Shown here piece after piece: positions 1-41,858 of a stretch of 41,858 bases of DNA. The position numbers were made by a program, and so were the translations under genes. Source of the DNA: Phormidium tenue FACHB-886 (lineage in GTDB: Bacteria > Cyanobacteriota > Cyanobacteriia > Elainellales > Elainellaceae). The notes beneath the pieces are model-generated. The model worked only from the letters and a program-made list of their open reading frames with translations, did not search any database and had not been told where the DNA came from. The stretch spans positions 1 to 41,858 of the forward strand of contig NZ_JACXWX010000040.1 in assembly GCF_014764505.1 (NCBI RefSeq), read 5' to 3'. How positions within the stretch are numbered: the first letter of the stretch is position 1; each line of letters opens with the position of its first letter.

Positions 1-99
1 TGACCAGCCGACGAAGACGAATCGGTCGCGCTTGAGCCAGTCGTCGAGGGCATCGAACCACCCTCGCTCTGCTTGCGCTCGTCCCATTGCTATGGTCAT
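1..99 (-). CDS. psbD: Photosystem II reaction centre protein D2, N-terminal fragment
   Basis: The first 33 residues of D2, one of the two core subunits of the photosystem II reaction centre in the thylakoid membrane, are encoded on the minus strand and cut by the window edge. The translation starts [16 protein letters not shown] and continues with [16 protein letters not shown], the highly conserved D2 N-terminus just before the first membrane helix. The start is supported by an AGAGG ribosome site about 8 bases upstream on the minus strand. The gene diverges from ycf4, an arrangement I recall from other cyanobacteria. psbC would be expected next, outside the window. The identification is secure despite the short length. 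Confidence 0.95.
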
Positions 100-579
100 T
101 TCAAAACCTCTTAATTATGACGTTGATGACAGTGCATCTTGAGAGAATGCATCCTCCGCAGCTAAACCCGCGATCTCCTCTGGAGATGCTCCAGCGCAGA
201 GGTGGAAATGAATCTTGAACATAACGCTGAGAAATACCGACGTTTCTTCAAGAATTCTCCCCATCGCCCCCTCTCGACAAGTTATGCGATAAACGCACAG
301 GCACCTAAGCCGTAGGCATAAATCGCTAGACCTCATTCTGAGAGAGGATTTAACGTTTCTATATAATAGGTATATCTGAAAAATTTTACAATCTGATACG
401 GAACGTTCTCAGGAAAATCGATCGCTCGATAAGTCCTAAATAAGCTCGATAAGTAGTTGTACTTAGTCAATGTTTGCTGCTTCTCTCCCTGGATTATTGA
501 TAGGATCGAGCTGATAAAATCAAGCTGTTTCAAAGGTTCTCACAGCAAACTACTCTTTACAACCCCTTCTTTACAATTC
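100..579. other. Divergent psbD/ycf4 intergenic region
   Basis: No credible gene lies in these 480 bases. They should hold the promoter and 5' leader of psbD (leftward) and the promoter of ycf4 (rightward). A small hairpin, CTGGAG-ATG-CTCCAG, lies at 180-194 in the presumed psbD leader. A TATAAT hexamer at 362-367 could be a rightward -10 element, but it has no good -35. Short open frames on both strands here have no family resemblance. Confidence 0.6.
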
Positions 580-1161
580 ATGGCTGCACCGATCGCTTCT
601 AACCCCTCTAAAAATGAGAATTCGCTCAGACTGCGTCAGACAATACTAGGAGCACGACGGCTGAGCAACTACTTTTGGGCAACTGTTGTCACCGTAGGTG
701 GAACAGGTTTCTTGCTTGCCTGCCTGTCCAGCTACACCCAAACTAATCTGCTGCCGTTCTCTGACCCCACTCAGTTAGTTTTTATTCCGCAAGGAATTGC
801 AATGGGATTTTACGGAGTATCAGCATTGTTGCTGGGTGCTTACCTCTGGCTGATTGTTGTACTGAATGTAGGCGGCGGCTACAACGAGTTCAACAAGGAA
901 ACGGGTCAAGTGACGATTTTCCGGCAGGGATTTTTAGGTAAAAACCGGACGATCGAGCTGATCTACCCAATTGAGGACATTCAGTCCATTCGGGTAGTGC
1001 TGCAAGAAGGACTGAACCCCAAGCGAGCGCTTTACTTAAAAGTGAAGGGCAAAGGCGAAATCCCGCTGACGCAAGTAGGGCAACCACTGTCCCTTTCTGT
1101 ATTGGAAAATCAAGGTGCAGAACTGGCAAGATTTTTGGCTGTGCCGCTGGAAGGTTTGTGA
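580..1161 (+). CDS. ycf4: Photosystem I assembly protein Ycf4
   Basis: Ycf4 is a thylakoid membrane protein that helps assemble photosystem I. From the ATG at 580 the product is 193 residues, close to the usual length of about 185. It has a basic N-terminal segment (LGARRLSNYFW), two membrane helices at roughly residues 28-47 and 66-92, then a soluble domain with the family's VTIFRQGFLGKNRTIEL, YPIEDIQSIRV and KGKGEIPLT blocks. The reading frame is open from 457, but the extra 41 residues are cysteine-rich and unlike Ycf4, so the 580 start is preferred even though no clear ribosome site precedes it. It is divergent from psbD, consistent with a photosystem role. Confidence 0.95.
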   Translation: MAAPIASNPSKNENSLRLRQTILGARRLSNYFWATVVTVGGTGFLLACLSSYTQTNLLPFSDPTQLVFIPQGIAMGFYGVSALLLGAYLWLIVVLNVGGGYNEFNKETGQVTIFRQGFLGKNRTIELIYPIEDIQSIRVVLQEGLNPKRALYLKVKGKGEIPLTQVGQPLSLSVLENQGAELARFLAVPLEGL

Positions 1162-1263
1162 TTGAGTTTGGCGGAGCGAAGCTCTGTGCAGGCGATCGGC
1201 TAGAACTCAGCTTCTTTGAAGCTAGCTCCCCTGGCTATTGAAATCTTTTTCTGTAGAGGATCT

Positions 1264-1292
1264 AGAAGATTAGAGTCTGTAGAAGATTAGAG
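1264..1292 (+). repeat. Short direct repeat AGAAGATTAGAG x2
   Basis: The 12-mer AGAAGATTAGAG occurs at 1264-1275 and again at 1281-1292, giving a 17-base period, just upstream of the cyclophilin gene. It may be slippage or part of a promoter. No function can be read from it. Confidence 0.5.
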
Positions 1293-1343
1293 ATTATTGA
1301 TCACGCTGGCTAAGATAGTGTGCGGTTTACTGGTGCTGGAACA

Positions 1344-2141
1344 ATGCAAACAAAATTCTATCGGTGGTTCATTGCGCTCGTTTTGGTGGGCACACTTTTC
1401 GTGAGCGGATGCACTGGCAATCAGGCGTCTACGCCTTCACCCACTGGTTCTGCGACAAGTCCGGCATCTGCAACAAGCCCGGCTAGCGCATCGGCTTCTC
1501 CTTCAGTGAGCCCGTCAGTCGCCGACCCAAGTGGGCAGTTTAGCAACTTGCCGCGCTTAGAGGGAGAAGCAACGGTTGAAATGGTGGTAAAAGGTGCGCC
1601 GATCGTCATTCAAGTTAATGGAGCGGATGCACCCATTACTGCCGGCAATTTTGTCGATCTGGTGAATCGAGGTGTATATGATGGGCTGGCATTCCATCGA
1701 GTGATTCGCGAGCCGCAGCCATTTGTGGCACAGGGTGGCGATCCACAGAGCAAGGACCCGAACTTTCCAGTCGATCGCCTTGGTACAGGCAGCTTCATCG
1801 ACCCAAAAACCAACTTGCCGCGCTATATTCCGCTAGAAATTGAGCCGGAAGGAGCCGAGCAGCCCGTCTACAGCAAAACCTTGGAAGAAGCCAGAGTAAC
1901 TGCACCTCCGAAGCTGCGTCACACTACTGGAGCTGTGGCAATGGCACGATCGACCCCGCCAGATTCCGCTTCGGCTCAGTTTTATATTGCGCTTCAGGAT
2001 TTGGCGTTTCTAGATGGGAACTATGCTGTGTTCGGCTATGTTACGTCTGGTATAGAAGCAGTGCAGCAAATTCAGCAGGGCGATCGAATTACTTCTGCTA
2101 AAGTGACCGCGGGCGTAGAGAATCTGCGAGCGGCTAACTAA
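1344..2141 (+). CDS. Cyclophilin-type peptidyl-prolyl cis-trans isomerase, lipoprotein
   Basis: Predicted lipid-anchored cyclophilin that catalyses proline isomerisation outside the cytoplasm. The ATG at 1344 gives 265 residues; an in-frame GTG at 1320 would put eight residues before a normal signal peptide, so 1344 is preferred. A hydrophobic segment (residues 9-20) ends in the lipobox VSGC with Cys23. A Ser/Thr/Pro/Ala-rich linker follows to about residue 60. The cyclophilin domain shows ITAGNFVDLVNRGVYDGLAFHRV and VAQGGDP near the start and GAVAMAR...SASAQFYIAL and LDGNYAVFGYV near the end. The insert between (SKDPNFPVDRLGTGSF, RYIPLEIEPEG) is typical of the cyanobacterial form. Lipidation is inferred from the motif. 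Confidence 0.92.
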   Translation: MQTKFYRWFIALVLVGTLFVSGCTGNQASTPSPTGSATSPASATSPASASASPSVSPSVADPSGQFSNLPRLEGEATVEMVVKGAPIVIQVNGADAPITAGNFVDLVNRGVYDGLAFHRVIREPQPFVAQGGDPQSKDPNFPVDRLGTGSFIDPKTNLPRYIPLEIEPEGAEQPVYSKTLEEARVTAPPKLRHTTGAVAMARSTPPDSASAQFYIALQDLAFLDGNYAVFGYVTSGIEAVQQIQQGDRITSAKVTAGVENLRAAN

Positions 2142-2227
2142 AGCTCCCTCAGTTAAATTTGCTCTTCTCCCTGATTTTGCGTACTCGCAGCTTTGTATAG
2201 ATTCACGAATTTAAACATTTGCGATCC

Positions 2228-2263
2228 AAAGGCTCGTAAGCTATAGCTTACGAGCCTTTTCAA
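2228..2263 (+). terminator. Perfect palindromic terminator after the cyclophilin gene
   Basis: Positions 2228-2259 form a perfect 32-base palindrome (arms AAAGGCTCGTAAGCTA and its complement) followed by TTC. It sits 86 bases after the cyclophilin stop codon and separates it from the NDH-1MS promoter. Because the arms end in A and T runs, it could stop transcription in both directions. Confidence 0.8.
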
Positions 2264-2353
2264 CAAATGCAAAGTTCAGCTAAAGCAAGGGCTGTTGCCA
2301 CAGCTGTAAAGCTAATTCAATTAAAAAGTGAGGCACCAACGTCCACTGATTTA

Positions 2354-2371
2354 TTCAATTTGCTTATTGAA
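2354..2371. promoter_or_regulatory. Inverted repeat TTCAAT-N6-ATTGAA upstream of ndhF3
   Basis: A perfect 6-base inverted repeat lies about 170 bases upstream of the ndhF3 start. Its TCAAT half-sites resemble those reported for NdhR/CcmR (TCAATG-N10-ATCAAT, from memory), but the spacing and orientation differ, so the link is weak. Confidence 0.25.
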
Positions 2372-2456
2372 CTTTCTAAAAATATTGATGCTTGAGTTGC
2401 TTTCCATCGAGTAATCTCTAGGTTAATATGAAGACTAATTTCAATAGCTAGGCAAG

Positions 2457-2478
2457 TATAGATAGCGATACATCTATA
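2457..2478. promoter_or_regulatory. Candidate NdhR/CcmR (LysR-type) operator of the NDH-1MS operon
   Basis: The sequence ATAG (2462-2465), eight bases, CTAT (2474-2477) matches the ATAG-N8-CTAT motif proposed in the literature (recalled) for the inorganic-carbon LysR regulator NdhR/CcmR upstream of ndhF3. It lies inside a perfect 7-base inverted repeat, TATAGAT (2457-2463) / ATCTATA (2472-2478), 60 bases before the ndhF3 ATG. Motif and position are seen directly. Binding is inference, and the regulator is not obviously encoded in this window. Confidence 0.6.
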
Positions 2479-2537
2479 TGTCTCTCCTGAAGCTAGCGGT
2501 TGAAAGGGCGACAATCCGACGCTTGAGGAAGGTATTA

Positions 2538-4421
2538 ATGACCCAGTTTTTAGTCGAAACAGCTTGGTTCATTCCTTGCTACCCATTAGTGGGCATGGTG
2601 CTGTCGATCGCTTGGTTTCCTGCCATCACAAGGCGTACCGGACCCCGACCCGCGGGTTATGTGAATGCCATTACCACATTCTTAGCATTAGTTCACGCCG
2701 TTCTGGCATTTCCGGCTGTGCTGAATCAACCGCCGCTTGAAATCACCTTCTCCTGGCTTCAGGTGGCAGGGCTGGAATTAAATATCCCAATTGAAATCTC
2801 TGCTGCAACAATCGGTGCTTGCATCTTAATTACAGGCTTAAATTTCTTAGCGCAAATCTACGCCGTTGGCTACCTAGAAATGGATTGGGGCTGGGCGCGC
2901 TTCTTCTCGCTTTTGGCGCTGTTTGAGGCGGGTATGTGTGCTCTAGTGCTCAATGATTCGCTGTTTGTCAGCTACATGGTTCTAGAGGTCCTGACGCTGG
3001 GAACCTACCTGCTAATCGGAGTTTGGTTCAACCAATCCTTGGTGGTTACAGGCGCTCGGGATGCCTTCCTTACTAAGCGGGTGGGCGATCTGTTTTTGCT
3101 GATGGGGGTGCTTGCTCTGTACCCGATCGCCGGCACCTGGAACTTCAGTGAATTGGCAGCGTGGGCGCAAACCGCCCATCCCGACCCAACGCTAATTACA
3201 CTGGTAGGCTTGGCGCTGCTGGCAGGACCAATGGGCAAATGCGCTCAGTTTCCGCTGCATCTGTGGTTAGATGAGGCGATGGAAGGTCCGATGCCCAGCA
3301 CGATTCTGCGAAACTCTGTAGTGGTAGCAACAGGGGCTTGGGTGCTGGTAAAGCTAGAACCAGTGCTAGCGCTTTCCCCCTTTGTCCTCACAGCAACGAT
3401 CGCCATTGGTATCGTAACTGCACTGGGCGGCACGCTGATCGCCATTGCTCAGGTTGATATTAAGCGATCGCTCTCTTACCTGGTCAGCGCCTACATGGGC
3501 GTAATTTTCATTGCTGTGGGTGCTCAGCAAACAGAAGCAGCTCTTATGATCGTCGTGACCCATGCGCTGGCGATGGCAACGCTGGTCGCTAGCTGTGGCT
3601 CGATCATCCTCAATAATATTTCTCAAGACTTGACTCAGCTGGGTGGGTTGTGGTCGCGTCGCCCCATCACAGGGCTATCGTTTCTGGCTGGTGCTGTTGG
3701 GCTAATTGCGCTGCCGCCTTTCGGCACCTTTTGGGCGATGCTGAAGCTAGCAGATGGGCTATGGGAAACGCAGCCTTGGCTTGTCGGAATTTTGCTGCTG
3801 ATCAACGGCTTAGCGGCGTTTAGCCTTACTCGCACCTTTGGACTCATGTTTGCCGGAAAGCCGAACCCGATGACGGTGCGCTCGCCAGAAAACCTTTGGG
3901 CAGTCACACTGCCGATGACCGCACTGGCTGGGTTTACGCTACATGTCCCAATGATTTTGCAAAGTCTGTCGCTGTTACCCGCTTGGGCGGATCTCAGCAA
4001 AGATGTGGCGCTGTTGCTAACCTGGTCAAGCATCTTCGGCTTTAGCATTGGCGGCGTGATTTACATTGGCAATTTTGTTGCTAAGCCGATTCGACTTCCT
4101 TGGCAACCGCTGCAAAATCTGCTGGCATACGACTTTTATACGCCCCGGCTCTACCGCTCCAGCGTAGTGGGCAGCGTTGACATCGTCTCGCGCGTCACAG
4201 ATTGGATCGATCGCTACGTCGTCGATGGCTTTGTGAACCTGATTGGCATCACCTCTCTGTTTGGCGGTGAAGCACTGAAGTACAGCAACTCCGGGCAGGG
4301 TCAGTCTTACGTGCTAACGATCGTCTTTGGTATCGCGATCGCAGCAGTGATGGTGAGCTGGTCATTTATCTCGCACTTGCACCTGACATCTCAGATCGTC
4401 TCATTTGTGATCGGTCAATAA
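2538..4421 (+). CDS. ndhF3: NAD(P)H-quinone oxidoreductase subunit NdhF3 (NDH-1MS)
   Basis: Large proton-pumping antiporter-like subunit of the inducible CO2-uptake complex NDH-1MS in the thylakoid membrane. The ATG at 2538 has a GAGGAAGG ribosome site at the right distance; the upstream 20-residue extension in frame is charged and unlikely. The 627-residue product is a multi-spanning membrane protein with the proton-pump block GPMGKCAQFPLHLWLDEAMEGPMPS (shown in parts: GPMGKCAQF, LHLWLDEAM), its central Lys at residue 234. In the later conserved helix the sequence reads THALAMATL where housekeeping NdhF has a Lys-containing HAFFKALLF, a divergence fitting the F3/F4 class. It is followed by ndhD3, cupA and cupS in the canonical order, which fixes it as the F3 rather than F1 or F4 paralogue. 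Confidence 0.93.
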   Translation: MTQFLVETAWFIPCYPLVGMVLSIAWFPAITRRTGPRPAGYVNAITTFLALVHAVLAFPAVLNQPPLEITFSWLQVAGLELNIPIEISAATIGACILITGLNFLAQIYAVGYLEMDWGWARFFSLLALFEAGMCALVLNDSLFVSYMVLEVLTLGTYLLIGVWFNQSLVVTGARDAFLTKRVGDLFLLMGVLALYPIAGTWNFSELAAWAQTAHPDPTLITLVGLALLAGPMGKCAQFPLHLWLDEAMEGPMPSTILRNSVVVATGAWVLVKLEPVLALSPFVLTATIAIGIVTALGGTLIAIAQVDIKRSLSYLVSAYMGVIFIAVGAQQTEAALMIVVTHALAMATLVASCGSIILNNISQDLTQLGGLWSRRPITGLSFLAGAVGLIALPPFGTFWAMLKLADGLWETQPWLVGILLLINGLAAFSLTRTFGLMFAGKPNPMTVRSPENLWAVTLPMTALAGFTLHVPMILQSLSLLPAWADLSKDVALLLTWSSIFGFSIGGVIYIGNFVAKPIRLPWQPLQNLLAYDFYTPRLYRSSVVGSVDIVSRVTDWIDRYVVDGFVNLIGITSLFGGEALKYSNSGQGQSYVLTIVFGIAIAAVMVSWSFISHLHLTSQIVSFVIGQ

Positions 4422-4460
4422 CCCTCATCCTTCACTCCTCATCCCTATCCTTCATTCCCT

Positions 4461-5975
4461 ATGCTCAGTCCTTTAATTTGGTTGCCCATCTTGGGCGCGG
4501 CGATTGTAGCATTGTTGCCCGCGAAGCTTTCGGCGAAGCAGGTGCGTGCTAGTGCAGTTTGGCTATCGGGTGGCATTTTGCTCTGGTCGATTTGGCTGCT
4601 GACTCAGTTCAACCTTTCAGAGCCAGGGCTGCAATTTAAAGAATATTTGCCCTGGATCGAAACGCTAGGGCTGGACTACGAATTGGGCGTGGATGGCTTA
4701 TCACTGGTGCTGCTGGTGCTGAACAGCCTGCTGACCTGGATTGCAGCCTTTAGCAGCAGCGAAGAAACCGATCGCCCCCGTTTGTTCTATTCGCTGCTGC
4801 TGCTGGTTAGCGGCGGGGTGGCGGGTGCATTCATGGCACAAAACCTCCTGCTGTTCTTCTTGTTCTATGAGCTGGAGCTAGTGCCGTTCTACCTGCTGAT
4901 TTCAATCTGGGGCGGCGAGAAGCGGGGCTATGCCGCAATCAAATTTTTGATCTACACGGCCGTTTCAGGAGCGTTAATTTTGGCAGGCTTCCTGGGGCTA
5001 GTTTGGCTGACGGGCGCATCGAGCTTTAGCTACCAATCGGTGTTGGGGCAAACGCTGCCGATCGGCTTGCAGTTGATTCTGTTAGGTTTACTCATCGTTG
5101 GCTTTGGCATCAAAATTCCGCTGGTTCCCTTCCACACTTGGCTGCCAGATACATATGTAGCCGCTTCCCCGCCGATCGCGCTGCTGCTAGGCGGTGTGTT
5201 GGCAAAGCTAGGAACTTATGGGCTGTTCCGATTTGGACTCCAGCTCTTCCCGCAGGCGTGGTCGGTACTCTCTCCTTACCTGGCGACTTGGGCGGCGATT
5301 AGTATCCTTTATGGAGCCATGGCAGCGATCGCCCAAAAAGACATCAAGCGCATGGTGGCGTATAGCTCAATCGGACATATGGGCTATGTGCTGCTGGGAG
5401 CGGCAGCCTTAACGCCTTTGGCGTTGGTTGGTTCGGTGTCGCAGATGGTGGCACATGGTTTGATTTTGGCGCTGCTGTTCCATCTGGTGGGCGTGATCGA
5501 GAAGAAAGTCGGCAGCCGAGAGCTGGATGTGCTGAACGGGCTGCTGAACCCAATTCGGGGTTTGCCCTCGGTGAGCGCGCTACTGATCTTGGGCGCGATG
5601 GCGAGCGCTGGCATTCCTGGGCTGGCAGGCTTTATCGCTGAGTTTTTGGTGTTCCAGGGTAGCTATACAGTCTTTCCGCTGCAAACGCTACTGGCAGTGA
5701 TTGGTACGGGTTTGACGGCGGTTTATTTTGTGATTCTGCTGAACCGCACCTGCTTCGGCAAGCTGGATACTGCTTCGGCTTACTATCCCCGAGTGCTTTG
5801 GTTTGAGCAAGCGCCAGCTGTTGTCCTGGCAGTGTTGATTCTGTTCTTAGGCATCCAACCGAGCTGGCTGGTGCGCTGGTCAGAAACCACCACTACTGCG
5901 ATCGTCGCAACAGTACCAGCCAATGCTTCCCAAGTTGCGCTCGACCCCACTGTACCCCAAATCACCGCTGATTAA
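4461..5975 (+). CDS. ndhD3: NAD(P)H-quinone oxidoreductase subunit NdhD3 (NDH-1MS)
   Basis: Second antiporter-like proton-pumping subunit of NDH-1MS. The 504-residue protein is almost wholly hydrophobic helices. Hallmarks are LLFFLFYELELVPFYLLI (conserved Glu in helix 5), GFGIKIPLVPFHTWLPDTY with the pump Lys, AQKDIKRMVAYSSIGHMGYV, and SQMVAHGLILALLFHLVG. It starts 39 bases after ndhF3 stops, in the same operon. The start ATG at 4461 gives the usual N-terminus (MLSPLIWLPILGA). There is no strong ribosome site, so translation may be coupled to ndhF3. Confidence 0.93.
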   Translation: MLSPLIWLPILGAAIVALLPAKLSAKQVRASAVWLSGGILLWSIWLLTQFNLSEPGLQFKEYLPWIETLGLDYELGVDGLSLVLLVLNSLLTWIAAFSSSEETDRPRLFYSLLLLVSGGVAGAFMAQNLLLFFLFYELELVPFYLLISIWGGEKRGYAAIKFLIYTAVSGALILAGFLGLVWLTGASSFSYQSVLGQTLPIGLQLILLGLLIVGFGIKIPLVPFHTWLPDTYVAASPPIALLLGGVLAKLGTYGLFRFGLQLFPQAWSVLSPYLATWAAISILYGAMAAIAQKDIKRMVAYSSIGHMGYVLLGAAALTPLALVGSVSQMVAHGLILALLFHLVGVIEKKVGSRELDVLNGLLNPIRGLPSVSALLILGAMASAGIPGLAGFIAEFLVFQGSYTVFPLQTLLAVIGTGLTAVYFVILLNRTCFGKLDTASAYYPRVLWFEQAPAVVLAVLILFLGIQPSWLVRWSETTTTAIVATVPANASQVALDPTVPQITAD

Positions 5976-6015
5976 TCCACTCTTCGTTTCCTGCCGTTTT
6001 ACCTTTCTTTGACCT

Positions 6016-7314
6016 ATGACAACAACGATCGCTCCTCCAAAAATCTCACCTTCAAAGCACGAATTTGCCGATATCATCTATCGTCTAGAAGCGGGTGGCT
6101 CCATGCTGCCCGATACGCCAGAAAACTTGATGCAGATTATTGGGCTATACAAAGCGTATGCCGTGCCGATGGACTTCTACTGGCGCGATCTGCTGTACAT
6201 TGCCGAGCAGGTGTTTCTAGAGCCGCTGCCGTTCTTCAAATATTTCATCTCGCAGGAATATCTCGATCTAGAGAATCACTATGCGGGCGACAATGCCGAT
6301 CTACGAATCTGGCGCGGTACCGGCAAGGCTCACCCAGAGCTGCTGGCGTTTATGAAGCAGGGTGAGCTGAAGTCAAAGCTGCCCCGCATCTTCCATCACT
6401 GGTGGCACGATCGCATCAACATGGAGTTTGCCGAAGAGTGTATGCGGGCAATGCTCTGGCACGGACGCGACATGGGCTACGGTAAGTTTGATGCGTATCT
6501 GGACAGTGAAGAATACAGACAGAACGCCGATCGCGCTATCAAAGCCTTCTTCAAGGGCAATCCTGCCATGCTGGGGTTATATAAGCTGTTCCCTGAGATG
6601 TTCATGGAACAAGTGCGGCAGATGTCCTATTATGCGAACCTGGGCTTGTTCTGGGAAGTAATGGCTCCAGTGTTCTTCGAGATGTCAGATATTTATGATG
6701 AAGGTGGGTTCAAGGGCGTACCCGATGCGATGAATTTTCTGGTAAACGGCATCTTCGCGATCGCGGGTCGTCCAATTTACCATCACGTGTATATTGGCGG
6801 CGAGTGCTACGAAATTATTCCCAAATCAAAAGGCTTCACCTGGCTGTATGAGGCAGCGCTGCCCTATGTAGAAGCAGTGTTCTATCGTACCTCGCCGTTC
6901 CGAGGCACCAAGTCCTACAACGCCCAAGCCGGACAGGTTCCCGAACAGCAAAAGGATTTTCACTACGGCGTTTTGTATGCCGACAAATTCCCGGTTGGCT
7001 CGGCTGGCATTCCGCCGACGCTGCTGGCACAGGATATGCTGCACTTCCTGCCGCAATACCTGTTGGACTACTACCAGCAGCACTGTCGCGGCGAAGATGA
7101 CATGCTGGTGCAGCTTGCGGTGAGCTTCCAGCGATCGATGTACAACGTCACCTCGGCAGTCATTCAGGCACTGCGGACTGCCCTCCTGTATCCACTGGAT
7201 GACCCCAACCCCGATCACCTGCTGGCAAATCGCAAGTTCTTCGAGGCACAGATGGATCGCTTCGTGCGGCCGGAAGCCCGCCTGCGCGATGTGCAGCGGC
7301 AAGAGTATCGCTAA
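6016..7314 (+). CDS. cupA: CO2 hydration protein CupA (ChpY)
   Basis: CupA is the peripheral subunit that gives NDH-1MS its vectorial carbonic-anhydrase-like activity, converting CO2 to bicarbonate on the cytosolic side of the thylakoid. The 432-residue protein has the usual family length, no signal peptide and no clear membrane span. Conserved-looking stretches are MDFYWRDLLYIAEQVFLE, FHHWWHDRINMEFAEEC, MLWHGRDMGYGKFDAYL and PVGSAGIPPTLLAQDMLHF, with many His and aromatic residues. It starts 40 bases after ndhD3 and ends 80 bases before cupS. CupA rather than CupB is chosen from the F3/D3/cupS context. Confidence 0.92.
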   Translation: MTTTIAPPKISPSKHEFADIIYRLEAGGSMLPDTPENLMQIIGLYKAYAVPMDFYWRDLLYIAEQVFLEPLPFFKYFISQEYLDLENHYAGDNADLRIWRGTGKAHPELLAFMKQGELKSKLPRIFHHWWHDRINMEFAEECMRAMLWHGRDMGYGKFDAYLDSEEYRQNADRAIKAFFKGNPAMLGLYKLFPEMFMEQVRQMSYYANLGLFWEVMAPVFFEMSDIYDEGGFKGVPDAMNFLVNGIFAIAGRPIYHHVYIGGECYEIIPKSKGFTWLYEAALPYVEAVFYRTSPFRGTKSYNAQAGQVPEQQKDFHYGVLYADKFPVGSAGIPPTLLAQDMLHFLPQYLLDYYQQHCRGEDDMLVQLAVSFQRSMYNVTSAVIQALRTALLYPLDDPNPDHLLANRKFFEAQMDRFVRPEARLRDVQRQEYR

Positions 7315-7394
7315 ACCTTGCTGCTAAATCTTGTAAGGGGAGCGCTGCTTCCCTTGTAAAGCATATTGTTTACCTTTGAATTTCTTACCACCCT

Positions 7395-7796
7395 ATGCCT
7401 GACATTGTTGATATTGCAGTAGGTGCTGGCTCGTTTGAAACATTGGTAGCTGCGGTCAAGGCGGCTGGACTAGTGGACGTTCTCAAAAGCCCAGGACCTT
7501 TCACCGTCTTTGCTCCAAACGACGATGCCTTTGCCAAACTTCCACCTGGGACAGTACAAACGCTGGTGCAAAATCCACCCCAGCTAGCCCGAATTCTTAC
7601 TTTTCATGTGGTTTCTGGCAAATTGAAACAGGCGGATTTGGCGGGGGTAGACTCTCTCACCTCTGTGGAAGGATCACCCATTCCCATCCGGACAGCTAAA
7701 GGGTTTGAAGTGAAGAATGCAACGGTGATCGCTGCCGACATCGAAGCGGATAACGGTGTCATTCACGTACTCGACAATGTGATTTTGATGGGATGA
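7395..7796 (+). CDS. cupS: NDH-1MS subunit CupS, fasciclin-fold protein
   Basis: CupS is the small accessory subunit of the NDH-1MS complex and has a fasciclin-like fold. The 133-residue product has no signal peptide, so it is cytosolic, as expected for CupS and unlike secreted fasciclins. It carries the two family blocks: [21 protein letters not shown] (H1; residues about 35-55) and [11 protein letters not shown] with [12 protein letters not shown] (H2). Its place as the fourth gene after cupA matches the conserved order. A paralogue lies at 14773-15195. Confidence 0.9.
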
Positions 7797-7819
7797 GGCA
7801 GGGTAGCATTCTCTTAATA

Positions 7820-7951
7820 TCACTTCGGCTGAGATGGCTGGGGCAATAGCCCACTGTAGTTCTACTGCAGCTTGTGCCGAAGTTGTGTTTAAAGAGTTTA
7901 TGGCTCAGAACTCAATATTGCTGCAAAGGCTTGGTCATGCCAAGCCTTTTT
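7820..7951 (+). ncRNA. Structured 3' region after cupS, possible sRNA, ending in a terminator
   Basis: After cupS, ACTTCGGC (7822-7829) pairs with GCCGAAGT (7876-7883) and encloses two possible small hairpins: TGGG...CCCA, and GTAG-TT-CTAC. A third short stem, GAGTT...AACTC, follows, and the region ends in an AAAGGCTTGG/CCAAGCCTTT terminator with five T (7925-7951). No open reading frame covers it. It could be just the 3' end of the NDH-1MS mRNA or a processed or independent small RNA. The fold was drawn by eye. Confidence 0.35.
7925..7951 (+). terminator. Rho-independent terminator of the NDH-1MS operon
   Basis: A 10-base perfect stem, AAAGGCTTGG / CCAAGCCTTT, with a TCATG loop is followed by TTTTT. 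It lies 129 bases after cupS and is the first clear terminator of the ndhF3-ndhD3-cupA-cupS operon. Confidence 0.85.
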
Positions 7952-8565
7952 CATACGGTTTTGTGTTCTACGCTATACTCTGGCTGGAGCAAAAATCTCT
8001 CTAGATGTATAAATCCCGTTTCATATCAGATCTTTCCCGCGAGGGAGTGAAATAGATGATCATCCCAATTAAAGTCTAGACGGAACAAAGAAAATCAATA
8101 GGTAAAATCAAGCTGAATTATGACACTACATAAGTGAATGAGCCACTGTTAGGTATCTCTATGCCAGCCATCTCTAGCTGAAAGATGCTTTCAACAAACG
8201 ACCATTAATTCACACTATGAAAGACGGGCAAGATGCAGAAGACGCTATCCTAATTCAGCTCTAAAAAGAGATTTGGCGATCTTCTCTTGGTCCAATTCTC
8301 TTGCATCTAGATAAGGGGATGAGTCAAGCGAAGCAGGGTTTTAGCATCTCCGAAATGTAGGAGCCTAAGAGGATTTAGCAGACTTTTAACTACCAGATGA
8401 TTTCATGGTGTCAAAGCTGTACAACAGGTAGGCATGCAACTGATACAGAATCGTTTGGCATTACATTCGCCGTTTTCTGTAGTGCTGATGAAAGGTTTCT
8501 ACAGCTCAGCTTTTTAACCTATTGATTTCAATATTGCTTCATTAAACTTATCGAGGAGCGAGACC
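7952..8565. other. Gene-poor spacer upstream of the Gly-rich gene
   Basis: About 610 bases, AT-richer than the flanking genes, with stop codons in all frames. A few short open stretches (for example KDGQDAEDAILIQL at about 8221-8262) read as codons but cannot be assigned to a family. The promoter of the Gly-rich gene should lie here, but I cannot place it. Confidence 0.5.
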
Positions 8566-9309
8566 ATGAGTATCGATCAGAACCAAACCGTTAAACGACT
8601 CGTTAGCATAATTGCAACCGCTAGTACTGGGCTTTTTTTAACTGCATCAGTTCTTGTGCTGCATCAGCTTCGAGCTGAAGCAACCTCTACAGGTAATTCC
8701 CAGCTATTAATTGCACAAGACGATGGCGGCGGCAGCGCTGGCAGTGGTAGCGGCGGCGGTGGCAGCCAAGGCGGCGGTGGTGGCCAAGGTGGCGACCAAG
8801 GGGGCCCTGGTGGTCAAGGAGATGAAGGCGAAAGCGGCGGTCAAGGTACAGGCGGCGGTGGCGACCAGGATAGCGATCAAGGTGGTCCTGGTAGCCAAGG
8901 TGATGAGGGCGAAAGTGGTGGTCAGGGCAGTGGCCAAGGTGATGACGGTGGTCAAGGTGCAAGCGGTGGCCCAGATTCAAGCAATGATGAGCCTGCTATC
9001 CGGACTCCCGGCCAAGATACTAACCGCAATACCCCTGGGAGTACTCCGGGTGGCGCAGGAACAACTCAAACTTCTCCCACACCAGGAGTTAACCGGACTA
9101 CTCCTGGAACCAGTTCTTCTCCCAGCCCATTACCGTCAACGCAGTCTCCTTCTTCTGGTGGCACTACTCAGACGCAGCAGCAGCAGATTAGAAGAGGTCA
9201 ATCAACTGGTACCTACCAGAACAACACTGTAACTCCTAGTAGAGGCAGTGGTGTAAATAACACCAATACCAACACTGGTACTGGCGGTACTGTCCGGGGT
9301 CTCTGGTAA
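8566..9309 (+). CDS. Secreted Gly/Gln/Ser-rich repeat protein
   Basis: Hypothetical 247-residue protein; no known family recognised. The start has a GAGGAG ribosome site. An N-terminal hydrophobic stretch (about residues 12-35, IATASTGLFLTASVLVL) ending near RAEA looks like a signal peptide or membrane anchor. Residues about 50-145 are Gly/Asp/Gln-rich and hold two tandem copies of a 27-residue unit built on DQGGPGxQGDEGESGGQG, visible as an 81-base DNA repeat. Residues about 150-247 are Thr/Pro/Ser/Asn-rich. The acidic, disordered composition suggests an extracellular or cell-surface matrix role, which is inference. The repetitive codons also open a 173-codon frame at 8711-9232 that is not a gene. 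Confidence 0.8.
   Translation: MSIDQNQTVKRLVSIIATASTGLFLTASVLVLHQLRAEATSTGNSQLLIAQDDGGGSAGSGSGGGGSQGGGGGQGGDQGGPGGQGDEGESGGQGTGGGGDQDSDQGGPGSQGDEGESGGQGSGQGDDGGQGASGGPDSSNDEPAIRTPGQDTNRNTPGSTPGGAGTTQTSPTPGVNRTTPGTSSSPSPLPSTQSPSSGGTTQTQQQQIRRGQSTGTYQNNTVTPSRGSGVNNTNTNTGTGGTVRGLW
8797..8956 (+). repeat. 81-base tandem repeat inside the Gly-rich gene
   Basis: Two adjacent diverged copies of an 81-base unit start near 8797 and 8875; GATGAAGGCGAAAGC at 8821 corresponds to GATGAGGGCGAAAGT at 8902. They encode the two 27-residue Gly-rich units. Differences are mostly synonymous (GGC/GGT, GAA/GAG), so the protein repeat appears to be kept. Confidence 0.7.
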
Positions 9310-9352
9310 ACGCTGCATATAAGCAGGGCTTACACTGGTTCTGTAGAGTTCC

Positions 9353-9383
9353 TGTAGGGAGTGAGCAAAGCCTGCTCCCTACA
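9353..9383 (+). terminator. Hairpin after the Gly-rich gene
   Basis: TGTAGGGAG (9353-9361) pairs with CTCCCTACA (9375-9383), 44 bases after the Gly-rich stop codon. There is no strong T run, so it is more a 3' stabilising hairpin than a textbook terminator. Confidence 0.5.
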
Positions 9384-9400
9384 AGCAAGATGCAAGTTTT

Positions 9401-9450
9401 GACAAAAAATGGCTTAGTGTGACTATTTGCACACTAAGCCATTTCGCATT
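9401..9450. terminator. Bidirectional terminator between Gly-rich and DUF427 genes
   Basis: A 15-base perfect stem at 9407-9421 / 9430-9444 (arms starting AAATGGCTTAGTGTG) lies between the convergent genes. On the minus strand it is followed by six T (the A run at 9404-9409), so it should terminate the DUF427 gene. On the plus strand it is followed by a weaker T-rich tail. Confidence 0.8.
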
Positions 9451-9455
9451 TTCAT

Positions 9456-9740
9456 TTAAGCTTCGACTTTTACTCCCCGCCAGAAGGCAACATAGCCCTC
9501 AATGTTTTTCGCAGCAGACTTGGCTTCAGGATAATACCAAGCAGCATCAGGGTTGCTGTTGCCGTTCACTTCGATCGTGTAATAGCTCGCAACACCTTTC
9601 CAGGGACAGGTTGTATGGGTGCTAGTGGGTTTGAAATACTCCGAATGAATTGCATCAGGTGGGAAATAGTAATTTCCTTCAACGACTTCACATTTGTCGC
9701 TTTCGGCAAGAACCGTGCCGTTCCAGGTTGCCTTAGGCAT
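9456..9740 (-). CDS. DUF427 domain-containing protein
   Basis: Small 94-residue protein of the DUF427 family, whose function is not established. It shows the family pattern: WNGTVLAES near the N-terminus, VEGNYYFPPDAI, then the diagnostic THTTCPWKGVASYYTIEV (HTxCPWKG) and AAWYYPEAKSAAKNIEGYVAFWRGV. It has no signal peptide or membrane span. An AGAGG ribosome site lies 8 bases upstream of the ATG on the minus strand. It is divergent from aas and shares a 190-base upstream region with it. Confidence 0.93.
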   Translation of the reverse strand: MPKATWNGTVLAESDKCEVVEGNYYFPPDAIHSEYFKPTSTHTTCPWKGVASYYTIEVNGNSNPDAAWYYPEAKSAAKNIEGYVAFWRGVKVEA

Positions 9741-9847
9741 GCATCAAAACCTCTTTTAATCGGTGCAATTTCTTATTCTAAAGGGTCTGCCGAAAACGCT
9801 GATGGAGCAGGCAATTATCTATTAACCATTCAACGAACTGATACAGC

Positions 9848-9930
9848 AGGCGATCCGTTCGATCGCCTCCATGCCAAACTGATTGCAAAGGAGGTTTTGC
9901 TGCAACCCAAACGATTTAGGAGAATAACCT
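9848..9930 (+). promoter_or_regulatory. Structured aas leader with an orphan Shine-Dalgarno sequence
   Basis: The leader holds an AGGCGATC / GATCGCCT hairpin (9849-9869) and then AAAGGAGGT (about 9888-9896), a near-perfect anti-SD complement with no ATG at translation distance. The site actually used for aas is a second one, AGGAG at 9918-9922, about 8 bases before the ATG at 9931. The first site may be a standby ribosome site or chance. Confidence 0.35.
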
Positions 9931-11859
9931 ATGACCCAACCTGCTTACCCAGACTACAGCAAAGTGCAATCGTTACCTGAGCTGTGGACGATCGCAACTC
10001 AAGCCTTTGCAAATATTCCAGCGGTGCATGATCCACACTCCAACCCAGTGCTAAAGTTCACTTATGCGGAGCTAGAGCAGCAGTTTCAGGAGTTTGCGGC
10101 AGGGTTGCAAGCGTTGGGCATTCAGGCAAACCCAGCTGAAGAAGTGCCGCCCCGAATTGGGTTGATTTCGGACAACAGCCCCCGCTGGCTGGTAGCCGAT
10201 CAGGGCATTATGCGATCGGGTGCAGTCAATGTGGTTCGCAGCTCGCAGGCAGATACTCAAGAGCTGCTGTATATTTTGCAAGATAGCGGGGCGATCGCGC
10301 TGGTGGTGGAAAATCTTGCCACCCTCAAGAAGCTGCATAGCGGCTTGGCAGAGTTGCCGATCCAGTTTGTGATTTTGCTTAGCGAAGAAGAACCGCCTGC
10401 CGACGTGTCGTTGAAAGTCCTTAAGTTTTCGCAGGTGTTGGAGCTGGGCAGAACCGTTGAACTGCGGCCCGTACGGCACACCCTGGACACGCTAGCAACG
10501 CTGATGTATACATCTGGTACTTCGGGGATGCCCAAGGGCGTAATGCTGACTCACGGCAATTTGGTATCTCAGGCGATCGCCGTTCGTGCTGTCATCCAGC
10601 CACCGCCGGGTGCGCGTGTCCTCAGCATCCTGCCCATCTGGCACTGCTACGAGCGATCGTTTGAGTACATGATCTTCTCGCTCGGCTGCACCCAAATTTA
10701 CACCAGCATTCGTCACGTCAAAGCCGACATTAAGCAGTACAAGCCAAACTACATGGTAGGGGTGCCGCGGCTGTGGGAGTCGATCTACGAAGGCATTCAG
10801 AAGCAGTTTCGCGACCAGCCCGCCAAGAAACAAAAGCTGGTGAAATTTTTCCTGGAGCAGAGCTTGCGCTATGTGCAGGCGCGGCGGTTGGCGCAGGGCT
10901 TAGATTTAAATAATCTAAATCCCTCCCCGCTCGATCGCGCCCTTGCAACCGCCAAAGCTACTGCTCTACTGCCTGTTCATCTGCTAGGCGACAAGCTGGT
11001 GTATCAGAAAGTACGGGAGGGAACGGGCGGTGAAATCCAATTTTTGGTCAGCGGTGGCGGATCGATCGCTGAATATTTAGAAGATTTCTTTGAGATTGTC
11101 GGCATTAACATTTTGGGTGGCTACGGGCTAACAGAAACCTCGCCTGTGACAAACGTTCGTCGTCCGGATCGCAACCTGCGGGGTGCAGATGGTCAGCCAT
11201 TTGGTGATGCACAGATCAAAATTGTCGATCCAGACAGCCGCCAGCCGCTGTCCATCGGTCGGCAAGGGCTGGTGCTGATTCGCGGCTCCCAGGTGATGAA
11301 AGGCTACTACAACAACCCAGAAGCCACTGCCAAGGCGATCGATCCCCAAGGCTGGTTTGATACGGGCGATTTGGGCGTGGTCACCGAATACGATGACCTG
11401 ATTATTACCGGACGCGCTAAGGACACGATCGTCCTAACTAATGGTGAAAACATCGAACCACAGCCGATCGAGGATGCCTGTTTGCGGAGTCCTTATGTGG
11501 ATCAGATCATGCTCGTAGGGCAAGACGAGCGAGCCTTAGGGGCGTTGATTGTGCCAAATCTGGAAGCTTTAAAGCAGTGGGCGGCAGCTCAGAACCTGTC
11601 ACTGCGGCTGCCTGACGAAGAAGCCGCAGCCAACGCGATCGGCTTGGATAGCAAACCGATCCAAGACCTCTTCCGCCAAGAGCTAGCCCGCGAAGTCAAA
11701 AATCGACCGGGCTACCGAGCCGACGATCAGATCAAATCTTTCCGTCTGCTCAGCGAACCCTTCACAATTGAGAATGGACTGCTGACCCAAACCCTGAAGA
11801 TCCGCCGTGCGGTAGTAACGGAACGCTATCGCGATATGATTAACGAGATGTTTGAATAG
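9931..11859 (+). CDS. aas: Long-chain acyl-[acyl-carrier-protein] synthetase (AMP-forming)
   Basis: ANL-superfamily enzyme that activates free fatty acids with ATP. In cyanobacteria the single long-chain homologue is known to load acyl-ACP and recycle membrane-derived fatty acids. The 642-residue protein has the AMP-binding P-loop LMYTSGTSGMPKGVMLTHGN at about residues 191-210, GGYGLTETSP, the hinge-proximal GWFDTGDLG, ITGRAKDTIVLTNGENIEP, and LLTQTLKIRR near the C-terminus with the catalytic-type Lys. The length is close to cyanobacterial Aas. It is translated from an AGGAG site. A long hairpin right after the stop separates it from ylqD-pdhC. ACP rather than CoA specificity is inferred from cyanobacterial precedent. 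Confidence 0.9.
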   Translation: MTQPAYPDYSKVQSLPELWTIATQAFANIPAVHDPHSNPVLKFTYAELEQQFQEFAAGLQALGIQANPAEEVPPRIGLISDNSPRWLVADQGIMRSGAVNVVRSSQADTQELLYILQDSGAIALVVENLATLKKLHSGLAELPIQFVILLSEEEPPADVSLKVLKFSQVLELGRTVELRPVRHTLDTLATLMYTSGTSGMPKGVMLTHGNLVSQAIAVRAVIQPPPGARVLSILPIWHCYERSFEYMIFSLGCTQIYTSIRHVKADIKQYKPNYMVGVPRLWESIYEGIQKQFRDQPAKKQKLVKFFLEQSLRYVQARRLAQGLDLNNLNPSPLDRALATAKATALLPVHLLGDKLVYQKVREGTGGEIQFLVSGGGSIAEYLEDFFEIVGINILGGYGLTETSPVTNVRRPDRNLRGADGQPFGDAQIKIVDPDSRQPLSIGRQGLVLIRGSQVMKGYYNNPEATAKAIDPQGWFDTGDLGVVTEYDDLIITGRAKDTIVLTNGENIEPQPIEDACLRSPYVDQIMLVGQDERALGALIVPNLEALKQWAAAQNLSLRLPDEEAAANAIGLDSKPIQDLFRQELAREVKNRPGYRADDQIKSFRLLSEPFTIENGLLTQTLKIRRAVVTERYRDMINEMFE

Positions 11860-11860
11860 A

Positions 11861-11895
11861 GTTATGAGGCGGGTGCAATGCGCCCGCCTCATAAC
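11861..11895. terminator. 16-bp stem, 3-base loop hairpin between aas and ylqD
   Basis: Positions 11861-11876 pair with 11880-11895 (arms starting GTTATGAGGCGGGTGC), perfect apart from one G-T pair, with loop AAT. It begins 2 bases after the aas stop and ends 29 bases before the ylqD ATG. There is no T run, so it may act as an mRNA stabiliser or processing barrier as much as a terminator. Confidence 0.65.
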
Positions 11896-11923
11896 CCAAA
11901 TTTACTCCTTACTCCTCGTGTTC

Positions 11924-12373
11924 ATGGAAGCTTCCAATCCCCATTTGCTCTTGAAACGCGCCGTCAATGTGAAGGCGATCGTCACCCCTCGTTGGAAAGA
12001 AGAGGTGCAGCAACAGCTTCAGGTGCAGATCAATCAACTCGATGCTCAGCTTCAGCAGTTAGAAATGCAGGCACAGCGAATGATGGCTGAAGTGCGGAAG
12101 CAGGGGCACGAATCTACCAATCCCATGGTGGCACAGCAAATCTCTAACATTGACGTGCAGGCGAACCAGAAGAAAAGCGAAATCCTGGAAAAGAAAAACC
12201 AGATTTTGCAACAGCTCCAGCAGGTGCAGCTTCTAGAAATGGAACAAGAAGTCCAGCAAGGACAAATCGAAGGCTTCTTCCGGGTAGAAACTGGAGACAA
12301 TTTGGTTCGTAAGATGCAGGTCGAAATTCTATTAAAAGACGGCGAAATCGTCGAAATTCGCGGAGATTTGTAG
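11924..12373 (+). CDS. YlqD family protein
   Basis: Predicted 149-residue cytosolic protein of the YlqD family, function unknown. The ATG at 11924 is chosen because the open frame upstream runs back through the aas-ylqD hairpin. The N-terminus LLLKRAVNVKAIVTPRWKEE is followed by a long Gln/Glu-rich coiled coil (about residues 22-113) and a small C-terminal beta segment (FFRVETGDNLVRKM, VEILLKDGEIVEIRG). The pdhC ATG follows 4 bases after the stop, so the two are almost certainly cotranscribed and possibly translationally coupled. Confidence 0.88.
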   Translation: MEASNPHLLLKRAVNVKAIVTPRWKEEVQQQLQVQINQLDAQLQQLEMQAQRMMAEVRKQGHESTNPMVAQQISNIDVQANQKKSEILEKKNQILQQLQQVQLLEMEQEVQQGQIEGFFRVETGDNLVRKMQVEILLKDGEIVEIRGDL

Positions 12374-12377
12374 CACT

Positions 12378-13694
12378 ATGATCAATGAAATTTTTATGCC
12401 TGCCCTCAGTTCTACAATGACCGAAGGCAAGATTGTGTCGTGGGTCAAATCGCCCGGAGACAAAGTAGAGAAGGGCGAAACAGTTGTCGTCGTTGAGTCA
12501 GATAAGGCCGATATGGATGTCGAGTCCTTTTATGAGGGCTATCTCGCCACCATTATTGTGCCTGCTGGCGAAGCCGCACCTGTGGGAGAGGCGATCGCCC
12601 TGATTGCCGAAACGGAAGCCGAAATCGAGCAAGCCCAGCAGGGGGGCGGCGCCCAGACAGAGACTGAGGCTGTGCCTGCCGCTGCAGAAGCAGCTCCAGC
12701 CCAAATGGCAGCCGCCGTTGCGCCTCCTGCTCCAGTAGAGGACGCTGCCCCTAGCCACAATGGCAACGGTCGTTTGGTCGCCTCGCCTCGTGCTCGCAAG
12801 CTCGCCAAAGACCTGAAAGTAGACCTGAACAGCCTCAAAGGGAGTGGCCCGCACGGACGGATTGTAGCAGAAGATGTGGAAGCGGCAGCAGGGAAAAGCG
12901 CGCCTGCTGCCCCCAAACCTGCACCTAAACCCAGCGCGCCGCCTGCTGCCCCTGCCGTTTCTGCCCCTGCTGCAGCTCCTGCACCTAAACCGTCCGCTCC
13001 AGCCGCAGCACCCGCCCAGCCCGGCCAGGTGGTGGCGCTCAATACGCTGCAAAACGCTGTCGTCCGGAATATGATGGCAAGTTTACAGGTGCCCGTCTTC
13101 CGCGTCGGGTATACCATTACCACCGACAATCTCGACAAGCTCTACAAGCAGGTGAAGTCTAAAGGCGTGACGATGACTGCGCTGCTAGCAAAGGCCGTCG
13201 CCATCACGCTGCAAAAGCATCCGATCGTGAATGCCTTTTACACCGAGCAGGGCATTAACTACCGCAGCAGTATCAATGTGGCAGTTGCTGTTGCCATGGA
13301 TGATGGTGGCTTAATTACCCCTGTGCTGCAAAACGCCGACCAGCTCGATCTCTACTCGCTGTCGCGGCTGTGGAAAGATCTGGTGGATCGGTCCCGCAGT
13401 AAGCAGCTGCAGCCAGAGGAATACAGCAGCGGTGGCTTTACGATCTCCAATTTAGGTATGTTTGGGGTCGATCGCTTTGATGCCATCCTGCCAGCTGGAC
13501 AGGGAGCAATTTTGGCGGTAGGTGCATCTCGTCCGCTGGTGGTGGCAACGCCCGACGGCATGATGGGAGTCCGCAACCAGATGCAGGTGAATCTGACTTG
13601 CGATCACCGGATCATCTACGGGGCTCATGCGGCTGCCTTTCTAAAGGACTTGGCAAAATTGCTTGAGACCGACCCACAGTCATTAACGCTGTAG
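12378..13694 (+). CDS. pdhC: Pyruvate dehydrogenase E2, dihydrolipoamide acetyltransferase
   Basis: E2 core of the pyruvate dehydrogenase complex, which transfers acetyl groups from lipoamide to CoA. The 438-residue protein has an N-terminal lipoyl domain with the lipoylation site ESDKADMDVE (Lys43), an Ala/Pro linker, an E3/E1-binding domain (about residues 130-165, SPRARKLAKDLKVDL, GSGPHGRIVAEDVEAA), a second Ala/Pro/Lys linker, and the acyltransferase domain ending TCDHRIIYGAHAAAFL. The catalytic His is about residue 410. DHRxxYGA in place of HxxxDG is the usual cyanobacterial/plastid form. It is also called odhB in some annotations. The Ala/Pro linkers create long antisense open frames that are not genes. 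Confidence 0.93.
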   Translation: MINEIFMPALSSTMTEGKIVSWVKSPGDKVEKGETVVVVESDKADMDVESFYEGYLATIIVPAGEAAPVGEAIALIAETEAEIEQAQQGGGAQTETEAVPAAAEAAPAQMAAAVAPPAPVEDAAPSHNGNGRLVASPRARKLAKDLKVDLNSLKGSGPHGRIVAEDVEAAAGKSAPAAPKPAPKPSAPPAAPAVSAPAAAPAPKPSAPAAAPAQPGQVVALNTLQNAVVRNMMASLQVPVFRVGYTITTDNLDKLYKQVKSKGVTMTALLAKAVAITLQKHPIVNAFYTEQGINYRSSINVAVAVAMDDGGLITPVLQNADQLDLYSLSRLWKDLVDRSRSKQLQPEEYSSGGFTISNLGMFGVDRFDAILPAGQGAILAVGASRPLVVATPDGMMGVRNQMQVNLTCDHRIIYGAHAAAFLKDLAKLLETDPQSLTL

Positions 13695-13797
13695 GTTTCT
13701 GTAGCTCTTTCGGGGGTGGCTCTCCAGCGATCGCCCCTGAAAAGCTGCGACTTTGCTCTAAAATTCTTGTATATCGCGTCATTGAAAGGAATAAGCT

Positions 13798-14112
13798 ATG
13801 CCAGAGGCGGTTGGGGTGATTGAAACATTGGGGTTTCCGTCGGTGCTTGCTGCCGCAGATGCGATGGTAAAAGCTGGACGCGTGACGATCGTTTACTACG
13901 ACATTGCCGAGAGCGGTGAACAGGTCGTGGCGGTTCGGGGACCCATTTCGGAAGTGAGACCAGCGATGGAAGCTGGCATTGAAGCGGCAGACAAAGCTCC
14001 ACCCAACGGCAAACTGGTGACTTACTACATCGTCCCCAACCCGCCCAGAAATGTGGAAGCCGTCTTGCCAATTCACTACACCGAGAAATCAGAAGCGTTC
14101 CGCTGGATATAG
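13798..14112 (+). CDS. ccmK3: Carboxysome shell protein, BMC domain, CcmK3 type
   Basis: Hexamer-type bacterial microcompartment shell protein of the beta-carboxysome. The 104-residue product matches CcmK3 rather than CcmK1/2/4: it begins MPEAVGVIETLGFPSVLAAADAM and has VYYDIAESGEQVVAVRGP where CcmK2/K4 have a Gly/Ser pore loop, then TYYIVPNPPRNVEAVLPIHYTEK. An AAGGA ribosome site precedes the ATG. CcmK3 is reported to assemble with CcmK4 in mixed hexamers, and the two genes are normally adjacent, yet no ccmK4 lies on either side here. It follows pdhC by 103 bases without a clear terminator, so co-transcription is possible. Confidence 0.88.
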   Translation: MPEAVGVIETLGFPSVLAAADAMVKAGRVTIVYYDIAESGEQVVAVRGPISEVRPAMEAGIEAADKAPPNGKLVTYYIVPNPPRNVEAVLPIHYTEKSEAFRWI

Positions 14113-14214
14113 CTGGTATAGCCTCAAGTAAGACAGCAATCTGGGTCTAGGCACAAGCTCTTCTGGGGCATTTGCTGAACTCTTTGCGGAAATTGCCTCT
14201 TTTAAGTATTTCAC

Positions 14215-14255
14215 CCAGCACAGCTTGCCGTTGCGGAGCTGTGCTGGATTTTATC
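14215..14255 (+). terminator. Terminator after ccmK3
   Basis: CCAGCACAGCT (14215-14225) pairs with AGCTGTGCTGG (14237-14247), with an inner CCG/CGG extension, followed by ATTTTATC. It lies about 100 bases after the ccmK3 stop codon. Confidence 0.7.
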
Positions 14256-14258
14256 TAA

Positions 14259-14500
14259 GGCTGTATGCCAAGGGCAAATTATTCGATCGCCGCTGATTAC
14301 AGCATCAGCTAAGGATGCTTGTAGGTGCTGCAAAAAGCACCTGTAGCGTAGAATGCGTTGTCAATTCAGGCTAGCAAAACCGCCGTTTCGCCTACTTCAA
14401 GCTGTCGCTTCTCACCGCCCTGCAAGTCGTTGACCTGAGCAACAATTGTTCGATCGGCTGCAGCCTTATTTGTATCCGTTACATGTATTTTCAAAAGTAT
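14259..14500 (-). pseudogene. Decayed Rieske [2Fe-2S] domain gene
   Basis: Read on the minus strand, about 14500 to 14372 encodes a stretch containing TIVAQVNDLQGGEKR and LEVGETAVLLA, then an in-frame TGA. The same frame continues as NAFYATGAFCSTYKHP. A one-base loss at about 14314 shifts the frame to LADAVISGDRIICPWHTA (to 14259), after which the similarity ends. Together this is a Rieske domain order (C-x-H ... CPWH), as found at the N-terminus of Rieske/FAD pyridine-nucleotide oxidoreductases (AIFM3-like) and in nitrite-reductase-type ferredoxins. One stop, one frameshift, Thr in place of the first His ligand and the missing C-terminus make it a pseudogene. It lies antisense between ccmK3 and the second fasciclin gene. 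Confidence 0.75.
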
Positions 14501-14772
14501 TTTTGCAGGTTATCTGTCTAGTAATGTCTGCCCGCAGAACGATTCTTTTTTAAGCGTTTTGGGCAATTGTACCAGCAGCAAAATCCATAAAATTCAAGCA
14601 CTTTAAGAAGTGAAATCTATGTAATTACGCTGCAGCTATTTGTTGTTAGAAAACTTGCGTAAATCTATATTATGTTCCGACTTGAAGAAAAATTTGATCT
14701 TTCGGAAGATGCGGATGAACCTAATTTAGCAGTCTGATAGGCATCAGAGTGGATTAATAAGGGCAAAACACA
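14501..14772. other. Spacer upstream of the second fasciclin gene
   Basis: I see no gene here. It is AT-rich and probably contains the promoter of the fasciclin gene. No ATAG-N8-CTAT motif like the one before ndhF3 was found. Confidence 0.5.
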
Positions 14773-15195
14773 ATGGCTAATCTTGTAGAGACTACAGCAA
14801 AAGCAGGAGAATTCAGCACGCTGGTACGTGCGCTTGAAGCCGCAGAACTCCTGGATTTTCTCAGCAGTCCTGGACCCTTCACCGTGCTTGCTCCGACCGA
14901 TGAAGCATTTGCTCAGCTCCCAAAAGGAACTCTAGACTCCTTGCTCCAGCAAGTACCTACCCTAAAGCGAGTGTTGATGTACCACATTTTGGCGGGCGAG
15001 GTTCTAGCAGAGAATTTAGCTGAGCTTGACGAAGCGCCAACTGAAGAAGGCTCGGTTGTGGCAGTATCACGATCGAATGGCACAATTCAGATCAATGATG
15101 CTCAAGTGACCCGACTAGATGTACTAGCAGACAACGGTGTAATTCACACCATTAACCAAGTTCTGATTCCTGGAATCATAGAAGATAACTTGTGA
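14773..15195 (+). CDS. Cytosolic fasciclin-domain protein, CupS paralogue
   Basis: A 140-residue protein consisting of one fasciclin domain without signal peptide, lipobox or membrane segment, the same size class and layout as CupS at 7395. It has GPFTVLAPTDEAFAQLPKGTL (H1), VLMYHILAGEVL and DNGVIHTINQVLIPG (H2). Most fasciclin proteins are exported adhesins; a leaderless form next to carbon-concentrating genes suggests an intracellular protein-binding role like that of CupS, though this is inference. It lies alone between the Rieske pseudogene and a hairpin. It could also be an ordinary fasciclin protein that lost its leader. Confidence 0.85.
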   Translation: MANLVETTAKAGEFSTLVRALEAAELLDFLSSPGPFTVLAPTDEAFAQLPKGTLDSLLQQVPTLKRVLMYHILAGEVLAENLAELDEAPTEEGSVVAVSRSNGTIQINDAQVTRLDVLADNGVIHTINQVLIPGIIEDNL

Positions 15196-15226
15196 TAGCA
15201 AATTTTGATTAAAGGCTCTGCCAAAA

Positions 15227-15266
15227 GGTAGCCTGGAACAGGAATTGTTCTTCAAAATCGGCTACC
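15227..15266 (+). terminator. Nested hairpin after the fasciclin gene
   Basis: GGTAGCC (15227-15233) pairs with GGCTACC (15260-15266), enclosing GAACA-GGAAT-TGTTC (15236-15250). It starts 31 bases after the stop codon. There is no T run, so its terminator role is likely but unproven. Confidence 0.5.
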
Positions 15267-15423
15267 TAAATACGGCGCTTCCTCAAGTTTCTCCGTATCT
15301 TCACAGAGAACTGGACGCTTCCTGGTTGCTTCTTCAGTAACGTTTTGATACAAAGAAGCAGACTAGCCAAAACTCTTTGAGATCTGGGCAGTCAGCGTGA
15401 AGGGAAGTGTGTAATGTGGAGCG

Positions 15424-16002
15424 ATGAATTGCATGAGTAGAGCAACAACGTTCGCCTCGGTGGAGCCTGCGTTTGGCTCAGTGTTGCATCCGGATATCCA
15501 AGACAAGCTGTTGCGTGGAGAAATTCTGCTCAAAACCCGATCGCACACGGCTTGGGGCGGAGCCGTCACAGCACAGATGTTCATTCCACTGGGGCGCGCA
15601 CAGGTGTGGCAGCAGATTACCGACTATCCCCGCTGGGTGAAGTTCTTTCCTGATATCACCCAGAGCCAGGTTCAAACCGAGGGGCGTGGCTACAAGCAGA
15701 TTTACCAGGTGGCTCGCAAAACTTTCTTTCTGCTGTCAATGCAGGTTGAGATTTATTTGAAAGTGTTTGAATCGATCCAAACCACCTGGCAGCAGGTTCA
15801 GTTTCAGCTAGAGAAAGGCAGCTTTCATGACTTCGCTGCCAATCTGCATCTGCAAGATCTTCAGTCTGGAACGCTGCTCACCTATTCTGTGCAGGCTACT
15901 CCCCACCTGCCCCTGCCTACCCAGCTAATTCAAGAAGCAATCCGGCTAGACCTACCTACCAACATGGAGAAAATGCGGCAGGCACTGTGTGCGCATTCCT
16001 AG
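15424..16002 (+). CDS. SRPBCC (START-like) family protein
   Basis: Predicted 192-residue soluble protein with the helix-grip fold that binds hydrophobic ligands (polyketide cyclase/dehydrase-like). The region IPLGRAQVWQQITDYPRWVK with FFPDITQSQV is the typical SRPBCC beta1-alpha1 segment (about residues 58-85). Later segments IYLKVFES, WQQVQFQLEKGSF and LLTYSVQATPHLPLP complete the sheet. The ligand is unknown. Two starts, 15424 and 15433, are possible; the GGAG before them favours 15433 by spacing. A similar but exported family member lies at 38798-39463. Confidence 0.8.
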   Translation: MNCMSRATTFASVEPAFGSVLHPDIQDKLLRGEILLKTRSHTAWGGAVTAQMFIPLGRAQVWQQITDYPRWVKFFPDITQSQVQTEGRGYKQIYQVARKTFFLLSMQVEIYLKVFESIQTTWQQVQFQLEKGSFHDFAANLHLQDLQSGTLLTYSVQATPHLPLPTQLIQEAIRLDLPTNMEKMRQALCAHS

Positions 16003-16188
16003 CGCTGGCGATCGCCAGAAGACTAAGATCTGGCATTCTTGAGCGTGGGGCAATAGTTTGGCTATGCTATGGGTCTTTCTTTATTCTGCTGTGGGTACTC
16101 AACCTTTCTAGTTTGCTTCCCCTTAGCGTATTGCTGCAGAATACTGCAGTAGAACCTTATAGGATTTAACGGTGGATTTAACAATGGT

Positions 16189-16213
16189 AAAAAGCAAATT
16201 TCTATTTGCTTTT
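16189..16213 (+). terminator. AT-rich terminator-like hairpin
   Basis: AAAAGCAAAT (16190-16199) pairs with ATTTGCTTTT (16204-16213) around a TTCT loop. It lies about 190 bases after the SRPBCC stop codon. The symmetrical A and T runs mean it could work on either strand. Confidence 0.6.
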
Positions 16214-16237
16214 CGATTGGACAACTAGTTCACTAAG

Positions 16238-16284
16238 TAGAGTATTTCAGGCTGTATTTCAAACCTTAAGTTTGAAATACTCTA
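16238..16284. repeat. Two mutually exclusive hairpins sharing one 3' arm
   Basis: GTATTTCAAAC (16254-16264) pairs with GTTTGAAATAC (16270-16280). The upstream TAGAGTATTTCA (16238-16249) pairs equally well with TGAAATACTCTA (16273-16284). Both stems use the same 3' arm, so only one can form at a time. It has no obvious association with a start codon; the next gene begins at 16523. Confidence 0.55.
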
Positions 16285-16293
16285 TACGGTACC

Positions 16294-16376
16294 ACGTGCC
16301 TAAATCAAAATTGTTTTATGTAAAAGCCCCGCCTCGCGGGGCTTTTACATAAAACAGCGTCTTAACATAAGCACGT
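16294..16376. repeat. Foldback element, copy A (20+ bp stem, ACGTGC ends)
   Basis: The core at 16312-16356 is a perfect 21-base stem (arms starting TGTTTTATGTAAAAGCCCCG) with loop CTC. Outside it, ACGTGC (16294-16299) and GCACGT (16371-16376) form terminal inverted repeats. The left flank ACGTGCCTAAATCAAAATT and the stem resemble the element at 23813-23891, which indicates a dispersed repeat family. It could also act as a strong bidirectional terminator. Confidence 0.7.
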
Positions 16377-16522
16377 AGCGAACCTGCTCCGCTTCAAAGT
16401 TTAGAAATGTCAAAGGCGATCCAATCTAGACGCTGGATTAATATTAACCTGGCAATATAGGACGTTTTTTTAGCTCTGGGCAATCTCCACGATTCTCGGA
16501 TTCATACCCTCAGGAGTGACAC
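16377..16522 (+). promoter_or_regulatory. Upstream region of the DUF1611 gene
   Basis: This completes the 520-base gene-free stretch from 16003 and should hold the promoter of the gene at 16523. An AGGAG ribosome site lies at 16511-16515. No clear -10/-35 pair was found. Confidence 0.45.
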
Positions 16523-17560
16523 ATGCTTAAACCGAGCGATCGCGTCGCTATTTTGCTACACCAGGGCACAACGGGCACAACAGGCAAAACGGGCATTTCG
16601 CTGCTGCGCTATGGGGACTATCCGATCGTGGCGGTAATTGATGCCGAATCCGCTGGAAAATCACTCCCAGCGCTAACCGGAATCCAACGCGATGTGCCGA
16701 TCGTCGCTTCTGTAGCAGAGGCTCTGCCCTACAGCCCGACTGTCTTGGCGATCGGGATTGCCCCTTCAGGAGGAGCCTTACCACCCGCTTGGCAACAGGA
16801 ACTGCAGCAGGCAGTGGCGGCTGGACTATCAATCATGAACGGCTTGCACACGCCGATCGCAACCCCCGATTTTCAGCCCGTCCGGCAGGGTCAATGGATC
16901 TGGGATGTTCGGAAAGAGCCAACAGGGCTGACCGTGGGCAGCGGGCGAGCACGATCGCTACCCTGCAAGCGGGTCTTGACGGTAGGAACAGATATGAGCG
17001 TTGGCAAAATGTCTGCCAGCCTGGAACTGCACAAAGCTGCCCTGCAGCAGGGGTTGCGATCGCGCTTTTTGGCAACGGGACAGACAGGGCTAATGCTGGG
17101 ACACGACGGCATCCCTTTAGATGCCATCCGGATTGACTTTGCTGCAGGTGCAGTCGAACAGCTAGTGATGCGGCACGGGCAGGATCATGACATTCTGTTT
17201 GTGGAAGGGCAAGGCTCTTTCATGAACCCAGCTTCTACAGCTACTTTGCCGCTGATGCGCGGCAGCCAACCTACGGAGCTGATTCTGGTTCACCGCGCTG
17301 GGCAAACTCATATTCACAGCTTTCCAGATGTGACGATCCCGCCCCTGCCTGCCGTGATTAATGTCTACGAAACGGTGGTTAGCGCAGGTGGTTCGTTTGC
17401 CCCCACTAAGATCGTCGGTATTGCGCTCAACACTTTTCACCTGGATGAAACAGCAGCAAAAGCGGCGATCGCTCAGGTTGAGCAAGAAACCGGGCTTCCC
17501 TGTACCGATGTCATTCGCTTTGCTGCAGAGCCAATCTTAGAGGCAATTTTGCAGCGGTGA
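16523..17560 (+). CDS. DUF1611 domain-containing protein (DgcN-like)
   Basis: A 345-residue cytosolic protein of the DUF1611 family, related to DgcN, which is associated with D-amino acid (D-Glu) use in some bacteria. It has an N-terminal Rossmann-like half and a C-terminal P-loop half: the loop GTDMSVGKMSASLELH is at about residues 154-169, then LATGQTGLMLG, the acidic VEGQGSF, and HRAGQTHIHSFPDVTIPPLP. AGGAG precedes the ATG. The usual partner, an L-Ala-D/L-Glu epimerase gene, is not nearby, so the D-amino acid role is only suggested by family. It converges on the rpiB-like gene with 56 bases between. Confidence 0.85.
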   Translation: MLKPSDRVAILLHQGTTGTTGKTGISLLRYGDYPIVAVIDAESAGKSLPALTGIQRDVPIVASVAEALPYSPTVLAIGIAPSGGALPPAWQQELQQAVAAGLSIMNGLHTPIATPDFQPVRQGQWIWDVRKEPTGLTVGSGRARSLPCKRVLTVGTDMSVGKMSASLELHKAALQQGLRSRFLATGQTGLMLGHDGIPLDAIRIDFAAGAVEQLVMRHGQDHDILFVEGQGSFMNPASTATLPLMRGSQPTELILVHRAGQTHIHSFPDVTIPPLPAVINVYETVVSAGGSFAPTKIVGIALNTFHLDETAAKAAIAQVEQETGLPCTDVIRFAAEPILEAILQR

Positions 17561-17616
17561 TCGCCTCTATCTAACCCCTTCAAATCGCTGTGAACTGCTC
17601 TTCACTACACTAAACA

Positions 17617-18075
17617 TCAAGATCGCAGCATCTTTGCTTCCAGATCGCGAATCCGATCGATCTGCTGTTGATTCCACTCATCCTGGGAGTAAGGCGTACT
17701 GTACCAAGCGTCGAGAATTTCTTGGGCGACCGCCTCGGAGGTGGTTCGTAGGCTCAATGCCAAAACATTCGCATGATTCCAGATACGAGCACCTTTGGCA
17801 GTTTCGGCATCGTGACAGAGGGCAGCCCGAACGCCAGGAACTTTGTTTGCAGCGATCGAAGCCCCCGTGCCTGTCCAGCAGCAGACAATACCTTCATCTG
17901 CTTTACCCGTAGCGACTGCCTCAGCTACGTTCTTACTGGTGAGCGTCCAGTCAACTTCTGGGTCGTTGTCGGTCAGTGGGCCAAAGAGCAACAAATCGTA
18001 GCCGCGCTGCCGCAAGTTTTTAATCAGACGGTCGGTTAGCATGGTTCGTTCGTCGCTCCCCAGAGCAATCCGCAT
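17617..18075 (-). CDS. RpiB/LacA/LacB family sugar-phosphate isomerase
   Basis: A 152-residue protein of the RpiB fold, which isomerises ribose 5-phosphate and ribulose 5-phosphate. The phosphate/active-site segment reads GIVCCWTGTGASIAANKVPGV, keeping the Cys-x-Thr-Gly pattern, followed by RAALCHDAETA and NHANVLALSLR. The N-terminal motif is GSDERTMLTD rather than the GSDHAG of E. coli RpiB, so the first conserved His is Glu; this is a distinct subgroup and substrate use is uncertain. AGGAGG lies 5 bases upstream of the ATG. Its neighbour gnd, on the same strand upstream, makes ribulose 5-phosphate, which supports the pentose phosphate assignment. Confidence 0.85.
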   Translation of the reverse strand: MRIALGSDERTMLTDRLIKNLRQRGYDLLLFGPLTDNDPEVDWTLTSKNVAEAVATGKADEGIVCCWTGTGASIAANKVPGVRAALCHDAETAKGARIWNHANVLALSLRTTSEAVAQEILDAWYSTPYSQDEWNQQQIDRIRDLEAKMLRS

Positions 18076-18134
18076 AGTGTCCTCCTGCCTTTATAGGCTG
18101 CTCTATCCTTCTTTATAGCTCTGTCCTACGCTTG

Positions 18135-18173
18135 ATTTTGTAAGAGCTGCGCTCCGCGCAGCTCTTACAAAAT
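18135..18173. terminator. 18-bp perfect hairpin between gnd and the rpiB-like gene
   Basis: Positions 18135-18152 pair perfectly with 18156-18173 (arms starting ATTTTGTAAGAGCTGCGC), loop TCC. The arms end in T and A runs, so it could terminate gnd transcription on the minus strand before rpiB, making the pair separate units or giving partial read-through. Confidence 0.75.
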
Positions 18174-18205
18174 ACTTCGGCTAGTTCTTGCCAGCCCAGT
18201 TGAGA

Positions 18206-19615
18206 TTAAAACCAATCTGCGTGGTAGACACCTGGTTTATCAGTTCGCTCAAACGTGTGGGCACCGAAGTAGTCACGTTGGGCTTGCGTCAGGTTCTGCG
18301 GCAGACGATCGCGACGGTAGCTGTCGAAGTAATCCAACGAGGCGCTAAAGGCAGGCACAGGGATGCCAAGCTGCGCTGCTGTCATTAGCACTTCGCGCCA
18401 TGCCTGCTGGCGATCGAGGATCGTTTGCTTGAACTCTGGAGCCAGCAGCAGGTTGGGCAACTGCGGGTTTTCGTCAAAGGCGTGTTTGATCCGCCCCAGG
18501 AAGGCAGCCCGAATAATGCAGCCTCCTTTCCAGATACGGGCGCATTCGCCCAAATCTACTTTGCCCCCGAATAGATCGTGAGAGGCTTTGCCGATCAGCG
18601 CCATGCCTTGGGCATAAGAGCAGATTTTAGAGCAGTAGAGCGCATCGCGGACTTTAGTGATGAATTCTTTCGCGTCGCCGTCATACTTGCCCGTGGGACC
18701 TGTTAACTCCTTGGAAGCTGCCACCCGCTCTGACTTGATGGAAGACATAATACGAGCATTCACCGCTGCAATAATCGTCGGGATGCTGACCCCCATCTCT
18801 AGAGCGCTTTCTACGGTCCATCTGCCTGTGCCCTTCTGCCCTGCCGCATCTAGGATCACATCTACCAGCGGTAAGCCCGTGCCCTCGTCTAGCTTGGTGA
18901 AGATGTTGGCGGTAATGTCAATCAGGAACGAGTCAAGCTCAGGCGTGGTATTCCATTCAGCAAAGACTTCGTGCAGCTGGACGTGGTCAAGCCCTAGCGC
19001 ATTTTTGAGCAGGTCATAGGCTTCGGCAATTAGCTGCATATCGCCGTATTCAATGCCGTTATGCACCATCTTGACGTAGTGCCCTGAGCCGCCAGGACCA
19101 ATATAGGTCACACAAGGACCATCATCCACCTGAGCGGCAATCTTCTTAACGATCGGCTCAATTTCTTGGTAAGCCGCCTCGGTGCCACCTGGCATCAGGC
19201 TAGGACCGTTGAGCGCCCCTTCTTCACCACCGCTGACCCCCATGCCAATGAAGCTCAGTCCGGTGGATTCCATTTCTTTAACGCGGCGCTCGGTATCGCT
19301 ATACAGCGAGTTGCCGCCGTCGATAATCATGTCGCCTTCCTGCAGGAGCGGCTTGAGCTGATTCATGACGGCATCCACAGGGTTGCCTGCCTTCACCATA
19401 ATCAGAATTTTGCGGGGGCGATCGAGCGCCTGCACGAACTCTTCTAGCGAGTAGGCGGGCTGCACGTTTTTGCCCTGCGCCCGTGTTGCCATGAAGGCTT
19501 CGGTTTTATCGGGGGTGCGGTTGTAGACCGCGATCGGGAACCCGTTGCGCTCAACGTTAAGCGCCAGGTTTTCCCCCATTACTGCCAAACCAATTAGACC
19601 AAAACTTTGTGCCAT
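18206..19615 (-). CDS. gnd: 6-phosphogluconate dehydrogenase, decarboxylating
   Basis: Oxidative pentose phosphate pathway enzyme that converts 6-phosphogluconate and NADP+ to ribulose 5-phosphate, CO2 and NADPH. The 469-residue length is standard. The N-terminal dinucleotide fold has GLIGLAVMGENLALNVERNGF and the NADP-type VYNRTPDK. The substrate signature GPSLMPGG and catalytic GGSGHYVKMVHNGIEYGDMQ are present, as are the C-terminal IWKGGCIIRAAFL and ASLDYFDSYRRDRLPQNLTQAQRDYFGAHTFER (quoted in part: DYFGAHTFER). It is cytosolic. It lies upstream of the rpiB-like gene on the same strand, separated by a strong hairpin. Confidence 0.97.
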   Translation of the reverse strand: MAQSFGLIGLAVMGENLALNVERNGFPIAVYNRTPDKTEAFMATRAQGKNVQPAYSLEEFVQALDRPRKILIMVKAGNPVDAVMNQLKPLLQEGDMIIDGGNSLYSDTERRVKEMESTGLSFIGMGVSGGEEGALNGPSLMPGGTEAAYQEIEPIVKKIAAQVDDGPCVTYIGPGGSGHYVKMVHNGIEYGDMQLIAEAYDLLKNALGLDHVQLHEVFAEWNTTPELDSFLIDITANIFTKLDEGTGLPLVDVILDAAGQKGTGRWTVESALEMGVSIPTIIAAVNARIMSSIKSERVAASKELTGPTGKYDGDAKEFITKVRDALYCSKICSYAQGMALIGKASHDLFGGKVDLGECARIWKGGCIIRAAFLGRIKHAFDENPQLPNLLLAPEFKQTILDRQQAWREVLMTAAQLGIPVPAFSASLDYFDSYRRDRLPQNLTQAQRDYFGAHTFERTDKPGVYHADWF

Positions 19616-20018
19616 AGGACTCTGCTGATTCCTCGCTTAGCTGGACAACGGGAGGGTGATGTGTTCCAAGTCTGGAAATCTCTACAGAGGAATAGCTAGA
19701 AAAGTATTTCTCTGACAAGAGCATCACCAGCGGGAGTAGATTTCAGTTTTGGTTATCAGGGGAATGCCCCGATTTGCAAAACTATAAAAAGAATGAGATC
19801 TAACGGGTTCATTCCAGTTTGTTCTAGATGCTGCTGAATCCAGTATGCTTGTCCTCATCCCTAACCGCTCCCTCCAGAAGAGCAATTCAGTCCCCTCGGA
19901 TGGAGGGGGTGAGGGCGAACTAGCGATTTCATACCCAATTCAGCAAGGTCTGCGCTTTTGAGGGTTAGGCAGCGCCTTCCCCATCAGAAAGCGTAAGAGC
20001 TGCGAAACCAGTCGATGA

Positions 20019-20040
20019 CGACCGAGGCAAGCCTCGGTCG
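20019..20040. repeat. Perfect 10-bp hairpin with AA loop
   Basis: CGACCGAGGC (20019-20028) and GCCTCGGTCG (20031-20040) form a perfect GC-rich stem with a two-base loop in the middle of a gene-free region. There is no adjacent gene end, so it is not an obvious terminator. Confidence 0.55.
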
Positions 20041-20738
20041 CGCTTCCATTGAAAGTGCAAACGCGATCGCTAAGTCGCTTGTCTAACAGAGTAGACAACT
20101 TTTTTGGAAAGGCAAGCCGACTGAAAGGTTTTCTTTATGCCTCTAATGACGCTCAGCGCCGATATTCTACGCAGCAGCGAAAAATTAATTAATAAAATTA
20201 AAGTTTTCTTTAGCTAAATTGACGCAAATTTAACTATCTATTGGGAGCGGCTGCTTAGCTGCAACTCCTGTAACCAAGCTTCTAAAACTGTCTTGCCATC
20301 TGGCGAGCGGCTCGGTTATCTTGAATCAGACTATATGTGCGTTGTTGATAGGAGGTTTACAGCTAGCACAAGCTGACCCACCCCCACAAACTTCAAACAG
20401 AGGGTCTGTCTTAAGCGAACAAAAGTAGTATAAATTACATAATTTTGCACTGTTGTTGATTCTATATAGCCAAATTTATTCAATTGAGAATGAATTTTAT
20501 CTATAGCCTATTAATCTTTATAACTAGCTAAAAATGTATCAATAGCTGCATAAAGTTGAATATATTTGTTGACTTCATTCTTGCGAAGTTTATCCACTAG
20601 CTAAACCTGCTAAAAGCTTTTTATTTCAAGTGTCTAACTCTTGTTAAACTAACGGAAAGCCTTCAGCGGTACACTACTTTAGTCTATAGAGACTCTCATC
20701 TCCCACTGGCTAATTTCATTGACTGACTTCATTAACCA

Positions 20739-20782
20739 GAATGCTGAGACTAGTTCTTTCAACTAACACTACGCTCAGCATT
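20739..20782. repeat. 9-bp inverted repeat with a 26-base interior
   Basis: AATGCTGAG and CTCAGCATT enclose an AT-rich interior about 400 bases before the protease gene. It could be the closing stem of a structured RNA, but no known riboswitch consensus was recognised. Confidence 0.35.
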
Positions 20783-21181
20783 AGGTGGCAATGTTGCTTT
20801 GATAGCGCAGGCGGGAAACCTAAGAGCGGCTCGTCCTGAAACAGCCGTTAGCTTTTGAAGAATGACACACCGCCATGATTCAAATCACACTGCGATTGCT
20901 CCCTTTTTGGTAAAGCTAAGACTGCCAAGCTAAATCAGCTAGGCTAGTGCTGCCTTGGGTGCAGCAGAGCTAGATCAGAACGTGCTGCTAATCTCCAAAT
21001 AGACTCCTTACAGACTCCTTGGTGCAAAGGTTGCTCACTCTGTCTTAATTCACCTCATGCCTATCGGTGCACATTAAGTTCAGTCTGCTTAGCCGCTAGT
21101 TCACTCCGTGCACCACCTGCATCCCCGCAAACTGCATCGCAAACTGCATTTTTGTTGAATTGCTCTAGAATCACAACCCCT

Positions 21182-22492
21182 ATGACTCTATCCCCTTCGT
21201 TTGGTCGTCTGCTGCAAGCCGCTCTGTTTGGAGGAGCCATCACCACTACCGCAACGCTAAGCCTATTGAGTTCGCCGCTCGTCTCTCCTGCCCAAGCTGC
21301 TTTTCAAGACAGCCCCAAAGTTGTTTTAGATGAAGCATGGCAGATTGTGAACCGGGAGTATGTAGACAATTCATTCAACCAGGTAAATTGGCAAGCCGTT
21401 CGGCAAGAGCTACTTAGCCGCCACTACAGCTCAACCCAAGAAGCCTACGACGCTCTGCGGCAGCAGTTAGAACGGCTGAATGATCCCTATACCCGCTTTC
21501 TGGATCCGCAGCAATACCAGTCGTTGACTAACCAAACCTCTGGAGAGCTGTCGGGGGTAGGCATACGGCTGCAGGTTCACCCAGACACTCAAGTTCTGAC
21601 GGTAGTGTCGCCGATCGACAATTCTCCAGCCAGTGCAGCAGGTATTCTGACGGGTGATCGAATCTTGGCGATTGATGGCAAACCTACGCAGGGCATGACC
21701 GTGCAAGATGCCTCACGGCTGATTCAAGGCGAAGCCGGGACACCCATTACACTACGGGTTGGGCGGAACGGTAGAGAAGACTTCGACCTAGCGCTGACGC
21801 GAGCGCGGATCGAAGTGCCCAACGTGGTGTCTTCGGTACGGCAGGAAGGCAACACCAAGATCGGCTACATCCGTCTGACAGAGTTCAGTAGCCATGCTCC
21901 CGAACAGATGCGAAAAGCCATTCAGTCCCTTTTAGATCAAAAGGTGGCAGCGTTTGTGCTAGACCTGCGCGGCAATCCAGGCGGGTTGCTGTCTGCCAGC
22001 ATTGAAATTTCTCGGATGTGGATTGACAGCGGCGACATCGTGCAGACGGTAAATCGGGTAGGTGGGACGCAGGAATATACTGCAAACCACACCTCTATCA
22101 CTCACCTCCCCTTGGCAGTGTTGGTCGATGAAAACTCAGCAAGCTCTAGCGAAATTTTGACGGGCGCACTGAAAGACAATCGACGAGCAGTGGTGGTAGG
22201 CACCCAAACGTTTGGCAAAGCCTTGGTGCAGTCAGTGCATCCCCTTTCTGATGGTTCTGGGCTAGCAGTGACGATCGCCCACTACTACACACCCAACGGT
22301 ACCGACATCAGCCATCGTGGTATCACACCTAATATCCAAGTTAGCCTCACAGAGCAGCAACAGCTGACCTTGGCAAGCAATCTAGCGCTGGTTGGAACCA
22401 ATGCCGATCCGCAGTATCAGCAAGCCGTAAACTCGCTGCAATCTACGGTGGCTCTCAGCCGTGCTGCAGCCGAACCGCAGCGAGCGCAATAA
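21182..22492 (+). CDS. Carboxyl-terminal processing protease (S41 family)
   Basis: Predicted exported serine protease of the CtpA/CtpB/CtpC group; CtpA matures the D1 protein of photosystem II. The ATG at 21182 gives 436 residues with a signal peptide (hydrophobic residues about 14-32, ending SPAQA). A PDZ domain (about residues 105-190; GELSGVGIRLQV, AGILTGDRILAIDGKP) is followed by the catalytic domain: DLRGNPGG, ENSASSSEI with Ser321, and GTQTFGKALVQ with Lys346. The 25-residue Ser-Lys gap matches the family dyad. Which paralogue it is cannot be decided by eye. A TTG start at 21152 is possible but would lengthen the leader. Confidence 0.93.
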   Translation: MTLSPSFGRLLQAALFGGAITTTATLSLLSSPLVSPAQAAFQDSPKVVLDEAWQIVNREYVDNSFNQVNWQAVRQELLSRHYSSTQEAYDALRQQLERLNDPYTRFLDPQQYQSLTNQTSGELSGVGIRLQVHPDTQVLTVVSPIDNSPASAAGILTGDRILAIDGKPTQGMTVQDASRLIQGEAGTPITLRVGRNGREDFDLALTRARIEVPNVVSSVRQEGNTKIGYIRLTEFSSHAPEQMRKAIQSLLDQKVAAFVLDLRGNPGGLLSASIEISRMWIDSGDIVQTVNRVGGTQEYTANHTSITHLPLAVLVDENSASSSEILTGALKDNRRAVVVGTQTFGKALVQSVHPLSDGSGLAVTIAHYYTPNGTDISHRGITPNIQVSLTEQQQLTLASNLALVGTNADPQYQQAVNSLQSTVALSRAAAEPQRAQ

Positions 22493-22536
22493 ACAGCCGC
22501 AAGCTAGCTTTTCAGACGTCAGAATTTAAAGACATC

Positions 22537-22573
22537 ATAGAGTTCAAAGACCTGTCTTTGAACTCTATTTTTT
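22537..22573 (+). terminator. Terminator after the protease gene
   Basis: ATAGAGTTCAAAGAC (22537-22551) pairs perfectly with GTCTTTGAACTCTAT (22554-22568), loop CT, followed by TTTTT. It lies 45 bases after the stop codon. Confidence 0.9.
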
Positions 22574-22714
22574 AGCTGCGATTGGCGGCTTTCAGAAGAA
22601 TAAAGCGCAAGCCCCATTGAATTGATATAATTCCCTATCCCTCTAAGGCTTTCGCCTGTTCAGAGTGCTTGCCGTTTATCGGTTATTTAGTAACCAAGCG
22701 CAATCTTTAAGCCT

Positions 22715-23587
22715 GTGATAACTGCTGCCCCTGCAAATCGTCGATCTCGACCCACCGTTGGGCTATATGCAACGCTGCTGCCGCCTCTAGTAATAATGAC
22801 GCTGTTGTACTTCGTACCGATCGCCTTGCTGATTTCTTATAGCGTTTGGCGGCTGGAAGCATTTGATATTGTCAAAGAGTTTGGCTTCAGCAACTTTCGG
22901 ACAATTTTGACGAATGTTGCCTACCGGACGATTATTCTACGGACGGTAGCGACGGCGCTAGGTGTAACGTTGATCGATGTGGCGATCGCTTTGCCTCTAG
23001 GCTATTTTATTGGGCGCTATGGCGGACGCTACCGCACCTTGCTAACGCTGATGGTAATTCTGCCGCTTTGGTCAAGCTACCTGGTGCGTGTTTTTGCCTG
23101 GAAGATTATTCTGGGCTACAACGGGGTCTTGAATACAGCGCTGCTTTCGCTAGGTATCTTACAGCAGCCAAGCCAAATCTTTTTATACAACCAATTCTCA
23201 ACTGTACTGACATTTGTGCATGTTTGGCTGCCGTTCATGATTTTGCCGATCATCACTGCGTTTGAGCGATTGCCCAGTAGCCTGCTAGAAGCCTCGGCGG
23301 ATTTGAATGCGCGCCCTTGGACAACCTTTCGCCGCGTGGTGCTGCCGCTGGTGACTCCTGGTATCCTGGCAGGCTCGATCAACGTTTTTTCGCTGACAAT
23401 GGGTGATTTTATTACGCCTAGCTTGGTTGGCGGTCCAGGCGGCATCTTGCTGGGCAATGTAATCTCTTCCCAGTTCGGCGTGGCTTACAACTGGCCCCTA
23501 GGAGCCGCCTTTGCGCTGGTAGTTATGCTGATCGTATTTTTGGGTTTGGCGATCGTCCTTCGCCAAGGCGCTAGCGATAACCTGTGA
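22715..23587 (+). CDS. potB: PotB-like ABC transporter permease (polyamine type)
   Basis: Inner-membrane permease of the spermidine/putrescine ABC importer family. The 290-residue protein has six predicted helices, the first at about residues 18-38 (LLPPLVIMTLLYFVPIALLI). It contains the EAA loop that docks the ATPase: LPSSLLEASADLNARPWTTF with RRVVLPLVTPGI. The start is GTG at 22715, with an in-frame stop 24 bases upstream. No ATPase, second permease or substrate-binding gene adjoins it, so it must work with distant partners or be a remnant. The substrate is not proven. Confidence 0.85.
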   Translation: MITAAPANRRSRPTVGLYATLLPPLVIMTLLYFVPIALLISYSVWRLEAFDIVKEFGFSNFRTILTNVAYRTIILRTVATALGVTLIDVAIALPLGYFIGRYGGRYRTLLTLMVILPLWSSYLVRVFAWKIILGYNGVLNTALLSLGILQQPSQIFLYNQFSTVLTFVHVWLPFMILPIITAFERLPSSLLEASADLNARPWTTFRRVVLPLVTPGILAGSINVFSLTMGDFITPSLVGGPGGILLGNVISSQFGVAYNWPLGAAFALVVMLIVFLGLAIVLRQGASDNL

Positions 23588-23684
23588 GCGGTCATCCCTT
23601 AGACCGTTGATTTCTTCAATTCAGAAAGTTTAGAACATCTCTTTGTGATGCTTGCTGCCCCACTGAGAAGTAAAAAAAGAGAAG

Positions 23685-23771
23685 AAAAAACCCTGGCGGA
23701 AGCCAGGGATTCAGTCAGGGTGCATCTACCACTGCTTTCTTCCTGTAAGAAAGGGCAGCATCAGGGAAAAA
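23685..23771 (-). ncRNA. sRNA-like unit, copy 1 (weak promoter)
   Basis: On the minus strand this unit ends in a terminator (CCCTGGC-TTCC-GCCAGGG arms, 23691-23708, then six T). It shares with copy 2 the block AGGGTGCATCTACCA (plus-strand 23717-23731), a TCTTCC element, and CATCAGGGAAAAA (23759-23771). Between them it has its own stem, CTGCTTTCTT...AAGAAAGGGCAG. At the position where copy 2 has a -10 box, copy 1 has CTCCGT, so its promoter looks lost; TTAAAAAT further up is a weak alternative. It may be a decaying duplicate or be expressed by read-through. Confidence 0.5.
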
Positions 23772-23812
23772 CGGAGCGATTTTTAACAAAGTTTTTGATG
23801 ATGTGCAGTGCT

Positions 23813-23891
23813 ACGTGCCTCGATTAAAATTCTTTTTGTGTGAAAGCTGCACGTAGCGCGGCTTTTACACAAAAAGTTTGTCAAGGCATGT
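23813..23891. repeat. Foldback element, copy B
   Basis: A 19-base stem with two G-T pairs (23832-23850 / 23858-23876, loop ACGTAGC) is flanked by ACGTGCCT (23813-23820) and its near inverted complement AGGCATGT (23884-23891). The left end, ACGTGCCTCGATTAAAATT, and the stem (CTTTTTGTGTGAAAGC) align with the element at 16294-16376. It sits between the two sRNA-like units. Confidence 0.65.
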
Positions 23892-23973
23892 GCCTAGCGC
23901 TATAGCTGCCACAGCAGTTGAGGCAGGAGTAGGTCCAGCGTCGTGACGGCTATAGCACACTCAAAATTCCAAC

Positions 23974-24060
23974 AAAAAATCCCCAGCGGAACCGCCAGGG
24001 ATTTATTAGGGTGCATCTACCATTCCTCTCTTCCACCTCAAATGATGACATCAGGAAAAA
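23974..24060 (-). ncRNA. sRNA-like unit, copy 2, with own promoter and terminator
   Basis: Minus-strand unit of about 80 bases. It begins just after a good promoter (-10 TAGATT, 24064-24059) and ends in an 11-12 bp hairpin (plus-strand 23978-24003, CCGC/GCGG core) followed by six T. The shared block AGGGTGCATCTACCA is at plus-strand 24008-24022, preceded in the transcript by CCTGATG and GGAAGAGAGG. It contains no open frame of note. It lies 38 bases downstream of the DUF3598 stop codon, so a 3'-UTR origin is also possible. I cannot assign it to a named sRNA family (PsrR1, NsiR4, NsrR1, Yfr) from memory. Confidence 0.6.
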
Positions 24061-24086
24061 TCTACTGAAGAATCAGAAATTTGCAA
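24059..24086 (-). promoter_or_regulatory. Sigma70-type promoter of sRNA-like copy 2
   Basis: On the minus strand: -35 TTGCAA (24086-24081), 16-base spacer, -10 TAGATT (24064-24059). Each box matches 4 of 6 consensus positions. The predicted start near 24052 coincides with the start of the block conserved between the two copies. Confidence 0.5.
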
Positions 24087-24098
24087 TATGCGATCGCC

Positions 24099-24926
24099 TC
24101 ATGCCCGCTTTTCCGTAACCAATGTCAGGCTGCTCCAACCACCTTGGGCATCATAGCGGCGGATCATCCGCTGGCGCAGATTGTCTGCCAGCAGCCAGCC
24201 CGCTTCTAGTAAGAACGGCTGTCCTTTTGGAATAACCAGCGGTGTGTTTGCAGAAGCACCGTCGGGCAGCAGCAGCACCTGAATCGGATGGCTTTGCTCA
24301 AAGCGCAGCGTGGAGCCATCAATGGTTGCAGTTGAAGTCAAGGCAAGCTGAGGAGCAGTTAACTGTTGGATAAGACGATCGCCCTCTCGCCGTATGGAGA
24401 GCGTCGTGGCGTAGCGATCTGGGGTGCGCCAGTCCGGGTAGAGTGTAATGGCTTCGCCTTGCCAATCGCCCAAAAGCTGCTCTACTGTCAAGGGCGGACG
24501 AGCAGCCGCAGGCGTTCCTTGGCGATGTTCTCGGATTAAGGTAAAGCGATCGAGCTGGCTAGCAGTGTTAAACAATTGCACCAAACGGAGACGACGATCG
24601 CCTGCAATGAAGCCCAGCTCAGCACCAAACTCAGAAAAAGGGCCGAACTGGAGTGAGCCTTGAGAAAATGCCCCCGTCTCAAAGAAGAGGGTACTGCGGT
24701 TTAGAGTGCTGTACTCTAGCTCTTTGTTGTAGATGCGATCGCCTGCTGCCGAAAAATGCTGGACTGTTTGATGGACAGTCTGATTGTTGTGAAGTCCTTC
24801 TAGTGTCACTAAGCTGGGAATCTCTTCTTCAAGAACGCCATGAGGCGAGAGGCGTGCAAATGAGCCTTGCCAAGCGCCCAAGTTGCGCAGGAGACAGTCC
24901 CATTGGGAAGAGCTAGCTTGAGTCAT
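24099..24926 (-). CDS. DUF3598 family protein
   Basis: A 275-residue soluble protein of the DUF3598 family (lipocalin/calycin-like beta barrels, common in cyanobacteria), molecular function unknown. The first barrel starts WDCLLRNLGAWQGSFARLSP, a typical family N-terminus. The second starts LLGDWQGEAITLYPDW near residue 150. The C-terminus carries AGWLLADNLRQRMIRRYDAQGGWSSLTLV, quoted in part: LRQRMIRRYDAQG, as in this family. There is no signal peptide. No strong ribosome site is seen. It is immediately upstream of the sRNA-like unit on the same strand. Confidence 0.88.
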   Translation of the reverse strand: MTQASSSQWDCLLRNLGAWQGSFARLSPHGVLEEEIPSLVTLEGLHNNQTVHQTVQHFSAAGDRIYNKELEYSTLNRSTLFFETGAFSQGSLQFGPFSEFGAELGFIAGDRRLRLVQLFNTASQLDRFTLIREHRQGTPAAARPPLTVEQLLGDWQGEAITLYPDWRTPDRYATTLSIRREGDRLIQQLTAPQLALTSTATIDGSTLRFEQSHPIQVLLLPDGASANTPLVIPKGQPFLLEAGWLLADNLRQRMIRRYDAQGGWSSLTLVTEKRA

Positions 24927-25346
24927 GACCGTATGAGTGATGAGAGGTTCCTACTCGTGACAGATGGTAAGCAAACGCAGCAGATTTGTACAATACGACA
25001 CTAGATGATTATGTCCTGTAGCTTGATCCACTAAAAGGTGTTGCTCTGCCAAACAAATTCTTCACTACTACTTTATTAAATACCTTGAACAAAACATAAA
25101 GGCTTTAGAGAATTTTGTGATTGTTCCTCTAATATCAACTGTAATTTGGCGGGCGTCTTTAATAGAGTCTATATGGTCTAGATTGTCTGGGTTTTAGCGC
25201 AATGAGCTACAGTTTTTCACCTGAGATATAAGCAAGCAAAAATATGGGTTGATCTGAAGCAGGAAGTGCTACCCACACTGTTAGCCTCGCACCACCCATA
25301 GCTGTATTAAACATCCCACAGGGTCTACACTGGCACGTACTCGCCT
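24927..25346. other. Divergent spacer between DUF3598 and RlpA-like genes
   Basis: No gene seen in 420 bases. It should hold both promoters. No clear -10/-35 pair or operator was recognised. Confidence 0.5.
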
Positions 25347-26627
25347 ATGATTAGCGTTATCGATGTACCCCCGGTTCCTAGCAGCCAGGTTCATTTTGCT
25401 GCTGCTGCGCCTGTTAGCTCAGAGACGGCAGCGCTAGAAGGTTCAACGCTTCTCACACAGCCATCTGTCTGGAAGTCATTCGTACCCAAACATCTCCATC
25501 TACCAGAAGAGGTGGGAACTGTAGTGCTTCAGGCTGTTGTACAGCCTCCCATCACCTTGCCACAGCCTGTTGTCAGCGCGATCTCGCTCCAGAACCCTCA
25601 TACTTGGCTTGAGGCTGCAACTCCGCTGCGATCCAACCCCAAGCCTTTGGTTAAAAGTATTCTTGTTTGGTCGGCAGGTGCCAGCCGTGCCCTTAAACCG
25701 GACCTATCGCTAATTGCAGTTCGAGAAGCTCAAAATCCCCAGTCACCCGAAGCCACGTCTAGCGCCATTGTTAGCTCCAGAACTGAAAGCGCTGAGCCAA
25801 AGGACTCGGAAGAAAAAAGCGAAGCTAAAGCAACTGAGCCAAGCGCTGAAAGCATTGAAGAAACCAGCGTGGCAGGAGTTGACGTGGCTGCGAAGGCGAC
25901 CGATAGTCCGCTCGAAACTCCCAAGAATTGCATCGCTGCTGAAGAAATGTTGCCCAAAGCAGCGTTTTCTAGCATGTTTCAAGTGCAGGTCAAAGGGAAG
26001 CCGATCGCCTACCTGCCAACTCAAGCAGCAGCTGACACGCTGTCGCAGCAGGTCGAGCAACTCCTTCAGCTGCCCCAATTTAACCCGGAAACTTTGCAGC
26101 CTGCGATCGTCAATGGGGTACCTGTCGGTAAGGCGGCAGACTCCATTTTGTTTGAAGTCACGCCGGATTTGGCAGCCTCTTACGATCACAACCCAACGCT
26201 CTTGGCAATTGCCTGGATTAATGAACTGCGAACCGCACTGGGCGCAAAGCCAATCGCTCTGGCAGATGCTCAAAGCCGGATGCATAACTTGATGCCGACC
26301 CAGAAACAGCTTAAGGGCAATGCTTCCTGGTACGACCCTACCCTAGAAGGCAACATAACTGCCACAGGTGAAACTTTTGAGATGACTGACCTGACAGCCG
26401 CTCACCCGACGTTGCCTTTTGGCACTTATTTGAAGGTAACCAATCGAGAAACTGATGATTCGATCATTGTGCGGGTAAATGATCGGGGTCCTTACCTGGA
26501 AGACCGATCGCTGGATGTATCGGGGGAGGCAGCGCGCTGCCTCAACAGTGAAATATCGGGAGTTGTCCCATTTCAAGCAGTGATCATGGAATCTCCGCAG
26601 CCTCAGGAAGCACCCTCAAGCCTTTAA
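25347..26627 (+). CDS. RlpA-like double-psi beta-barrel protein
   Basis: A 426-residue protein whose last 100 residues form an RlpA domain: GNASWYDPTLEGNITATGE, DLTAAHPTLPFGTYLKVTN, VRVNDRGPYLEDRSLDVSG. RlpA proteins bind or cleave naked glycan strands of peptidoglycan at septa. The YDP..GxxTATGE and VRVNDRGP blocks keep the conserved Asp. Residues 1-330 are a long Ser/Glu/Ala-rich, probably disordered region with a small folded part (about 210-310, FQVQVKGKPIAYLP). Unusually, no signal peptide is visible, though an in-frame stop at 25308 limits extension. Export is therefore unexplained; a mis-set start or an upstream frameshift is possible. Confidence 0.85.
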   Translation: MISVIDVPPVPSSQVHFAAAAPVSSETAALEGSTLLTQPSVWKSFVPKHLHLPEEVGTVVLQAVVQPPITLPQPVVSAISLQNPHTWLEAATPLRSNPKPLVKSILVWSAGASRALKPDLSLIAVREAQNPQSPEATSSAIVSSRTESAEPKDSEEKSEAKATEPSAESIEETSVAGVDVAAKATDSPLETPKNCIAAEEMLPKAAFSSMFQVQVKGKPIAYLPTQAAADTLSQQVEQLLQLPQFNPETLQPAIVNGVPVGKAADSILFEVTPDLAASYDHNPTLLAIAWINELRTALGAKPIALADAQSRMHNLMPTQKQLKGNASWYDPTLEGNITATGETFEMTDLTAAHPTLPFGTYLKVTNRETDDSIIVRVNDRGPYLEDRSLDVSGEAARCLNSEISGVVPFQAVIMESPQPQEAPSSL

Positions 26628-26821
26628 AGTTTGCGCTTCTGCAGGTGGCATAGCCATAGTCCCACGCTCGAAACAGCTTTCGCAGAGGCGCCTGCAAAAT
26701 AAGCGATCGGGCTAACATGCCTAATGCCATAGAAGCTGTAAGCCACTGATTCGATTAATCAGAAATAGCAGAACCATAGGTGTGTTTCTTAAGTACAATG
26801 AAGCCCGCTTTAGGGATTGTT

Positions 26822-28618
26822 ATGGTCGAGCAGATCGAAACAGAGGTGCTGGTCGTTGGTGGCGGTACAGGGGGAACAGCAGCAGCCATTCAGGCGGCGC
26901 GGCGCGGCGCAAACACTATTTTGGTGAGTGAGCTACCGTGGCTGGGCGGCATGCTAACAGCAGCAGGCGTTACAGCACCCGATGGCAATGAACTTGTTGC
27001 TTTCCAGACAGGTATTTGGGGGGCGTTTCTGCGGACATTGCAACAGCGACAGGCAGGCGGCTTAGATCACGCTTGGGTCAGCTTCTTTACCTATGAGCCG
27101 CAAGTGGGAGCAGCAATCTTTGCCGATTGGGTAAAAGCGCTACCAAACCTACGCTGGCTCCGGGGGCAAGTGCCTTTAGCAGTCCATCGGCAGGGCGATC
27201 GAATCACAGGCGTTCGCTTTGCCAACTATGATATCCGGGCAGCTATTACGCTAGATGGAACCGAGCTGGGCGATCTGCTGGCACTTGCGGAAGTGCCGCA
27301 CTGCTGGGGCTGGGAGTGGCGATCGCAAACGCAGGAGCCGAGCGCCCCAGTTGCCCCTAATCAAATCACCCAGCAGTACGCAGTCCAAGCGCCAACCTGG
27401 GTAGTTGTGCTGCAGGATTTTGGCGAGCAAGCGCCAGCCATCGCAGCTTCTGTCGATAACGCAGAGCGCTTTAGTGGAACTTGGGCAGGCTATGGGGCAG
27501 CACAATTTCTGGACTATGGGCGGCTACCAGGAGGTCGCTTCATGATCAATTGGCCCCAGCAAGGCAATGATTATGGTGTAGGGCTCGATCGCCTAATCTC
27601 TAGCGCTGCCCATCAGGAGTTTCTGCAAGAAGCCTACTGGCATTCCCACTGCTACGCCCGCTTTCTGCAGAACGAGCTAGGGCAGCGCTATGGTTTAGCC
27701 GATGTCTTTCCTAAATTTGCAGGTCAGCTAGGCGGTGGAGCTTTCGCCTTGCATCCCTACTACCGTGAAAGTCGGCGGCTGCAGGGACTCGTCACCGTGC
27801 GAGAACAAGACATTTTACCCATTGCTACCGAGAACGGACGGGGGCAAGTTGCCGCCTTGCCCATCAACGAACTAGGGCAAGTGGATGCGATCGCCATTGG
27901 CAACTATGCAAACGATCATCACTATCCTGGGTTTGAGTTTGCCTTGCAGCCCAAGTCGATTCGCTGGGGCGGACGCTGGACAGGAACACCGTTTGCGTTG
28001 CCCTACCGTTGTTTAGTGCCAGCAACGATCGAGGGCTTGCTAGTCTGCGAGAAAAATATTTCGGTGTCTCACATTGCCAATGGAGCAACTCGCCTCCAGC
28101 CTGCGGTGTTGGGCATTGGGCAGGCGGCAGGCATGGCGGCAGCGCTCTGCATTGAGCAACGCTGTCAGCCCAGAGCACTGCCCGTACGATCGCTGCAGAC
28201 CGCCTTGCTCACCGATCCAAGTGCTCCAGCCATAGTTATACCGTTGTTTAATCTGCCGCCTCATCATCTAGATTGGCTAGATCGTCAGCAGTTTTATCTC
28301 GATCATCCAGAGCAATACCCGATCGATGGCAATTGTCCTGTAGTGTCAGCAGCGAGAGCGGCAACCTCCCAGGCGCGATCCTTCACGCAGTCCTTCAAAG
28401 GGCAATTTCATCGGCGCGCCGAGCAGGACTACGCCTTCACCATGACGCAACCTGGCTCCACACAAACTTTCACCCTAGTAACCCTAGAGCCTGCAGTTGA
28501 TCGGCAGCTACAAACGCTAAACGATGGACTGCAGATTAGAGTGGCAGGACGGCTAAACCGAGCAGGCAACTGGATTGTGGCAGAAGCGATCGAAGTACAC
28601 TCCCCGCAGTCCCTTTAG
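26822..28618 (+). CDS. FAD-dependent oxidoreductase (FAD_oxidored type)
   Basis: A 598-residue flavoprotein of the family often annotated only as FAD-dependent oxidoreductase. The N-terminal FAD fold reads EVLVVGGGTGGTAAAIQAARRGANT (GxGxxG at about residues 13-18), followed by PWLGGMLTAAG, and a second conserved patch, HIANGATRLQPAVLGIGQAAGMAA, near residue 430. The C-terminal 80 residues are a small beta-rich extension. The substrate is unknown. The start at 26822 has an AGGG site; 26798 and 26780 are less likely. There is no signal peptide. It converges on the Psb32-like gene. Confidence 0.85.
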   Translation: MVEQIETEVLVVGGGTGGTAAAIQAARRGANTILVSELPWLGGMLTAAGVTAPDGNELVAFQTGIWGAFLRTLQQRQAGGLDHAWVSFFTYEPQVGAAIFADWVKALPNLRWLRGQVPLAVHRQGDRITGVRFANYDIRAAITLDGTELGDLLALAEVPHCWGWEWRSQTQEPSAPVAPNQITQQYAVQAPTWVVVLQDFGEQAPAIAASVDNAERFSGTWAGYGAAQFLDYGRLPGGRFMINWPQQGNDYGVGLDRLISSAAHQEFLQEAYWHSHCYARFLQNELGQRYGLADVFPKFAGQLGGGAFALHPYYRESRRLQGLVTVREQDILPIATENGRGQVAALPINELGQVDAIAIGNYANDHHYPGFEFALQPKSIRWGGRWTGTPFALPYRCLVPATIEGLLVCEKNISVSHIANGATRLQPAVLGIGQAAGMAAALCIEQRCQPRALPVRSLQTALLTDPSAPAIVIPLFNLPPHHLDWLDRQQFYLDHPEQYPIDGNCPVVSAARAATSQARSFTQSFKGQFHRRAEQDYAFTMTQPGSTQTFTLVTLEPAVDRQLQTLNDGLQIRVAGRLNRAGNWIVAEAIEVHSPQSL

Positions 28619-28711
28619 GGTGCGTTTTATGCCGCTAAGCATCTAGGTTCAGAATATTTTTAGTAAAAAGTATTTGAGCTAGCGCATGGGCAGAGCACGA
28701 TAAAGCGAACT

Positions 28712-29464
28712 CTAAGACTGGAAGGCTTGATACAAATAGTATGTTGCCATCGGAATCACCGTTGCCAGCAGCAGCAGCACCCCAACCACAACCGTCGCGC
28801 TGCGGTCGTCTGTGTCTTCAGCTTTGGCAAAGGTTCCTTCGGTGTTGATCGTATCTGCAACCACAGGAGCGCCGGGATCAGGTTCGCCACTGAGGATAGC
28901 CGAGAGGCGATCGCTGGCGTCTAGGAATGCTTGGTTGTACTTATTGCCGCTCCGGAGCGGCACCATCATAGTTTCTTGAGCAATGCTAGCAGCAGTTTCA
29001 TCGGGCAGAACCGCTTTGATGGCTTCACCTGTGCGAATGGCGATCGTGTTCGTCACATTGTCTAAGACGATTAGCACCTGATCTGCCTGTGCTTCTGAGG
29101 TGGGAAACCACTTCTCAAATAGCGCATCGGCGAAAGTTTCGATCGTTTCGCCGTAGTCGAGGCGGTGAATGGTCACAAATCGGACTTCTTTGCCGGTTTT
29201 GGCAGTCAAACTTTCGAGTTCGCTGTTCAGCTCATTTTGGCTCAAGCGGCTGAGGACTTCTGCATCATCAATGATTCGATTGGCATCGCCTGCCCTGATA
29301 GTCGGCATGTTGTAAACCCCTGTTGCTTCAGCAGAAGGAGTTCCAACCATCCAGAGCTGCAGCGATAGCACAAACCCCAGCAGCGACATCAGCCATGGGG
29401 CAGCAGAAAGAGAGAATGAAGTAGAGGGCAGGTTTCGAGGCAGAACTTGATGGTGCTGTATCAT
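28712..29464 (-). CDS. psb32: TPM-domain protein, Psb32-like photosystem II repair factor
   Basis: A 250-residue thylakoid-type protein: an N-terminal signal peptide (hydrophobic WLMSLLGFVLSLQLWMVG, cleavage near SAEA), a lumenal TPM domain (about residues 55-190; IIDDAEVLSRLSQNELNSEL, FVTIHRLDYGETIETFADAL, DQVLIVLDNVTNTIAIRTGE), and a C-terminal membrane helix (VVVGVLLLLATVIPMATYYL). This layout is that of cyanobacterial Psb32 and plant TLP18.3, which help protect and repair photosystem II. The start at 29464 has AAGGA at good spacing; the frame is open further upstream to 29566. Confidence 0.88.
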   Translation of the reverse strand: MIQHHQVLPRNLPSTSFSLSAAPWLMSLLGFVLSLQLWMVGTPSAEATGVYNMPTIRAGDANRIIDDAEVLSRLSQNELNSELESLTAKTGKEVRFVTIHRLDYGETIETFADALFEKWFPTSEAQADQVLIVLDNVTNTIAIRTGEAIKAVLPDETAASIAQETMMVPLRSGNKYNQAFLDASDRLSAILSGEPDPGAPVVADTINTEGTFAKAEDTDDRSATVVVGVLLLLATVIPMATYYLYQAFQS

Positions 29465-30243
29465 CGTGCATTCCTTAAGGCTTCTTATCAAAATATTACA
29501 GGGCACCTCGCCGCTTGAGAAGAGTAAAGCAGAACGAGCGATCGTGCATTCATTCAAAAACTGCAATTTGAACCCTGTTTACTTCAGGCAAATAACGATT
29601 GTCACATCGCTTCTTGTTGCTATGTCTGTCCCTTTTGTTGAGCAAGATTTTTGGCTACCTTTTCTGTGGAAGCGGTTGGTAGGAGAGCGAACTCTTTGGT
29701 TATTTCGATGGCAAAGTAGAGATAGTATTTCAGCTTAGGTTGCGAAAACTGTAACTGAGAAACTCGATCGAACTAAGAGTGGCAAAGTAGGGATATTGGT
29801 TCAGCTTTTTGGTGAATAGGAAACGTTTCTTCCCCTTAGAACTAACCTACAAAAGCAGGAACTTACCCCACTTTTTCAAGTCTAGAAGAAACAAAAGAAT
29901 GCAAAGGTGAGTCAACTGTTGATATTTTTAAGGATGCGATTAGTACATCATCAGAAGAACATTTAGATGAATTCTAGATGATACAGTGGCTGTAGCTTCT
30001 GCAAGCATGTCTTAATTGCACAACAGTGATCTGCAACGCTTCCAATTTTAGAGATCTCGATCGCTCAAAAATTGCTTCGTTTTTGAATTCAGCAGACAGA
30101 GATCGGCTGACCAAAAAACGAACTTTAGATCTCGATCGTCTCTCATAAAGTTAAAGTTACCTTTAAGTTCTTTACAAATTTCTCAGGCTTGAGCAGCAGT
30201 CTAGCTCGACAATCTAAATCTAATTTGTGAGGAGATCCCTTCA
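29465..30243. other. Divergent spacer between Psb32-like and SIMPL genes
   Basis: No gene seen in about 780 bases. It holds a 28-base direct repeat (29709-29807), two copies of a GATCTCGATCG-containing block (about 30053-30064 and 30127-30138), and a loose TTCGTTTTT / AAAAACGAA inverted repeat (about 30077-30122). These may be promoter elements. Confidence 0.5.
29709..29807 (+). repeat. 28-base imperfect direct repeat
   Basis: TGGCAAAGTAG-A-GATAG...TTCAGCTT at 29709-29736 recurs at 29780-29807 with five or so mismatches, period 71. It lies between divergent genes, so it could be paired operator sites or a simple duplication. Confidence 0.5.
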
Positions 30244-31011
30244 ATGAAATCTGCTTCAACCCCATTTACTTTGGCTCATCGGACACGCATTCAGAAAATT
30301 TTGTCTCAGAAGTATTTACTCCTGCCGCTATTGGTCGGCGCGCTTAGTCTGTCTGCAATTCACCCCGCAATGGCTCATGAGGAACAGATGCTACGAACGC
30401 TAACAGTCACAGGAATAGGAAAAGAATCAATTCCGACAACGCTAGCGCTGGTGCAGCTTGGCGTTGAAGTGCAGGGCAAAACGGCAGAAGAAGTGCAGCA
30501 AGAGGTAGCGCGGCGCTCGTCTGCGGTAGTAGAGCTGCTGCAGTCGCGCAACGTCAGCCTGCTGCAAACGACAGGCGTTTATCTCAGCCCCACCTACGAC
30601 TACAACGACGGGCAACAGCGCCTCACGGGTTACACTGCCACTAATACCGTCAGCTTTCGGGTCAGCAGCGATCGCGCCGGTACGCTGCTAGATGAAGCAG
30701 TGCGGGCGGGCGCAACCCGGATTGACGGCATCACCTTTGCCGCAGAAGACGCGGCAGTGGCAACAGCGCAGCAGCAGGCCATTCGGGAAGCAACCCAAGA
30801 TGCCCAGTCACAGGCAGAAGCAGCCTTTGGGGCACTGGGCTTGCAGCGCGGCGAGGTTGTCAGCGTGCAGGTAAATGGGGCAACGCCTCCCTCGCCAGTC
30901 CCTGTTCCCTATGCTGCACAGGCGATGGCGAGAGATGTGGCAGCTTCAACGCCTGTAGTTGGCGGCGAACAGGAAGTGCAAGCCTCGGTCACGCTGCAAA
31001 TTCAGTACTAG
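30244..31011 (+). CDS. SIMPL domain-containing secreted protein
   Basis: A 255-residue exported protein with a signal peptide (LLPLLVGALSLSAIHPAMA, cleavage before HEE) and a SIMPL domain: LRTLTVTGIGKESIPTTLA, VQLGVEVQGKTAEEVQQEVA and NTVSFRVSSDRAGTLLDEAV. Family members are periplasmic or outer-membrane proteins of ill-defined function. GAGGAG precedes the ATG. The Ala/Pro-rich segment near residues 215-235 is a likely flexible linker. It is followed by a strong terminator. Confidence 0.9.
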   Translation: MKSASTPFTLAHRTRIQKILSQKYLLLPLLVGALSLSAIHPAMAHEEQMLRTLTVTGIGKESIPTTLALVQLGVEVQGKTAEEVQQEVARRSSAVVELLQSRNVSLLQTTGVYLSPTYDYNDGQQRLTGYTATNTVSFRVSSDRAGTLLDEAVRAGATRIDGITFAAEDAAVATAQQQAIREATQDAQSQAEAAFGALGLQRGEVVSVQVNGATPPSPVPVPYAAQAMARDVAASTPVVGGEQEVQASVTLQIQY

Positions 31012-31021
31012 GTTCGCCGTC

Positions 31022-31069
31022 TCGCGCCATTTAAGCTGCACCTCGCATGGCTTAAATGGCGCGATCGTT
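31022..31069 (+). terminator. Terminator after the SIMPL gene
   Basis: TCGCGCCATTTAAGC (31022-31036) pairs perfectly with GCTTAAATGGCGCGA (31050-31064), followed by TCGTTTTTA. It starts 11 bases after the stop codon. Confidence 0.85.
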
Positions 31070-31167
31070 TTTACGTTGGCGCAATCGATTTTACAATAGT
31101 CTACCGTTTCCCCAGAACCCGCTTGACCTCGCTAGGATAAAGAAGTTGAGCGATCAGGAATCAAGTT

Positions 31168-31740
31168 ATGCGTCGGGGATTAGGACTAGGACTTGCCATT
31201 AGCATTGGGCTAGGAACCGTTGCAGCGCTGCCGGATCAGTCGGGGCAAGCCGTCGAGCTGCGCGGTCAAGTTTATTTTGACCATCCGCCTGCTTTGCTGG
31301 ATGCTTCGACTACACAACGACAAACTGCCACCTCTAGCGCAGTCCACTATTTTACACTCAGCGTTCCTGCCGACGCTGGCGAACCGCTGCAGCGCGTGGA
31401 AATAGCTCAGAGAGACAGTTCCAACAGCGTTAAGCTAATTCGCTACGAGGCGGATGAAACTAGAGCATTTCTGGGCACTCGGCGCGATCGTCAGAGTGAG
31501 CTGACGTTAGGCGAAACCACATACGATCGAGATAGTCAAACGATTTCTGTGTCGTTCGATCCGCCTGTGCCGCCCGGAGAAACTGTGACGATTGGGCTGC
31601 GTCCAGTGCGGAACCCACTGCAGGATGGCATCTACCTATTTGGGGTGACAGCGTTCCCTGCCGGCGAAAATCCCTCTGGGCAGTTCTTAGGCTACGGGAG
31701 ACTCACCTTCGATAAGCCCGATAGCCCATTTTTCTTCTAA
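31168..31740 (+). CDS. DUF2808 domain-containing secreted protein
   Basis: A 190-residue protein with a short signal peptide (GLGLGLAISIGLGTVAALP) and a DUF2808 domain, a family found mainly in cyanobacteria and of unknown function. Recognisable pieces are VYFDHPPALLDASTTQ, YFTLSVPADAGEPLQRVEI, VSFDPPVPPGETVTIGLRP and GIYLFGVTAFPAGENP. AGGA lies before the ATG. It is a separate unit from SIMPL because a terminator stands between them. Confidence 0.9.
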   Translation: MRRGLGLGLAISIGLGTVAALPDQSGQAVELRGQVYFDHPPALLDASTTQRQTATSSAVHYFTLSVPADAGEPLQRVEIAQRDSSNSVKLIRYEADETRAFLGTRRDRQSELTLGETTYDRDSQTISVSFDPPVPPGETVTIGLRPVRNPLQDGIYLFGVTAFPAGENPSGQFLGYGRLTFDKPDSPFFF

Positions 31741-31781
31741 CTTACGGTTTCGCTGTGCCGCCTTTGGCAAGCGTCTTTCTT

Positions 31782-31815
31782 TAGCCTGAAGCTGGCTCCG
31801 CGTCGCTTCAGGCTA
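31782..31815 (+). terminator. Hairpin after the DUF2808 gene
   Basis: TAGCCTGAAGC (31782-31792) pairs with GCTTCAGGCTA (31805-31815). The 12-base loop and short TTTGA tail make it a moderate terminator. It ends just before the marR promoter. Confidence 0.65.
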
Positions 31816-31816
31816 T

Positions 31817-31845
31817 TTGACTTTCTCTAGAAATGTACTTATATT
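31817..31845 (+). promoter_or_regulatory. Promoter of the marR-emr cluster
   Basis: -35 TTGACT (31817-31822), 17-base spacer, -10 TATATT (31840-31845), each 5 of 6 consensus. An 8-base palindrome, TATTAATA (31842-31849), overlaps the -10 box and is a possible repressor half-site. The predicted start is about 31852, 30 bases before the marR ATG. Confidence 0.65.
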
Positions 31846-31882
31846 AATAGTTAGCGTGCGAAGTAAATAGCTCGATTCAGCC

Positions 31883-32353
31883 ATGGACATTAATCCTATG
31901 CTCCCATCCCAAACTACTGAGCAGTGGCAAGCTGTTAAAGCTCCTCATAGTCTGGGCTATCGGCTTAAGCTGCTATCTCAACTACTGGCTAGAAAGTTTC
32001 AAGAGCGGCTTGAGCCCTACGGATTAACTCCCTTTCATTGGATAGTGCTGTGCTGCCTCTGGGAGCAAGATGGACTCGCCACCAGCGAGCTAGGCGAGCG
32101 CCTCTGTCAGGTTGGGGGAACGCTGACGGGTGTTCTCGATCGTATGGAAGAGCGTAACCTGGTCCGACGACAGCGCGATGCTCAAGATCGACGGGTTTGG
32201 CGGATCTGGCTCACAGAAGAAGGGCAAAAACTAGAACACACTCTAACTCCTTTGTCGGCAGAAGTGAACGAACTGGCAGTTCAGGGTCGCTCGGAAGCGG
32301 AGCGGCGGTTGCTCTCAGACTGGGTGAACCAAATGATCGCTAATGTTTCTTAG
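31883..32353 (+). CDS. MarR family transcriptional regulator
   Basis: A 156-residue winged-helix regulator. It has dimerising N-terminal helices (LGYRLKLLSQLLARKFQERL), the recognition region GLATSELGERLCQVGGTLTGVLDRMEER and the wing VRRQRDAQDRRVWRIWLTEEG with the family DxRxxR-like DRRVWR. MarR proteins of this kind usually repress an adjacent efflux operon and release on ligand binding. It is encoded just upstream of emrA-emrB-emrB on the same strand, so it probably controls that cluster and itself; this is inference. Confidence 0.92.
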   Translation: MDINPMLPSQTTEQWQAVKAPHSLGYRLKLLSQLLARKFQERLEPYGLTPFHWIVLCCLWEQDGLATSELGERLCQVGGTLTGVLDRMEERNLVRRQRDAQDRRVWRIWLTEEGQKLEHTLTPLSAEVNELAVQGRSEAERRLLSDWVNQMIANVS

Positions 32354-32481
32354 TGAGTCTGTAAGTCTATTAACTAGATCGACCAAACCGTTCTAAAAAG
32401 TTTCCCTAATACTACGTACTCTAATTAAAAGCAGTCGTACCAACTCTGTACAAATCAAAGTAGAACTGAACTAGTAGAACT

Positions 32482-33939
32482 ATGGACAGCAACAACCAGA
32501 ATCAAAACGGAAAGAGCTATAGCAACGGCTATAGCAACGAAAGCAACCCTTTAGATACTGGCAATGGTGACAATGGTCATCGCAAGCAAGGTGGCACAAC
32601 GCTACTAGAGTCCGTACCAACTGCTGAAATCACTCAAGCTCCCCCTGACGCTCCTGAGCAAACCGCTGGACAACAGGTCGAGCCGCCCGCTTCCCCAGCC
32701 GCTCCAGCTGCAAAACGCCGACCAACCAAGAAGATCGCCTTAGCAGCCGCGTTGGGGATTGGGGCAATTGTGGCAGGCACGTTTGGCTACCGTTGGTGGC
32801 AGTTTTCCGCAACCCATGAAGAAACAGACAACGCTGCCGTTGCAGGACATGTTTACCAGATCAGCAGCCGCATTTCGGGCAGAGTCCTTAACGTGGCAGT
32901 GGATGACAACCAAGCCGTGACGCCCGGTCAGCTGCTGGTGCAGCTTGATCCTAAAGATTACCAGGTGAAAGTGCAGCAGGCACAAGCTGCGCTCGCCGTT
33001 GCCCAAAAGCAAGCCGAAGCCGCCCAGAGCAATATCTCGCTGGCAGGCGCAAATGCCCAAGCCCAAACGACTGAAGCACAAGGCAATGTCAGCGGCGCTC
33101 TCGCTGCAATTTCGACTGCACAAGCCGCCGTCCGAGAGGCACAGGCAGGGGTGCCTGCCGCGCAAGCCAACCTCGCCCAGTCCAACGCCAACCTGGAAAA
33201 AGCGCAAACCGACTACAACCGCTACACGACGCTGTTCCGGCAGGGGGCGATCGCTAGACAGCAGCTCGATAGTGCCAAAGCTGCTTACGATGTTGCCGTT
33301 GCCCAACGCAATGCTGCCCAAGAAGGAGTCAGCCAAGCCCAAGCCAACCTCGCTCAAGCCCAGGAAGGAGTCAGCCAAGCCCAAGCGCAGCTAGAAGCTT
33401 CCAGAGGCGGCTTACAGAAAGCGCAAGCGGGCGGAGTGCAAACCGAGGTAAACCGCAGCCAGTATGCGGCAGCCAATGCCGCAATTACTCAAGCCCAAGC
33501 GAACCTTGCCGAAGCCCAGCTCCAGCTCTCCTATACCAACATCACAGCTCCAGAAGCAGGGCATGTTGGTCGCAAAACGGTGGAAGTGGGAAATCAAGTG
33601 CAAGCAGGTCAGCCGCTGATGGCGATTGTTGGCGATGACCTGTGGGTGGTTGCCAATTTCAAAGAAACCCAGGTGCGCCGGATGCATCCAGGCGAAAGGG
33701 TAGAGGTAGAGCTAGACGCCTTTCCTGGGCACTCGTTTATAGGTCAGGTAAATAGTCTCTCGCCCGCTTCAGGCTCAGAGTTTGCCTTGCTGCCGCCCGA
33801 CAACGCCACAGGTAACTTCACCAAAGTGGTGCAGCGCATTCCAGTGAAAGTCACACTAGACCCAGAAAGCGTCAAAGGTTATGAGTCGCAGATTACACCA
33901 GGGATGTCGGCGATCGTCAGCGTGGATGTGGAGCAGTAA
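32482..33939 (+). CDS. emrA: EmrA/HlyD family membrane fusion protein
   Basis: A 485-residue periplasmic adaptor of an MFS-type multidrug efflux pump. A disordered, Asn/Gly/Pro-rich N-terminus (residues 1-80) is followed by one membrane helix (ALAAALGIGAIVAGTFGYRWW, about 89-108; quoted to 20 as ALAAALGIGAIVAGTFGYRW). Then come the first lipoyl half (VDDNQAVTPGQLLVQLDPKDY), a long Ala/Gln-rich coiled-coil hairpin (about 160-345), the second lipoyl half (ITAPEAGHVGRKTVEVGNQV) and the beta barrel (GERVEVELDAFPGHSF). The coiled-coil repeats create antisense open frames. It is followed by two EmrB-type transporters. Confidence 0.92.
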   Translation: MDSNNQNQNGKSYSNGYSNESNPLDTGNGDNGHRKQGGTTLLESVPTAEITQAPPDAPEQTAGQQVEPPASPAAPAAKRRPTKKIALAAALGIGAIVAGTFGYRWWQFSATHEETDNAAVAGHVYQISSRISGRVLNVAVDDNQAVTPGQLLVQLDPKDYQVKVQQAQAALAVAQKQAEAAQSNISLAGANAQAQTTEAQGNVSGALAAISTAQAAVREAQAGVPAAQANLAQSNANLEKAQTDYNRYTTLFRQGAIARQQLDSAKAAYDVAVAQRNAAQEGVSQAQANLAQAQEGVSQAQAQLEASRGGLQKAQAGGVQTEVNRSQYAAANAAITQAQANLAEAQLQLSYTNITAPEAGHVGRKTVEVGNQVQAGQPLMAIVGDDLWVVANFKETQVRRMHPGERVEVELDAFPGHSFIGQVNSLSPASGSEFALLPPDNATGNFTKVVQRIPVKVTLDPESVKGYESQITPGMSAIVSVDVEQ

Positions 33940-33948
33940 TTCGGTGGG

Positions 33949-33974
33949 TAAAGCGGCAATACCGCTTTATCTAA
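33949..33974 (+). terminator. Attenuator-like hairpin between emrA and emrB
   Basis: TAAAGCGG (33949-33956) pairs with CCGCTTTA (33962-33969), loop CAATA, followed by TCTAATTTTTG. It could reduce read-through from emrA into the transporters, setting pump stoichiometry. Confidence 0.5.
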
Positions 33975-33995
33975 TTTTTGCTGGGCAGGTATGAC

Positions 33996-35555
33996 ATGAG
34001 GAATCAGACGACTCAGACGGGGTGGCTGAAATGGGCGATCGCCATCACGGTTTCTTTAGGCGCGATTTTGGAAGTGATTGACACAAGCATTGTCAACGTT
34101 GCCCTGACAGAAATGCAGGCGAGCTTGGGCGCAACGGTGAGTGAAGTGGGCTGGGTTGTGACGGGCTATGGCATTGCCAACGTCATTGTCATTCCACTTA
34201 CCGCGTGGCTCAGCGATACTTTTGGGCGCAAGCGCTATTTCATTTTCTCGCTGGTTGGCTTTACGTTGGCTTCAGTGCTGTGCGGTTTTGCCGCCAATCT
34301 GCCCATGCTGATCCTTGCCCGAATATTGCAGGGGCTATGCGGCGGTGGGCTGCTGGCCAAAGCCCAGGCTATTTTATTTGAAACGTTTCCGCCTGCCGAG
34401 CAAGGGTTGGCACAAGCTGTTTTTGGAGTAGGGGTGATTGCCGGTCCGGCGATCGGTCCGACCTTGGGCGGCTACCTGACCGACACGCTAGGCTGGCGCT
34501 GGATTTTCTTTATCAATTTGCCGTTTGGCATTCTGGCAGTGGTGCTGGGCTTTCTCTTCCTACCGCCTGATGTGAAGCGATCGCTGACGCTCCGAGGCGT
34601 GGACTGGCTGGGAATTGGTCTACTGGCAGTGGCGATCGGCAGCTTGCAAACGTTTTTGGAGGAAGGCGAATCCGAGAGCTGGTTCGAGTCCAGCTTGATC
34701 ACGACCCTAGCATTAGCAGCGGCGATCGGCTTGGGGCTGTTTATTTGGCACGAGCTAAGAATCAGACAGCCTGCAGTGGATTTGCGAGTGCTGCGGCATC
34801 GCGCGCTATCGGCGGGCAGCGTTTACTCGGCGGTACTGGGCATGGGGCTATATGGAGCGCTGTTTGCCGTACCGATTTTTGCTCAAAGCGTTTTGCACTA
34901 CACGGCGATGCAAACCGGACTGCTGCTGCTGCCTGGAGCCCTGGCTTCTGCTGTAACAATGGTGGCGATGGGCAAACTCACCAGCAAAATTGACGTACGG
35001 CTATTGATCGCAGCAGGCGGCGTTATTACCAGCATCGTTATGTTCAATCTGGCAACGATCAACCCCGACACCAGCGAAGAAGCTTTGTTTTATCCGCTGC
35101 TGTGGCGGGGTGTAGGCACGGTGATGATGTTTTTGCCGCTCAGCTTAGCGACACTAGGCGCACTGCCCAAAGCTGATATTGCGGCTGGAGCCGGATTTTA
35201 TAACCTAACGCGGCAGCTCGGCGGCAGTATCGGCATTGCGATTTTGACAACGCTGCTCGATCGTCGCGAAGCATTTCACCGCGCCACTTTGGCTGAAAAT
35301 CTCAGCATTTATAATCCCGCCACTGCCGATCGCCTCAATGCCCTCAGCGGTGGATTCCAAAGCCAGGGGGTTGACCCCACCACTGCCCAAGATCAAGCGC
35401 TGGCACTCCTAAACCAAACCCTCAATCTGCAGGCAGCCTTGCTCTCGTTTGAAGATATCTTTTGGGTCGTGGGCATCACCTTCTTGGCAACGCTGCCTCT
35501 GCTCTTGTTTCTAGGTAAAGGTCGCGCGGGTGCGGGCGCAGCCGCAGTTCACTAA
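33996..35555 (+). CDS. emrB: DHA2 family MFS multidrug transporter (EmrB type), first copy
   Basis: A 519-residue, probably 14-helix drug:proton antiporter. The ATG at 33996 (AGG upstream) is preferred to a TTG at 33978. It has the family's EVIDTSIVNVALTEM in helix 1, WVVTGYGIANVIVIPLTAWL, an intact motif A (LSDTFGRKR), and motif C-like GPAIGPTLGGYLTD. It pairs with the EmrA-type adaptor directly upstream. The substrate is unknown. Confidence 0.92.
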   Translation: MRNQTTQTGWLKWAIAITVSLGAILEVIDTSIVNVALTEMQASLGATVSEVGWVVTGYGIANVIVIPLTAWLSDTFGRKRYFIFSLVGFTLASVLCGFAANLPMLILARILQGLCGGGLLAKAQAILFETFPPAEQGLAQAVFGVGVIAGPAIGPTLGGYLTDTLGWRWIFFINLPFGILAVVLGFLFLPPDVKRSLTLRGVDWLGIGLLAVAIGSLQTFLEEGESESWFESSLITTLALAAAIGLGLFIWHELRIRQPAVDLRVLRHRALSAGSVYSAVLGMGLYGALFAVPIFAQSVLHYTAMQTGLLLLPGALASAVTMVAMGKLTSKIDVRLLIAAGGVITSIVMFNLATINPDTSEEALFYPLLWRGVGTVMMFLPLSLATLGALPKADIAAGAGFYNLTRQLGGSIGIAILTTLLDRREAFHRATLAENLSIYNPATADRLNALSGGFQSQGVDPTTAQDQALALLNQTLNLQAALLSFEDIFWVVGITFLATLPLLLFLGKGRAGAGAAAVH

Positions 35556-35594
35556 AATTGCATCTCCTCTCGCTGCTTCACAGCAGTTTCTACC

Positions 35595-37181
35595 ATGGCT
35601 AACTCCACTCAAGTTCAACCCAGATCCACACCTCAAAACGATCGCGTCTCGCTCAAAACTTGGATTGGTGTCATGGGTACGATGCTCGGCGCATTCATGG
35701 CAGTGTTGGATATTCAAATCACCAATTCATCTCTGCAAGATATTCAGGCAGCGCTAGGGGCAACCCTAGAAGAAGGCTCCTGGATTTCAACGGCGTATCT
35801 AGTTGCCGAAATTATCGTAATTCCGCTGACGGGCTGGCTATCTACGGTGTTTTCAGTCCGGCGATATTTGCTAGTCAATGCGGCTTTCTTTATTTTCTTC
35901 TCGGTCTGCTGCGCTTGGGCATGGGATCTAAACTCTATGATCGTGTTCCGTGCCTGCCAGGGGTTTACGGGCGGCGTTCTGATTCCAATGGCGTTTACCT
36001 ATATTCTCAAAAATTTGCCGCCCTCAAAACAGCCCGTGGGGTTGGCAATGTTTGCCGTCACTGCCACTTTTGCACCGTCGATCGGCCCGACACTGGGTGG
36101 CTGGCTAACTAATAACTACGGCTGGGAATACGTGTTCTACCTCAACGTGGTTCCGGGTATTTTGCTGATCTCGGCAGTTTGGTACGCCGTCAAAGCAGAC
36201 GCAATGCGGTTAGACCTGCTCAAGCAGGGAGATTGGGGCGGCATTGCAGCAATGGCGATCGGCTTGGGCAGTCTGCAGGTGGTGCTTGAGGAAGGCAGCC
36301 GCAAAGATTGGTTTGGCTCGGCGATAATTGTGCGGCTGGCAGCCATTGCGGCTATCTTTCTGTTTATCTTCTTCTGGATCGAATTCACGCGCAAACGCCC
36401 ATTCATTGAGCTGCGGCTGTTGGGGAACCGTAACTTTGGCTTGGCAACGATCGTCAATGTCGCTCTGGGCATTGGTCTGTATGGCTCTGTTTATATCCTG
36501 CCGTTATACCTGACGCAGATTCAACGCTACAACGCGATGCAAATCGGTGAAGTGATTATGTGGGCAGGTGTTCCTCAGCTTTTTCTAGTGCCATTCGTAC
36601 CTAAGCTCATGAAGCTGTTCAATATTCGGCTACTGATTGGGGTCGGCGTCAGTCTATTTGCCGTGAGCTGCTTTATGAACTCGCATATGACTAATCTATC
36701 TGCGATCGATCAGCTGCGCTGGTCGCAATTAGTACGCGCACTAGGTCAGCCATTGATTATCGTTCCTTTATCTTCGATCGCGACTGCCGGACTTGCGCCT
36801 GCGTTGGCAGGTTCAGCTTCAGGGCTATTCAACATGATGCGAAATTTAGGCGGCTCGTTTGGAATTGCAGTGCTGGCAACGCTGCTAAAAAACCGCGAGC
36901 AGTTTCACTCCAACCGCATTGGAGAATCTGTCTCAATCTACGATCCGGCAACGCAGCAGCGCCTTAATGACCTGACCCAAGTCTTTGTCAGCAGAGGCAT
37001 TGACCTGACGACAGCAAAAGATCAGGCACTCGCCACCCTGGATAATATAGTGCGGCGAGAAGCCTTTGTGATGGCATTTAACGACTGCTTTTACTTCATT
37101 GGGCTAGCGCTGTTACTAAGCGGAATTGCAGTGCTGTTCTTTAAGAAGGTGAAAGGCGGGGGAGCAGCCGCAGCGCACTAA
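35595..37181 (+). CDS. DHA2 family MFS multidrug transporter (EmrB type), second copy
   Basis: A 528-residue paralogue of the preceding transporter, 39 bases downstream, with the same layout (AVLDIQITNSSLQDI; PSIGPTLGGWLTNNYGWEY; QLGGS-like NLGGSFGIAVLATLL) and the same Ala/Gly C-terminal tail ending AAAH. Its motif A is degenerate, LSTVFSVRR instead of LSDTFGRKR, losing the conserved Asp and Gly. Helix 1 keeps Asp but has ITNSSLQ where the first copy has IVNVALT. It may form a heterologous pair, have different specificity, or be less active. It converges on the GST gene with 30 bases between. Confidence 0.9.
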   Translation: MANSTQVQPRSTPQNDRVSLKTWIGVMGTMLGAFMAVLDIQITNSSLQDIQAALGATLEEGSWISTAYLVAEIIVIPLTGWLSTVFSVRRYLLVNAAFFIFFSVCCAWAWDLNSMIVFRACQGFTGGVLIPMAFTYILKNLPPSKQPVGLAMFAVTATFAPSIGPTLGGWLTNNYGWEYVFYLNVVPGILLISAVWYAVKADAMRLDLLKQGDWGGIAAMAIGLGSLQVVLEEGSRKDWFGSAIIVRLAAIAAIFLFIFFWIEFTRKRPFIELRLLGNRNFGLATIVNVALGIGLYGSVYILPLYLTQIQRYNAMQIGEVIMWAGVPQLFLVPFVPKLMKLFNIRLLIGVGVSLFAVSCFMNSHMTNLSAIDQLRWSQLVRALGQPLIIVPLSSIATAGLAPALAGSASGLFNMMRNLGGSFGIAVLATLLKNREQFHSNRIGESVSIYDPATQQRLNDLTQVFVSRGIDLTTAKDQALATLDNIVRREAFVMAFNDCFYFIGLALLLSGIAVLFFKKVKGGGAAAAH

Positions 37182-37211
37182 ATTTGCTCTTTTTCAGCCC
37201 CGCTAATCAAG

Positions 37212-37814
37212 CTACGGCACCTGCATCCCTTTCTGCACTGCCGGACGTTGAGCCACTGTTTCTACCCAGCGTTTCAGGTTGGGGTGGTTGTCGAGGGTTA
37301 AGCCCTGGAATTCGTAAATAGAAACCCAGGGATAGGTAGCAACATCTGCGATCGAATAGTCACCGCAGATATAGTCTTTGTCCTGGAGCTGCTTGTCTAA
37401 AACGCTGTAGAGCCGCAGAGTTTCTTGCTCATAGCGGTTGATCGCATAGGGAATCTGCTCTGGGGCAAATTTACGAAAATGATTGAGCTGTCCAAACATG
37501 GGACCCACCCCGCCCATCTGCCACATCAGCCATTCCAACACCTGAAAGCGCTGCGGCGGCTCTGTTGGTAAAAGTTTTCCGGTTTTCTCTGCCAGGTAAA
37601 TCAGAATTGCCCCAGATTCGAAGATCGTCATCCCTGTATCGGAATCAACGATCGCCGGAATCTTGCCATTAGGGTTGATTGCTTCATAGGCGGGGGTATG
37701 CTGGTCGCCTTTGCGGATGTCGATCACCTGCACAGTATAGGGCAAGCCAACCTCTTCTAACATTACGGAAGCTTTGCGCCCGTTGGGAGTGGTAAAGGTG
37801 TAGAGGGAAATCAT
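37212..37814 (-). CDS. Glutathione S-transferase family protein (YfcG/YghU-like)
   Basis: A 200-residue cytosolic GST. The thioredoxin-like N-terminal domain has LYTFTTPNGRKASVMLEEVG, as in Nu-class YfcG/YghU enzymes with disulfide-bond reductase activity, then the cis-Pro region NPNGKIPAIVD and ESGAILIYLAEK for glutathione contact. The helical C-terminal domain has YICGDYSIADVATYPWV with the conserved N-cap Asp. An AGG site precedes the ATG. It is divergent from the LysR gene with 63 bases between, a classic layout for a regulator and its target. Confidence 0.92.
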   Translation of the reverse strand: MISLYTFTTPNGRKASVMLEEVGLPYTVQVIDIRKGDQHTPAYEAINPNGKIPAIVDSDTGMTIFESGAILIYLAEKTGKLLPTEPPQRFQVLEWLMWQMGGVGPMFGQLNHFRKFAPEQIPYAINRYEQETLRLYSVLDKQLQDKDYICGDYSIADVATYPWVSIYEFQGLTLDNHPNLKRWVETVAQRPAVQKGMQVP

Positions 37815-37827
37815 AGAAACCTGTCAC

Positions 37828-37840
37828 AGTAAGGGTTACT
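37828..37840. promoter_or_regulatory. Inverted repeat in the GST/LysR intergenic region
   Basis: AGTAA-GGG-TTACT is a perfect 5-base inverted repeat centred in the 63-base divergent spacer, with CAC extensions on both sides. It is a plausible LysR-type operator; the small size means chance cannot be excluded. Confidence 0.35.
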
Positions 37841-37877
37841 CACACCTAATACTTTGACACTTTTTACTCACAGCATC

Positions 37878-38783
37878 ATGATCGAGCTGCGACACCTCCG
37901 CTATTTCATCACCGTGGCAGAAGAGCTACACTTTGGACGAGCTGCCGATCGCCTGCATATGGCACAGCCGCCGCTGAGTCAGCAAATTCGGCAGCTCGAG
38001 GCAGAGTTAGGATTTCAGCTATTTCACCGCACCAAGCGATCGGTGCAGCTAACTGAAGCAGGTCAGGTATTTTTGGCGGACTGCCAAAAGATACTGCGGC
38101 AGTTGGATCAGGCAGTTCGGACGGGACAGCAGGCGAGCCGGGGTGAGCTAGGGCAGCTGGCGATCGGCTTCGTTAGCTCTGCGGCATACAGCGTCTTGCC
38201 GCCGATTCTGCAAACCTTCCGCGCGACATTGCCGCAGGTGCGGCTGGAGCTGCACGAACTCACAACCGACCAGCAGCTGCAGTGGATGCAAGATGGGCGC
38301 ATTGATTTGGGCTTTGTGCGCCCGCCTGTGGAGGATGAGCAGTTTCGGCTGATGACGATCTTCCAAGAGCCGCTAGTGGTGGCGTTGCCGATCGCCCATC
38401 CGCTAGTGAACCAGCCGCAGGTTTCGCTGGCGGCATTGGCAAGCGAGGCATTTATCTTGTTTCCGCGCCCGCTGGCTCCAGGGCTGTATGACCAAATCAT
38501 TAGCCTGTGTCAGCAGGCAAAGTTTAGCCCCAACGTGGTGCAGGAAGCTATTCAGATGCAAACGATCGTCAGCCTGGTTGCTGCCGAGATTGGGATTGCG
38601 ATCGTCCCCGTGTCGCTGCAAAATCTGCAGCGGACGGGCGTTGTCTACAAGTCCCTCCTTGAATCCACACCGCAGGCAGCAATTGCGCTTGCTTGGCGCA
38701 CTCAAGATACCTCAGCCACCGCGCAGCGGTTTCTGGAGGTGGTGCAGCAGGTTGCGCAGCAGTGGCAAGACGATCGGCTGTGA
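37878..38783 (+). CDS. LysR family transcriptional regulator
   Basis: A 301-residue regulator. The N-terminal helix-turn-helix reads IELRHLRYFITVAEELHFGR then AADRLHMAQPPLSQQIRQLE, the most typical LysR signature (CatM/BenM-like), followed by the linker helix and a two-lobe effector domain (IGFVSSAAYSVLPPIL, LGFVRPPVEDEQFRL, VSLVAAEIGIAIVPVSL). The ATG at 37878 is preferred over a TTG at 37854. Its likely target is the divergent GST. It does not obviously match NdhR/CcmR and is distant from the NDH-1MS operon. The effector is unknown. Confidence 0.93.
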   Translation: MIELRHLRYFITVAEELHFGRAADRLHMAQPPLSQQIRQLEAELGFQLFHRTKRSVQLTEAGQVFLADCQKILRQLDQAVRTGQQASRGELGQLAIGFVSSAAYSVLPPILQTFRATLPQVRLELHELTTDQQLQWMQDGRIDLGFVRPPVEDEQFRLMTIFQEPLVVALPIAHPLVNQPQVSLAALASEAFILFPRPLAPGLYDQIISLCQQAKFSPNVVQEAIQMQTIVSLVAAEIGIAIVPVSLQNLQRTGVVYKSLLESTPQAAIALAWRTQDTSATAQRFLEVVQQVAQQWQDDRL

Positions 38784-38797
38784 TCATGCATTCAGGA

Positions 38798-39463
38798 TTA
38801 TTGGTCGGTTGCGCGTCGTTCTATTTCTCGTTTTAGGGCGACGATCGTGTCCCTCATTGTACTTTTATAAATATTGAAGAAAATACCACGGTCGGCTGCC
38901 GATCCTGGATCAACGGTTACACGATTCGTAATTAGAACCTGGTTAGGTGCAACGGGTTCCAATGTCCAAGTTCCCTGCAAAGACTTGATCTCTCCTTCAA
39001 CCAGACGAAAGGCGATCTGCGAGGGATAGCTTTCTGAGGCTGCAATCACAACGCGGCTCCTGTGGCTAAAGACCAAGATCTGAGTAACATTAATCTGCTC
39101 ATAGACCTTCTCGCTGCCTTGGTTTGTGAGGATCTGAGTAGAAACAATATTGGGCAAAAAGTCCTTGAAGTTACCGTAATCGGTCAATACGTTCCAAGTA
39201 GTGTCAACTGGTGCCGTCACAAGGATTCGCCCCGTATACTCTCCGCCCTCACCTTCCAGCACAACTTTTCCCTCTCGTAGAGTGGCTTGGTCTTGCTTCG
39301 GCAGTTGATCAACAGGGTTAACGGCTTGGGCAAGCAAAGGTGGACTGACCGCAGGCACAAGCGAAACGGCTAAACCAAGGGCGATCGCAGAGGCACAATT
39401 CCGCGACCATCTCTGGGAAAGGCTTAACTGGGGGATAATTCTCTTGTTGAAAAAATAAAGCAT
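38798..39463 (-). CDS. Exported SRPBCC family protein
   Basis: A 221-residue protein with a signal peptide (SAIALGLAVSLVPAVSPPLL, cleavage near AQA) and an SRPBCC domain: GRILVTAPVDTTWNVLTDYG, FKDFLPNIVSTQIL, then beta strands YEQINVTQILVF, IAFRLVEGEIKSLQGTWTLE and the C-terminal helix MRDTIVALKREIERR. The fold binds hydrophobic ligands; the target is unknown. It is a periplasmic or lumenal counterpart of the cytosolic family member at 15424. It is divergent from the TPP riboswitch-symporter unit and converges with lysR at a 14-base gap. Confidence 0.85.
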   Translation of the reverse strand: MLYFFNKRIIPQLSLSQRWSRNCASAIALGLAVSLVPAVSPPLLAQAVNPVDQLPKQDQATLREGKVVLEGEGGEYTGRILVTAPVDTTWNVLTDYGNFKDFLPNIVSTQILTNQGSEKVYEQINVTQILVFSHRSRVVIAASESYPSQIAFRLVEGEIKSLQGTWTLEPVAPNQVLITNRVTVDPGSAADRGIFFNIYKSTMRDTIVALKREIERRATDQ

Positions 39464-39496
39464 GATGAATCTTACCACTTTGCAAAATGGTTTTAG

Positions 39497-39505
39497 TGGT
39501 ACAAT
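39497..39505 (+). promoter_or_regulatory. Extended -10 promoter of the riboswitch unit
   Basis: TGGTACAAT is an extended -10 element (TG-n-TACAAT). TTGCAA at 39480-39485 is too close to be an ideal -35. Transcription would start near 39512, just before the riboswitch. Confidence 0.45.
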
Positions 39506-39514
39506 CGATTGCCT

Positions 39515-39600
39515 AAAGCTAGGGGTGCCTGTGCAATAGTCCAGGCTGAGATTACACCCTCGGAACCTGAGTCTGGGTAATACCAGCGAAGGGAAGCGTT
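39515..39600 (+). ncRNA. TPP riboswitch (THI element)
   Basis: The thiamine pyrophosphate aptamer consensus is complete and in order: AGGGGTGCC (39521-39529), GGCTGAGA (39544-39551) with ACACCC (39554-39559), GAACCTGA (39563-39570), GGGTAATACCAGCG (39575-39588) and AAGGGAAG (39589-39596). The P1 stem is closed by AAGC with GCGTT. It is on the strand of the downstream symporter and about 170 bases before its start codon. TPP binding normally lowers expression, so the transporter should be made when thiamine is short. Confidence 0.95.
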
Positions 39601-39629
39601 GATTGTGGTCTTCACGACGACGAGCGATC

Positions 39630-39762
39630 GCTTTTTGCCCTCAACCGCAAAAAGCAAAAGAAGTTGGAATTGGTGCACCCCTTGTCTGCGCTGATTTGTC
39701 AGCTCTGTTGCTCGATCACCCTTTGAACAACCTCTAGCATACAACACTCGATTGGAGGGGTT
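39630..39762 (+). promoter_or_regulatory. Candidate riboswitch expression platform
   Basis: GCTTTTTGC (39630-39638) pairs with GCAAAAAGC (39647-39655), but no T run follows, so it is not a standard terminator. ACCCCTT (39677-39683) can pair with GAGGGGT (39755-39761), covering the Shine-Dalgarno GGAGGGG (39754-39760) of the symporter. This would permit control at translation. The pairing was found by eye and alternatives are possible. Confidence 0.4.
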
Positions 39763-39769
39763 CGACACT

Positions 39770-41251
39770 ATGTCTACCGGAACGATCGCCTTGCTAGTCA
39801 CGCTGGTGACGGCAGGCTTGTTTGCGCTGCTAGGGCTGCTCCATGCTAGCAAGCAAACGATGAACATTGAAGAATTTGTGGTGAGCCGCAATCGTTTTGG
39901 CACAGGGATGTCGCTGGCAACGGTTGTAGCATCGGCAATGGGCATCTGGATTTTGTTTAGTCCGCCGCAGGTGGGTGCAACGAGCGGCATTGCTGGCGTT
40001 GTAGGCTATGCGCTAGGCTCGGCTGCGCCTATGCTGGTATTCACCAAAGCAGGGACACGTCTGCGCCAGCTCATGCCAAACGGACATTCCTTAAATGAAT
40101 TTGTGCTGTACCGCTTTGGTAATGTGATGTATTTACTAACGTTGGCAATCATTGTTTTTTACATGTTTGTTTACTTAGCAGCAGAGCTGACAGCGATCGC
40201 CAAAGCCGTAGAAATTATGGCAAACGTGCCGCTAATCTGGACAGCATTGGTTGTCATCACCGCCACGTTTATCTACACAACCTACGGCGGACTGAGCGCT
40301 ACGATTTTCACCGATGCGATTCAGTTTGCGGTAATCGTGCCGCTCTTGCTGGTTTGCTTTGGGGTAGCGCTGCTGGCGCTGGGCGGGTGGCAAACTGCTT
40401 TGCAGCCTGTGCAGCTCAAAACCCCCGAACTGCTGAATCTAGGCTATATAGACGGAATCAAGTTTGGGCTAACGCTGATGATTGCGATCGTGGCAGCAGA
40501 GATGTTTAACCAAAGCAACTGGCAGCGAATTTATGCCTGCCGTACAGATAAGACCGTCCAACGATCGTTTTTGGGTTCGGCGCTGGTGATTCCGCCGATC
40601 ATTCTGATTGCTGGTTCGCTCGGTCTTTTGGCGATGCATTTTGGCTTCAGCGACGATCGCGCCTTCTTCTCCCTGCTTCAAGAATTATCGTTGCCTCTCT
40701 GGTTCACATTGCTGGTGCTGGTGCTGTCACTGGCGCTGGTCATGAGTACGCTAGCAGCGTTACTGAATGGAATTGCCAGTGTTTTTACAATCGACTTGAT
40801 TCGGTTGTTTCCACGCATGCAGTCGAGCCGTTTACTGCGAACTTCGCGGGTGCTAACTGTGGCAATTGGAATTCCAGCAATTTTAATCGCCGCTCAAGGT
40901 TACGATGTGCTTTATTTATTCCTGCTGGCAGATCTCGTCTGTGCAGGTGCATTCTTCCCGGTCTTGTTTGGCTTTTACTCCAAGCGATTCACTGGAAATG
41001 CTGCCTTTTGGAGTGCAATTACTGGTATTGGTACAGGTTCACTATTTTTTCCAAAGCCAGATTTCACTGCTTGGCTAGAGATTCCGTTTGGAGGTGATTT
41101 ACTTGTTAGCTTCCTAACAGCAGTAGTAGTATCAGCAGCAATCGCCCTATTTTTCCACACTACTAGCACTGAATCCTTCAAATTTGAAGAACTTCGATCG
41201 CGTACTCGCACCTACGTTGAATTAGCAGATCAAACTGAACCTGCTCAATAG
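39770..41251 (+). CDS. Sodium:solute symporter (SSS family), TPP-riboswitch controlled, candidate thiamine/HMP transporter
   Basis: A 493-residue membrane protein with about 13 helices. It has SSS features: NIEEFVVSRNRFGTGMSLAT, VVASAMGIWILFSPP, a Na+-site-type region ELTAIAKAVEI, TYGGLSATIFTDAIQF (the SSS GGLxAVxxTD motif), and NQSNWQRIYACR. The ATG at 39770 has GGAGGGG at 9 bases. The TPP riboswitch upstream is the key functional clue: it implies import of thiamine or a precursor such as HMP. A THI-regulated SSS transporter named ThiV has been predicted in other organisms (recalled). The frame opens at a TTG at 39752, but the ATG start is better. Confidence 0.88.
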   Translation: MSTGTIALLVTLVTAGLFALLGLLHASKQTMNIEEFVVSRNRFGTGMSLATVVASAMGIWILFSPPQVGATSGIAGVVGYALGSAAPMLVFTKAGTRLRQLMPNGHSLNEFVLYRFGNVMYLLTLAIIVFYMFVYLAAELTAIAKAVEIMANVPLIWTALVVITATFIYTTYGGLSATIFTDAIQFAVIVPLLLVCFGVALLALGGWQTALQPVQLKTPELLNLGYIDGIKFGLTLMIAIVAAEMFNQSNWQRIYACRTDKTVQRSFLGSALVIPPIILIAGSLGLLAMHFGFSDDRAFFSLLQELSLPLWFTLLVLVLSLALVMSTLAALLNGIASVFTIDLIRLFPRMQSSRLLRTSRVLTVAIGIPAILIAAQGYDVLYLFLLADLVCAGAFFPVLFGFYSKRFTGNAAFWSAITGIGTGSLFFPKPDFTAWLEIPFGGDLLVSFLTAVVVSAAIALFFHTTSTESFKFEELRSRTRTYVELADQTEPAQ

Positions 41252-41292
41252 GCAGCGAAGTAGGGCACTTGAGCGAAATATGCGTGGTTCCT

Positions 41293-41484
41293 CTATTTCC
41301 TTGCGGTCGCCTCAAACTGGCGTCCCGTCTGGTTAAACAAACAGAGGAGTGAAAGCCCAATTCTGGGTCTATCGACAGCGAGCTTTTTGAAGAATAGCGT
41401 TGGGTGTTGCTCCTCAAACAGCTTCTGGATTGAGCTTGCGTTGAATAAAAGAATTGCATCTTCAACCAGTCCTTTTTGCGGTGT
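41293..41484 (-). pseudogene. Possible gene remnant, 63-codon open frame without ATG
   Basis: The minus strand is open from a stop at 41487 to a TAG at 41293 and reads with coding-like composition (QKLFEEQHPTLFFKKLAVD, LCLFNQTGRQFEATARK). It has no ATG and no recognised family. It may be the 3' remnant of a deleted gene, or chance. Confidence 0.3.
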
Positions 41485-41507
41485 TTATAGCAGCATATTT
41501 ATAGCAG
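41484..41507 (+). repeat. Direct repeat TTTATAGCAG x2
   Basis: TTTATAGCAG at 41484-41493 recurs at 41498-41507 (14-base period), followed by a short run of the tetramer ATCG. No function assigned. Confidence 0.5.
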
Positions 41508-41662
41508 TCGATCGATCGATAGGGGCAAGGGCTTAAGCCCCTTGTTGGTCAATCTTTGAATAGATGAGATCAATGCTCTGATCAAATATCTGCAATTACC
41601 CGCCTTCGGATATGTCTCTTGGTTGAAACTTGTGCGATCGCAGCTTCTAATTCAGCCAGGCT

Positions 41663-41720
41663 AAAGCAAAATCGGTTATTTGGAATGCTTTAAAGCATTC
41701 CAAATAACCGATTTTGCTTT
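41663..41720. terminator. 58-base perfect palindrome
   Basis: Two 29-base arms (41663-41691 and 41692-41720, arm starting AAAGCAAAATCGGTTATTTG) are perfect complements with no spacer. It ends 9 bases before the stop codon of the minus-strand gene at the window edge, so it may terminate that gene. As RNA it would form a stem of about 27 pairs; as DNA it could extrude a cruciform. Confidence 0.75.
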
Positions 41721-41729
41721 GAAGCTACG

Positions 41730-41858
<129 letters not shown>

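Follow-up and report, generated by a model that had tools for sequence, protein, structure and literature searches.

Which compound is carried by a transporter whose gene stands behind a TPP riboswitch? The question is raised by a locus near the end of a contig of Phormidium tenue FACHB-886, the whole 41,858 nt of which were analysed (this stretch is called the window). Window and contig end together, at 41858, and the visible neighbourhood stops there. An earlier, sequence-only reading described a complete THI-box aptamer upstream of one gene of the sodium:solute symporter (SSS) family, and proposed that the symporter carries thiamine or a pyrimidine precursor.

Aptamer, leader, and symporter in the window

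The Rfam search finds a single TPP aptamer in the whole window (Table 1). It spans the full length of the RF00059 model and, at 68.5 bits (E 1.5e-11), exceeds the gathering score of 54.3. Of the consensus pairs having letters at both sides, 21 out of 23 are canonical, and the element is predicted to bind TPP. The open reading frame downstream matches the PF00474 profile with 95 bits (curated cut-off 22.8; 6.1e-27). The description of an aptamer upstream of one SSS gene is thus confirmed, and the check with the Rfam covariance model that had been proposed for it gives a score above, not below, the threshold. The probable start of the symporter gene is the ATG at 39770, with the stop ending at 41251; the mechanical open reading frame opens at a TTG at 39752.

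Table 1. Features of the symporter unit, in window coordinates
Feature	Position	Strand	Basis
Extended -10 promoter element TGGTACAAT (predicted)	39497..39505	+	TGnTAnnnT conserved ahead of the aptamer
TPP riboswitch aptamer (THI element)	39511..39611	+	RF00059, 68.5 bits, model positions 1-105
Aptamer 5' arm GCTAGGGGT, proposed anti-anti-SD strand	39518..39526	+	partner of 39730-39738 in the minimum-energy free-leader fold
Anti-SD element ACCTCTAGC	39730..39738	+	partner of the aptamer 5' arm when the leader is free
Shine-Dalgarno (SD) GGAGGGG	39754..39760	+	9 nt ahead of ATG 39770
SSS-family symporter gene, predicted ThiV/SSSP-type HMP (pyrimidine) importer, 493 aa	39770..41251	+	PF00474, conserved TPP aptamer upstream

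In 58 of the 61 leaders scanned, the promoter motif TGnTAnnnT precedes the aptamer arm by no more than 32 nt; about 1.3 would be expected from mononucleotide shuffles. A consensus scan of 39300-41600 finds no two-hexamer sigma-70 site. A terminator scan finds no intrinsic terminator on the plus strand between aptamer and start codon, which disfavours transcriptional attenuation. The best reading of the leader is a translational off-switch, modelled by folding. At low TPP, the aptamer 5' arm GCUAGGGGU (39518-39526) would pair with the anti-Shine-Dalgarno element ACCUCUAGC (39730-39738), thereby leaving GGAGGGG open and allowing the symporter to be translated. At high TPP, the aptamer would be stabilised and would take up its 5' arm; the freed CCUCU (39731-39735) would then pair with GGAGG (39754-39758), and translation would drop.

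In the folding calculations, the segment 39518-39526 pairs with aptamer positions in the aptamer fold, and with 39730-39738 when the free leader adopts its minimum-energy structure. The probability that the SD core (39755-39758) is unpaired falls from 0.70-0.84 in the free ensemble to 0.27-0.34 when the aptamer is enforced, while the probability of pairing between CCTCT and GGAGG rises from 0.00 to 0.63-0.69. Contrary to the model, the SD core stays unpaired in the one minimum-energy structure obtained when the aptamer is enforced, and the closing pairs appear in the ensemble only. Another candidate for the off state, AACCTCT with AGGGGTT, was replaced, since the pairing probabilities give CCTCT with GGAGG. 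In many leaders of relatives, a CCTCTAGC-like element precedes the start codon, often by 24-51 nt. This element and the conserved aptamer arm GCTAGGGG are complementary, and in many leaders inspection also shows complementarity to the ribosome site. The best arm duplex of the window leader is matched by 3 of 100 shuffles. At a level of at most 5 in 100, this test is passed by 38 of 60 leaders and failed by 22, with L049 (just 17 nt after the aptamer), L085, L090, and L095 omitted. In translational TPP riboswitches of the E. coli thiM type, an anti-SD element alternatively pairs with an aptamer strand. The window leader shares this alternative pairing but differs from thiM in the position of its anti-SD element, 118 nt past the aptamer, and in the use of the 5' arm as pairing partner.

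The window symporter is the only PF00474 match in the 8.9-Mb source genome, and it is predicted to be coupled to sodium. Its predicted structural model is of modest confidence (mean pLDDT 60.9, pTM 0.66); the first 35 Foldseek matches of this model in the PDB are all SSS/SLC5 proteins (SGLT, CHT1, DUR3, NIS, SiaT, vSGLT, and SMCT1; best E 2.2e-9, query TM 0.56-0.66). By sequence, the top PDB matches are DUR3 urea transporters. Against the PutP (proline) model the protein reaches 56.8 bits, far below the equivalog cut-off of 515.5, and against PanF (pantothenate) 37.9 bits, far below 328.05. E. coli ActP (acetate) is separated from it in a tree, on very long branches. This quick tree of 52 rows holds 32 of the 62 cyanobacterial proteins (hand-picked) with haloarchaeal and Halomonas/Marinobacter homologues, and no SAR11 ThiV or algal SSSP. 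Its very long outer branches leave little to be read beyond one split, in which the cyanobacterial, haloarchaeal, and gammaproteobacterial proteins stand together (SH-aLRT 99), away from PutP, PanF, ActP, and a Sulfitobacter SSS protein. Clustering with proline, acetate, or pantothenate symporters, which the sequence-only reading had named as an outcome against itself, is therefore not what the scores and the tree display.

HMP and thiamin symporters are described as having in common a Tyr in TM2, an acidic residue in TM3, and a Phe plus a polar residue in TM6 (SiaT positions 78, 139, and 254; PMC11452348). The corresponding places were set by MAFFT and, for TM2 and TM6, match those given by a profile alignment to vSGLT, the SiaT numbering not being mapped directly. 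Y80 is found in 61/61, E139 in 61/61, and F246 in 62/62 cyanobacterial rows with a residue at the aligned place, two G261 fragments (L095, L096) being omitted. The Phe is followed by N (61 rows) or H (one row) and then by Q, giving F246-N247-Q248 in the window protein. All three features are present in the eight gammaproteobacterial rows, and the eight haloarchaeal rows display Tyr in eight, Glu in seven, and Phe in none, the F246 place being V, I, or L throughout. The aligned residues are L, G, and F in E. coli PutP, A, Q, and G in PanF, F, Q, and a gap in ActP, and Y, N, and G in the Sulfitobacter protein. Counting against the residue evidence, PutP also has the Phe and the Sulfitobacter protein the Tyr.

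Elsewhere in the window, two copies of NsiR1 (nitrogen stress-induced RNA 1) lie on the minus strand at 23682-23731 and 23972-24022 (45.5 and 51.2 bits, above the Rfam cut-off). They are about 290 nt apart and adjoin a DUF3598/BFA1-domain gene; a search of 23400-24150 at E<=0.01 reveals no third copy. Positions 41663-41720, which follow the symporter gene at a distance of about 410 nt, form a perfect, loop-free palindrome of two 29-nt arms, for which a MITE-like element, a terminator, and an assembly artefact are candidate origins.

Linkage to thiC among cyanobacterial genomes

Symporter homologues (E<=1e-60) occur in 63 of 291 sampled cyanobacterial genomes, about one in five. In 62 of them, the homologue is preceded by a co-oriented TPP aptamer (E<=0.01). 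The distance from aptamer to aligned protein start is 13-728 nt, some larger values reflecting partial alignments. The aptamer is above the Rfam cut-off in 56 of the 63 genomes and below it in six of the 62 (G024, G059, G103, G138, G042, and G166). The sole carrier without a linked aptamer, G202, has no TPP match anywhere in its genome. The linkage of the symporter with TPP aptamers and thiC is conserved; the search for TPP elements covered the symporter-bearing genomes, so that the counts come without a class-wide linkage background.

The gene for the pyrimidine synthase, thiC, lies downstream on the same strand in 34 of the 63 genomes, within the ~6 kb fetched. Symporter-bearing genomes harbour 53 thiC genes (the two pieces in G045 counted as one, a remnant in G125 omitted), 30 of which are preceded by an aptamer of their own at a distance of up to 700 nt. 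The 23 that lack one all come after the symporter gene, with a median gap of 92 nt (up to 410 nt in 22 cases, 1107 nt in one). Where thiC has no aptamer of its own, one leader probably serves both genes, and their arrangement suggests cotranscription. In the source genome, symporter and thiC are separate, each with its own aptamer; the genome holds two TPP elements, the second on contig C5 ahead of thiC. The remark that no other thiamine gene adjoins the symporter is thus correct for the visible contig up to 41858 but does not extend to those relatives in which thiC follows. Likewise, the label of a stand-alone salvage unit fits the source and similar genomes, whereas in many relatives the symporter leads a riboswitch-symporter-thiC cluster. 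In one genome, two neighbouring symporter matches, the second partial (query 160-482), lie in front of thiC (G269:C1:2676391-2678990).

A thiC match is absent from 9 of the 63 symporter-bearing genomes and from 11 of the 228 without a symporter. In G125, thiC is reduced to a 40-codon remnant with a stop, which makes it the tenth thiC-less genome; in G045 the gene is present in two pieces. With the remnant counted, 10/63 and 11/228 genomes lack thiC (Fisher p 0.005), in tests that ignore kinship, with remnants sought on the symporter side only, and with "symporter-free" defined at E<=1e-60, weaker homologues in the 11 thiC-less ones being outside its scope. Among good-quality genomes (>=90% complete, <=5% contaminated), the figures are 6/54 for symporter-bearing ones and 4/206 for the others (Fisher p 0.007), or 7/54 and 4/206 when the remnant is counted (p 0.002). 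Genera g7, g8, g10, and g95 comprise both thiC-less and thiC-bearing members, which argues for repeated thiC loss; loss is also seen in g3 and g9. Whether independent losses of thiC have occurred in several cyanobacterial lineages, which would live as HMP auxotrophs on HMP imported via the riboswitch-controlled symporter, we regard as evenly balanced.

Orphan aptamers are also observed. Locus L098 has a TPP aptamer at 1136-1235 (G138:C64:155135-155234) with no thiC in the next 4.7 kb, in a genome without a thiC match; it is possibly a scar of thiC loss. In locus L101, the second TPP aptamer of a thiC-less genome (12290-12386; G257:C269) is overlapped by a transposase-like open reading frame on the other strand (11636-12340), so named by inspection only. 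Speaking against the import reading, genome G198 (99% complete and 0% contaminated according to its listing) yields no match to thiC or to the symporter at the thresholds used.

Candidate substrates

A pyrimidine substrate is favoured by the identity of the conserved partner, since thiC provides the pyrimidine-forming step, and by the more frequent absence or decay of thiC among symporter-bearing genomes. It is also favoured by the thiamine genes that the thiC-less genomes keep (thiG, thiD, and thiE, with thiamine pyrophosphokinase, TPK, absent) and by the gene context of non-cyanobacterial relatives. The gene set was examined in 15 genomes, ten thiC-less and five controls. ThiG and a ThiD-type kinase are found in all ten thiC-less genomes and ThiE in nine, the miss being G261, a genome 77% complete. 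TPK (PF04263) is found in none of the 54 symporter-bearing genomes searched (out of 63, nine mostly lower-quality ones being omitted), whereas the same profile matches in 7 of 14 control genomes; ThiK-type thiamine kinase lay outside the scope of this search, and use of imported thiamine is for that reason less than fully excluded. As the source genome has thiC, pyrimidine import would be non-essential there.

Eight haloarchaeal plasmid homologues share 33-41% identity with the window protein, and a Marinobacter homologue 36%. A tenA-family gene directly precedes the symporter gene in five of the seven annotated haloarchaeal loci, with thiD alongside in one cluster and a thiamine-phosphate synthase gene in another; these tenA-SSS clusters are seen at plasmid loci L188, L189, L190, L193, and L103. 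Six of the eight homologues bear the annotation sodium:proline symporter, which is probably wrong for the SSS genes of the tenA clusters. The haloarchaeal riboswitch scan covered L103 only; a Halomonas plasmid homologue has a TPP aptamer upstream, and Haloferax and Sulfitobacter loci have no TPP match. A contig scan led by the Halomonas protein yields at least 583 relatives, 80 of which were kept, nearly all from Halomonadaceae but including two from Marinobacter and one from a Competibacteraceae MAG. Among the 19 of these 80 loci that were scanned, all of Halomonas/Marinobacter type, an above-cut-off TPP aptamer stands shortly before the gene in 16 but not in L155, L160, and the Marinobacter locus L176.

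From these comparisons, we consider it likely that the window harbours a TPP-repressed gene for an importer of the ThiV/SSSP type, with HMP or a related pyrimidine as its substrate. The original proposal of thiamine or a pyrimidine precursor is supported in this form, with an HMP-type pyrimidine predicted over thiamine.

Import of intact thiamine, with the TPP switch closing the gene when thiamine is plentiful, appears unlikely. It has a precedent in Dur31 of Candida, a fungal SSS thiamin transporter with a TPP riboswitch in several species (PMC5997356), and a TPP riboswitch by itself cannot separate thiamine from HMP. The lack of PF04263 TPK in every genome searched, ThiK apart, speaks against it, as do the retention in thiC-less genomes of thiG and thiE, which would be dispensable given intact thiamine, and the nature of the neighbours thiC and tenA, which are pyrimidine genes. 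It is decidedly unlikely that the main substrate is instead a breakdown pyrimidine (AmMP or FAMP) that TenA would help convert to HMP. The tenA-family gene ahead of most annotated haloarchaeal homologues would suit such a route, and 19 of the 20 cyanobacterial genomes tested, among them the source genome, have a PF03070 (TENA_THI-4, TenA-family) gene. However, thiC is the sole thiamine gene recognised, by sight, among neighbour clusters in at least four symporter loci, and HMP needs ThiD alone, a ThiD-type kinase being present in 15/15 genomes tested. An ordinary SSS transporter of proline, pantothenate, acetate, or sugar placed by chance behind a thiC-type leader would account for the superfamily membership, the low-scoring hits against PutP, PanF, and SGLT-type models or structures, and the proline annotation of haloarchaeal homologues, but is highly improbable given scores far under the PutP and PanF cut-offs, the tree, in which E. 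coli PutP, PanF, and ActP stand apart, and the aptamer upstream in all but one of the carriers.

An HMP-type importer would tie pyrimidine salvage by photosynthetic bacteria to a concrete candidate gene, and would predict the lineages able to use dissolved HMP. The symporter might also admit HMP antivitamins such as bacimethrin, as PMC12637900 speculates for ThiV. Cyanobacteria have been called prototrophs (PMC10881298) and virtually all of them net B1 synthesizers, yet Nostocales express the transporter gene omr1 (PMC12442306). HMP auxotrophy, if true, would overturn this usual view of cyanobacteria as B1 prototrophs, and some of them would take part in the vitamin economy as consumers.

Comparison with known TPP-controlled symporters

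The sequence-only reading held that SSS proteins are rarely assigned such a function. This needs refinement, as the role has been given before to ThiV of SAR11, to SSSP/SSSQ of algae, and to Dur31 of Candida; thiV behind a THI element is also known from metagenomes (PMC2211319). ThiV of SAR11 (Ca. Pelagibacter) is an SSS symporter behind a TPP riboswitch, for which HMP import has been proposed from cell uptake (PMC11452348). The window unit resembles it in protein family, in the riboswitch upstream, and in the three residue features at aligned places. SAR11 is without thiC, as are the ten symporter-bearing cyanobacterial genomes discussed above. The two differ in that the present unit is cyanobacterial, that most of its carriers still have thiC, and that its function is predicted from sequence, whereas that of SAR11 ThiV is proposed from uptake.

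SSSP/SSSQ of algae, bacteria, and haloarchaea are PF00474 proteins, many of them with TPP riboswitches (PMC4260697). They include Marinobacter members and a Halobacteria clade, in representatives of which that source detected no riboswitch. The window protein shares the PF00474 domain and aligns with the haloarchaeal and Marinobacter homologues described above, which are possibly other proteins than those of PMC4260697. It differs by the cluster with thiC, none being seen in the parts of that source drawn on here, and the main text of PMC4260697 contains no word starting with "cyanobacteri". Dur31 of Candida is an SSF-domain thiamin transporter with a TPP riboswitch in many yeasts (PMC5997356). 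It is unlike the window unit in being eukaryotic, controlled by splicing, and a carrier of thiamin, and the likeness is by description only; the DUR3 urea transporters found as top PDB sequence matches are distant relatives of Dur31.

In cyanobacteria, a survey of 14 genomes describes the TPP riboswitch as regulating thiC only and TPP-controlled thiamin transporters as absent (PMC3766115). The window aptamer belongs to the same family as the thiC riboswitch of that survey, and the source genome has a thiC-linked aptamer as well. Unlike in the survey, a second kind of target, an importer, is observed here in 63/291 genomes, in all but one behind an aptamer. Among titles and abstract starts in open-licence PubMed Central, no report of a TPP-controlled symporter in cyanobacteria was found. 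ThiV-type symporters are known elsewhere, and what is new is a predicted member of this kind in a phylum for which PMC3766115 had described TPP-controlled thiamin transporters as lacking.
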